From Linum tenue (taxonomy: Eukaryota; Streptophyta; Magnoliopsida; Malpighiales; Linaceae), in NCBI GenBank assembly GCA_946122785.1, contig CAMGYJ010000002.1, positions 11,482,839-11,546,838 of the forward strand: a stretch of DNA of 64,000 nucleotides, given 5' to 3'. A program made the translations under genes and the position numbers. The notes under the pieces were generated by a model, which saw only the letters and a program-made list of their open reading frames with translations, was not told where the DNA came from and searched no databases. Of this stretch, positions 1 to 64,000 are shown piece by piece. Position 1 is the first letter of the stretch. Every line of letters starts with the position of its first letter.

Positions 1-1190
1 TCAGCGTATAGGTATACGATTGTTGTATAAGGTGTTGATGTTAGAGGAAATGGGTACTGACTGCTTAGGGTATTAGGTTGTTGATGGTATAGAGTATATG
101 GTATATGGGTAGGTTATAAGGTGTTGATGGTTTAGAGCATATGGTATCGATTGGTTAAAGGGTGAGGGTAGGTGTTGTCTTATTTTTTCTCGATTATATA
201 TTTTCTTTATATTTGCTTATAAATGCTGATCATGCCTTATTACTAAGACATAATTCGTTATATCTGCTTATAAATGCTGTATATCTGCTTATAAATGCTG
301 ATAATTTATTGTTTGATTTGAACCTGCGTGTTTTTGCTCCGAATGATTTTGTAGTGGCGTGGTAAAGACAATCCGTCCAATTTAACTCTTCATTAATTCC
401 CCCTTTTCTTTTCTGTTTTGGTAGAATAATTACCCCTTTTCCACTCTCTCAGTCCCCGCCGAAGTTGAAACAATCCCCTGTGATATATTTATCGATCATT
501 TTAACCCTTCACTCAATAAGAAAGCGAAATTATGCAAGATGGTCATCAATGTGATGTAGCTTAATTGGTTAATTGTCTCTTATTTGCTTAGTCAATAAAG
601 TAGAGGTTTGTGGTTCGATACTTAGTGAGGTATCAATTTTTAATTTATGTTTTGAAAAGCAAGTTATAATTTTAATTTATCAGCGTCTAGGTATACGATA
701 TTGTATAAGGTGTTGATGGTTTAGAGTACATGGTATTGGGTTAGTGTATTGATCATCTCCATCCCTAAAATAAGATATTGTATAAGGTTTTGATGGTTTA
801 GAGTATATGGTATTCGGTTAGTGTATTGATCATCTTCATCCCTAAAATTGAACAACAATTTCTAAACGAGGTCCCTACCGCCACATCATCAATTTTAGCA
901 ATTCATCACTTAACAATTTCTATTCATCTACATCCCTACATTATGCTAGTAATTGCCAAGGTGGGTTCCATTTTATATTTCAAAGGAAACACTTATTATA
1001 AATTGAAAGTTGGGGATGGAGATAGAAGAAGGTGTTGTTGGTATACAGTATAAGGTCTTGAAGGTGATGGACGTATAAGGGAGGAGCAAGGTGTTGATGG
1101 TTTAAAGTATATATGTTATTGATTGGTTACGGTATAAGCCTATAAGGTGTTCTTATTGTTGTAGAGTATATGATATTGATTGGTTCGTGT
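1..1190. repeat. Dispersed/tandem AT-rich repeat around telomere-like motifs
   Basis: A unit of roughly 40 bp, approximately 'aaggtgttgatggtttag' followed by 'agtatatggtat', recurs at about 30-150, 690-745, 780-815, 1040-1110 and 1140-1180, and again at 3424 and 3530. Within it, a 20-bp unit 'atatctgcttataaatgctg' is repeated at about 205-300. No coding potential is convincing. It may be decayed subtelomere-like or satellite DNA, because it adjoins a TTTAGGG tract. Confidence 0.55.
541..640 (+). repeat. tRNA-derived (SINE-like) sequence
   Basis: The stretch has an A-box-like 'tagcttaattggtta' and a B-box-like 'ggttcgatac', spaced as in a tRNA. It lacks a clean cloverleaf and ends in unrelated AT-rich sequence. 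Similar decayed tRNA-like pieces lie at 27275-27350 and 28370-28440 on the opposite strand. It is probably a tRNA-derived dispersed repeat and not a functional tRNA gene. Confidence 0.35.
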
Positions 1191-1202
1191 ATTAGGGTTT
1201 GG

Positions 1203-1254
1203 TTTAGGGTTTAGGGTTTAGGGTTTAGGGTTTAGGGTTTAGGGTTTAGGGTTT
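1203..1254 (+). repeat. Interstitial telomeric repeat (TTTAGGG)n
   Basis: About seven uninterrupted units of the plant telomere heptamer TTTAGGG, followed by 'tttcaagttag'. It lies inside duplicated copy A at the same relative position as the tract at 3568. It is too short and too internal to be a chromosome end. Confidence 0.95.
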
Positions 1255-2158
1255 CAAGTTAGAATAACATAAACCAGATCAATAGAGTAATGTTGGTAAA
1301 CGAAAAAGTTAGTTAATCTACAAATTCAGACTATTTAAAAAAGTACATCCCCATTTCCCACCGTCAATTCCTAAACTTTTCCCTTGATCCGATGGTGAAA
1401 TACCTTCGATCCTCGTCGCGTGCGTGTCACCCAATCAGATATTGCCGAATTCGGAAAGTCGCTTTTGCCCATAACCAATGCTGGCGTTACCAAGGCCGAG
1501 GCAGTGGTAGGGACTGTAATTTTCAGTAAATGTGAAGGGAGGGAAAAGTAAAAGTAATTACGAGTCAATCTTTAAATTCGTTCCTCCTCCTCTCAATCCC
1601 TGAAAAGAACCCTTTCTTCCATCTTCTCAATATGAAACCCCGAAAATCAACTCCATCCGCCTCTCGTCCTCCTATCCCATGCTTTATTTTCGGGTGCAGT
1701 GGTAATGATGAGACTGCGTATTATTTTAGATCTCATTTCCTTTCATTATGTCATTGTTAGATCGTGACTGTTAAACTAAATCCTTCGTTGTATTGTTTCT
1801 CCTTTTCTCTCCATGCAGGGTCTTTGTTAGAGGCAGGGAGGGGAGCAATGACAATAAGTCGCCGTCTGAATATAGCCAGAAGAATCATCACATGTTGTTG
1901 CGATTCCATAATAGGTGTTGTGGAACCCTACTTCATGTGGTGATTCTTCTGCGCCATATTGACGCGTACTTGTTGATCATGCTCCCAAAATGTATACAAG
2001 ATAGGAAAGTTGCCATATGTATAATAGGATAAAATAGTTAGGGAAAGTACAGCTTTTTGTTTTTGTTCGACTCTATGTAACATTTGTTTATGTTTGTATA
2101 CTGTTTTGTGATTTTTTCTTCTGCTTCTCTCTTCGCTTCCATGGCGGCTTCCAAAAGT

Positions 2159-2364
2159 GTTTGAGATCTTCTAAATATGCGAGGGATCCTCCACTCCCAA
2201 TAAAAATACTTGTACTTTGTACTATTAGCGTTTGAGATCTTCTAAATCTGCAGGGGATCCTACACTCCCAATAAAAATACTGTACCTTGTACTTTAGCGT
2301 TTGAGATCTTCTAAAATCTGGAGGGAATCCTACAGTCCCAATAAAAATACTGTACTTTATTTGT
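2159..2364. repeat. Tandem repeat, three units of about 66-71 bp
   Basis: Units begin at 2159, 2230 and 2299, each opening with 'gtttgagatcttctaaa' and ending near 'aataaaaatactgtac'. The related segment copy B carries a single diverged unit at about 4497. The triplication therefore arose in copy A after the duplication, or was lost from copy B. Confidence 0.85.
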
Positions 2365-2962
2365 TGACTACTGACTCCATTTTTAGAAGTCTTTACGATT
2401 GGGCCAACCGGATTTTTTGCCGGATTTCGAACTCTGCTCCTCTGTAGCCACATGCTCTACACATTTAATGAGTGCTCAAAATTAGTGCAAAAAATACGAT
2501 GTAATAATTGAATAAAAAAAACTAGTTCTCAAGAGTATTCAACTGAAATGTTGCACATGATTTATTTAGGGTCGTTTGGATGTGGAAATTTTAAAACGTT
2601 GAAATTTGTCTGAATTTCAATGTTTTACAAAACCAAGGAATTGACTTGTGGAAATTGAAAAAAAAACTCACGTTTGGATAAGGTTTAGTTTGTGAGAATT
2701 GATGGTATGGAATTTGGAAAAAGAAGTAAGAAAACGTGGTAATGTCAAATTACTAGGGGGAGGTGTAGTATTCTCAATTACCATCAAGTGCTTACAAATT
2801 GCCATCAAGTGACCATTAATGAGTGCATAAATAAAACGACACCGCAAGAGCCAACAGTCTTCTTATATACCAAACGACTCGGCATAGGAGGACTTCCAGT
2901 TTCAGTTCAAGTTTCCAACACCGAGCAAATATATGGTCCCAAATGCCACTTTAGCAACTTTA

Positions 2963-3288
2963 ATCGTTTGGAAGTTGTGATTCTTCAAATTGATGTATTA
3001 GGCCAATTAGTGTATTATCATTTGATGTATTGATTCAATGCATGTATTAGGAAAATACTTTGTTTGGAAGGGCAACGATGAAACAAAAAGTAGGGTAGAC
3101 AATCCTTCATTAACAATCTCACCTTTTAGTAGAGATTTATAATCATTCATTTTGAGTGATTGTTGGTGGGCCCAACAAAAAGGTAATGCATGTATTCTAA
3201 CTCAAAGTGAACCAAAAAAACGACTTCATCTTATCATTACATGTATTTGCTAAATACCTCACTTCAAATCTCAACCTCCAAACGACCC
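2963..3288. mobile_element. Tourist-like MITE (decayed)
   Basis: The left end 'tcgtttggaagttgtgatt' is an inverted match to the right end 'caacctccaaacgaccc'. Terminal GGGTCGTTTGG-type repeats are common in PIF/Harbinger-derived Tourist elements, and a clearer relative lies at 28972-29398. No clean target-site duplication is visible here. A second left-end-like motif at 2569 ('gggtcgtttgg') could instead make a larger composite element. Confidence 0.45.
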
Positions 3289-3414
3289 AAGTACTATATA
3301 TCAATTGTGACCATGGGTCCTACTTAATTTTCGTTGCAATTCAATATTAATTGGTGAGTGTATTATATTAATTTGAGTGCATCTCTCAACTTGTTTTTTG
3401 TCGTTGTTTTATTC

Positions 3415-4925
3415 GAATTATGTAAGGTGTTGATGGTTTAGTGTATATGTTATTGATTGGTTCGTGTATTAGGGTTTGGCATTGCCAATTGCTAAAGGTT
3501 GGTTTAGCAATGGGATGGAGATGCTCTAAGGTGTTATTGTTGTAGAGTATATGGTATTGATTGGTTCGGGTTTAGGGTTTAGGGTTTAGGGTTTAGGGTT
3601 TAGGGTTTAGGGTTTAGGGTTTAGGGTTACAATTACATGTACCAAATCTGTAGATTAATTTTGGTAAACGAAAAGGTTATTTAATCTACAAAGCCAGTCT
3701 AAAAGCACATCCCCATCTCCCGCCGTCAATTCCTAAATTTTCGTTTAATCCGATGGTGAAAGAGCTTCAATCCTAACCGCGGCGTGTCACCCAATCAGAT
3801 ATGGCCGTTTTCGGAAAGTCGCATTTGCCCCTAACCAGTGCTGACGTTACCAAGGCCGAGGCAGCGGTAGGGAGTGTGATTTTCAGTAAATGGGAAGGGC
3901 TGGAAAGGCAAAGTAAATTTATGAGCTCATTTATAAATTCTTTAATCAGAGAGGGAGAGACCATGCTCCGAAACCCAAGAGGCACTCATCTCCTGCTGTT
4001 GTCCGTTCCTCCTCTCAAATCCCTGAAAAGACCCCTTTCTCCCATCTTCTCAACCCCGAAAATCATCCCCATCCGCCTCTTCGTCCTCCTGTCCATGCTT
4101 TATTTTCGGGTGCAGTGGTAAAGATGAGACTGCGTATTATTTTAGATCTCAGTTCCTTTAGTTATGTAATTGTTATGACTGTTAAACTAAATCCTTCGTT
4201 GTATTGTTTCTCCTTTTCTCTCCATGCAGGGTCTTTGTTAGAGGCAGGGAGGGGAGCAATGACAATAAGTCGCCGTTTCAATATCGCCTGAAGAATCATC
4301 ATATGTTGTTGCGATTCCATAATAGGTGTTGTGGAACCCTACGTCATATGATGGTTCTTTTGTGCGACATTGACGCGTACTTGTTGATCATGCTCCCAAA
4401 ATATATACAAGAGGGAAAAGTTGCCATATGTATAGTATAAAAGTGGGAGGAGGGAAAGTAAATTGTTTTGTTTTTCAAGATTTGTACTTTTATTAGTGTT
4501 TGAGATCTTAATAATATATTGGTGAGGGATATTTCACTAAATAAACATACTGTATTTTATTTCTTGATTACTGCCTCCATTTTCAGAAGTCCTCTGTCGG
4601 CGCCCAAATTACATGCCCAAATTACATGTCATAATTTTAGTGGCCAAAAGTAAGTAAATTTATAAACAAGTAAAAAATCCGATCTAATAATTCAATAAAA
4701 AAAAACGAGTGAGAAAAATAATTCAACTGAAATGTTGCACATGATATATTTTTAGGGAAAAACCTCCAGGTCGAATTCAATCAAATCCATCCGAACTAAA
4801 TAAAACGACACCGTAGCAGGCAGTAGTCTTCTTATAAACCAAAGAGACACACCGTTAAAATGACACACAAGTAAAACGACACCGCAGATGGCAACAGTCT
4901 TCTTATAAATCAAACGACGCCGCTT
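3415..4925. repeat. Segmental duplication, copy B
   Basis: Diverged direct repeat of copy A. It has the same order of telomeric tract, GC-moderate block, splice-like 'ccatgcag/ggtctt' junction and 'aaaacgacaccg' motifs; the last occur as two tandem units at about 4797 and 4870. In both copies the stretch after the splice-like junction stays open for about 78 codons and reads FVRGREGSNDNKSP near its start. Neither copy has an ATG at the front, so I do not call a gene. Confidence 0.75.
3568..3628 (+). repeat. Interstitial telomeric repeat (TTTAGGG)n
   Basis: About eight and a half perfect TTTAGGG units, one to two more than in copy A. The left flank is 'tgattggttcg' and the right flank 'ttacaattacat'. 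Confidence 0.95.
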
Positions 4926-4993
4926 CAAGCTGATACTGGCAGTCTTCACATAGTCCATTAGTCCTAATCCGAATAGGATAAGGACGTCCATCT

Positions 4994-7762
4994 TCACTCC
5001 AAGTTTTCAACAATCCTTAGTTTGCTACTTCTTGTAACAGGCCTCTTCTGCAAAATCGATAACGACGATTTTAGACGTACACAAATATTGGATGTAACTG
5101 CATTGTGTATACACGAACAATTATATCTTATTCTTACCCTAGGTTGCTCATAATCGTCGTCATCGTCATTTTCATCATCGTCATTTTCATCATCGTCATT
5201 TCCTGACCCAGTACATGTTCTTGCATTATGATTGGTAGAACCGCACTTACGGCAATGCTTTTGCCTTCTCTTCTGTACTGTTTCCGACTGATCTTGAGTG
5301 GTTGGAGGATCAACATCGTTGTCATCGCCACCGCCACCTTCTTCCGAAACACCATCATTCGGGGCATCACCGTTTGAGGTTGGCTTCACATAGCCAACAG
5401 GATGTGGGCATCGGGTCCTATAGTGGCCAAATTCCTGGCAATTGCTACACTGTCGTGGTTCTCCTTTCTTCCGTTTAGATTTTTTAGCCCCCGAACCTTT
5501 AGCTTTGACTTGTAATGGATCCAACAAAATTTCATTCGCCTTCGGCCTATTAATGCCGGGTATGTCCACGTTGCCAGTGTCCACCATGTCCAACTGTTCA
5601 CATAATGATTGAATTCCCTCACGAGCAATCTTGAAGCACTCACTAGATTTTGCCCCTTTTAACATTAGTTGTAAGCTGTGTTGTTGAATAGTACCATACC
5701 TGATTGACACAAGATTTTATACAAAGTGAGTAAAATTAATGTTCACCTAGCTTCGAACCAATACTAAAAAAATATAAATTAAAAGTGATAGTCATGGCAA
5801 ACCTCAATGCGAAAAGTTGCGATTCATCTAGTCTGCCCGGTTCGTCCAAGCTCTCTAGTGTCTTCGGCTTCTTTGACCATCTTCGACGTACTAGGCCTTC
5901 AGGAAGTTCCAGTATGCTCTCTTCTTTCAGTACAAAAATCATATGACGACATGGTATTCCCATATAATTGTAGTGATTACAACTACATTCCATTGCAAAG
6001 GGTTCAACTGCGTACGTGACTTGAAATACCTTAGCCATGCCAGACACCTTGACCTTGTACACATGCTCAATTTCCGATCGCTCTGTCTCCAACCTTATGC
6101 AACATGCCGACTTTTCAACCTCGTCTCTGAATAAGAAGAATGCGTTCTTTGTGAAAAACGCCGCTCCACTCTTCTGAAGTGAGACTAAGACATTGCTTGT
6201 GATGGTTCGTTCTCGATGAATGGATTCAAAATCAGCATGACGCTCATTCTCCCTCATATCCCTAGTCCAACGATCAAAGTGAATAAAGAACTCAAGGAGA
6301 TTTTTATCCTTCTCGATATAGTTGGCAAGTTGAGAGTTCAGTCCTTCACATCTTGATGTTGTACTCAAGCCTGCGAAGAACTTCGAACGCAAATATGCAT
6401 ACCCCCATTCATGTCTTTGGTCAAATAAATTGGAGACCCAATTGTTGTGCTGAAGGGAGCATTCTTCAACCACTGTTTTCCACTTTTCTTCGAATTCTGA
6501 AGGTTCCCAGTCAGCTGACACAAAATGCTTCCATCGGGGCAAAAAAGTTGGATGATTCTTCACATTTCTGGTTATAGTCTTGTCTATATGCCAGGAACAT
6601 AGACGATGTGTTGCATCGGGAAATACTTTCTGAATAGCATTACGCATTGCTCTATCCCCATCTGTAATAACAGTCTTGGGATCTACACCGCCTAGCCTTC
6701 TCTTCAAAGCTCCCAACACCCAAATATAATTGTCCTCTCTCTCGTTAGCCAAGAAAGCACATGCAAATACGCAAGTTTGCGAATGGTGGTTGACACCTTA
6801 AAAAGTTCAAACAAAGTTAGATTATGCAAACTTCTAGGGTTATTTTAGCATGCTCGGGATAATTCTATGTGTGAAGGAAAAGTACCTGAAAAAATCACGA
6901 GAGGCATCTGGTAAATGTTCCTTTTGTAAGTAGCATCGAATGACAGTAATTCACCAAAGCATGCATAATCAGCAACAGAAATACTATCGGCCCAGAAAAT
7001 GTTAATAAGCCGGTCGTCGTCATCCTTCTTTAGTTCAATAACGAAATGCTCGTCCGCGGTGCATTTAGCTTGCAGGTAGGCTAGGGCTGTTGCGGCATCA
7101 CCTTCACTGATTTGTTCTTTCCTCTCTTTGTCCACATAATTATATGCATCCTTCCTCGTGTACCCCAAATTGTCGTAGCCTCCTGCTTCTGATACGGCCA
7201 GATTCACAATTTGAGAAGTTTTCATACCTGCAGCTCTTCTAAAATTTATCGCTGCTTTGACTGCATCACTCATACGACGTTTCCCTTTCATGTAGTGTCT
7301 ATATTCTCTCGGGATCGTTTCATGTGTGTGTACATCATCAAACTGGTGCACGTACCACTTCCCATCGACATTGTGTTGTTTAACACGCATCTTGGCTCTG
7401 CAGTTAAATCTGGTCTCCCCTCTTGCTTCTCTCTTTCGTTCTGTGCTCTTCATGCGCCTCTTTCCCTCGCCAGAGCATACATAGTCACGCCATATCATAA
7501 CTTTGTTCTTATCACGACCAATGTCTGATTTTCTGATGTCGAAGCCTTTGACTAACCCGTAGTCCATGTAGAAATCATAGGCTTCTTCTGTATCATCGAA
7601 CTTCATTTTTTTAATATCTTCAGGCTGTAGCAATAAGAGATCGGCGACATTATCTTCCTGGGTGGTGTGACTTGTTCCGGCACCAGCGTTTTCTTGGACT
7701 CCCTCCGACGTCAATACTAGGACTCCCTCCGACGTCAATGGTGAGTCTGCCTCCGACGTCAT
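4994..7762 (-). CDS. FAR1-related / Mutator-like (MULE) transposase
   Basis: Four exons, all GT-AG: 7762-6886, 6796-5803, 5699-5138 and 5047-4994. The phases close exactly to 828 codons plus a stop. The order is: Ser/Thr-rich N-terminus with repeated LTSEGV; FAR1-type WRKY-GCM1 zinc-finger region (EEAYDFYMDYG ... FNCRAKMRV ... HTHE); MULE transposase core; SWIM zinc finger (CSCNHYNYMGIPCRH); two CX2CX4HX4C zinc knuckles (CSNCQEFGHYRTRC and CRKCGSTNHNARTC); an acidic Asp/Asn tail; a basic last exon. The DDE residues are visible: D in SFDATYKR, D in VITDGDRAM, E in TSRCEGLNSQL. Function is transposition or, if domesticated, FAR1/FHY3-type transcriptional control; the sequence alone does not decide. 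The start is the first in-frame ATG. It is divergent from the Ulp1-like gene. No terminal inverted repeats were found. Confidence 0.88.
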
Positions 7763-8326
7763 TGTCACGGCTGGAAAGTTTGGGGAACCAAGGACGTAGA
7801 TTACACAACCCTACTGGGAATGATGGCCGAATTAATGATTCAACGGGCCACTTAATAATTATCCCCATTAATAACACGATTTGTGATATCTTTTATTTTT
7901 GGTAGGAACGAGTTGCACTTTCTGTTCTTTATCTTAGTGATTTCTTTACCATTTTCACAAATAACGAAAATATTTAAAATGAAAAACCTTTCGTAGTAAA
8001 GCCAAACGCCAGCTGACTCTAGGTGTCTACTACGTGTATGGGGAAGGATCAAATATTAATATGAGCGAATATTTACTAATACCACTCAATTCTCTATTCA
8101 ATCGAAGAAAGTATCTTTTTACTTTTAGGTTTAATAACTACCCATGTTTATCCCAAGTTCATGTACCTTAGACTAAACCCTAACTATTTTTCCGCGGGAA
8201 AAATATGGCGCCACAATTTATCCTAACCTTGTATATATAATTAACCTTCATCGGTAGAGCAATGGTTCCATATCCTTCTTTGCCGCGATTTTGAGTACAG
8301 AGTAAAGCTTAGATTACAGGCACAAC
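7763..8326. promoter_or_regulatory. Shared intergenic region of a divergent gene pair
   Basis: These 564 bp separate the two start codons. They contain a TATA-like TATATATAA at 8232-8240, about 87 bp before the plus-strand ATG, and an E2F/telo-box cluster at 8175-8201. They therefore probably hold promoters for both the transposase (minus) and the Ulp1-like gene (plus). Confidence 0.5.
8175..8214. promoter_or_regulatory. Telo-box plus palindromic E2F-like site
   Basis: AAACCCTAA (telo-box) at 8175-8183 is followed by the palindrome ttttccgcgggaaaa at 8188-8202. This contains GCGGGAAA, the reverse complement of the E2F consensus TTTCCCGC. A 'ggcgcc' follows at 8207-8212. Telo-box and E2F pairs are known from promoters active in dividing plant cells; function here is inferred. 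Confidence 0.4.
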
Positions 8327-10209
8327 ATGGAAAATAGGAGACTTACTCGCTCTTCGTCCAAGCTCGTGGTATGTATAATAGCTCTTTTTACCATTGAAAT
8401 TCATTCTACTTAATTTATTAATCGCAGGTTCACTGTCATTGTAGGAGACAGCCGAATTTGTGACTCCAACAAAGAAACCAAGGATACCCAAAGGCAAAGG
8501 TGTAAGCACTCCACCCACTCCTGCTTCAGTCATCGTTTTTATTTCGGACGATGAATCTGACTCTGAGGTCACACCAAAGAAGCCAAATGGAAAAAGTATT
8601 TGTCTACCTTCTGTTGACAAGGTAATAAAGGTGTCATGTTTGCCATTGAAGTGTTCTTTGCCGTTATTCCGTCATGACGAATGCATTTCAACTCGTGTTT
8701 TTTGTGGCACCTATTCCAGGTTGTTTTGAAGTTTAAGCTACCTACCGCTATGGAATACGATGATGAGCAAATCCAGCTTGCTCACTACATATTTTTAGCC
8801 CATCTGCCACTTGACGAAGTATTGGTCAAAACCTCCAACAACTCTTGTACGAGGAAGTCACTGTGGTCCTTAAGCCCTCGCTCATTCGTAGATGCTGATG
8901 TAATCAACGGAACTCCAAATTTTTTTTTTACATGTCCACTATCAATGCTTTTCTACATAGAATTATTTTATAACAACTCGATAGTATCATGAAGTGTTTT
9001 TTGTCCATGTTATATTAGGTTATAACAGCGATGGCCTGCCACTTGACTCTAGAAGAGTTGTGGACAAATTCCAAGGACGGAAAAGGAGTGTGCTATCTGC
9101 CTGCTGAACTACAGGTTGTGTTCCGATTATACTTAATGACAATTTCCTCTCCCCCAAAAAATTACAACACATGTTTTTTTAACGTGAATCATATTGTGTT
9201 GACAAAATTTCAATTGTGCAACTACCACATGGGCAGGAACTAGTGATTTCATGTGGAATAACACCCAAGATGGCATTAGACCTATACCAATCAAAATTCC
9301 TTAGTCGAACCAATATGGTGAACAAGGTAAACTGTTCGTCTTAATAAGTATTACATGGTTTGCAGTTTATTTTTTTAATACGTGTTGACAATTTCCGCAT
9401 ATGTAGGTGTGTGTTCCGATGAGAGATAATGGCCATTGGTACTTGGCTGTCATTAAGTTGGACAAGGAAGAAGTCCATATCTTGGATCCACAACCAAATG
9501 AAGACCGCAATTCCTTTCGACTACAATCTGTTCAAACAATGGTAAATATGTGACATTGTGCCGTTATAACGCAACAAAATGTAAATAACTCTTTCTAAGT
9601 ACAAACGTTTCTTAATTTGTACAGATGTGCTTTATGCAAGCCTTGTGGAAGATTCTCTATCGTGAACAAGGTCCGGGATTGTCGCCACCAAGGATTGCGG
9701 AGTTTTCGTACCCAACTCCTTCAATTGTGCAACAACAACTTCATCGGTAAGTATGCCCATTTTTTTGTGATATTAAACGACGACTTATCAACTTGGTTCT
9801 TATCACGCAATGCTTTTATTTTATGTAGGTCTGACAGTGGAGTCTGGGTATGCATGTGGATGTATGGCGCAAGCTGGGACTCCTCTTATATTTGGGTAAC
9901 GACAATTCTAATTCCCATATTAGAAAACCACAATTGATTGTTATTTTTGAATCATGCGGTAAGCACCATGTTTGTTGATGTTGATAGCCATGCACTCAAG
10001 TGAGGAGGATGCAGATCGCTTTGTACCTTGTTCGAGAGCCCATGAACTACATAAGGCATATGGTGCTCACGGAAGCAAGAAGAGTTGCACCTCAAGTTGA
10101 AGCTGCAGTGGAAGAGTACAAGACAACCCATGAAAAGAGGAAAAAGGAAAGAGAAGAGCACAAGGAAACCCGGTCAACGAGCCCAAAACAACCTGATTTT
10201 GAGTTCTAA
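8327..10209 (+). CDS. Ulp1-like cysteine protease domain protein, Cys-to-Ser at active site
   Basis: Nine exons with GT-AG borders: 8327-8368, 8445-8621, 8720-8899, 9019-9114, 9237-9326, 9407-9541, 9625-9746, 9829-9895 and about 9988-10209, giving about 376 aa. The N-terminus is basic and Pro/Lys-rich with an acidic ISDDESDSE patch. The Ulp1/SENP-type (C48) core follows: SPRSFVDADVIT (compare W-V-D-x-D-V-I-N), DNGHWYLAVI with the catalytic His, HILDPQ with the catalytic Asp, then VQQQLHRSDSGVWVCMWM, where the usual DCG reads DSG. The C-terminus is Lys/Glu-rich and ends PDFEF. Family members remove SUMO or NEDD8-like modifiers, but the Ser (AGT) predicts loss of thiol protease activity. Ulp1-like genes are often carried by plant Mutator-like elements, which fits the divergent transposase. 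The last acceptor is the least certain border. Confidence 0.8.
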
Positions 10210-10278
10210 GTTTTTGGTTTTGATGAAGGACAACAGTTATGTTTTTTTTTCTCAGGATGATGGACAACCGTTTTTAAT

Positions 10279-10520
10279 TTGTTTCGGTGAATGCTTATTA
10301 TTTTTGGCTTTTATATTTGGTTTTTGGTTTGGTGAATGCTTTTTATATTTGGTTTTTGGTTTGGTTTGGTGAATGGTTTTAATATTTGGTTTTTGGTTTG
10401 GTTTGGTGAATGGTTTTAATATTTGGTTTTTGGTTTGGTTTTTGGTTTGGTGAATGCTTTGTATATTTGGTTTTTGGTATTGTGAATGCTTTCTATATTT
10501 GGTTTGGTTTGGTTTGTTTT
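10279..10520. repeat. Minisatellite, T/G-rich 32-46-bp units
   Basis: About six units built on 'ggtttggtgaatgcttt' plus 'tatatttggtttttggtt', lying just 3' of the Ulp1-like gene. The antisense reads as a Pro/Asn/Lys-rich repeat peptide, but that follows from the repeat itself. Confidence 0.85.
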
Positions 10521-11645
10521 TTCGTGGAAATGGCAAAGGGACTTCACCAAAATTCCACCTTCCAACTTGTGAGTGAGGTTGCGTCTGTTCAAGGCTTCAA
10601 GCCATTGTATCTTGTAGAGAGGTTTAATTGGGATCATGTATAGTTAAACTGATTGGCTCCCAATCGTATAATTAAATTTGCATTCATGTATAGGTAACCC
10701 AAAAGGTAAAACTGATTGGAAGTAGTGATTTACATTGATGAGGAGAGTGGCTTAAGTACCAACTCTTGAACAGATTGAAGCTACAAAGTAGGAGCCACTA
10801 ACCCACTAACTAAAACTAATGACGTTACTAACTAATAATAATAAAATTAATTATTTACAGAAATTGAATTTATGCACAGCCCTTATCATTCCATTCCTTG
10901 AATTTCCACCAACGATGTTTTCACTCCCCTTTTAGTCAGAGAATTCATTGTAGTAATAAATACAATAAAAAGGCATACATAATTAATGGATTCTTTATTG
11001 TGTATAATTAAAAGGATATTTTACTATAAACGAAGCATGATAGATCGACAGGGGGATAAAAGAAGCATGAGTCTTGATGAAAAAGGGGGAAAAAATCACC
11101 ATAGATAAAAAATCATTATAATCAACCTAATTGGAACTGCTTAGAACAAAAGCGGATTAAAATCTCCCCCAATGAAATTCATTTGCAATTTCATAGGTAG
11201 TCCCTACTTCCACTTCTATAATTTTGACAAAACATTGCAATTTCATCAATAGTCCCCACTCGTGGGCCAATTTCAATTGCAACCAAATTTGCACCCTTGC
11301 AATAGCTTCTCACATCATAGCAAGTGTAGGATGCAATTGCACCTCCTTGCTTAGGAATGACCATTACTGCATCTCGTCACCTGTCTTAGGGAAATTAGCC
11401 ATGGCAAATTCACAAAATACTGCATGCATAGAAAAATATTTGTCTGGATAATTAAAAAAATGGGAGACTTTCCTAGTCAGATGATGTACTGGCTCCCCTC
11501 AGTACCTGACAGTTTTGAGTGCTGGAGAAAAAGACTGGAAAAAAAAAAAAAACAACGAAGCCTTAACAAAACACATCCAATGATGGCCCCTTCACTGCTC
11601 CATCCCGCCCTGCACTGCTCCACCCCGCCCTGCATCAATCGACTC
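10521..11645. other. AT-rich spacer, no gene seen
   Basis: No protein family, RNA gene or complete transposon is recognisable. There is an A-run at 11540-11551 and a short duplicated 'gcactgctccacccc' motif at 11594-11632. Confidence 0.6.
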
Positions 11646-12497
11646 TCATGTAAGCCGAGGACGTTTGCTTGAGGATGCCTCAGGGGTCTCTTCATGCTCC
11701 GTATGCCGAAGTTCATGAAAAGTATTGGTCACTTCGACGATACGGTAGACTGGCAAATAGGCGGAATGGTCCTCCCTAGCATAAACCCCCATATCCATCC
11801 CAACCCTTCCAAGAAAGGTGGTCAAGAAGGTGGCATATGGAAAGGCAGTGTACCAGTTTTCCCCTCTAGGAGCCGCCTCAACCATGTTAACGCACATGAG
11901 AGATGCGAGGTTAAGAGGAACACCTCTTTGAGCTTGCACAAGGATAAACAGGTCAAGTGTACGAATTATTGAATGACCTCTGTACCTTGGCATGAAGCAG
12001 TTGACGATCATCCAATGGAGGAATCGAAGAGGATCTGGGAGGTAAGAAGCCTGGATCTTCCCATTCGTCAGTTTCCCCAGTTCAACTTCAAAATCAAAAT
12101 CGTACAGCCGCCGAAGATCGCTTCTGCTATCAATGTGGTGTCCTGCGGCGGGGAGATCGAGGATCTCAGCAAACTGATGAGGCTGGAAGCAGACTCTATG
12201 ACCCAGGAAGACCGACACGAGATGAGAATCGGAGGGACCAGACAGCTCTAAATTGTGGTAGAACTTCCTCACCACATGCGGGCAGTAACTGGTGCTTCCT
12301 CGACTCCGGAGATCGAAGAACTTTTCCCAGCCAAGATTTTTAATTAACTTCTTAACTTCTTGAGGGAAAGGACTCATGTTGATGAACTCGTACTCGGCCA
12401 CAATAGTCGTCTTGCTCGTGAATGAAAGATAGTCCGCGAGACTTGTGGTGGTTCGGCAGTCGTCGTTTGATAGAGTTAGAATGCCCATGTTTGCCAT
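11646..12497 (-). CDS. Putative plant transposon protein (PF20167-like)
   Basis: A single 283-codon frame starting at an ATG (MANMGILTLSN). The central region has the pattern of the 'putative plant transposon protein' family: VRKFYHNL, a VFLGHRVCF beta-strand-like patch, EILDLP, then LRFLHWMIVNCFMPR, LDLFILVQAQRGVPLN and an ATFLTTFLGRVG segment. The C-terminus SSSKRPRLT looks like a basic nuclear targeting tail. Such frames are usually parts of large retrotransposons; no gag or pol adjoins this one. Function in the family is unknown. A decayed relative lies at 15230-16134. The assignment rests on remembered family patterns. Confidence 0.6.
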   Translation of the reverse strand: MANMGILTLSNDDCRTTTSLADYLSFTSKTTIVAEYEFINMSPFPQEVKKLIKNLGWEKFFDLRSRGSTSYCPHVVRKFYHNLELSGPSDSHLVSVFLGHRVCFQPHQFAEILDLPAAGHHIDSRSDLRRLYDFDFEVELGKLTNGKIQASYLPDPLRFLHWMIVNCFMPRYRGHSIIRTLDLFILVQAQRGVPLNLASLMCVNMVEAAPRGENWYTAFPYATFLTTFLGRVGMDMGVYAREDHSAYLPVYRIVEVTNTFHELRHTEHEETPEASSSKRPRLT

Positions 12498-13586
12498 GGA
12501 GTCGGAGGAAGAAGGAACAAGGGAAGGTGAAGAAACAAGGGAAGGTGAAGATATGGAGGAAAAAAAAATTGTAGGGAAAGAGAGATTGTAGGTGTAAGAA
12601 AAAGTGGGGGTTGAGTGTGGAGACGTGTGATGGAGACGGTTGAGTCTGGAATGTCAAGAGTTAGAAGATATGGGAAGATATGTAGCAATGATGATGTTAA
12701 CTCGTGTAGGTTAAACTAGGGTAACTAAATCTAGTTAAACTAGGGTTGGCGCTGATACCGCAGGAGAAAACTAATGGGCTCGCACGTTCCAGGCCCAATT
12801 TTGAATATTTCATGGGTCATGTACAAGCCCACGTTTGAATGTTATTTAAAAGCCTCCAAAAATCAATGATCAGACCCAGTCCAACTAGAATTAGTCCTAA
12901 ACGCAGCGTTAATACATAAACACAAATTAAGGAGACCTCTCCATCTGATTCGAATCAAATTAGGTCTTCTTCATCTCCTTCCTCAATCCTCTGGGCGAGA
13001 CGAACACTGCATATCAGGAAACCTTAATTTCACCGAGAGATATAATCACAATAACGCTAAGACAAGATGACAAAGCACTAGTGACATGAACCCTAGGGTT
13101 AGCAAACCTCTTTCAAGGGTTCTTTTCCAAATGAAAAGTTCGATGAACACAATAATAGACATGGTCGCCGTAATCGTGTTAGAAAGAGATAGGCGAGGGG
13201 AAATACAATGGCGAAGAAGAAACAAGACAAATTATTTTTGGGAAATTCAATCTACTTCGAATGTGGATGGGGGGCTTCTCTTGGAACTGTGAAGGGGCGT
13301 CCCTCCAAGACGAGAGAGGGATCGTGTAATTGGTTAGGGAGACTGGAAATTGGTTTGGGCGGCAGTGGGTCTACCCAATTGGGTTTGGGTCTTAATCCAT
13401 TTAATTTAAACGGGGCAGTTAGTTGGACTAAGATGAAAACTAACTTAACGCGGAGGAGGCTTTTTGTAATTTGTTTAGTTATTTAGTGGCGCAGCTAGGT
13501 TTAACAAACGTGAGCCGTGGAGATTGAAAACGAACGGTGAAGATCGGCCAAGGTACCCGTACCCGGGTTTTGCCCTGGGCACCGTA
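12498..13586. other. No gene recognised
   Basis: It includes a purine-rich tract (12500-12600) just upstream of the PF20167-like frame, where a 5' leader or promoter would lie. The rest has short open frames without family resemblance. The piece at 13540-13586 ('ccgggttttgccctgggcacc') resembles 28088-28110. Confidence 0.5.
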
Positions 13587-13624
13587 GAAGTCACCATATA
13601 TATATATATATATATGGCGACTTC
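13587..13624. repeat. Near-perfect 38-bp palindrome centred on (TA)n
   Basis: 'gaagtc' and 'gacttc' flank a (TA)n tract, with one mismatch pair next to them (accat/atggc). The left flank resembles the flank of the (TA)n tract at 28113-28133. It is probably a fold-back remnant of a small transposon or a microsatellite inside one. Confidence 0.6.
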
Positions 13625-14089
13625 TATCGTACACCACCTAATCGCCCCCGTACGCGCGATCTGGATGGTCAGCAAAATTCCGGATCCGTTTTCTGTGTAA
13701 TGGATTATTAATTACCATGTAAATTACAATACACATCTCTTAACTCACAAAGTTTACATTGCAGTCCAGTTCTGTCAATCGGTTCAACCGCTCGGTTTAC
13801 ACCTTGCTGACCCTACCCAAATGAGGCAACCCTTTTCTCCTTCGCTCAGATCACCAACCATTTCTTTGCCTCTGTCTAGCTCATGCTCTTTCTCTCTTGT
13901 TTCTATTTTCCATCTCTCTCAACCTCTCACCCTCTCCCGTTGGTGCCTTCTCCATGCCGACAATCCATTGCCCCCATTCACTACTACCAATCGATTTGAC
14001 TTCGATAAATGTACAAGTGTATGGTTATTCAAGTTTATTGTCCTTAGATTCGTGATGCAACCCGAAATCTCATACAACTGACATAGAAT

Positions 14090-14811
14090 TTTCATAAGTT
14101 TCTTAAAGCACGTCACAAGTCCCACAAAGCGGACCACAAGTTTATGAAAATGCACCATAATTCACATAAAGCACACCACTTGTTTCTTAAAAGCATACCA
14201 CAAGGTTCTTAAATCACACCAAAAGGTTCTTGTATTGTCGTTATATTATTTTAGTGTCACGTGAAGCTTTTTGTTCCAGGTCAATCTGTGGCCTTCTTAT
14301 CAGTGATATTTAGGGTTTGTTTCAGACGAAGGAAGAAGACGAAGAATACATAATGTTAATTGAACTGTGGGTTAATAGTTAGGATAAAACATGTTTGCCA
14401 AATAACGCGACTAATTGGGATTAAAGTAATGAACTAGTCCTAGATCCAATTATGAATTCTCACATTGGCTTAATGGGCTTTTTAAACTCTGGACCATTTC
14501 AGTTCAGGTTGAAAGCTTAGTAAATGTTTTATTGTTGATTAGTTTTCGGAACTTCTACACGTATTAATACATGATGAATTGTTAAATTTTTATGGAAATT
14601 ATAAAGGCAATAGTTTTCCTTTTTTACCCATCCTCACCAAACACCACAAGTTTGTGAAAGAACACTACAATATTCTTAAAGCTCCACATCGTTTCGAATG
14701 CGTACAACAACCTTACCACACCACAAGTTTATCTATAGCAGACCTTAAGTTTCGTAAAGTACACCACAAGCATCTTGAAGCATACCAAACACCTTAAAGC
14801 ATACCAAAAAT
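14090..14811. repeat. Short interspersed motif array 'accacaag...cttaaagc'
   Basis: A 25-30-bp motif, roughly 'caccacaagtttcttaaagca', occurs many times at 14095-14240 and 14640-14810 with irregular spacing, and again at 16400-16690. The copies are degenerate and carry no constant coding frame. Between the two blocks (14240-14640) I see nothing else. Confidence 0.6.
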
Positions 14812-15229
14812 CTACCCATTAGGAGTTCCTATAGGTAATTATTAGTAGGACGGCATTACCGGTGCAACGTCAAAGTGTAGGAGGTAAGTAATATTTAATG
14901 CCAAAATTGATTTCGTGGTAAGTGTTTACTTTTTGGACGGAATTATTAATTGGTAGGGGTCTTTTTAATGGTTGTTAGTATCCGTTCATGATTACCTCAA
15001 CCACTTTCAGTTTCCATATTTTTTGTATTCTTCAGTTTCCATACTTATCTCTAGCCGGTCTCTTTGTTTTAGATTTTTAACCTAAGCGTGTATCTTTATA
15101 TTTCATTCCATCTTTTCACGTTCCTTCTTTTTGCATCACTTCCCCTTTGTTTCGTTTCGCCCCTATTTTTATTTGGTTCCTTTCTCTAGATGAAAATGGC
15201 TCACCACATCCCCTTTCTCCATGCTATTC

Positions 15230-16134
15230 GAAACCTTTGTCAACAAGCTTGTTAATGACCCCCATGAAAGGAATCACGATCGGTTCCAGAGATTGTTTGC
15301 TGCTCGTGCTCTGGCCACCAAATTCATTGTGGACCCTATAGAATTTTGAGATCTCGACATCCATGTTGGTCACTACATCAATAAACTTGGATGAGGGTTT
15401 CTTCTTCACCCCCTCCCTCTGCCAGCATGTCCTCTGGCTGCTAGGTATTTCTAAGCAAACAAGCAGTGCAAGGGTGTTGATTACGAGAGTTCTCGACTAT
15501 CGTTGCTGGTTATGAGATTAGTCTAATAACTGAAGGCCTAGGTTAGATTCTTAACATTCCCAATCGTGGCATCCCAATTGATCATGAGAAAGAAATGAGT
15601 GGGTACAAATTCAATCCCATTGAGAAATATGAGGAGCTTCTTCAAAGAGATGCACTTCCCAATGAAATTTTCACTACTTCATCTCCGAATCGTTTGCAAA
15701 GGATCCTTCACTTTTTCATCACCCATGTGTTTCTTCCCCGCAGCCACTCACTGGATGTCGTCACTGAGCTTGATCTCTGGGTGCTCTCCAATGGCTTGGA
15801 TGGTCGAAAGCTGGACTATTCCCACTTGTTTTTTTGGATGCATGGTCAGAGCAAGTAGTGAGGAATACATGGGTGTTTGCCATTCGGTGGTTACATTGCC
15901 CTTCTGCTGGCCAACCTTGATATTCCTCTCAATGCTTTTGTTTCCGAAGAACCATCCGTCACTGTACCTGCCCCCCTCATCATGACGCACTATGTTATCC
16001 CGCATAGGCCTTCAACATTGGCAGAAGAGGTTGTTGTCGCCGCGGCTCAGGATGTTGGTGCTCGAGTAGTAAGATATCGCAAAAGGCGCCATTGTTCCTC
16101 TTCCTCATCACCATTGAGTATGATAGTTTTCTAG
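15230..16134 (+). pseudogene. Decayed PF20167-like transposon protein
   Basis: Pieces in different frames are interrupted by stops. One runs at about 15225-15350 (ETFVNKLVNDPHERNHDRFQ and RALATKFIVDP), one at 15595-15858 (HFFITHVFLPRSH then LDLWVLSNGLDGRKLDYSHL), and one at about 15877-16134 (PFGGYIALLLANLDIPLNA). The order and spacing match the frame at 11646-12497 (LHWMIVNCFMPR ... LDLFILVQAQRGVPLN). At least two frame changes and several stops make it non-coding. This is family-level inference. Confidence 0.45.
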
Positions 16135-17039
16135 ATGTTACAAGTGAGGATTCTGGAGGGGATGGGTCTGGCGTGCAACATTAGTGAAAGGGAAGGGACG
16201 AAGGGTCGGTATTTCAGCTGTCGATTTTTGGTGATTTTTGTTATATGATTTACTTTATTTCTACTTTGAATGATGTAGGACTTTCATTGTACTAGAACTT
16301 TTGCTATGTTGAATTATATTTTGGATTTAATGAAATTGGGATTGGTAGAATAATATAGTAAATCAGACCAGATGAAAGTGGTACCTACCACTGAGCATAG
16401 AAAGCGCACCATAAGTTACTTTATGCATACCACAAGTTACGTAAAAGCATCTCAGAGGTCTATGATGTAGTTTTTGAAAGTAGTTTGGTGTGGAAGGTTT
16501 CGTGTTTGTTGTTGAATTTTTAGATGTTGAAGTTAAAGAGTATACAGGTCAATGATGTAGTTGTTAAAAGCACAATACAAGTGTCGTCGGATCAGATATT
16601 AAAGTCAAGAACCACAAATCCTAGAAAGAGTACCATAATTTAATATATAGAAACCACACGTTGCGTAAAAGCACCTCAGAGGCACCATAAAGTCGATCGG
16701 TATGTACTTTCCGACCACACAAATCCATCGTAGCAATGTATATGCTTAATGAAGTTAGTCGGGTGCAATACATGATAAGTATGTTTAAATATCGACCTGG
16801 GCCGGTCCGTCTACCCCTACTTCAGTATGGTTTTGAAAACTCTTATGTGAGAAGGATCACTCGGGTGTCGCTTCCCCCTAACTACTACCATGGTATGTGA
16901 ACCGAAATGATTGCTATGGGCAAGGTGATCGCAAACCGCTAGGGGATGCAAATATGGTTGTATACCACACTCATGATTGCTAAACCGAGGAATACAAATT
17001 AGGCTGTCACTCGGTCCTCTCGGTTTAGGCAATCAATGG
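16135..17039. repeat. Degenerate 'accacaagttacgtaaaagca' repeats, no gene
   Basis: Further copies of the motif seen at 14.1-14.8 kb lie at 16395-16450 and 16610-16690. The remainder has no recognisable gene. Confidence 0.5.
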
Positions 17040-18170
17040 TTGACTTACTCCTCACTCAACCCGATGGTTGGACGGCTTAATCGCACTTAACCAATTGCTT
17101 AATCCAATATTGAGGTTTTGCCCTAAATTAACCTAGTTAGCAGACTTAAAAAAGCCCTAGGAATACCAACTCAATTGAGTCTCCCTTGGAAGGGGGTTTT
17201 CCTCTCTAATCTAGGTCAAGTGGCTAATTATATTGCTAAGTACCAACATGCACAACCCTTAGATTGCTAAGCACAAACATGCACAATCCTTAGATTGCTA
17301 AGCACACATATGCACAATCCTTAGGTTGCTAAGCACAAACATGCACAATCAACATGAATAATACCTCAATCATTGAATTAAATAACACCCATAAACAATC
17401 ATTCAATTCACATAATAGAAAACTACATAGTAGCTAGCTAGGGTTTCACAACACACAAGTGAAAAAGAAATATACTCCATGCTAGAAATGGGAGAAAGAC
17501 AAGGGGAAGATGTAGAAACAATCATGAAGGAGGCTTCTAATCTTCTTGGCACTTGTGCTGAACTTCTCTTAGAAAGAATCTTCCAAAATCCACTCTTGGA
17601 GCAAAACCCTAGCCTCCTTCTCCTTTGGTTCGTCTTTCTGTCTGTAAAATCTGAAGAAGGCTTTCTCACTCAAGTGGGCTCTCCCCTCTCTCTTCCTTTC
17701 AGCTCATCTTTTAAACAGGGAACGAGCTCAGTTCACGACCTCAGTTCATGGCCGTGAATTCTGAAATGCGTCCGTGAACTCAAGGCTGGTGCTAAAACGC
17801 ATCGCTTCGCTTGCACGTGTTCACGGTCCACAACTCCTGTTCACGGTCTTAGTGACCGTGAACTCAATTAGCGCCAGTAACTTGAGTTTTGGCCCTGGAC
17901 GCCTCAATGTTCATGGGCAACAGCTCTTCTTCACGGTCATACAAGACCGTGAACTCGCCGTTTTTCACCTCTTCTCCTGGTTTTCGCTCCTTTTCGTCCA
18001 ACTTTCGACTTCGGGGCGCTGGTTTCACCTGTTAAATCCTGAAACACGCTAAAACATGAGAAAGCTAGTGTAAAACCACCATTTTAGGTGCGAAAATGCC
18101 ACAAACGCCTAAGGAAAATGGGGGCAAAATATGTACAATTAGGCCTGAATCAATTTTATAATTGGACCAT
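17040..18170. mobile_element. LTR-retrotransposon-like repeat with 'ttcacggtc/gaccgtgaac' motifs
   Basis: This stretch is related to 44.2-45.3 kb: both carry repeated gttcacggtctta...gaccgtgaactc inverted motifs (17715-17960 here) in the same surroundings, after a 'ccctag' and CT-rich leader. There is also a fourfold short repeat 'ttgctaagcacaaacatgcacaatcc' at 17230-17350. Coding regions are absent, so I read it as an LTR or non-coding retrotransposon segment. Ends could not be fixed. Confidence 0.45.
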
Positions 18171-18764
18171 ATAAATAAAAGCACAAGAAATGTTTACTAT
18201 TCATTAAGGAAAAAATAGGCGATTTTATCTTTTCGGGGTAATGACCAATTCTACGGTACAGTGCAACCAGTTCTAGGATAAGTCCTTTAATTTTCACTTA
18301 AATAATAGGAACCATATTAAATTATTTCTTTAATATTAGCTAAAATTTTATAATTATTAATTAAAATATTTAACATGCAATCAATTCACAATATTTATCA
18401 ATTCACATTTTATAAAAATTGCATAAACAACATTCTATAACAGTTACATAAATTATAAATTCATTCGTACAATGGTAGACATTACATAAACTAAAATTTA
18501 TAGCGGGAGAGCTGTTATGTAAGCAAGATATTAATGAGCATTCTTTAATGATTAAAATTTATGAACATATAATCATTTTATATGTATCAATTAAACAAAA
18601 ATATCATATAAGTCTTCCATAATGATTATACACTACATAATCCTTTTATAGGGATAATTATTAATTATGTATCACTGCAAACTTTTCGTGACAATATCAG
18701 TGGCAGCAATTTTGCCACAACTTTTCAACCACTATGAAAGATTTAACAACGAGTAATTCTACTG
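18171..18764. other. Very AT-rich, no gene seen
   Basis: Only low-complexity AT-rich sequence with no recognisable feature; probably inactive transposon DNA. Confidence 0.5.
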
Positions 18765-19345
18765 CTAAATGATATTTTTTGTAATGTTGGGTAGAGTCAC
18801 CATGCCTTCCCACACAACATTGTTGCAAATCGCCACACCCGAGTATTCTTTGGATCTTAGCATATTCTCAATTACAAGACTCCAATATTCAAAATCTACA
18901 TCAAGTTTTGATATGCACATCTGTGCAAACCCATTGTTCTCACTCATCAATTCTCTTTACTCAAACACAAAGAAGCTCTCTTTCAAAAGTTTGGAGCTTC
19001 TCACCCCCTCTTTATAGGATCCTTTCCAACCACTAATGTTTTCCGTAATTACTGCAATGACAATGCATATTTCTCATTTAAAAAGTACGACAAATTGACC
19101 ATTTTTGTATTGAAATGAACAAGTAAACATAAATGCTGAATGTTGCCACATTTATCAGCCTCCATCCCATGAACAACCAACTAACTACTTTAATTACCCG
19201 TCAAACGAAACGAAAGCTACTCACAAGGGGTTAAAGTTTGCACAGATTTGAAGACAAGAATAACATGTGCTTAATAAATGGGGGTCACCGAAAATCGAAC
19301 ACAAGACCTCTCGGTCACAGAAGACTCTGATACCATGAGTTGGTC
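18765..19345 (-). pseudogene. Ty1/Copia retrotransposon 5' remnant (PBS and gag start)
   Basis: On the minus strand, 'tggtatcagagtc' at about 19331-19343 matches the initiator-Met tRNA primer-binding site typical of plant Copia elements. It is followed by a leader and then, at 18950-18765, a gag N-terminus (FAQMCISKLDVDFEYWSLVI then ENMLRSKEYSGVA). This resembles the usual 'P-K-F-x-G-x-Y-D-x-W' gag opening. The rest of gag and all of pol are missing. It lies just downstream of the methyltransferase gene at 19587. Confidence 0.65.
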
Positions 19346-19586
19346 CCAATAACTCAAGTTGTTGGGAGAAGTTCAATCGTAGATCATATACCACAACACT
19401 AACACCACCATCAACAATCTTTATGAAATCAACACAAGGCGCACAAGCGATCACGACATTATTGAATTTCTGATTATGAGATAGTACAAAACCAAGGAAA
19501 TGGTGACATTACAAGAAGACGAAAACAAAGGAAGCATCTGAAACAAGGACATCAAGCATATGCATGGCTCGATAAATAAGTATGTT

Positions 19587-21927
<2,341 letters not shown>

Positions 21928-22380
21928 TTTTGTTTTGTTTCCGTTAGACTACAGTTTCTTTCTTCTCTTTTTGCCTCTGAAGTGGAAAATGGAACAATTC
22001 TTTATATAGAGGAGAAGGAGCAGGTGGATGCAATACAAGGAAGGAAGGGAGGGAGCGTGGCCGGGTTTGAAAATTAGTAGCACCGGTTTAATTATGGAAA
22101 GGACAGAAAATGGCGACCCTAGTTATCAGTTGAGCCTCTTAGTCATTGGTGTTGGGTAGGGAAAATAAATTAAGTTCAAGAGTAGGTACAACAACATAGA
22201 AAATGCGGAAGGTAGGGGTAGTTGGTAATTAATATATATTAATATTAATTAATAATAATAATATATTAAAGGCTAACATGTGAGTTATTATTCATTAGTG
22301 GCTCTCACTCTCCTCCAAGTGCAAGTGGGAAAGTTACAAGTCTTTCTTTTACTCCACTCTTCATTCTACAACCTTTGTGT

Positions 22381-22560
22381 TTAGTTATTGTTCGCTAGGT
22401 TTTCGTCTATGACTTTTTGCACAAATCATCGCCTTTGTGTTTTGTTATTGTTCGTTAGGTTTTCACCTATGGTTTTTTGCAAAAATCACCGCCTTTGTGT
22501 TTTGTTATTGTTCGTTAGGTTTTCGTCTATGACTTTTTGCACAAATCATCGCTTTTGCCC
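22381..22560 (+). repeat. Three tandem 60-bp units
   Basis: Units at 22381-22440, 22441-22500 and 22501-22560 each contain 'ttattgttcg' and 'ttttttgcaaaaatca'-like sequence with a few mismatches. A diverged copy recurs at 23140-23190. Confidence 0.9.
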
Positions 22561-22633
22561 ACCATTTTGCAACCCATCTCGCAATACTGTTAGCGGAATC
22601 CTAAGTTGTTCCCCACCACTGTTTTCCAAAGCT

Positions 22634-22866
22634 CAAAGCAGTCAAAATCGGGATTTTGAACGTAAAACTATAGGATTTTACTTAGCCATTCGTATCCTGA
22701 TTTTACTGTCAAATCGGTGGATCTTAAAATCGGTTAAAATTGGGATTAAAATAGGTAAAATCGGGATTTTGAAGGGATTTTACCGATCTTGAGTTCCCGA
22801 GTTAAATTACACTTATGGGTCAATTGAATGGGTAGGGTTGATTGCCTCTCGATTTTAACTGCTTTT
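22634..22866. mobile_element. Small hAT-like MITE with AAATCG repeats
   Basis: It starts caaagcagtcaaaatcggg and ends cgattttaactgctttt, inverted to each other. Flanking 8-mers ccaaagct and caaaagcc match at six of eight positions, consistent with an aged hAT target duplication. The inside is dominated by 'aaaatcggg/ggatttt' motifs. It is the same family as 29577-30423. Confidence 0.65.
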
Positions 22867-23897
22867 CAAAAGCCGATACCACGAGTTTTGTATCGGGACC
22901 GAGTTGACATCTGTAGTATTTTTTTCTTTTTCCCCCCCTTTTTGTTGAGCATGATCACAATTGAACCCAATCACATGGGTATCCTAACTAGAACACAAAT
23001 CGTCGTCTTTGCCTACCATTTTGTAGTCCATCTCGAAATACTGTTGGCGGAATCCTAAATTGTTCCCCACCATCATTTTCCAAGGCCGCTACCACGAGTT
23101 TTGTATCGGGACCGAGTTTATTCCTCTTTACTGTTTTGTTATTGTTCGCTAGGTTTTCGTCTATGTCTCTTTGCACAAATCATCACCTTTGCCCACTATT
23201 TTGCAACCCATTTTGAAATACTATCGACGGGATCCAAAGTTGTTCCCCACCATCGTTTTTCAAGGCCGCTACCACGATATTTGTAAAAGGACTAAATTTC
23301 ATCCTCTTTATTGTTTTTTCTTTCTTTTTTCCTTTTTGTTGAGCATGATCACAATTGAACCCAAATCAATGGGTATCCAACCTAATTCGTTCTAGTCAAA
23401 GTAACTTGAAACCAACTTTAGCATTTATAAATTTCTCTTTTTTCTCTTTTTGTTGGGAAGACAATTGAACCCGAATCTAAGGTTTTGAAGAGTGTTGTAT
23501 TGTGAGCAAGGTTTAGCCGCTTTTGTAGTTGGCAGGTTGGACTAAGTATTAATTTGTTTAAAAAATTGTTCAAAGCGAGTTGAAGACGTTGTTGACCAGT
23601 TTTAGATCAAAAGCGAGTTTTGTATGCTTAATATTTTTTATTTCTCATTTTTCTTTTTGTTGAGAATGAAAATTGAACCCTGACACATTGTTGACATGTT
23701 TCGTATCGAGAGCGAGTTCTATCCTCTTTTGTAATTGATAGGTTGGATAAATTGTGAATTTGTTAAAACTGGGTCGACCCGGTCAAAGCGAGTTGAACGC
23801 AGTGTTGATAGTTTGGGGTCAAGAGCGGGTTTTATCCACTTTAGTATTTTTTTTAATATTTTTTCTTTTGGTTGAGAATGAAAATTGAGTCCAGACA
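22867..23897. repeat. Degenerate dispersed repeats, no gene
   Basis: Motifs such as 'ttgttgagcatgatcacaat', 'ggccgctaccacgagttttg' and 'tcaaagcgagttgaa' recur two to four times here and again at 35840-36040. They appear to be pieces of one decayed repeat family. Confidence 0.5.
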
Positions 23898-26800
23898 TGT
23901 AACACCCCACCCTAAAATCATGGATCGAACCAATGGTTCAACCGTGTAGCGAAAATCACTCAGGCTTTATATTTTGAAAATCTCGGCTCAACTCATATAA
24001 CATAATTATGATATGTTTAAAACTCAACTCTTCATAACAATTTACTAAAAATCACTTTCTCAATTCATTACTCAATCTTCATCAAAGCCAGGATTCACAG
24101 AACCCAGACTATCAATCTCATATACTCCATTCATACACAAAACTCGAATCCTAAAATAAGGATTTCAAAATACATCAATAGGTGAAAAACCCTTTTAAAT
24201 CAAAATCCTCCATCGATCTTTGTGCGGTGCCAGAGTCATCCTCAATTTATCACACCTGTCATATCTAGAAAGAAAAAAATGGGTCAACTACTAAGCTGAG
24301 TGTATGGACCTAGCTTATACGATAAAACTATTATTAGCATGCCATCACATCTTGTTGATTAAAAACACATCATCGACAAATTATCATGACACACGAAAAG
24401 TTCATTAATCCCTAGATTTATTTCTAGGTCATCCATCCAAATTCGTCTTTAACCCAATTCCTCATGACATAAGTTTGATTAATCAAGTCACATATCAACA
24501 TAATATCGTATACTTACCTCAACTCATGAATCCATCGTATTAATCCTTCATTCGAAGTCAACTCATCAATTGAACATCAAACATATCAATCATTCATCCA
24601 TAATCAAATCACCAGTTTGGTATTAACCATATCAATCTTTCAATCAATCATCAATCGAATATGACTTCACGATTTTCATCATGGAAATCATCTCCATCAC
24701 ATATATATATAAAATATGCAATGCATGAAATACAGACTCTCCATTTGTTATTCATTTGCGCGCTAAGGTCACCATATGCCCACCCCGCTCGAGCTTATCA
24801 TCTTAGTGGTTATATAAAAAACCACAATCTCATCAAATGTAGGATTATCATAAATCCTTCCATTAGGACCGCAACCCAATCAATCTCATAGGGGTAGGCA
24901 TAGACCCTTCTATGTCTATGTGATTTAAAATGATCAAACAATATAAATTTCTCTCTTCCGTCGTATCTCAATCGATCCAAGAAATCAACAACGTCCCATT
25001 GATATTCCTGGTCCACGTGTATCTCACATCATCTAGGTATACTTTCATGCATTGCATGATCTTAATATAATCATCTCAAAGCTTCATCAAAAAAAAAAAA
25101 ATATAATCATCTCAAAGATATAATAATTCATTCTCTTCAATCAATATTGACGTAACTATCAAGTACTCAATTTATCAATACGTTATTCACTCATCATAAT
25201 CTTTTATCACATCAACATCTAATCCACATCATTAGTAATACAAATCAATCACGATAATATCTCATCCACATCATCATTAATTAAAACATTCATCATGTCA
25301 ACCGTGTCATAAAACATCTCAATAATATTCATATTTATCAATCACATATATAATAACCGATATTCTAATCACCTCATACTCATACACATTAATCGTATCA
25401 CTATCAATCGATATCCCTATCATCATCATCATAATCAAACATATCAATCATCAATCAATATTTCATTCATCATCAAATCATTTTACCATAGAACCATATA
25501 ATTTAAAATACTTCAGTTTATCCATATCGTCCATTAACTAATTTCATTAACATATCAATTAAACATATTATTATCAAAATCTCGTCTTCATGAATTTCTA
25601 TTAATAACTTGAAACCATTCAAAGGACTCTACCCAATATATATATTCTCATAATCATCATAAACTCATTTTAAAATATCTCCCTTAATAACACAACAATC
25701 AATAATTATTTCTTAAAATACAATCTAAATCATAGTTCGTCAAAATTCATTAATGGGACTATCTTCAATATTTCAATTAAATACTCAATTTAACCATTAC
25801 TAAGAAATTACTCTTAAAACATAACTTCAATCCAAAATAAAAATAACTCATGGTAATCACTTTGATCGCACACTCTAATTTAAATAATTTTATCTTAATT
25901 GCAGTTATTATTAAAATCATAATATGATCTCTTTAATAACAAAATCACCTATAAAACAGTTTCATCCATCCAAAAATCCAACCAAGTTCACAAATTATTT
26001 ATTGTAATTATTATGACCAGAACACACTCCTCATTTACTCATCCAACCTATAAATTCACAATTTCACCGTTAAAAAGTCATAACATCAATTAATACAAAA
26101 AACCCAATTGTTACCCATATAATCATTCCAATCGTAATATATCATGACTAAAAGCCATCTCAAGATTCCTTAAATTTCCTTTCCTCATTCTGATCATAAT
26201 AGACATTTTCAGAAAATATTCGGGGTTCACCATATACATCAACAATTCCAACACGAGATTAATAATAATAATTATTATAATAATCAGAAAAATCAGTTAA
26301 ATTCACTAACAATTTCATCCAATATGTAGCATTAAAAAATCCAACATCAATCATTAACTCAATCATGCATAATTAAACATAAGCATATAATTCCGGTCCC
26401 CTTTTATAGTAAACCACACACCTTATTTATGAGGATACTGATTCTGTGAAGACTCTGTAAATTCCAAATATCAATTCTATAATATTCTCTTCATCCTCAC
26501 GATCCTGTAGGCGAAAACGGTTTGCGTTTGGACGTCAAACAAACGAATTATGGACAAAATACTAATTCTGTCAAAACATAAAGTATCAGGTACTAAAGCT
26601 AACATTTTCCAGTCAACAACATCCTGTTGCCCGAGACCTCCGAGAAAAATTACGCATAGGTCCTTTACGTTTTTGAATACCCAGAAATGATACCCGAGCT
26701 TTGTAAAACGATAGTTTTAAGTGCCGGTCTTTACTAGCTCGTATCTCCCTCTTTTGAACTCCGAATTCGAATCCGTCGACGTTGGGATGCTTCTGGGATC

Positions 26801-27007
26801 GGGCTCTTTGCAAAAGTATCCACCTTTCGAGTTTTGAAGTTTGGTTAAAGTCCAACTTCAGGTCCGTCATTTGTTGGTCGCCCATTACAGTACATGACCT
26901 TGATCTCCTACGTTCGCTAATAATGCCAACGAAGAGAACTCAAGCCGCCGCTTTGTTCCTCTCTATCGACAACGCTCATCTGCACCTGTGACTTCTTATT
27001 ATTCTTG
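23898..27007. mobile_element. LTR-like AT-rich block beginning tgtaacaccccaccc
   Basis: The start tgtaacaccccaccctaaaa is typical of plant Ty3/gypsy LTRs. The following 3 kb are rich in 'atcaatcaatcatcaat'-type sequence with no coding frame. It becomes more GC-balanced at 26500-26980, as an R/U5-like part might. No matching second LTR or target duplication was found, so a solo LTR is the best guess. Confidence 0.35.
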
Positions 27008-27015
27008 TGTGTGGT

Positions 27016-27482
27016 CAGGGGCGGAGCCAGGATTTAATCATCGGGGGGGCCGGAATTTTCTTAATACGTTACACCGAAAGAGGAAAAACTAGTAATAAAA
27101 ATTATTTTAAAAACATATTATTATAATTAAAACTCAAAACTTTTTCACATTGAGTTCACTACAAAATACAAATCATAAAAATATATAATGACAATAGTCG
27201 AATTAGCTAATAACTAGCTTCCAAAAAAGAAAGGAGAGGGCTACTGCTTAAAAGGCAAAAAAATAAAATATATGCTCACCTCAAGAATTGAACTCATGAC
27301 CATTTGGTCCTTCTAAATTGCCAATTCCGCTAGGCTAACTCAAATTTCATGTTATAATCTACACGCTTTGTCTTTTTATTAAATACTTTCTTGTTTATAC
27401 GTATTATCCTAAACCGTTTACACGTAAGTTCGAGATTCTCGGGGGGCCGGGGCCCCTTAGGGCCAATGTAGCTCCGCCCCTG
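27016..27482. mobile_element. Non-autonomous hAT element
   Basis: A 467-bp element with ends caggggcggagccaggat and, inverted, caggggcggagctacatt. It is flanked by the exact 8-bp duplication tgtgtggt (27008-27015 and 27483-27490). The CAGGGGCGGAGC terminus and 8-bp duplication identify a hAT element. It carries a decayed tRNA-like stretch in antisense at about 27275-27350. Confidence 0.93.
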
Positions 27483-27741
27483 TGTGTGGTGATGGTTTGA
27501 AGAATTGGTGTTTGTCGAGGGAGGAGAGGAAAGGAGAGGGCGGCAGCTCCCTCTCTATCTTGGGTGTGTTTGGTTTGAAGGAATGAATACTTGTTAAATT
27601 TTATGGGTGGCCGGCTACTGAACTTTCATGTCAATAGGCAATAATAACCTTCCACCTATCAATTCCAATTATATGATTGCCCAATAGTTTTAATATACAA
27701 GTAGGTTATCTTTTATATATATATATATATATATGAAATTC

Positions 27742-28084
27742 GGGGTACCGCATACCTTGAGTATGAAAACGCTATCTAGACCTCGAATTAGCATGATTTT
27801 TGGGCATGATACTATACCCTAATCCTTAATGAGTGAACCCTAGGTCCTAATTATCTAAATCATAAACTATAAATCCTAAGATGGTGTATTGATTTTTTTG
27901 CCTATATTTGGACGAATCATAACCGTCGATTATTGTTTCTAATTAAATTTATCTTGGGGTATAAGATTTAGAGAATTAAGACCTAGATTTTGATCTTTAA
28001 GGGCTAGATTATAGTATCATGTCCAAAAGATTAGTCAATTCAAGTTCAAGATAGCGTTTTCTTATTCAAGGTATGCGGTACCCC
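27742..28084. mobile_element. MITE with 36-bp terminal inverted repeats between (TA)n tracts
   Basis: The left arm ggggtaccgcatacc...gctatct (27742-27777) is mirrored by agatagcg...ggtatgcggtacccc (28049-28084) with few mismatches. (TA)n tracts flank it at about 27714-27734 and 28113-28133. The superfamily is uncertain; insertion into or generation of TA repeats would fit a Tc1/mariner-type element. Confidence 0.75.
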
Positions 28085-28191
28085 TGATTTTACCCTGGGT
28101 ACCATAGAACTCCCCCTATATATATATATATAGAGGATATTTCCCATGTGAGGTTACAGGAGAGAGATGGTGCGGGTTTCCTTCCAATCGG

Positions 28192-28240
28192 CTCAAGATT
28201 GGGTGCATAACCCATGGTTATGCACCCATCAATCTAGATA
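28192..28240. repeat. Left-end relic of the 20648-21678 transposon family
   Basis: gctcaagattgggtgcataa and the palindrome to atgcacccatcaa match the left end of the element in the methyltransferase gene, after which similarity stops. A decayed antisense tRNA-like piece follows at 28370-28440. Confidence 0.6.
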
Positions 28241-28971
28241 ATAAATAAAAGTCAAATGATGAAAACTGTTGCTCCATTTCAAATTTCCTGCAACGAGAGT
28301 GATTATAGGAAGGACATTTTGGTCTTCACAATTGCTTATTTTCTTATTTATTTATCATAAAAAAGGCATGCACTGGGATTTGAACCTTGGTCTCTTTAAA
28401 GGCAAGCAAGGATCATAACCAATCACACTAAGTATATTTATTGTATCTATTTAAATTCAAACATACACGAACCTAAATTATGAAAATCATATGACTTTTT
28501 TAACGATTAGTTGGCCACTGAATCTCCCGTAAGTACTTATTTGGTGTTTTAATACTTTGATTATTTTAGTTGTAGTTTAATAATTAATTTAAATTTCTAT
28601 CTATTTTATAAATATACAATAACCCTAAAATTGCAGCCCAAATATCACTGGTTCGAATATTGCATATCGAATTGCAATATTAAACATGTAGAAGCAATAT
28701 CGACTTCTTAAATTAATATTATTTTTCAGAATTACTATGGAGAAATTATATCTTTGTGCAAACTATATGAGACTGGTTCTTTTAATGTTTTAGTCGGGAT
28801 AACCGCTACATTTTAAACTTCTTCATAATCTGGCATGATTGGATCCAATGATCATTATACAAGATTGTGTTTAATAGGGTGGTTCATTTCACCACTTTTT
28901 GGCGTGTTAATGAATTTGTAGGACAATGACAGGTCTACATCTACACTCATCACAATCTACACATCATATAA

Positions 28972-29398
28972 GGGGTCTTTTGGAAGTTGTGATTGTTAGA
29001 GTTGTGTTTGTTGAATACAAGTATTGTGTACAATACAATGTTTGGAAGTGACAACATGTAAAACAATGCATGCATTGTTTTAGGCAGGTCCCACCAACAA
29101 TCCCAAAAAATAATGCATTATACAATCTCAACTAAAAGTTGTGGTTGTTGCTTTTAGATTTGTGTCAACTTTTTCTTTTCATTTATATCCCTAATAGTTT
29201 TTGTCTTATACTAAAAGTTAAGGGTAAATATGACATTTCCCCATAAAAGTAACTTTATGTAAATCAATGCATAAAGTAAAATCTCAACAACCAAACAATG
29301 TATTGTTAAAATGTATCCATTGTATCAATATATGCATTTATATTATGGTGATTCATTACAATGCAACGATTTAACATTCGCAACTTCCAAACGACCCC
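28972..29398. mobile_element. Tourist-like (PIF/Harbinger) MITE
   Basis: A 427-bp element with ends ggggtcttttggaagttg and caacttccaaacgacccc, inverted to each other and flanked by the 3-bp duplication taa (28969-28971 and 29399-29401). This agrees with Tourist-type elements. Confidence 0.85.
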
Positions 29399-29576
29399 TA
29401 AATGTGAAATGAGAAAAGAGGGATTCCATTTCAAATTTGATGCGTACAGAGCGATTTTTTAGGGGTAAATTTAGAAGATGCCAGTGCGGTCGGTCTGTTG
29501 AGCACGAAAGTAAAAATATGTTTTCATTTAAACGGGCCCAAACTGTTATTTGGCCCACTAATCGTGCACCCATCGC

Positions 29577-30423
29577 CAATGCAGTCAAATTCGGGATTTT
29601 GATCGTAAAATCGTAGGATTTTAGGATTTTACTTAGGGATTCCGATCTTGATTTTACTATAAAATCGGTGGACCTTAAAATCGTTTAAAATCGGGACTAA
29701 AATCGTTAAAATCGTAAAATAGTACCGAAATCGGGATTTTGATCGTAAGAGAACAAAATAGGTGGTTTGAGCCAATTTAAAATAAGTATAAATGTTTCAG
29801 CGGAAAGGGCAATGGAATCTTCTCAGATATTTTTCTATTAGAAAAATATTCAAAAATAATAAAAATAACCAAATTAGGGTTCGTTTAATCTCTTTCCCTT
29901 CACCACATTTAACTTATTGGTAAAACACTTGTCCTAATATTGGAAGTATGTAAGAACTAACATCATTATTAACTAATTAATTTATTAATGAATATATTTG
30001 TACCAAGCCACTAACATTACTTATTTTATTGGAGTTCAATTATTTTTAGTTTTAAATCATACTTAGTAGACGATGTCGAAATATTACTTTGAGTTAAACA
30101 ACCTAGACATAACATGAAAATAAGAGCCAAACCCATGAACTATATCCCTTCATCATGAATTATTTTGAGTTACACATTAAATAACAATTAAAATAGTGAT
30201 TTTGGAACATTAATCTTGAGAATTATCTTATGGAAAAAAATCTTCTGAATTATCATTTTAAATGCTATGTGTCTTTGTGATATTAATAATTTACCTTATT
30301 AATATTCTTATATGCTATGTTCTATATGGTACTTAAAATCCTACGATTTTACGATTCGATTATACGATTTTGATTTTACCCCAGTTTTCGATTTTAGGTA
30401 AAATCTCGATTTTAACTGCTTTG
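29577..30423. mobile_element. hAT-like non-autonomous element with AAATCG repeats
   Basis: An 847-bp element with ends caatgcagtcaaattcggg and cgattttaactgctttg, flanked by the exact 8-bp duplication cccatcgc (29569-29576 and 30424-30431). Subterminal regions are arrays of aaaatcg/cgatttt. No transposase is present. It is related to 22634-22866. Confidence 0.88.
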
Positions 30424-33117
30424 CCCATCGCAGCCTCTCCAAATCTTCCTATTCTACTCGCCGGGTCATCTCCTCCACTACAAAATATCTCCTCATGTAC
30501 TCAAAGTTCTCACTGAAACCTAATATCTACAACTTAGGCGCAGAGGGAGCAACCGATGGATTGTAGCGACCCCCACTATTTTGATAGCTAATCAAGAAGA
30601 GCGCGTTTGTTTAGTTGTATGGTGATTCACTTAATTAACAATTTTTATTCCGTCGACAGCCTCCTCTCCGCAATTGTATTGTGTTCACGAAGATCTGAAG
30701 GCGCAAGTGCAACAGGTCCAGGGGTAAACAATATGTATAAAGCGTTGGCCAAATTGAATTGAGTCATTCTACTTGGAATATGAAGATTTTTGCTTAATTG
30801 CTTTGGTTCGTGATGCAACTATGTTATGTTTGAAGGTAGACCAACGCAAAAAACAGCACAGCTCCAGGGCTATTCTGCACATTAGGTAGTTGGGGCATTA
30901 ATTGATAATTATTTGGGATTATTCCTACAAGTACATAATTTGGAACGTGCCATTATATTGCATTGATTAATAGTTGTTTGAGATTTTTCAAATGAGTGAT
31001 TTGACATGTTAAACTCTCTTATTTTTGAAAATGGAGTCTTCGAAGTGGAATATGAAGATTTTGGATTAAGCTTGGTTTCGTAACGCCCTTATGGGTGTTT
31101 ATTCTCTAAAATGCAGCTGTCTTTCAAAGTGCCCGTTGCAAATGGCAAGTCAGGATACAACGATGGTACCGGTACACGTTTATATCATTAGTAGGTAGCA
31201 GATTGTGTCCATTCTACTATATCATTTAGCTAAATACTTAGTTGTTCTTTTCAACTAAAAATTATGCTTAAATGTTGTGATTGGCCTCAGAAATGTATGT
31301 CTTTGCATTAACTGTTAATGATTGTGAGTTTTGGTTTAATGGTGAAAAGTCCATTTATTTAGAAGTCTAAATTGGGCAAACCTATTGGACAATAGGAATG
31401 CCATACATTAGTGTCGTGGGAGGTTTGTTTGATGTCTCAGGGTGTTAGATTTTTAAGAAGGTTGTTTGTTGTGGCAGAGAGTCCCTAAAGCTAGCGAGGT
31501 ATTCCTATGTGGGCTTTTTCTTTGTTTGACTTTTTCTCGCCTTTTTTCTTATCTCTTTTTCTATTTTTGGTTTTTGTGTGCTACCTTCAGTTGCTACGTC
31601 TTCATTTGTGAGCCATCTATACTTTTCTTATTCAGTGCCTAAAAATCATATATACTCGATTGCATAGTAGTTACTAATAGATACATTTATACCAATAGAG
31701 AGATTTTAAGTTTTATCAGTTGTTAGTTTTAATATTTACTTACATTGGTTGTTTATGTAGTTTTCTTTGTAATATTTCTCATTATACAACTAATTACTAT
31801 GGCTACGTAGTTGTATAAGTGGGGGTTGGACATGATAGTTCTTAGAAGCATCAATACTTGAAGGTTATTATAATGACCAAATTCTAAAGTTATGGTTTGC
31901 CTTCAACTTGCTTGGAGCATTTCAATTATGCATCAATTGTTCTCTCCGTGTAGTTAACTCTCGGACAAATCGAAAATCTTGCTGATATGTGCTTGATTGT
32001 AGTTAAATTTAGGGTTCTACTGCATTGTTGCTTTACTCTTTTTTCGTGGTTGAGTCTGCTTCAAAAAATTTAGTTTGATTTTAGAAAATTTTGCTTCTGC
32101 AGTCCTGTCTTGCCACCAACGCGTTCAATAGATGGAGACGGGAGAGGCGAAGGCTATTTTTGTGTTGTTGTTGCTGGTTTAGGGATCGGTTTGTGAAGAA
32201 GAGGGAGAAGAGAGGGGGAAAGGGAAATGCAGGAGAGGGGGATAACTCTTTTCTCCGACAAAAATGGAGTGAAGAAAGGAAGTATGATCAGTAAGAATAT
32301 GGTTATCTTACATAACGGTCTCTATTCTGTTTGAATTGAGCTTGAGAGGCAGTGATAAGGACGAGCTGCAACCAATTCATAGTGAGAAGAGAGCTATGAA
32401 CTGTGATCATGTCTTATTTCAAGTTAGAAGGTAGTTTCAGTATAAGGATTATTTAATTTGACAAGTTGTTTCGTCCATGATTCTTGGTAGTTTCAGTGCC
32501 ATTCTAGCCAATGTTTAGTCTGTAATTTTTGAGAATTGATGTGCGAGTAATGACTTTCACTTAGCTTCAACTATTATGTGTGTATTTATTGGCATGTGAT
32601 AGAATTCTCTTTTCCTTTTCATTGAATTCATTTTCATACTCTAATTGTATTATTTGTACATAGGCAAATCATGCTCGAGATGGCAACTCGCTGATAGGGC
32701 TGGTGCAAGGAATGAAGCCATCATTAGAATTCAGACCGACAACGGGGAGGGATGCCCAGGACTAATTCAATGATGATTGATGATGGTATAACAAAAACTG
32801 TAGTCTGCATCAGCACCAATTTCTAGGCCTAAGTAAAGGTATTCAACCCAGAACTCTGCTTAGCGCTAAAAATTGCCCTCACCCAACCTTGATCCTGTTT
32901 GACCCACTTCTGAAGAGTCAAGATATATGACTAATCCTCCCCGTTCATATTTTCTTATTGACTCTTTCTGACCCTGTAGGTTGGGGCGGGTCGGGAAGAA
33001 TTGGATTAGTGGGTCGGTCCTAATCAAGTGGAATCCCAATCCCTTCACTCTCACTTACTTTCTCTCCCATTCCACAAGTGGGTAACATACAGTAATCCGG
33101 CCAACGGGCCGGGTAAT
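30424..33117. other. Unassigned region, possibly transcribed
   Basis: It is moderately GC-balanced between transposons, with several splice-like motifs (for example ttgcttctgcag/tcctg at 32102) and a Lys/Arg-rich 67-codon frame at 32091-32294. No protein family is recognisable and no long frame can be assembled by eye. It could be a non-coding transcript, a decayed gene or transposon DNA. Confidence 0.35.
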
Positions 33118-33460
33118 AAGCTAGTAACTAAATATGGACCATTCATTTAAAAAATTAAGGTATAAGGATGGAGAATTAAAGGCTATTTTTATTTATCCTA
33201 GCTTCTTAATCCGCTCATATATTCTTCGTTTTAACTCGGATTTTAATTATTTTGCACAGATGGAACGAGTGCGTTGTGCTCTACAAAATGAGATACATTT
33301 TCAATATTTTTTTAGAAAAAAATTCTTGTCTCTCGGTACCAACTGCATACCATATGGTATCTTCTTCGTTTTTAATTCGTTTTTGAAAACGTTTGCACAG
33401 AAGGAACGAGTTCATCATGATCTATTGGATCTACAAATTTCTGGGTGAACAAATTACGGG

Positions 33461-34997
33461 TAGAGCTGTCAAAATGTAACCCGACCCGAGTAACCCGCCC
33501 GATCAACCAGACCCGCAACCCTCCCGCAACCTGATTTGACTAAAAGTCAATGACCCGTAACCCGCCCGACCCGAAACCCGACTAACCCGCAACCTGACCA
33601 ACCCGCAACCCGATCGACCTGCAACCCGACCAACCAGCAACCCGATCAACCCGCAACCCGATCAACCCGCAACCCGATTAACCCGATTAACCCGCAGCCC
33701 GACCAACCCGCAACCCGACTAACCCGAACCCGTAACCTGACCAACCCGCAGCCCGACTATAATAGAAGGAATTCGATGAAGATAAATCAAAAGTTGACAT
33801 TTGAAATTCTAGTTCACTAAAGTCTGATCATTACATCATCAATTATTGACTTAGTATAATAATATACATCATCAACTTATTAACGCATATAATATCAACA
33901 AATATTTATTTAGATACATCAACCTATTAGTGCACATAACATTATAAAATATTAATTTAGCGTAATAAGATAATTATAAGATTTAAAATCCAAATATCAT
34001 GGTCCTGTCGTAAAAAAGACTAATAATAGTTCACAAAAGTATGATCATAACAAGAATACATGACTCATAATAGTTCATATTGCACTACAGGAAAACAGGT
34101 TTCTAAACACGGTAATTTTTCCCGTATTAGAAAGTACATTAATAACCACGGGAAAATTTCATGTATTTAGTTGTATGTTTCTAATCACGGGGAATTATTT
34201 ATCAGTTTTTTAGTCTTCATTTCCTGTGATTAATACTTAGTCATGGTAATTCGTGTGAACTTTTAAGAATTTCTTTATATATTATTTCTTTCAATTTTAT
34301 GAGGGATAAATTCTTTTTGCTTAAGATGTATTTTGGTTCCAAAATTTTCATTTTTGGTAGAATTGGCTCCAAATTTTCATTTGCTCCAGCGGCAAGGTAA
34401 CCGCCTCTTTTCTAAAATTTGGGCCGCCAAGCGCAAAAGAGACTTTGGTTCCAAATATTATTTGGTATTTGGCTCCAAAATTTACATTTTTGGTAGAATT
34501 GGCTCTTTTCAAAAAATTTGGCCACTAAGCGCAAAAAAGCAAAAACTTTAGCTCTAAAAAATATATGCCCGCAAGCCTCCAAATTCCAAACACACACTCG
34601 CTCTTTCTCTCTTTCTTTCTCCCTTCCCTGTACCTATTCTCAACTCAGCATGATGATTTGATTGGTCTTGAAGATTTGAGAGTTTATTAGTATTTAAGCT
34701 AGTTTAGAAATATTGTATCAGCATGATGATTTGGATAATTCTAGATGATTTCAATTTGGCTGGTGTTCATGCTACAAGAAAGATTATTCTGGTCCGTAAA
34801 ACCCGCAACCCGAACCGCCCGACCCGCAACCCGATTAACCCGCACCCGATTGGCCTGCAACCCAATTGACCCGCAACCCGAGTGACATGTAACCCGAGTA
34901 ACCCGCAACCCGATCAACCCGAACCTGATCAACCCGCAACCCAACCAACCCGCAACCCGAATGAACCCAGCTCGGACCCGCCCGATTGACACCTCTA
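33461..34997. mobile_element. Nested hAT-like element with CCCGCAACCCGA arrays
   Basis: A 1,537-bp element with ends tagagctgtcaaaatgtaac and, inverted, tagaggtgtcaatcgggcgg. Flanking 8-mers attacggg and attacagg match at seven of eight positions. Both subterminal regions (33480-33760 and 34800-34975) are arrays of a 12-bp unit 'aacccgcaaccc/gat'. A TAGRGGTGTCAA-type terminus with 8-bp duplication suggests hAT. No transposase is visible. Confidence 0.8.
34083..34260 (+). mobile_element. CACTA-type terminus inside the nested element
   Basis: 'cactacaggaaaacaggttt' resembles En/Spm (CACTA) termini (CACTACAAGAAAA). It is followed by short 'cacggg/cccgtg'-type subterminal motifs. The opposite end was not found, so it is a fragment or coincidental. 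Confidence 0.4.
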
Positions 34998-35450
34998 ATT
35001 ACAGGACCAAAAAATACCACACAATACCACCCTGGTACGGGGTGGTATCTTGTGGTACACAATGTTAAAAGTCGTAAATGACAGTTAATATACTTCTACT
35101 ATCATGTATTCAACAATCCTACAGTCTCCATGGTACGCTTTTCAAACCATAGGTATGCTCTCATTTCAATACCATTCAATACCATATGGTATAGACTGGT
35201 AAAAAATGGCTCAATTTTTTTTGTTCGAAAAATATATAAAAGTGGATATCATTTTGAAGAGCACAATTAATCTGATCTAACTGTGCAAAAAAATTAAATT
35301 TTGACTTAAAACGAATGAGAAATCGTCCATCAAAGATTAAGGAGAGAAAATTAAAGCCTTTTCAGGAGAGAGAGGGACGCTAATGTTATACTAATGTGGA
35401 TGGGTTACTCATAATTACTCATCATAAGGTTACTGATATGATCCGTTCCC

Positions 35451-36040
35451 CTTCCCATCACATACATGAGAACGAGATTGATGGCCACCATTTATTAGGT
35501 TAGTGTGGCCGTATATATATATGTCTTCAGTGGCGGCCAATCAATGAATTAAAGTGATCTTTTAATTTCACTATTCCACCCCATCATCAAACAGTTGGCT
35601 CTCTTTGAGCAAGGTAACGTTATGATCATAATGGCCGGCCACACAAGATTGGTGGGAAGGAACAAAAATAATCGCCATTGATTTCTTTCTTTACTCATCT
35701 TGTCGGGTGACACATCAACGGGTACAGGTTCGATTTGTTTTGATCAAGTTCTCGACCCTAATCATCAATCCTAACTCTTCGGTTTTAACCTAATTCAAAA
35801 TTTATTGATAAATTGAATCCAATCCTAGTGTCATGATGTTACAAGACACATGGGTATCAACCTAATTCGATCCGACCAAGCGACTTGAACCCGATTTTAC
35901 AGGTTTTCGACGGGAGCGAGTTGTATTTATTTTTGTAATTGGAATGTTGTGTTAGGTGTGAATTTATCTAAAACTCGGTCCAACCAGGTCAAAGGGAGTT
36001 GAACCTAGAGTTGACAAGTTTTGAATCGGTAGCGAGTTTT
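35451..36040. other. No gene; dispersed repeat pieces
   Basis: 35840-36030 repeats motifs seen at 23.4-23.8 kb ('caaagggagttgaacc', 'ggtagcgagtttta'). Nothing else was recognised. Confidence 0.45.
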
Positions 36041-37440
36041 AGAGCTCACTGCATACCTTCCACCGGAAGTCATCGATCACGTTCACTCCAAGATTCTAGA
36101 CCCGGTCTCTACAGTTAGAGACCCTTTTCTAGAAGATTTCTGCAAATGGTGAATTCAACACTAGGTCGACTTTCAAGGCTATAGCTGTCCAACAAGCAAC
36201 ACCTTCTCCTCCTATTTGGAAGCGTATCTGGAAGCTACAATGTTCAGAGAGGGTTCGCCTGTTTATTTGGATGGCGACCAAAGGGAAACTCTCTACAAAT
36301 AGCGTTAGCAAATATCGGCATCTTACTACAGATGACAAATGCCCTCGCTGCAAAACAGAATTTGAAACAAACCTGCACTGCTTGCGAGATTGCGCAACGT
36401 CTCGGAAAGTTTGGGAGAAGACAGTCCCTATCCAGCAACAACATCAGTTTTACGTGGCAGATCAATACAACTGGCTCCAACGTCTGAAAATACACCAAAC
36501 TAATCAAGGAGATGGGATAGGAGAATGGACAAGTTTATTCTCCCTAACAGCTTGGTATATCTGGAAGTACAAGTGTGATCTTATCTTCTACAATAAAAGT
36601 ATGAATGATTCCTCGATGATCAATTATGTCACTTCTAAGGCGAGCGACTGGGCAAAAACTTGGGAGTTGGAAAACATCAATATAGATCCAGGGGGAAGGC
36701 CACAACGAAAGGAACAGATGATAGGATGGTCAATGCCGCCTCCGGGATGGATGAAACTGAACACAGACGGGGCAGCTCAAGGCAGTCATGGGCTGATTAC
36801 GACAGGAGGAAGCATTCCTGACTCTGATGGTGATTGGATAGGCAGATTTTGCTGCAAGATTGGGATGGGAACTGCTGTCCTAGATGAACTATGGGGTATT
36901 CTGAAAGGACTCGAGTATACTTGGAGCAGGGGAACTCAATTTCTGATTGTTGAGTAAGATTCTAAGCTGGCCATTGATTTAATCAACTAGCGAATGGACA
37001 ATGTTCACCCTCATTCAACTATGCTAGTTGCGATTCGAAGATTGATGGCTCAAAATTGGGTGGTGAGGTTAGTACATACGTACCGCGAAGGGAATAGAGT
37101 CGCGGACTGACTCTCGACGCACAGTCTCGTCTATACCTTTGGTACGTATGAACTAACGGATCCACCGCCTAAGCTTGAAAAGATTATGTTGGAGGGCATT
37201 ATTGGAGTTAGTTTCCCTACGATGGTTGCCCATTAGGGTAGATGATAAAGTGGTCTTGAACTGCTGTTGTGTTTGCGATTCTGTTTTTCTGGTTTTGAGT
37301 TTGATTTTGTCTAAGCTACAATGTGGCCTACGGCGCCTGTGCACCTGGTTTGGATGAAGCTGTGACTGAATTTTGTTTCGTTCTTTGGCCTTGTGCCTCC
37401 CTTTATTAAAAAAAAAATGAAAAGAATAATAAAAAATAAA
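36041..37440 (+). pseudogene. 5'-truncated LINE (zf-RVT and RNase H) with poly-A tail
   Basis: A frame running through 36150-36957 encodes the reverse-transcriptase zinc-binding region (RVRLFIWMATKGKLSTN, CPRCKTEFETNLHCLRDC) and an RNase H domain (KLNTDGAAQG, LDELWGILKGLEYTW). It ends at a stop just before the third catalytic Asp (VE-stop-DSKLAIDL). Homology continues past further stops (YREGNRVAD). An A-rich 3' end lies at 37407-37440. Reverse transcriptase and endonuclease are absent, as expected of 5' truncation on insertion. No target duplication was identified. Confidence 0.85.
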
Positions 37441-37934
37441 ATAAGATTACTTTCACTTTTAGGTCAACATTAAAACTATTACTCTTTAAAATATTTATCT
37501 TCTAATACGCGAAACGAAAGCGAGCGGGCTTTGGCTAGTATATTTAAAACTAACGTTGATTCTCACATTTGAAATTACCAATAACGTACATTTGTTGTTG
37601 GCTAGATTTAGCTTTATGCTAATATTTTAAAAATTTACTCTTTGTTCGGCAAATAGGGGAGTAAGATTGAGGGATACAAATTAGATGAAGGGATATAAGT
37701 TTGAGAAGTGTGTAAATTGAGTGATAAATTATTATTTGGAAAGATCAAATAGACGGTATTAAATAAAATGAAAAGTAAGTTATTATAATATTATAATGAA
37801 CAAAGTACGACAAAAATAAAACATGCTTACAATAATCATAAATAAATATATGGATATCAAAATAATTATTGTAATATCAAAATTTAAATTAAAAAATAAT
37901 CTAAAATATAATTATTGTGTACACATATCATCGT
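37441..37934. other. AT-rich flank of the Copia element, no gene
   Basis: Low-complexity AT-rich DNA with no features beyond the host side of the Copia target site. Confidence 0.5.
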
Positions 37935-38464
37935 TGTTGAAAATGAATGAATAGCTTTGAAAACTACAGAGTCTCAAGTGGAAAAACTACCACATTGGTA
38001 GTTTTACTTGGTGAAATGTGTATAAAGATAGGAGCCTTTCTCCTAAGGAATATTCCAAGGATAATCGATTAAAAAGGAATATTCGAAGGATAATCCCGCC
38101 AGAAATTATCTTACAGACGAGTTTTAATTAAGGAAGTAATTATCTTCCTTAATTAATCTGACTTATTCCCCAAGTTAGAGGGTATATTCCTAGAGGTTCG
38201 GCTCCTATAAATAGCCGCCTCCCCAGCCCCTCTAAACACAACACAATACGAGCATAAACACATAAGAGATAGTGTTCAGAGAACTCGGATTTTCGCACAA
38301 AACCACGAGTATAGAGAGGAGCTGTTTTATTATGGAGACGACCGGTTGATAGTCTGTCGTGCGCATCGAGGGCAGTGCTGCGAACGTCTTAAAGAAAGAA
38401 ACCTAGTCCGCGACTCAGCTCCAGATTCGGTAACCTCGTTCTTGTTGTTGTTCCATGCCTAACA
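37935..38464 (+). repeat. Left LTR of the Copia element
   Basis: Pairs with 42878-43379. It contains a likely promoter (ctcctataaatagccg at 38203-38217), shared with the right copy. A central block of about 100 bp (38050-38150) is replaced by unrelated sequence in the right LTR. Confidence 0.93.
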
Positions 38465-38488
38465 ATTTTAAGACGTTCGGCTGCTGTT

Positions 38489-39280
38489 ATGTCGACTGAA
38501 CAGAACAACATGGCTGGATCTGGTGCTGTCGATATCAATCGACCCTTTCGATTCGTTGGAGTCAACTTCCGTCGCTGGAGACAAAAGATGGAGTTCTACC
38601 TGACGACCAAGAAGTTGGCACACTGCCTCACCAGCATGCCCGTCGAGCTGCCGGAAGAAGCGACCGATGAGGAGAGGGCTGCTTCTGCTAAGAAAAGGGA
38701 GCATGAATTCCTGTGCAAGAACTACATCCTCAATGGCCTGGCAAACGATCTCTACGACTACTATGCGGACAGCAAAAACACCGCAATAATGATCTGGGAT
38801 GCGCTCCAAAAGAAGTACGACACAGAGGAGGCTGGAGCTAAAAAGTTTGCTGTCAGCCGCTACCTGCACTACCAGATGGTGGATGACAAGTCCATCGAAG
38901 TTCAGAAAATAGCTCATGAGATCGTCTCTGAAGGTATGCCTCTGGACGATCAGTTTCAAGTTGCTTGCATTATTGATAAGCTGCCCCCTTCGTGGAAAGA
39001 TTTTAAGAATATGCTTAGACATAAAACTAAAGAATTTTCTCTGAAAAGTTTGATTACTCGCCTAAGGATTGAGGAAGAGTCCCGCAAGCAGGATATGAAA
39101 GAAGAGGTGATGGTCGTCACTGCTAAACGATCCACCCCTAGAGCTCTTAAACCTAACCAGAAAGGTTTCAAGAGTAATAACCAGCAGGTCCGCCCCCACC
39201 AGAATGGTGCCTCTCGAGGTAACCAAAGGGTCATGGCCCAAACCTCTAAGAATGACCCACCGTTTATCTGCTATAACTGA
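38489..39280 (+). pseudogene. Copia gag, stopped inside the zinc knuckle
   Basis: The frame starts MSTEQNNMAGSGAVDINRPF with a UBN2-type gag (FRRWRQKMEFYL, IMIWDALQKKYD, EEAGAKKFAVSRYLHYQM) and a basic Gln/Asn-rich tail. It ends at FICYN-stop-GKSGHM, where the second zinc-knuckle cysteine should be, so the CCHC motif is cut. A frameshift follows in the A-run at 39299-39305. Nucleocapsid function is therefore lost. Confidence 0.88.
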
Positions 39281-39363
39281 GGTAAATCGGGTCATATGGA
39301 AAAAAGTGCAGGAACAAGCCTAACCCTGCTGCTGCAGCCAGGATTAACTTGACATAAGAGGAT

Positions 39364-39980
39364 TTGATAGCCATGATCATGGATATGATCGCTGAAGTCA
39401 TCCTCACCGGTGACTCAGAAGGATGGTGGCTAGATACAGGTACATCGAAGCATGTATGCAACAATCGTGCTATGTTTAAAACATACACAGAAGCACCGAC
39501 TGAGAAGAAAATACTGCTGGGGACTACTCACACCACTATGGTTGCTTGTTTTGGTGAAGTGGAGCGGAAATTCACCTCTGGGAAGAAGATGGTGCTCAAG
39601 GATGTGTTGTACACTCCAGAGATAAGGAAGAATCTTGTTTCGGGATATCTTCTTAATAAGGCTGGGTTTAATCAATCTATTGGGGCAGACTTGTATACCC
39701 TTACTAAGAATGGGAGTTTTGTGGGAAAGGGATATGCATGTAATGGGATGTTCAAGTTGAATGTCGAAATTAATAAGATGAATTTTTCAGTTTACATGGT
39801 GTGTGATTTGAATGTTTGACATGCTCGTCTTTGTCATGTGAACACACGAATTGTGAAGAATTTAAGCAAGCTAGGACATATCCCTAAACTCTCAATGAAT
39901 GAATTTGATAAATGTGATTTCTGTAGCCAAACTAAAATAACGAAAACACCCATAAATTTGTCAGTAGAGAATCAGAACCC
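39364..39980 (+). pseudogene. Copia protease and pre-integrase region
   Basis: The aspartic protease motif is WWLDTGTSKHVCNN, with the catalytic DTG, followed by KKMVLKDVLYTPEIRKNLVS. The frame stops at 39819, just before the pre-integrase zinc motif (HARLCHVNT ... CDFCSQTK), which is read in the same direction after the stop. Confidence 0.85.
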
Positions 39981-40852
39981 TTAGATATGATTCATTCTGA
40001 TATTTGTGAACTAGATGGGACGTTAACTAGGTCTGGCAAGAGATACTTTATCACTTTCATAGATGATTGCTCTGATTATTAATTTTTTTATTTGATGAAA
40101 AACAAAAGTGAGGCCCTTGACATGTTCAAGGTATTTGTGGTTGAATTTGAAAATCAGTGCAATCGAAAGATAAAAAGACTTAGGAGTGATAGAGGATTAG
40201 AGTATGACTCGAATCCCTTCAAGGAATTCTATAGCTCACATGGTATCATTCATGAAACCACGACACTATCTTCACCAGAAATGAATGGTAAAGCTTAGCG
40301 GAAAAATAGGACGTTTACAGAATTAGTTGTGGCTATTATGCTCAATTCTAGAGCTGCATCTTCTTGGTGGGGTGATATTTTGTGAACGGTTTGCTATGTG
40401 CTAAATCATCTTCCAAAAAAAAAAATAGAAAAGAATCACCCTATGAGATCTTGAAGAATAAGCCACCTAATCTGTCCTATTTAAGAACGTGGGGCTGCTT
40501 GGCATACGTAAAAATTCCGGATCCTAAGAGGATTAAGTTGGCTAGTCGAGCTTATGAATGTGTCTTTGTTGGCTATGCGGCCAATAGTAAGGCATATAGA
40601 TTCTATGATTTGAATGCTCGTACTATAATAAAATCCATTGATGCTAATTTCTTTGAGACACGATTTCCATTTATTATGAGAAATAGTGGGGTAGTGTACT
40701 ACCCGCTATTAGAGATAACGGAACTAGTGGGGGTGTTGGATCTGAGGATGAACTCAGAAGAAGTAAAAGAGCTAGAATCTCCAAAGTTTTTGGTGATGAC
40801 TTTACTACAGTATACACCTTCGAAGATCGAAAAAGTTTGCAGGAAGCATTAA
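39981..40852 (+). pseudogene. Copia integrase, broken
   Basis: The integrase core is recognisable: MIHSDICELDG, FITFIDDCSDY, then LRSDRGLEYDS and HGIIHETTTLSSPEMNG with the second Asp and the Glu region. There are in-frame stops at about 40081, 40297 and 40383. The integrase C-terminal region follows (LRTWGCLAYVKIPDP, AYECVFVGYAANSKAYRFYD). Confidence 0.87.
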
Positions 40853-41992
40853 CTTCCATAGATGCAGATTTTTGGAATGAGGTCGTTATAGATGAAATGG
40901 AATCGTTAGAAGCTAATAATACTTGGCATCTAACAGACTTACCTCCTGGCTGCAAAGAAATGGGTTCTAAAAACGAAACGGAAACCTGATGGTGCAATCG
41001 AAAGGTTCCGAGCTCACCTAGTAGTTAAGGGCTATAGGCAGAGAGAGAACATAGATTTCTTCGATACCTATTCACTAGTATCTAGAATAACATCCATTCG
41101 TGTCATGATTGCTCTTGCTGCCTTGAACAATCTCGTGGTACACCAAATGGATGTTAAGACTGCCTTTTTGAACGATGATCTGGATGAAGAAATCTATATG
41201 GAACAGCCAGAACAAATTGTTATCCCCGAACATGCCTCGAAAGTCTGTAAGTTAGACAAATCATTATATGGTTTGAAACAGGCTCCAAAGCAGTGGCATG
41301 AGAAGTTTTACATTCTCGTTCTCTCGCATGGCTTTAAGGTGAATGAAAGTGACAAGTGTATTTACTGCAAGTCAGAGAATAACACTTGCCCTATCATATG
41401 TTTGTATGTAGATGACATGTTGATATTTGGTACAAATATTCACGTGGTCAATGAAGCAAAAGACATGTTTAAAGAGAGCTTTGAGGTGAAAGATTTGGGA
41501 GAAGCAAAGTTTATGCTTGGAATCCAGATAAGTAGAACAACAAATGGTTATTCTCTAGATCAATCTAGCTACATAGAGAATATCTTGAAGAAATATAACT
41601 ATTTCGACAGTAAACCTGCGTGTACTCCGTATGATGCTAGTGTAAAGCTATTTAAGAACATTGGAGACAGTGTAACACAATCAGAATATGCTAGCATCAT
41701 TGACAGTCTCCATTATGTTGCGGATTACACTCGACCAGACATTGCATATGTCGTGGGATTGCTTGGTAGGTTTAACAGTTGTCCAAGTAGTGAGCATTGG
41801 AATTCTATAAAGAGGGTCATGAGATACCTGAAGAGAACAGCAAACCTTGGTATACACTATCAAAGGTTTCCTGCTGTACTAGAAGGGTATAGTGATGCGG
41901 CTTGGAATACCCTATCAGATGACTCCAAGGCAACCAGTGGGTATGTTTTTAACATCGCTGGTGGAGCTGTGTCTTGGAAGTCAAAGAAATAA
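40853..41992 (+). pseudogene. Copia reverse transcriptase
   Basis: The frame from 41105 opens within the RT: VHQMDVKTAFLNDDLDEEIY, KSLYGLKQAPKQWHEKF, and the catalytic ICLYVDDMLIFGTN. It ends in the RT/RNase H linker (YSDAAWNTLSDDSKATSGYV). The upstream part (40860-41100) shows the expected start in another frame, so a frameshift lies near 40980. Confidence 0.9.
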
Positions 41993-42384
41993 ACAATCCT
42001 AGCTCAATCAACTATGGAATCAGAGATGATAGCACTATCAACGACTAGTGAAGAAGCGAGTTGGTTGAGAGGATTGTTGTCAGAGATTCCCCTATGGGAA
42101 AGGCCGGTCCCTCCGGTATTGATCCATTGTGATAGTACCGCAGCTATCGCTAAAGTTGAGTACCATTCTATAACGGAAAAAAACGACATATTCGTTGTAA
42201 GCACGGTACTGTAAGAGAACTTCTAACGATAGGAGCAGTGAGGGTGGATCATATAAGACCCGAACAGAATCTAGCTGATCCTTTGACGAAAGGATTACCT
42301 AGAGAGAAAGTCCAGAATACCGCCAAGAGTATGGGACTTATGCCTACCGAACCACGGACTACAAGTGATTGTAACCCGACCCAA
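41993..42384 (+). pseudogene. Copia RNase H end
   Basis: After a stop at 41990, homology continues as STMESEMIALSTTSEEASWL and PPVLIHCDSTAAIAK. A frameshift at about 42180 leads to DHIRPEQNLADPLTKGLPRE, the standard C-terminal signature. Confidence 0.85.
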
Positions 42385-42877
42385 TAAACTGGAGATCCCA
42401 AGAAATGAGTTCAATGGGTAATAACAAGTTATGAGTAGTATGTGAAAAGTTCATGCATAGTGAAACATGAACCCCAAAGCAATGGAGGTTGAGTTAATAA
42501 CTCTTAATGAGATCTATACCCTATGTGGGGTAGAGTATTTTACTTTGGGGGTACTCCTGATAGACTCACCTATGTGAATGTGGGAGTGGGGCCGCTCCCT
42601 ATGGGACTTTGGAGGCACAAATTTTCTAGAGCATTCACTAAACCAGGATAACGTGCATGGCCATAAACGCACAGGCTAAGAAGAGAGCACGACCCAATGA
42701 AAAGATCTGGTGTGCTACACTGTCTGAGATAGGGTTCAAGACTACGAGTCACCCTTATGAAATTGGAAGTGTAACCACTACGCTAAGGTTCAAATCTTCG
42801 CGATACCTTAGCTTATGCCCGATCTTATGGAATTGTTGATGCTCAGAGATAGTTTCAAAACTATTCAAATGGGGGAT

Positions 42878-43379
42878 TGTTGGAAATGAATAAATAGCTT
42901 TGAAAGCTATAGAGTCTCGAGTGGAAAAACTACCACATTGGTAGTTTTACTTGGTGAAATGAGTATAAAGATAGGAGCCTCTCTCCTAAGGGCATGCCCC
43001 TTGGGATGAACCACTTTTGTGGGAGAGGGAAGACCTAACAGACCACCTAGGAGCCTCTCTTCCTTAATTAATCCGACTTATTCCCCAAGTTAGAGGGTAT
43101 ATTCCTAGGGGTTCGGCTCCTATAAATAGCCGTCTCCCCAGCCCCTCTAAACACACCACAATACGAGCATATACACAATAGAGAGAGTGTTCAGAGAACT
43201 CGGATTATCGCACAAACCGCGAGTATAGAGAGGAGTTGTTTTATCCTGGAGATGACCAGTTGATAGTTTGTCGTGCGCATCAAGGGCAGTGCCGCGAAGG
43301 TCTTAAAGAAAGTGACCTAGTCCGCGACTCAGCTCCAAGATTCGGTAACCTCGTTCTTGTTGTTGTTTTGTTCCTAACA
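42878..43379 (+). repeat. Right LTR of the Copia element
   Basis: Similar to the left LTR at both ends, but the central block (about 42990-43070) is a different sequence that includes a second 'ggagcctctct' motif. This suggests an exchange between LTR subtypes or a local rearrangement. Confidence 0.93.
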
Positions 43380-44019
43380 ATCGCTACTGGACCAACCAAA
43401 TGATAACGTGCAAGACTCAAAATGATATCATAATATAACATATTATTATCCTCCTTCTCTTTGAACCATAAATTAGAAGTGGAAGTCCACAACCTGCAAA
43501 CAACACCAACCCACATACATTGTGGTTAATCATACTGATAAGTTGTGGGTATGGGTTGAGTGTTGTTAGTAAACTTTTTTGTTTTACCTTTAATTTCATC
43601 ACATTTATTAATAGTATTATACAATGTAAGGAGTAAGAGCTAATTTTGTAGAAGGCTAAAATAACTCATTGGCATAGTTAAATTTTATAGTGTATGACAT
43701 ATGAAATTAATTTGCATTTTGAACAACATAGACTTTCATCTACTTCCTATTTGACGCAGAAATCGATACCAAATACTTTTTATATCCAAGAACAATACAA
43801 CAATAAATCTCTATAGTTCAATGGAGAGTAGAGGATTCGATGGTGGAGGCCCCAATACTTCTCGTCTTGAAAGATGAAATTTTACGGGTATCCACAACCA
43901 AACCGCAACTACCTGCAACGAGTAGTGGCCAGTGGGTAACCACTAACCACTGCATTACGGAGTGTGGTTAGCATAATTATGACTTTGTGTTGTGATTACT
44001 AACTCGTTCTAACTAGTAA
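43380..44019. other. No gene seen
   Basis: Host-side flank of the Copia element, AT-rich, with short repeats such as 'aaccactaaccactg'. Nothing recognisable. Confidence 0.5.
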
Positions 44020-46000
44020 CTACAACATCCCGATCGACGGCCAAGTATAACCGCCGACCGAGTGTAGCATAGGGCCAGCAAGAAATAAAGATTTATCGTA
44101 CCACGGGGATCTAGAATTACCCTACTTCAGGTTTAGGGCTCGTTATCTAGCCAACCTAGGATAGTGAATAATAAAACTAAACTAACTAACCTAGACTAAC
44201 CACTAAGCTAGCTATTTACAAGGTTGGGAGCTCTCTTGGGTTGAATTGTCTTAGGTCCTTTCTTTGGATTGATGTTGGGTATCGTTCTAGCTCGATCTAC
44301 TCAAATACACTATCGTTTAGAGATGGACTCCCTCGGGAATGAACCGCAACTGCGAATCGATGGATGGGTAGTGCTCTATTCAACCTACGGTTTCGTATAA
44401 TGCTAGGAGACCGGTCGAATCAACTCCCTCGGGGACTATCTGGACAATATACGGTAGGAGTGACCCAAAGACGCCAAAAGGGGGCTCTAAGGGGATTATC
44501 TCCCTCCTAGGTCAAAAGCTCAATTCATGAAAATGGAAACCCAACTCATGCCATTCATGAAAACATCCATCAATTAAGTAAAATCATCAATCAATGATGG
44601 AGTTTGTCACATACATCAACATTAAACCCAAATCTAGACCTAGGGCTCTTAAACCCAAGAGAAGAGGGCAAGTTTCTAAAGAGAAAGAGGAGAAATTACA
44701 AAGAAACCTCTAGAACTTATTCTTCTTCTTCTAGGCTTGATTCCTTGCTTCCAAGCTTGATCAATGCCTTCAATTAAGCTCCAAGATTACTCTCTCACTC
44801 TCTTGAACTCCCCTTTGGTGTTTTGGGTCGAAACCCTAGAAAAAGAAAGTGTTCCTTCTCCAAAAACATGCTCTCCTTCTTCTTCCTTTTGCTGCTATTT
44901 TTATACCCAGGTCGAGCCTAGTTCACGGCCTCTGTTCATCGCCGTGAACACCTTAACGCGTCCGTGAACTCAGAGTCATCTCCAAAATGCACCGCTTCAC
45001 TCTCCAGGGTTCACGGTTTGCACTAAAAGTTCACGGTCTTAGAGACCGTGAACTGCATGGTCGTCAGTAACCTCTGTAACCCTCTTGGACACCTCGATGT
45101 TCAGGGTTTGATGTTCCAGTTCACGGTCTTGGATGACCGTGAACTGCGGCTACGTCATGGACGCCTACGCTTCACTGTTACGGGGCAATTGTTGAACCTA
45201 AGGAGCAATGCCCGCTTTGAAAAACTACCTCCAGCACTCACTTTTTCATTCTGAGCAAAACCATACACAAATCACTCATGTGGAACCTCACTTCAGCTCA
45301 AATGGTGTGAATGGAGCTTCCAAACACAAGGGTGACTCGATAACAGTGTAGACACAAAGAAAGTAGGTTCGTTCTGTCTAAATCAATCAAGCTCAAGTAG
45401 CATGAGCTAGCTAACACGAGAACGACCCTTAGACACACGACTCAAAGGGGTTGACTAAGGGATGATATGATCGGGTCAGTCAACATTTGGGTCATGGACT
45501 AAACCTATGCCTCCATCTTCCTCGCTAGCAACAACGTGAATGCTACGCATCATGTAAAGGGGGATCTATCGCACACGAACAAAATGAACGACACAAGTCT
45601 TGCTTGGCTACCTAGGTGCTCAATCATTCATTCTAATTCCCTAAACTTGATGCATAGGTAATTGTGAAAAGCAAGTAATCGATTCAAAACATCTATCGGC
45701 TCACAAACACATGAGAAATGAACCTATGCAAAAACCTAATACAAGTCTCAATCATCATAATAGGATGCACACAATCACAAGCAAATCATCCATATATCAT
45801 GCTAATACCCACGATATTCAAAACAAATCACCAAAGGTGACTCTATGATCATGAAAATGCAGAAAATGTTATGCTTGGAGCCCTCAAATTTGGGCATACA
45901 ACAAGGCTCCAAGCATTCAAAATCACACCAATTATTCACACAAACATGCATAACGGACTACCCCCCCCCCCTCACACTTAAGCTTGACATTGCCCTCAAT
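44020..46000. mobile_element. LTR-retrotransposon segment with 'ttcacggtc/gaccgtgaac' motifs
   Basis: 'taccacggggatct' at 44100 and the gttcacggtctta...gaccgtgaactg repeats at 44920-45150 match the block at 17.0-18.2 kb. Downstream, 'cttaagcttgacattgccct' at 45978 follows a poly-C run (45961-45971). This resembles junctions in plant Ty3/gypsy elements read on the other strand. Coding is absent here and starts, on the minus strand, beyond 46046. Confidence 0.45.
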
Positions 46001-46045
46001 GGAGTAAAGTACGGAGGTAGAACGATGTTACCAGATAAAATGTGA

Positions 46046-46757
46046 ATGTTGGTGGTAGGGAACGAAGGTCGAGCGAGATCCAGAAGAGCAAGGAGACGGC
46101 AAAAAACCACCAAAATCTCTCAAATGGTCTTCTTATTAGAGCGGAAAGCAAACAAACCGATGGTAGATGGGTTGCCTCCCACCAAGCGCTTCTTTAACGT
46201 CGTGAGTCAGACAGTTGCTCCTCAAGTTTCGGTCCACCCTAGAACCTCATTGAAGTTGAGATTCTCGTCAGTGAGGTGATGTCTCAAGTCACGAGCATTG
46301 GACGAGTCCATGATTGAGGGCTCGTGAACTTGAGTGGCTTTGAGGCTCCACCCACGAGACCTCTCCTTCTTTCCTTCTTCCTTCTTCTCCTTGCCCCCTA
46401 CCATGTAGTGCATCATCGATTTACCACATCGCATCCACCAAGAGGGATCACCGATGGTTTAGCCTTGACTTGGCAAAAAGCCCCAAATAGGCCCTTCTCC
46501 AAAATCGCGTCGAGGTCAGGTGGAAAGCTTTCATAGCCCTCGTAACTTGTGGATGCTTCATACACCTCGACCTTGTCCTCATCTTGGAATCCACTTGCAC
46601 CTTCTTCTTCAACCTTCCTTCCTTCTTCTTCAATGTTTTCCTCCCCTTGGGAACAATCATGATCTTCTCCTTCTTTAATGCTTACTTCCCCCTCTTCAAC
46701 CTCTTCTTCTCCTTCCCATTCATGTCTCCAAGCACGAATTTGTGGGAAAGATGCCAT
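46046..46757 (-). pseudogene. Ty3/gypsy-derived coding fragment
   Basis: The minus-strand frame at 46757-46413 is highly acidic and then reads ESFPPDLDAILEKGLFGAF. A second frame (46434-46222) reads ARDLRHHLTDENLNFNEVLG, followed after stops by TTLKKRLVGGNPST. These strings resemble conserved non-pol stretches of plant Athila/Tat-type gypsy elements; this is recalled and not checked. Stops interrupt it. Confidence 0.4.
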
Positions 46758-47049
46758 GCAAGGTCATAAGGGATTCTCTTGCTCCTCCACACTCGTGTCT
46801 TAGTCTTCAAAGTTTCTCTCGGGAAGGGGAAAGTTATGAGAGTCGTCAATGCAACCTTCTTGTTCATCCTCACCACGGGAGCTCTCCGGGGTGAGTTTGT
46901 CATGCTCCACATGGTTGTGCTTAATTTGATGCCTGATTTGCTGGGCATTGTTGGAGATATTAAGACATATTTTCTTGACATGTCCAGTTGTGGTGGGATT
47001 ATGGGATGTGATAGGATTGTTACCAGCTAGACAAGGTCTGCCCACAAAG

Positions 47050-47800
47050 AACTTTGCTATCTTTTTTAATGTTTACTGGAGTGTGACTCTTCACTGGGAA
47101 GTATTATGTTGATTGTGGTGTTATTATGGAGACTATAAAAGTCCTACAATTAAGTAGTGTTTGAGTTTAAAAAAAAAATCCAGGCTAGTGTTTTATACTA
47201 TCAATTTACTACTCATATGTATATTTAGTTGGCGTTGTCCCCAAGGGTTGTCATGGATGCTCGAACCGGTGGTATATCATGCTCCTTGGGAGGGAATGCC
47301 TGAGCAAGGGTTACAAGTTGTATGCTCTTTTGGCGGAGCAGTTGCAAGGGGTTCACATGCGGCGGCATTGATAGCAGTGTTGGATATGGTGGGTGAGATT
47401 ATTTTGGTGCTGGAACTTCACGATCCAGGCCAATAGAAATTGTTGGGGGTGGAGCTGGTAGTGTTTCACAATGAAATCCAATGGTGTGTCAAGATTAGCT
47501 TGATGAATGTGCAAGTGCAAGGCGACACTAAGTTGATCATTGACAAAGTGAATTAGGGGGTAACGAGGCATGTTTTAGTGGGGCCATTTTGAAGGAGGTT
47601 TGTCATTTGCATTTGGTGTATATAGAGTTGATAAACTCCAGATCGGGTTTGAGATCAAAGTCGTGCAACTTAAGAATTGAATTGAACTTTCAATTCAATT
47701 TCTCGAACAAAACAGGGGTAAAGTCGATGAATGCGGATGGTCAATTTCGTGCGATTCTTCACACGGAGAAAGGCTCAAAATAGATAAGTCGCTGCTTGGC
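47050..47800 (+). pseudogene. Possible RNase H-like (RVT_3) fragment
   Basis: Around 47470-47620 the plus strand reads NEIQWCVKISLMNVQVQGDT, then KLIIDKVN and a stop. This resembles the E-helix and 'GDS-x-L-I' strand of plant LINE-type RNase H. The upstream part has shifted frames and stops. Evidence is weak. Confidence 0.3.
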
Positions 47801-48198
47801 CACGATCAGGGTGATAATTGATCGATACAAGCTCTTCCCAAACAACCTAGAACTCCTTCTAAGTTGTTCACTCAACTCACGTAGCAACACTATGTGAATC
47901 AAACTCAGGTTGGTATTCAATTCAACAAAATCTGATGATTACAACGTAATTGAAAGCTTTAAATAGACCTAGACTAACAAACAAACTAAAACGAAAGTCC
48001 AAAACAAAGACAAACTTGGAATTCTAAATTAAACAGAACAAGGCTTAACGAAATCCAAATCCGCAAAGGATTCAGATTGCTAGGCTGCAAGACAGTTTTG
48101 GCCAGTCTTCATACGATCTTGCAGGCTTTCGTTTGAAGACTTCAAATGAGTGTTTCGATCAACCAATTCCACATCATTTTAGCAAATAACATTTAGAT

Positions 48199-48441
48199 TC
48201 ATGTGGTAACAGGCTCCAGACTCGACTCTCTTCCATGTGCTTCGAGTAAGCCTTCAAAGTGGGGCAAATCAAAATGGTTCCAACACTTAGCTAATTCCTG
48301 GCAGAATTTCAGTTTCGACATAGCTTTTCGATAGGCTTCATACACGACCCTCATGGCTTCTTCTCTAGCTCCGAAGCACTTCACCTTGTATATCAACTTC
48401 CCACGTTCAAAACAAGCCCTTGTTTGCCCATTTTCAGCCAT
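48199..48441 (-). CDS. Unrecognised 80-codon reading frame
   Basis: It starts with ATG (MAENGQTRACFERGKLIYKV), is mixed-charge and ends EPVTT. No signal peptide, membrane segment or known motif is visible. It lies between retrotransposon remnants, so it is probably part of one or spurious. Confidence 0.2.
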   Translation of the reverse strand: MAENGQTRACFERGKLIYKVKCFGAREEAMRVVYEAYRKAMSKLKFCQELAKCWNHFDLPHFEGLLEAHGRESSLEPVTT

Positions 48442-49633
48442 TCAATTGAGAGATACTTGAGTGACAAGTAAGGCTCCTGAAACAAGCAAAACACTTGGAC
48501 AATTTTTGAGTGTTCTTCCATAGATTGAGATGGTTTCTTTTTCAATGCATTCTGACTTTTAGATTGATCCAAGTTGGATCATATCAAGAGTTCAAGATTT
48601 GGTTTGTGATTAGGAGTAGCAATAGGGTAGCCTATCTATTGGCTAAGAAAGCCCTTTCTTGTTTCATATGAGTGTGTTGGCTTTTGACTTTCGTGATTGG
48701 TTTCAGTCAGTCGTGCGACTAATTCTATCTCTATGTCACTCATTATGAATGTGAACAATTGAAGAAAAATATAAATATAATATCTCTTTCAAATTATAAC
48801 TCTGACATATTGGCTCACATACTCAACGTTTTGAACATTATATGAGATGGAATATCTCCTAAACATACGAATGATAAACAATCCAACTAATAAGATATAA
48901 ATCAATTTGCTCATAAGCTACCTGTCGAGTTATCAAAGTACGCAGCTCTAAGAAAGAACAGGAAAATAGATGTTTAGGGGGTTTTGTTTGTGTGGGATAG
49001 GATGGAATTGAAAGTGGAATCTCAACACAAATTGGGAGAAGGCTCAATCAATATAAAAGATAGAATCTCGACCACAATCAAGGAAAACTTGATTGGTACA
49101 GAGAAAAGTTCAAGCCTCAAGCTCAAAACTAGGGTAAAAATCAATATTCTGCTAAAAACTCACCCTAAAATCCGAGTTCCAACCTCTGTATAGGTCTGGG
49201 CAATTAAAAATAACAAAACAACTTAAAACACAAAATCTCGTCAGTCAGACCCGAAACCTAGGCAAAATAGCGAATCAGGTATTTCGGGCCACAGACCAGG
49301 GAAAATCACTGCCAACAATCCCTGGTCTCTTGCTCGTTTCCTCGGTCGGGGAATTCCCTGAGGAATTACCCGGTCAGCTGCTTTTCCCGCTAGCTCGCTC
49401 TCCTCATTCTTTGGGACTTGGGCCCGGAACCCAGGGCCTGGTGGGCTCGCATCAGTCCCTCACCGTTGGAGAAGCTTTGCCCTCAAAACTGGTGTTTTCC
49501 TGCAAGAAACAACATCAACAACATTCCCATATGGTCTTCTTCTCAACGCATTCAATATGTTCTTTCGAGCCATCAAATGTGCTCCTCTTTCGTCCTCCGA
49601 CTTTGAACCACTTGCACTTCCTTTCTCCTTGGC
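48442..49633. other. Non-coding retrotransposon-derived DNA
   Basis: Downstream, on the minus strand, of the gypsy protease, where reverse transcriptase should follow. Only interrupted frames are present, so pol appears deleted. Nothing else was recognised. Confidence 0.4.
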
Positions 49634-50100
49634 CTAGTTCATGGCCAGTTGTTGTTGATATTCCCGGACTTCAGCTGGTGACAATGGATTTAGCAGTAAC
49701 TTTCGATCTCCTTTCTTGAACCAGTAGCTGTTGTGCCTTCCATCATGAATAACTCCTCGATCATATTGCCCCGGATGACCCAGTAGGAGGCGAACAGCCT
49801 GCATTGGAGCAACATCACACCAAATCTTATATGCATAATCACCGATCTGAAAACAAACATTGACCTTCTTGTTGACTTTGATGTTCACATAGTCGTTTAG
49901 CCAATGCAGAGTGTACGATTGAGGAAGCTTGATGGCTCTCAATCTCAGCTTCTTGACTGCATCCAGACTAATCACATTGGTGCAGCTACCACCATCGATG
50001 ACCACGGATAATACCTTCCTGTCGACCAGGCAGCAAGAGTGGATGAGATTATCCCTTTGCTCCGTTTCTGTGTAAGCTTCAATGGATAAAGCTTAGTGGT
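49634..50100 (-). pseudogene. Ty3/gypsy aspartic protease
   Basis: The minus-strand frame reads VVIDGGSCTNVISLDAVKKL (retropepsin active site D-G/S-G), then LHWLNDYVNIKVNKKV, APMQAVRLLLGHPGQYDRGV and LNPLSPAEVREYQQQLAMN-stop. It continues from the gag at higher coordinates through a stop near 50094. The stop after QLAMN and the missing reverse transcriptase show it is inactive. Confidence 0.85.
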
Positions 50101-50239
50101 TCACTCTAAGAAGTTTACCTGCTGGAGGTTCTTCGACCTTGATGTGCTCATTCACATCATCATCAGAATAGAGGTCAAGTCCTTGCCCCATCAGTTTCTC
50201 TTTATACTCCTCCTCAGAAAAGTACTCTCTATCTCGCAA

Positions 50240-51250
50240 GACAAGAGTCTTCTTGTTAGGGCATTGGTTGGCCTTGTGACCTCGTCCAAAGAACTTGAAG
50301 CATTGGATGCTTCCTATTTAGCCTTCATTCCTGGCTTGAATAACTGGGGATGTGTTCCTGGCAGCTGGCCTGTCTCCCTCTTACCTAGGATGAGTCTAGG
50401 TAGTCTCAGGAGTGCTCTCCGCAACAGAGTTTGGTGAAGGTGGGTACTTTCTTCATGAGCTCACCTTCAGCTGCCTCTCCACCTTCATGGCCAAATGCAC
50501 CACTTACTCAAAGTTCACAAACTGACGAAGCTCTACTTCATTCTTGATTTCTCTGTTGAGTCCATGCAGAAAACGAGCAATCGTTGCTTCCTTGTCTCCC
50601 CTCACATCTACTCTCATCATGAGCAATTCTAGCTCCTTTAAGTACTCATCAACAGAGCGCGCTCCTTGCCAAATTCCATGCAAGGAATCATGGACATCTC
50701 TCTGATAGAATTGAGTAACAAAACGATCACGCATAAAGCCTCGGAGTTCTGCCCAAGTAGAAACTTCAGACTGCAGATTCCTTCTTCGTCGCTGCTGAAT
50801 CTTTTCCTACCAAACTACTGCATAATGTGTAAACTCACAGGTGCCTACAATAAGTTTCTGATGCCTTGGGTAAGGATTTCACTGGAAAAACATAATCATC
50901 TTCCGATCCCAGTCGAGGTAAGCCGATGCACTATTAGTGCCTTGAAACGATGGGATTGAGAGCTTAATCCCTCAAGTCGGTTCAACGCCATAAACCCCTG
51001 CTTCTGGTGGTCTTCCTCCATACTCATAATAATCATTCTCATGGTCATTAAATGGAGGTATGTTCTATGAGATTACCTGACGACGTTGCTCCGTGTATTG
51101 GCACCTCTGCATCTGCAAATCTGGGGTCTCAGGAAATGCTTGGTACACTCATTCTGCTCTTGGAACCTCTCGGTTCTCAACTCCAGTATGAGCTACGACA
51201 ACTGCTAGATTCTCTGGTGGTAGGGGATTACCCATTGGTTGCGTCTCCAA
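50240..51250 (-). pseudogene. Ty3/gypsy gag
   Basis: Retrotransposon gag (PF03732-type) on the minus strand: SIPSFQGTNSASAYLDWDRK at about 50930, then RDRFVTQFYQRDVHDSLHGI, ARSVDEYLKELELLMMRVDV and ATIARFLHGLNREIKNEVEL. A zinc knuckle at about 50250-50300 reads QCFKFFGRGHKANQCPNKK, with Phe at the second cysteine position. Several stops and frame changes are present. Confidence 0.85.
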
Positions 51251-51262
51251 CCTGGTGATTAG

Positions 51263-52838
51263 TGTAACAGCCCATTCCGGTGAAACCCATATTATTTGTG
51301 CGATTAAAATGGGGTGTTTTGATAGTATTTTGACAAAAATCAGAATATTAATCAATCGGATAAGTATCGATTATTACATATAAATGTATATAGATATATA
51401 TATTGATTAATTATATATGTTAATTAATCTTATTCACACACGTATGTGTGTCGCCTGGAGAAGAATTGTTGGGAGAGGAAAAACAAATAAAAGAAAAAAG
51501 GGAAAAGTTATCGAGAGGGATTTATTGATGAAGTGGTGAGCAAGTTCTTTAAATATACATAGGGGTCGTTTGGAGAACAAGAATCATGCTATTGATTCAC
51601 TGAATCAGTAAATTTTATAAAATGTTATATTTTTTTTTGTTGCTTTTGTATTGTAGATTTTAGTTTTTGAGATTTCAAATCTCTAAAATCTACGGATATC
51701 AAATCTATCATAATTATAGAAATTTTATATCTTGATTTGTGAGAATTTTTTTCTCCTACTTTTTCTCTACTTTTTATTTATTTATCACATTAAATATATT
51801 TATCAACAAAGTATTAAATATTTCTCGAACTATCTAATTTTTTATTAAGGATAAAAATGTTATTTAATATAGAATTAAGTTTTTTATTTTCATTGAATAT
51901 TAACAATCACAGTTACCAAACAATAAAAATTTTAAAATATGTTTTCAATAATCCGAAAAGTGAGAATCTTTTGAATGTTGCCAATATATAGATTTAAACT
52001 CGTATTCTCCAAACGATCCCATTAATTGGTTCATTTTCTTCATTCTCACTATTAGCTTACGAGAGGGATAAAACCCACAGAAACCGGCGATCTTCGTAGA
52101 GAGGTCGGAGAGAATTGGGAAGCTGATTCTCGGAGCTTTAGCTACCCAAAAATTAGCGTAGTTGTCACTCCGCACGAGGTAGTTAATGATATTTTGAGCT
52201 TCTAGTGAAGTTTTGCTTTGATAATTTCCCAAGTTTTCGTTCAGGTGAATTAGAGTTGAGGACGATTCAGAAGTCGGATTAATTCCTAGGTGAACTGGTG
52301 AGGGATTAGCACGGCATACCGGGTTTGTCATTTCACGATAATTATATTGACGTTTAGAAGTGACCTAGGTGAACTAGAATGACATGATTAGGGGTGTATG
52401 GACTTTGGTGCTATATGGTGAACCCTTGAGTGTCATATGATATTATTGTCTTGCCCTAATCCTTATGGACCTTGTTTATGCTGATGCTTGCGTATATGTT
52501 ACAATTTGTGGGCTTGATTGTTTATATGACTTATGATGGTTCGAGAAGGTAATTGGGTATGATTTTACATGATTGTTGTATTTGGATGCACAAGTGGGAA
52601 AATATATATCTCATGGTGATATTATGATGTTTAAGGAGGATGACTTGCACGAGGGTTTATCCTGAGGAAGTGTATTTATAGGACTCATGATTTACCTATG
52701 TTGAGCCAATTGTGGTTGGGTCAAGAACATGTCCAAGTAATGAATTATGATTAATCAAGATGAGATATGAATCATGTATAAGGATATCAAGTAAGATTAT
52801 TTTGGTCTCATGGTCAATTACATAATAATTAGGGCTCC
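51263..52838 (+). mobile_element. LTR-like sequence beginning tgtaacagcccattccgg
   Basis: The start resembles plant gypsy LTRs (TGTAACA-CCC). It abuts the gag pseudogene directly with no primer-binding site between, so it is more likely an independent insertion. No second copy or clear end was found. A MITE is nested in it at 51562-52020. Confidence 0.35.
51562..52020. mobile_element. Tourist-like MITE
   Basis: Ends ggggtcgtttggagaacaag and cgtattctccaaacgatccc are inverted to each other, about 459 bp apart. Flanks 'ata' and 'att' only partly match a 3-bp duplication. The inside is AT-rich and non-coding. Confidence 0.65.
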
Positions 52839-53222
52839 CTATACTATTACTCTGTTATGACATGATTGCCGCACCTCTCTTGTGGTGTTGACTGAAGATA
52901 CATCCTTCTCTCGAACTCGGCGCACCAAGGTTTGACAGTCACCACAAAAGTTCACAGTAAAAAAGCCATGCATTAAACACCAGTTAATTGCATCTCTTAA
53001 GGCCAAAAGTTCCATAAAAAAGGGGTCAGTAATACCTGCGTAATATTTTCCCACAACAAACAGCAGCTGACCACTATCAGAGAACCCTACAAAGCCAACA
53101 CTACCACCACTGGCCCTGCACCAAGCTTCGTCAAAGCAAACCAGCACCCCTGCAGTGTGGCATATATCATGTCTATGCCTAGAGAAATGACTTCCACCTA
53201 CACAAAGACGATATGCATTCAC
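52839..53222 (-). pseudogene. LINE-type RNase H (RVT_3) fragment
   Basis: One 127-codon minus-strand frame holds a nearly complete plant LINE-type RNase H: GVLVCFDEAWCRASGGSVGF with the first Asp, ITDPFFMELLALRDAINWCL with the Glu, and VNFCGDCQTLVRRV with the next Asp. Upstream protein (53230-53400) is in other frames with stops. It is a remnant of a dead LINE or a captured RNase H domain. Confidence 0.7.
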
Positions 53223-54018
53223 GCTGAAACACCACTACCGTACTGAGACACTCCACCATACACGCCTTAAGCTCTCCCTGCAACCAGCCAGGATCTGACG
53301 GAGACATATCTAGTGAATTGAAGTAGCCCATTACACCTAATGGCAACCGGCTCTCCGTCGGAACTGCCACCACTCATCAGCGGCATGGACGCCGATTAAT
53401 GGCGAAGCCTGCATACATGAAACAGAGACAGAAGATAACCCAAAATGAACAGAAATAAACCAATAGAGCAGAGAAAAACCAAACCAGACAAAAAACTAAC
53501 ACTATGTACATTAAATAAAAAAAAGCGGAACAAAAAATGAAGAGCGAATAAGAAGCATAAAATCCAAAGACCCCTAATTTACAAAAGTGAAGCAAGGACC
53601 AACAGAATGAAGCACGCACTGCTAATAACGAATATGAAAAAGTAAACAAAACAAAAGCAAGGCACAGACCCCAGAGGGTAACAAGAAGCAGCAAAAAAGA
53701 AATCAAAGCTGAAACTACATGCATAGATGAGCAACCACCAAGCAAACCATATAAATTAAAAAGAACTAAATTCCAGATTAGCAATCAGAAGCCAGAGTGG
53801 GGGCGGTGATCCCGTGAGAGGGCTGGCCGAAAGCAACAATCAAAGGCGACCGAAGAAGTTCAAATAAGAAGACGAAGGCCAGAAGGTGGCGTCGAGAAAA
53901 ACAGGGGAAGGCGGAGGAAGGAAAACAGGGGGAAGCGGTGCGAGTAGAGAGGATAGGGATAGAGTGCAGGCGGAGGTGGAGAAAGTTTCACCTAGTGAGA
54001 CAAATAACATCAAACTAA
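53223..54018. other. A-rich non-coding sequence
   Basis: The plus strand at 53400-53780 is strongly A-rich, which makes an artificial hydrophobic frame on the minus strand. A purine-rich stretch follows at 53860-53990. No gene supported. Confidence 0.5.
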
Positions 54019-54301
54019 GGACAATTACATCATTTTCCAGTCCTATTAACAGTCATTTAACAAAAAATGGATGAAATGGTATCTGCGTTACGTTTTAATA
54101 TTAGAAGGGTACTTTCGTACAAAAAATTAGCAAAGGGTTACATTTGTTACTTTACAATAGGACAATTACATCATTTTCCAGTCCATTTAACAGTCATTTA
54201 ACAAAAATTGGATGAAATGGTATCTGCGTTACGTTTTAATATTAGAAGGGTACTTTCGTACAAAAAATTAGCAAAGGGTTACATTTGTTACTTTACAATA
54301 G
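54019..54301. repeat. Direct tandem duplication, two 141-bp units
   Basis: Units at 54019-54159 and 54160-54301 begin ggacaattacatcattttcc and differ at only about four positions, so the duplication is recent. It lies about 590 bp beyond the F-box gene stop codon. Confidence 0.95.
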
Positions 54302-54886
54302 TAGATATGTACAAAATGCAATTAATCCATAAGAAAAGTTATATCTTTTTATCTTAGATCATCTTATACTAATCAAACTAGCATGGATAATTTAGGGTGT
54401 GAATAAGTCTGTCTTGACTTACTCTAGCAACTGTTCATGTCTTCTCAATCATTGATCTTGATGCCAAAGGCAAGCCTATAAGAAACACAACCATTTATTT
54501 TAGACGGTCCAGAACTTTCCATTATATAATCCCACCTGCGAACATTATGTATACTAATTTACAAGGATTAACTGCTTTAAGTACAACACTACAAGACTAC
54601 CGCACCCTTATCCTCTTATCTTATGACATAACAGAGGGAGGATCAACTCGTAACGATGAATTTTACACCGTATAAAAGACCAAGACCTAGTGTTCTTCAA
54701 CCTGTGCTACTTCTACTTAGTACTTACTACTACAGCAGACACATTTTATTCTCCCAGCCAAATAACCGCCACCTCTGCAGCTTCACTCTGTCAGCTTGAG
54801 AAAACAACACAACATTATTCGCTTCTGTAATACACATAACTCTGACTCTCAGAACCTTGTTCAACTGGTTTATCATGTTGATCACA
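54302..54886. other. 3' flank of the F-box gene
   Basis: The expected 3' untranslated region and downstream flank of the minus-strand gene ending at 54887. No other feature was seen. Confidence 0.4.
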
Positions 54887-56529
54887 TCAGTAGCAGTCTG
54901 AAACCCAGATGTCCTCTGCACCTTCTTTCCATGTCCCACATTTCCATTTAACTCTCGGGTGTTTGCTTGCCCACTTAGAGACGAGACTAAAGAACGCTCC
55001 ATGATCAGCATCAGAGTGGATGAGTAACCCAATTCTCAACAAGCTGTTGCAACAGTTCAGGATACACGAAATAAACTGTAAACTAGCATCAAGATTCTGC
55101 TTCACAAACTGAACAGTAATTACTTTCAAGTCTTTCATAGGGGACCGAGTCTTCAGGCCATTGGAGAGAAAGCATGTCACCATCTCGGACCAAGCCCCAG
55201 ACTGCAGAGTTAGGGAGCTCACATTTGGGAAGACTTCGAATGCCGATTCCAAGCAGAGTGTATCATCAGTCTCATTGGATCTGGAAGAATTTAACTTTAC
55301 CTCATTTATTGCAGTGGCAGAAGCAAATGAATGAAGGAGAGAGCAAATGTTTCCCGAATCAAGCTGAAGGCTTTCCAGATGCAGGAAGTGGTTCACTTGG
55401 AGCTCATTCACTTCCACAATATAAATACGACAATCTGCCAACATTGGAGCTTTGATAACTAGGGATCTGGGTCTAATGCATCTCAGCTCGAGTTTCAAAA
55501 GGCTGGGCGCAAGTATGGTCAAAGAAAATGGAGCATTTGATACCGTCCATTGACAAGTCTTCAGCCGAGGAAGACAAATTTTGGGTTCTTTAAGTCCTCC
55601 AACTCCTATCAAATTCAGAACTTGAAGACATGGGAAGCAATCGTTGACCTTGTTTAGATCTTCATCATCTAACCTCACGAACTCGAGGGTCAAAACACTG
55701 AGCATAGGCATTGAATTTAAACCGTCTACGGATAGCCACGCGTTCTTCACCTCTAACTCCAGAAGAGCGTGGCCTGTAAATATAGGAAGTACATAATAAG
55801 ACTTGGAAATGGGACATATCCAGAGCGTAAGCATAAGCTTTGCCTATAATATCATCGATCAGCCCAAGATGGTTCCTGATGATCAAAGTAAACATTCAGT
55901 TCAAAACCTATCACTATCAGCCATCATCGTCAATTCATTTGATTTAAAGATCGGAAAAGTTTCTGTTTTAAGACAAAGAAAAACAATTTTCCTAACTAGC
56001 ATAGCACCACTAGAGAGTAAGATCCAGGCATGGGAGGCAAACAGGGCAGGGCAAAATTCAGACAATACTCACAGCAAGAAGAAATGAGCTTCAGAATCTC
56101 CGATTTTCTCCAGCAAGATTGAATCCAAAAATCCGAAATCGAAAGCGACCTCAGCTCTCCAGAAACCCTAGGCAACCACTCCTCCACGAACCTCGCGTCG
56201 GTCAGGTGCAAATCGTCCGACTCGTCCTCTACGTCGTCGTACGATATCCCGGCGAGGGACTTTTCCACGCCAATCGAAACGGACTCTATGGGGACGCGAG
56301 AACCGCGGAACAGGTCGCCGAGCACGGCCTTGAAAGGCGTAATTCGATCTCTGGTCTCCGGCGACCGCGATTTCAGATAGCGGGACAAAGAGCAGAAGAA
56401 TTTCACCGATTGGACTTCACGAGCAGCGGCGCAGAAGTTTCTCGAAACTAGCCTGCAGCGTGCCAGATGCCCGGAATCGTCGAGACGGCTCAGGATGTCG
56501 ACGAGCAGAGACGAAGGCAAGTTCTCCAT
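54887..56529 (-). CDS. F-box/LRR-repeat protein
   Basis: Two exons, 56529-56073 and 55773-54887, joined by a GT-AG intron with a split Cys codon, give 447 aa. The start MENLPSSLLVDILSRL is the first in-frame ATG and opens an F-box (residues about 1-45, ending RLVSRNFCAAAREV). The LRR-like body includes LTDARFVEEWLPRV, SISDFWIQSCWRKS, LELEVKNAWLSV, NDCFPCLQVLNLIGVGGLKE and CQWTVSNAPFSL, and it ends PRVKWKCGTWKEGAEDIWVS. F-box proteins are substrate receptors of SCF ubiquitin ligases; the substrate is unknown. The full-length pattern recalls Arabidopsis At4g29420 (from memory). The 1-kb inverted repeat at 56789 lies 260 bp upstream of the start codon. Confidence 0.9.
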
Positions 56530-56788
56530 GAGCAGTGCAGTCAGCAGTGGGGCCGAATCCCTTCCTCCACTGTGTCTACACAATCTAAACTCTACAGACT
56601 ACATATCCAGTTGAGGGAAATTCGAAATGTTCTTGATTTTTTTTTATAGTGGATTTGGAGCAAGTGACCTGAACCCAATAGATAAGGCCAGCCCAGAGTT
56701 CAGGTCCGTAAATCGGCCCAGCCCAACTCCAGGTTCGTACTCTCCTCCAGTAAATGCTCTCAATGTTTATCGAAATTAACAAATTGCC

Positions 56789-57789
56789 GGAAAAAATCCC
56801 ACTGTACACATGTTTTTAAAAAAAATTCTCAAAATACACACGTTATGAAAATATTTCTCAATCTACGCATGTTTGGGCCTTCACCGCGTCAGACTAAGGC
56901 GGTGATTGCTTCACCGCGTTAGAGAAACACGGTGATTGCATCACCGCGTTAAAAGAAAACGGTGACTGCATCACCGCGTTAAAAGAAAACGGTGACTGCA
57001 TCACCGCTGTAGAGGAAGGCGGTGATTGCATCACCGTGTTAGAGGAAAACGATGAAGGCCTGACCTGCGTCAAATCTTTAAAAAAAACGTAACTTTGTGC
57101 TCGGTTATCCGATCGTGGTGAAATTTTTTTTTATTCCGCATAATTTTTTGAGATCTTGCAAGCGGTTTGGTCCCGCCTTCGTCCCGAAAAAACGTCGTTT
57201 GCTACCCCGAACGAGCCTTTTTTCGATTTCGTCAAACTTTGAACGACCATAACTTTGTGCTCCACAATCCGAAAATCATGAATTTTTTTTTTGATTTTGC
57301 ATAACTTTTTGAGGACTATAATTTTTAGCAGGAGAGAATTTTCAAAAAATGAATTATTTTGGACATACGGGTTGTGGAGCACAAAGTTATGGTCGTTCAA
57401 AGTTTGACGAAATCGAAAAAAGGCTCGTTCGGGGTAGCAAACGACGTTTTTTCGGGACGAAGGCGGGACCAAACCGCTTGCAAGATCTCGAAAAATTATG
57501 CGGAATAAAAAAAAAAATTCATCACGATCGGATAACCGAGCACAAAGTTACGTTCTTTTAAAGATTCGACGCAGGTCAGGCCTTCACCGCGGCCGTTGAA
57601 TGCGGTGAAGCTATCACCGTTTTTGTCTACAGCGGTGATGCAATCACCGTTTTTCTCTAACGCGGTGATGCCTTCACCGCCTTAGTCTGACGCGGTGAAG
57701 GCCCAAATATGTGTAGATTGAGAATTTTTTTCATAACATGTGTATTTTGAGAATTTTTTTAAAAACATGTGTACAGTGGGATTTTTTCC
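56789..57789. mobile_element. Long-inverted-repeat (fold-back) Mutator-like element
   Basis: A 1,001-bp palindromic element. Arms of roughly 420-490 bp run from ggaaaaaatcccactgtaca to its mirror ending cagtgggattttttcc, around a centre near 57320. It is flanked by the exact 10-bp duplication acaaattgcc (56779-56788 and 57790-57799). The left arm holds six 30-bp units (56881-57060), each shaped tcaccg...cggtga; the right arm has about four. Long inverted repeats plus a 9-10-bp duplication fit a Mutator-like or fold-back element. It carries no transposase. Confidence 0.92.
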
Positions 57790-57825
57790 ACAAATTGCCA
57801 CACACAGACGGGAACGATAAACCGG

Positions 57826-59139
57826 GGGACAGGTTACGGTGATTACTACTTTGTAGTAATCACCGTGGTTACTAAGGGTAAATTGGGTATGGAAAAATAA
57901 ATTATATTAATTAATTTTTTAATAAATTACATTTAAGGTAGTTACAAAAATCTATTAATTAAAATTCTCTCTTCCTCTCACTTCCGTAATCTCCATCCAG
58001 ATTTTCTTTCCATATTTTTCTCAATCTTTCTGCAAAAAAAAAAAAAAACGAAATCAGTATCAATCCATTATACAAACACTACCACTTTGAAAAATATCAA
58101 TACCATTACAGAAATAAATCTATACCATTACACGAAAACTACCATTGCATAAATAAATTTATACCATTACACGAAAACTACCATTCAAGAAATAAAAACA
58201 CTACCATTTCACAAAACATCAATCCACATCAAACTACCAATCCAAATGAAGACTACCAATCCAAATCAAACTACCAGATTCACATGTATGGAGAAAACTA
58301 CCAATGCATGAAAGGAAACTACCATTCAAAAAAACTAAAAAACTACCATTCGAACAGAACAATACCAATCACATCAAAAAGCACGGTTTCACATGTATGC
58401 AGAAAACTACCAATGCATGAAAGAAAACAGCAAAAAAGAATACCATTCCAACATAACACTACAATTCAAACAGCAAAAAAAACTACCATTCCAAACATAA
58501 CACTACCATTCCAGAACCGGCGGCAGCCGGAGCTATGAATGCCGTCTGCGGAGAAGATGGAGTTTCAAGCTTGAAGCTGGGTTTTGGCCTTTGGGTGGAA
58601 GTCTGCGGAGAAGAGAAAGGAAGCAGATTTGATGGCGTGGCGGATTAGGGTGGAAGCTGGGTTTTGGCCTTTGGGTGGAAGTTTGCGGATTAGGGAGAAG
58701 AGAAAGGAAGCAGATTTGATGGCGTGGCGGATTAGGGTGGAAGCTGGGTTTTGGCCTTTGGGTGGAAGTCTGCGGAGTAGGGTTTCTCGATTCTCGAATG
58801 AAGGATGTGGTGGCGGATTTGATGGCGTCGCAGAGTCAATACCAAGTGATCGGAGAGGGGAAGGGGTGGAGGCGATGGCGGATTTGATGGCGTCGGAGAG
58901 GCGGAGGTTGATCGATAGCGGGAGCGATAGGGAGAGGAGGGAGGAGACGACGGCTAGGTATTAGGGTTTGAGTAAAATATATACAGTAATCAGGTGTGGT
59001 ATGTTTTTCATTTCCTAAATTACCCTTAGCTAATCTTAATCATTAATTTAAAATTATAATAAAATAAAGATAATGAATGGTATAGATGTTGGTAGCCACC
59101 GTGATTACTCAAAATTGAGTAACCACCCTAACCTATCCC
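57826..59139. mobile_element. Pack-MULE-like non-autonomous element
   Basis: A 1,314-bp element with about 44-bp terminal repeats: gggacaggttacggtgatta and, inverted, gggataggttagggtggtta, each followed by a short second palindrome. Flanking 9-mers ataaaccgg and gtaaaccgg match at eight positions. The inside has 'aaaactaccatt' repeats (58060-58510) and a GC-rich block with three 82-83-bp tandem units (starting about 58576, 58659 and 58741). The block reads as an Arg/Glu-rich frame at 58584-58964 (MADLMASERRRLIDSGS) and may be captured gene sequence. It sits about 139 bp upstream of the ribosomal protein start codon. Confidence 0.85.
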
Positions 59140-59245
59140 GTAAACCGGCATTAAAACCTCTGTCTGCCTGTCCCCGTCGTCGGCTCCTCCGTCGAGCTTC
59201 TGGGGTTTAACAGGCAACTCTGCTTCCCTTCTTTGTATTCGCGAC

Positions 59246-59249
<4 letters not shown>

Positions 59250-59277
<28 letters not shown>
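59250..59277 (+). repeat. (GA)n microsatellite directly before a start codon
   Basis: About 14 GA dinucleotides end at the ATG of the S15a gene, in its 5' leader. GA tracts are common in plant leaders and bind GAGA-type factors; a regulatory role here is inferred. Confidence 0.9.
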
Positions 59278-59281
<4 letters not shown>

Positions 59282-60934
59282 GAAGGAGGATACTGAACGA
59301 TGCGCTGAGGGCCATCGTGAATGCGGAAAAGAGAGGGAAGGCCTCGGTGGAGCTCAAGCCGATTTCCACTGTCATGTCGTCTTTCCTCAATATCATGAAA
59401 GATCGAGGTAACTAACTGACTCCTTCTGGATCCAATCTTCTTCCCACCCCCTTTTGTTGTCCCATTCCGCGGCTGCGATATTTGAATTGTGTATTTCCAG
59501 TTTTCAGCTTAGAATCGAGGTAGGTTTCGTTTCCGGGACTGGGTGGCGGTTAAATTGAGATTGTATATTGTAATTCTGAGTGACTGACCTTGGTGTTTCC
59601 TTTCTTTGATTGGTCCCCTTTATCAATCCTTGGTGGCTAGTATTTAGTTTTTGTTAAAGGGGTCGAATGGAATGCAGCTAGAATGCGAATGCAGTTAAAA
59701 TGGAAACTGGTAGTGTCCTTCACGGGTTTTCTTAGAACTTCTGGAGAGTTGCATTGAATGTTGAGAATCAAACCCGAATGATGTCTGCATTAGATGGAAC
59801 ACTGGAGGGTTGTAGACAATTGAATTTCAGGGTTTATATCAGGTAGATTCCTGTCTCTCTCGCTGGGTTAGGGTTTTTGTCGCCCATTATTACATTAAGG
59901 TGGAAAGATACAGAAGCAAATGACTGAAGAAAACTGTATGTTTCAGCAGAACAGAACCTCATCGTCTCAATGTACGTATGGTCATTGTTATAACAGCAAG
60001 TTTTTAGGTACGTAGAGCTGGTTCCTTTTTTTTGTTTTTTTTGTTTTAGCTAGAATCTCTCAACTTCTTCAGAGACACATAGATGAGAAACGAGTACAAG
60101 GTGTTGGATGGGAGTGGAAATAGGTCATAGGGAGTATATGTTCTCAGCATCTAATCAGCTGTTGCTGCTTTGGATTCCGTGGGAGTGGAGGGGATGCAAA
60201 GTGCAATTTTGTTGGAAGGTATACTAGAAAATTGTTATCCATCTTTTTGTTAAGCGCCTTTGATCTTCTTGAGTGACAGCAACTCAACTTAAGAGTATTT
60301 CAGACTACTGAATGATTGCTGTCTTATGGCACCTGCAAGTATCTGAATATGTTTAGAACTTAGAGCTCATGCTGTATTCTGATCTACTTGAATAGCTTTG
60401 ATGGTTAGGTAAGAGTTGTTTCACTCTTCTGGTTATTTCTTAGATTGTGACATTTATCGTCAGTTTTATTGATTCGGACTAGAAAAGAAGCTCTTATCAG
60501 CTTTAGTAGAGCGGGTTTTGTGTACTCTTATATGTTTCAGTCTCTTCAACTCCTTATATTTTCAACATTTACAGGATACATTAAAAATTATCAAGTATTT
60601 GATCCACATAGAGTGGGGAGGATATCGGTTGAACTACAAGGGAGGGTAAGAGACTGCAAGGCTCTTACTTACAGACAAGATATCAAGGCGAAGGACATAG
60701 AAACATACACAAAGCAAACTCTTCCAACACGTCAGGTTCGGGATGAAGTTTCAGTTTGCAATCATTCCATTTTCCTAAACATGAGATTTTGATTGATTTA
60801 TGGGTTTCCTTCTCATTTCTCCTCTCGATATGCAGTGGGGTTATGTAGTGATCACTACTCCGGATGGCGTACTGGATCACGAGGAGGCAATTAAGCGGAA
60901 TGTCGGGGGTCAGGTTCTTGGTTACTTTCATTAG
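59278..60934 (+). CDS. RPS15A: Ribosomal protein S15a (uS8 family), type II, probably mitochondrial
   Basis: Three exons, 59278-59407, 60575-60735 and 60836-60934, with GT-AG introns and closing phases give 129 aa, the family length. The protein begins [20 protein letters not shown] and ends [19 protein letters not shown]. It matches cytosolic S15a in NDAL, NAEKRGK, GRISVEL and DHEEA, but the middle ([20 protein letters not shown]) and the MGRRIL start are those of the divergent plant 'type II' S15a. Type II proteins are thought to replace the lost mitochondrial S8 (established literature, recalled). The first intron is long (1,167 bp). It is divergent from the F-box gene and convergent with the methyltransferase gene 388 bp downstream. 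Confidence 0.93.
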
Positions 60935-61322
60935 AACCCCAGTCTAGATTCTCTGTAATACTACTAGATATTACTGCACAAGAAGAGAAACCGTTTCCTG
61001 TACCCTATTGAATTGCATGCTTTCTGTTGAAAAGGACTGGATTGTTAAAGTTGCACTTTAGTTCGCTCGTATCACTGGAATACTGAAACTGCTCCACAAT
61101 CACTCCTTTAATTTCAGATCGGTTATATGCTTAGTACAAGAGTTGGATCTATCCGTCTATTGTTTGCTCTATGTTTGGCATACAGAAATTATGTCAGGAC
61201 TTGTTTCATTGACAAGAGTATGGCCTCTATGATGAATCAATGGTACCACTTTATTCTTCAACAAAGTAAAGAGTCAATGCTGAAATGTAACAAGAGTCGA
61301 GGTGCAAACATGTTAAAAGGTT

Positions 61323-62439
<1,117 letters not shown>

Positions 62440-62653
62440 ATCTGGATTCTAACCTGATCTCCAGACTTCCAAGCAGCTGATCAGTTTCGATTCACAGGAT
62501 TCAACCCTGGAGATTATGGGATGCAGAGATAGATGAGAAGTCGTGGGAGTTGGTAGAAAGGGACAGGAAAATGGTCGTTATTATCTAGGCAAAATGGGAC
62601 AAGAAATGGTATTGGAAAAGAAAACTTCTATTTTGGGGCTTTCCCAATTTAAA

Positions 62654-63785
62654 GAGTTAATGACATGGTAGGTCACTGAGAATAATTAAAAAAAAGTTCA
62701 ACAAGCACTCAAAATATTTAAATTCATTGATAGTATTTCAGTTTATTAAAATCGTTCACGTTTGGTCACTCTCCGTCCAATTCCGTTAACTTTGGCTGAT
62801 GTGGCAGTCAACTTTAACGTTCAAGTTTGGTCACTCGAAATATTTAAATCCATTGGTGGTACTTCTGTTTACTGAAACCGTTAACGTTTGGTCACTCTCC
62901 GTCCAACTCCGTTAACTTTGGCTGATGTGGTACTCAACTTTCAAAGTTGACTGTTAACTTAGTGAACTAAAAAATTATTACAAATTACGTTTGGTCACTC
63001 TAACGTTCAAGTTTGGTCACTCGAAATATTTAAATCCATTGGTGGTACTTCTGTTTACTGAAACCGTTCACGTTTGGTCACTCTCCGTCCAACTCCGTTA
63101 ACTTTGGCTGATGTGGTAGTCAACTTTCAAAGTTGACTGTTAACTTAGTGAACTAAAAAATTATTACAAATTAAAAAAATAAACTTTTATATTTTCCGCC
63201 TCATTATTACATTCATAAAAAAATAAAAAAACCTAATTTCTTTTCTACAAACCCCCATACCCTACCCGTCCCAACAAACAAGCAAAATAGAAAAAATCGA
63301 TCACCACGATGTTCGAGCAATTGAAAAAGTAAAGATTGCAGAAATTGAAGCAAAGAAGTCAGGGAGTCCCTAATTTTTCTCACTTGAGCCATGGGCTGGG
63401 AAGGAACGACGAGAGTGTCGACGACGTCAACGAGGAGAGCCTTGTGGGTGACGCGGCGGTGGTGGAGGTTGGGTCGGGTAGGGTATGGGGTTTGTATAAA
63501 AGAAATTAGGTTTTTTATTATTTTTTATTTTTTAATGAATGTAATAATGAGGTGAAAATATAAAACTTTATTTTTTATTTTAATAATTTTTGAGTTGCCA
63601 CGTCACTAAGTTAATGGTCAACTTTGAGAGTTGACTGCCACATCAGTCAAAGTTAACGGAGTTGGACGAAGAGTGACCAAACATGAACAGTTTCAGTAAA
63701 CTGAAGTACCATCAATGGATTTAAATATTTCGAGTGACCAAACTTGAACTTTTTTGTAATCTCAGTGACCAACCATGCAATTAAC
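62654..63785. mobile_element. Long-inverted-repeat element (gttaatgacatgg...ccatgcaattaac)
   Basis: Ends 'gttaatgacatggtaggtca' and 'tgaccaaccatgcaattaac' are inverted, and similarity continues inward for about 300 bp on the right (63470-63785) and 600 bp on the left (62654-63265). The left arm is longer because a 186-bp unit is tandemly duplicated (starting at about 62818 and 63004). The spacer (63266-63469) is unrelated. A direct repeat cccaatttaaa lies outside both ends (62643-62653 and 63786-63796), which is unusually long for a target duplication. Confidence 0.8.
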
Positions 63786-63796
63786 CCCAATTTAAA

Positions 63797-64000
63797 TAGG
63801 GTAGAATAGTAGCTAGTGGTAAAACAGATAACCTCTCTCGCATATGAAGAGTTTTTCGGTAGAAACCTAGAATTAGGTTTTCTTGGAATCTAGTGTTTCA
63901 ATTTTCTGAGCGTACCACTACGTCTTTCATCACAGTCCAACAAGGATAAGAAAGTTGTGATCTCTTTATATGTGTGCTTCCTTTCGAGCGAGGTCTGTTA
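63797..64000. other. No gene seen
   Basis: Short end of the window with no recognisable feature; it may be the flank of a gene lying outside. Confidence 0.4.

Follow-up and report, generated by a model that had tools for sequence, protein, structure and literature searches.

Does a transposase gene that lies head to head with a gene for a Ulp1-like protein belong to a transposon, or has the pair been domesticated by its host, and what might the Ulp1-like protein do? The question is raised by a locus of Linum tenue within a stretch of 64,000 nucleotides (contig CAMGYJ010000002.1, positions 11,482,839 to 11,546,838; hereafter the window, numbered from its first nucleotide). The locus is almost certainly a three-gene Mutator-like DNA transposon (MULE) of the type with terminal inverted repeats (TIRs), from the FAR1/Jittery branch. 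The best overall explanation, which we regard as probable, is a recently multiplied mobile element carrying as cargo an Ulp1-like protein that may bind SUMO. The two genes are built as follows.

6886..7762, minus strand: transposase exon 1, with the ATG, the FAR1 DNA-binding domain and the start of the MULE domain (frame and domains)
5803..6796, minus strand: transposase exon 2, with SWIM and most of the MULE domain (frame and domains)
4994..5699, minus strand: transposase exon 3, with an acidic tail, two presumed zinc knuckles and the stop (frame and domains)
7763..8326: divergent spacer of 564 bp separating the two start codons (sequence)
8327..10209, plus strand: Ulp1-like gene, nine exons, 376 aa (spliced frame, PF02902)
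8327-8368, 8445-8621, 8720-8899, 9019-9114, 9237-9326, plus strand: its exons 1-5
9407-9541, 9625-9746, 9829-9895, 9988-10209, plus strand: its exons 6-9
9836..9838, plus strand: Ser284 codon AGT in place of the catalytic Cys (sequence, alignment)
8529..8567, plus strand: coding stretch VIVFISDDESDSE, a putative stretch resembling a SUMO-interacting motif (SIM)

The three transposase exons, with GT-AG introns, form a single frame of 858 aa, and a homologue (P0008) is continuous over both exon joins. The initial annotation had described both spliced frames as open, which holds for the 858 aa on the minus strand and the 376 aa on the plus strand; its start codon, stop and spacer also stand, but its length of 828 aa for the transposase was a miscount. 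Pfam matches to MULE (3.2e-28), FAR1 (1.1e-18) and SWIM (6.6e-5) give the combination of a MULE domain, a FAR1-type N-terminus and SWIM that characterizes FAR1/Jittery MULEs. A CCHC match (0.0044) falls under the Pfam cut-off. Reading by eye, we take two CX2CX4HX4C stretches to be zinc knuckles and FDATYK, TDGD and RCEG to carry the DDE residues.

The element is larger than the 5.2-kb interval first delimited. It measures about 15 kb, comprising window positions 1-13595 and a part to the left of the window, with both genes inside and a third gene beyond them.

1..13595: MULE copy, the part in the window (alignment to copies A and B)
13577..13595, minus strand: right terminus, 5'-GGTGACTTCTACGGTGCCC (end-pattern comparison)
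12810..13197: inner inverted repeat, right arm (94% identical to the left arm, copies A and C)
11646..12497, minus strand: third gene, single exon, 283 aa, PF20167 (frame, Pfam)
13596..13615: (AT)10 microsatellite adjoining the right terminus (sequence)

Inverted repeats around 4994..10209 have only short arms (18-25 nt, 72-84%), because the true ends lie outside that interval. These ends read 5'-GGGCAG or GGTGAC followed by TTCTACGGTGCCCAGGGCAAAA, and occur exactly 298 times genome-wide against 0 for a reversed control. Among the first 100 of the 298, 34 facing pairs lie less than 30 kb apart, all 34 joining unlike ends, and 32 ends are unpaired; 24 of the 34 elements so defined span 14.0-17.3 kb. 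At the very ends 38 of 46 columns of the terminal inverted repeats match, and the inner arms align over 401 columns (94% identity, copies A and C). The window copy itself runs on to about -88, where it meets unrelated DNA. On C2, the list of exact ends has no left end from 10.54 to 11.50 Mb; lacking a recognisable left end, this copy is of doubtful mobility and may itself be immobile.

A genome search for collinear repeats, proposed with the initial annotation, recovered both genes elsewhere at 97-100% identity, in the same order, together with the ends. Since they recur collinearly and, of the 40 transposase places that were scored, 27 lie flush against an identically oriented scored Ulp1 place, the pairing is not due to chance. 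Nor do the repeat ends separate the genes: the Ulp1 catalytic exon falls within 28 of the 34 end-defined elements. The transposase frame is open in 8 of 9 copies and the Ulp1-like frame in 7 of 8 distinct copies (window included in both counts; one Ulp1-like copy has W297*), fractions that are biased upward since the best-matching copies were the ones read. In copy C an insertion of some 6 kb interrupts the transposase.

The third protein has PF20167 (Transposase_32, 'putative plant transposon protein') as its sole domain match, and its predicted fold has a mean pLDDT of 36 (7-row alignment), too low to be informative. Its gene is identical in copies A and C, and a junction breaks into the copy B version. 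Relatives in Linum trigynum are 92, 90 and 81% identical, and of the three genes this alone has a close relative among the gene models of that species, which may be incomplete. The best transposase match listed from L. trigynum is 45% identical and the protein database shows no Ulp1-like relative at E <= 0.001, so joint travel of the three genes in that species is unsupported. Like the terminal repeats and the TA-microsatellite targeting described below, the third gene had been missed in the initial annotation.

What, then, is the Ulp1-like protein? The 376-aa sequence matches PF02902 at 2e-8, over the cut-off, and otherwise gives one chance-level match only. An active Ulp1/C48 protease combines a Cys with His and Asp; here H205, D222 and Q278 are kept and Ser284 replaces the Cys, positions that we assigned by reference to yeast Ulp1. 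The earlier description of a dead-looking Ulp1 was thus right and can be made specific. A protein-database search gave 1250 candidate relatives, none at E <= 0.001, and a search of solved structures gave 7 matches at E values up to 10, none of them named as a C48 protease; a Citrus relative (26% identity over 213 residues) keeps the Cys. The strict SIM pattern arises in 9 of 5000 shuffles, and looser SIM patterns are frequent by chance. With the nucleophile lost, the rest of the site kept and a SIM-like stretch present, the protein would bind SUMO or SUMO-modified proteins instead of cutting; we put forward this role tentatively, at somewhat less than an even chance.

The gene might instead be a passively captured hitch-hiker in decay, with the loss of the Cys as its first sign, a serious possibility that likewise falls short of even. 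Transduplicated ULP domains are described as frequent in transposons (PMC2528002), PF02902 stretches are frequent across the genome (150 of the 990 candidates were scored and gave 151 matches), and the exact Ulp1 exon is missing from three full-length, end-defined elements of 14-17 kb. Decay is harder to reconcile with the intact nine-exon frame in seven of the eight copies, with the retention of H, D and Q in comparison with the Citrus relative, and with the Ser exon, which is found exactly at 177 genomic places (the exact Cys version at 0) and whose Ser also lies next to at least three of six transposase copies at 97-98%; the copies are near-identical, however, and test little beyond their founder. 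That the protein remains a working protease, in which Ser serves as the nucleophile and SUMO or a similar tag is removed, is improbable. The nucleophile is the sole difference among the four active-site residues compared, but in C48 enzymes a Cys-to-Ser change abolishes or strongly reduces cleavage.

Where the element inserts bears on whether it is mobile. Of the first 100 listed ends, 83 lie directly at TATATATAT and 17 do not; with a slightly looser end pattern, TATATATAT precedes 244 ends genome-wide. Insertions thus lie mostly inside (TA)n, as for microsatellite-targeting MULEs of the MuTAnT/SaTar kind. All six non-TA pairs carry exact, flush target duplications (TSDs), 10 bp in five pairs and 9 bp in one, within the 8-11 bp of MULEs; the duplications of 9-10 bp anticipated initially are therefore present, at five independent sites. 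One of the six sites recurs inverted (L052/L053 versus L054/L055), which indicates that some copies arose by duplication of a larger stretch. Common ends, pairs of unlike ends, adjacency to TATATATAT and flush duplications together define a TA-microsatellite-targeting Mutator-like element. At the level of sequence, its unity, ends, copy number, target sites and three open genes are established. The element is young and recently multiplied, inserting mainly into (TA)n and with 9-10 bp duplications elsewhere.

A domesticated divergent pair retained by the host, which the open frames of both genes in the window would allow, is scarcely credible: the copies are numerous and near-identical, share their ends and are bordered by target duplications, which refutes it for the pair as a whole. 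The gene pair is mobile cargo, in line with the initial suggestion of a transposon that carries an accessory gene of SUMO-pathway type. A segmental duplication or assembly artefact as the source of the 15-kb unit, to which the inverted site and an internal rearrangement of copy B might point, is just as remote given precise ends, flush duplications at five independent sites and (AT)n directly at most of the first listed ends.

Pairing of FAR1-type transposases with Ulp1 and TA targeting are each already known. The former, for which a distinct lineage had been suggested, is not in itself new: in melon Jittery-like MULEs with ULP (van Leeuwen 2007, via PMC2528002) a Ulp1 domain likewise lies next to a FAR1/Jittery transposase, and in Citrus at least ten FAR1-transposase gene models with a C48 domain occur among the matches listed (eight of ten re-scanned). 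In the Citrus gene models transposase and Ulp1 are joined in the same orientation; P0084 and P0085 (perhaps one locus), the sole two of ten with the active-site exon, keep the Cys. In a tree of 35 transposases (the window and 34 of 120 listed database matches) the window groups with Linum sequences and three Citrus Ulp1-linked transposases adjoin Vitis. The Ulp1 link needs two changes on this tree, so a single shared origin is unsupported. The tree covers database matches, and MuTAnT and AgS-MULE are likened here by description.

For MuTAnT one putative autonomous element is described, AutoMuTAnT of Medicago truncatula (4.9 kb, one gene; PMC4486113). The likeness extends to a Mutator-like element with a Jittery-like transposase (833 aa there, 858 aa here), (TA)n insertion with a 9-bp duplication at non-TA sites, and short foldback non-autonomous partners; the Linum element differs in being about 15 kb long with three genes, in having a much larger number of coding copies, and in its 10-bp duplication in five of six pairs. 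SaTar and the AgS-/ArS-MULEs of guayule and rice are also microsatellite-targeted, with 10-bp duplications otherwise and elements stacked end to end over one microsatellite; unlike the Linum element, the 5.3-kb AgS-MULE1 of guayule and the four autonomous MULEs of rice are termed defective, and the text does not mention Ulp1 (PMC5907723). Kaonashi (KI/KIU) MULEs and Arabidopsis VANDALs share a transposase with a reverse-oriented Ulp1-like domain and three coding genes, and VANDALs also noncoding tandem repeats, but are non-TIR; KIU are VANC proteins with a Ulp1 domain, and VANC has DUF1985 (PMC2528002, PMC13317346, PMC5735166, PMC10398659). In contrast, the Linum element has TIRs, a FAR1-type transposase, a separate PF20167 gene and Ser for Cys, and scans of its 376-aa and third proteins did not place the Ulp1 domain in a protein of VANC type with DUF1985. 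An origin of the third gene by the splitting of a KIU protein was considered and is unsupported, since the Citrus N-terminus, scanned for DUF1985 or PF20167, gave only chance-level matches to other families.

Returning to a SUMO-binding cargo, the FAR1-MULE transposase would bind the terminal repeats and move the element by cut-and-paste, while the Ulp1-like protein would probably shield the element from silencing or steer the transposase, and the PF20167 protein would be accessory. Loss of the nucleophile may have created a SUMO trap that keeps SUMO-modified silencing proteins at, or off, the element's repeat arrays, and the PF20167 protein possibly supplies its DNA specificity. Such a pseudoprotease would act as an anti-silencing or targeting factor, and TIR-type, TA-targeting MULEs would have arrived at a VANC-like function on their own; we consider this speculative extension unlikely. 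Noncoding repeats in the window comprise:

25..3583 (about 25-1202, 3418-3583): ten dispersed copies of a unit of about 33 bp in the noncoding left third
1153..4434: internal direct duplication, arms 1153-2023 and 3534-4434 (alignment)
1192-1254 and 3568-3628: a TTTAGGG array in each arm of the duplication
10270..10516: tandem repeat rich in T and G, 3' of the Ulp1-like gene

Our searches of the open-licence literature found no report of TA targeting together with FAR1/Ulp1 in an intact high-copy element, nor of the spread of a Cys-less Ulp1 form. Plant transposons have taken up Ulp1 domains repeatedly, with an unknown role there (review PMC13317346), and a young family whose many near-identical copies have the cutting residue replaced offers a clean test of whether SUMO binding or SUMO cleavage is needed. 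The Linum element is also a high-copy and apparently intact candidate for an autonomous member of the TA-microsatellite-targeting MULEs, which matters given the defective rice elements and the pineapple MITEs, for which an autonomous element was not found (PMC8449440). As a side observation, the terms 'microsatellite', 'Mutator-like' and 'Ulp1' occur together in one paper of those searched, which is on maize TED.

The two divergent genes that the initial annotation had claimed are real, with open frames in three exons on the minus strand for the transposase (FAR1/Jittery type, 858 aa) and in nine exons on the plus strand for the Ulp1-like gene (376 aa), their start codons being separated by a 564-bp spacer. 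Both transposase exon joins are spanned by the homologue P0008, and several Ulp1-like joins by the alignment with a Citrus relative. Among the best 11 matches in a protein search with the transposase, 9 are from Linum and the rest from Lupinus and Citrus.

A search of the 692-Mb genome for collinear repeats showed that the two regions recur together, as had been supposed. The Ulp1 gene region is present at at least 40 places (39 full length at 99–100% identity, one split in two) and the transposase region also at at least 40 (34 at 99–100%, 6 at 97–98%), lower bounds, as scoring covered 40 of 409 candidates for the former and 40 of 500 for the latter, the window included in each. At 27 of the 40 transposase places a scored Ulp1 place lies flush and in the same orientation. 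Among the matches listed, 8 of the remaining 13 have the Ulp1 exon at the expected distance, and the other 5 sit on contigs outside those matches. The many near-identical copies indicate that the element is recently multiplied. Of 9 distinct copies read for the transposase, 8 have an open frame and one, copy C, is split by an insertion of ~6 kb; the Ulp1-like frame is open in 7 of 8 (W297* in one). Both sets were those that match the window best, and the intact fraction is thereby overstated.

The distant copies A, B and C match the window to ~13.6 kb, B with a rearrangement and C with an insertion, and in A and B the match extends leftward past the first base of the window. Copy A measures 14,746 bp; its ends are GGGCAGTTCTACGGTGCCC and a reversed GGTGACTTCTACGGTGCCC, and (AT)n directly adjoins it on each side. 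The outermost two stretches of the element are alike in 38 of 46 columns, and the inner inverted arms are 94% identical over 401 columns. A common end pattern has 298 matches genome-wide (control, 0). In the first 100 of these, 68 make up 34 facing pairs less than 30 kb apart, always with unlike ends (34/34): 24 pairs span 14.0–17.3 kb, 2 are near 27 kb, and 5 spanning 7.5–9.3 kb look like internal deletions. The other 32 are unpaired, including the window's own right end; the right end of copy C is without its last bases. The window copy ceases to match the element at about -88 and its left end was not found, either by alignment to the other copies or in the flank left of the window, so that this copy may be immobile.

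From about -88 leftward, the adjoining DNA (L043, C2:11481250-11482838) is unrelated to the element; its first 59 bases resemble, by eye, a FAR1/MULE transposase, and another MULE may lie there. One copy, B (L031–L036, C2:63.1 Mb), is rearranged internally: everything between its left end and window-equivalent 11770 lies in reverse orientation to the right-end piece, and the two are joined at an AT run inside the third gene.

The sequence TATATATAT directly precedes 244 ends genome-wide, counted with a pattern that asks for two fewer A's inside the end than that with 298 matches. It flanks 83 of the first 100 ends, and the 17 others take in both ends of 6 elements. The 9–10-bp target duplications that had been proposed as a check are exact and flush in all 6 (10 bp in 5, 9 bp in 1); two have identical flanks, inverted, leaving 5 independent sites. 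The flush duplications fix the ends to the base and give the duplication length of a MULE. These non-TA sites are nonetheless AT-rich. Both 97–98% transposase copies with listed flanks (C3:10.6 Mb and C3:22.6 Mb) occupy non-TA sites, only a hint (n=2) that older copies sit outside microsatellites. The element is a TIR-type MULE located mainly in TA runs.

The Ulp1-like protein, which matches PF02902 at 2e-8, had been described as dead-looking, and this holds: compared with the Citrus FAR1-transposase gene models with a C48 (Ulp1) domain, P0084 and P0085, it keeps the active-site His, Asp and Gln and has Ser in place of their Cys. These are the 2 of 10 Citrus models checked that include the active-site exon, which is absent from the other 8. 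With up to 3 mismatches, the exon pattern occurs at 255 genome places; the 34 whose sequence is listed, all exact, have a Ser codon in 33, GGT (Gly) in 1 and Cys in 0. The exact Ser version is found at 177 genome places and the exact Cys version at none, an exact pattern that a Cys version in a more diverged context would escape. The exon lies within 28 of the 34 end-defined elements and 21 of the 24 of 14–17.3 kb. Most telling is that this change from Cys to Ser occurs in a family that is spreading. The N-terminal part contains VIVFISDDESDSE, which we take to fit a SUMO-interacting motif. A strict pattern for such a motif, chosen after seeing the sequence, was matched in 9 of 5000 shuffles and a looser one in 663 of 5000; a third (2577/5000) has no match in the real protein.

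By analogy with their families, the FAR1 and MULE domains would bind and cut the element ends, and the putative role of the Ulp1-like protein is most likely to hold SUMO or SUMO conjugates. A precedent is given by Arabidopsis VANDAL accessory proteins that lift silencing via noncoding tandem repeats (PMC5735166, PMC10398659), and a review attributes the same ability to the Ulp1-bearing KIU kind (PMC13317346). Ten noncoding copies of a ~33-bp unit are present in the window, A, B and C, and the window also includes:

10270–10516: T/G-rich array, noncoding

Both would be the first candidate repeats for such a role. VANDAL arrays change fast, whereas the ~33-bp unit count is equal in the four copies.

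TA-microsatellite-targeting MULEs or their MITEs have been described in Medicago, guayule, rice and pineapple (PMC4486113, PMC5907723, PMC8449440), and MULEs with Ulp1 domains from Arabidopsis, melon, rice and grapevine, those of melon including Jittery-like MULEs (PMC2528002). The Citrus gene models are a further case of the latter. We found no report in the open-licence literature joining the two properties in one MULE.

The third gene (PF20167, E 2.9e-15) is identical across the window, copy A and copy C and is cut by the rearrangement in copy B. A Linum trigynum protein is 92% identical to it, and the gene is multi-copy in that species, given that the database has 6 relatives from it, of which one stands for 28 clustered sequences. 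The protein database search gave no match for the Ulp1-like protein at E ≤ 0.001 and no close L. trigynum match for the transposase (best 45% identical), so that a whole element in that species would be conjectural; this lack of close relatives counts as evidence against the main explanation.

C48 (Ulp1) stretches gave at least 151 matches genome-wide from 150 scored of 990 candidates, many on open frames of 160–185 codons; their identical-score series suggest that Ulp1 genes are carried by several further transposon families. At 27734–28115, a 382-bp foldback element lies between (AT) runs, its right end like the left end of the big element in 37 of 46 columns. It occurs at at least 40 places at 94–100% (40 of 2168 candidates scored), nearly all of which also match the reversed query at ~70%, and it looks like a non-autonomous partner, such as MuTAnT likewise has. 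A looser end pattern, which fits the foldback too, directly follows a TATATATAT run at 373 places genome-wide (control, 0), a pooled count of both kinds. At 13596–13660, past the (AT)10, begins a second element-like end, GGCGACTTCTATCGTAC, back to back with the right end, the two using one common microsatellite; within the window, no opposite end was found for this second element. A similar stacked neighbour adjoins the left side of copy C. TTTAGGG arrays of the plant telomere type with 2–8 perfect units, one per arm of an internal duplication, lie at 1192–1254 and 3568–3628 and recur in A, B and C, where the number of units varies.
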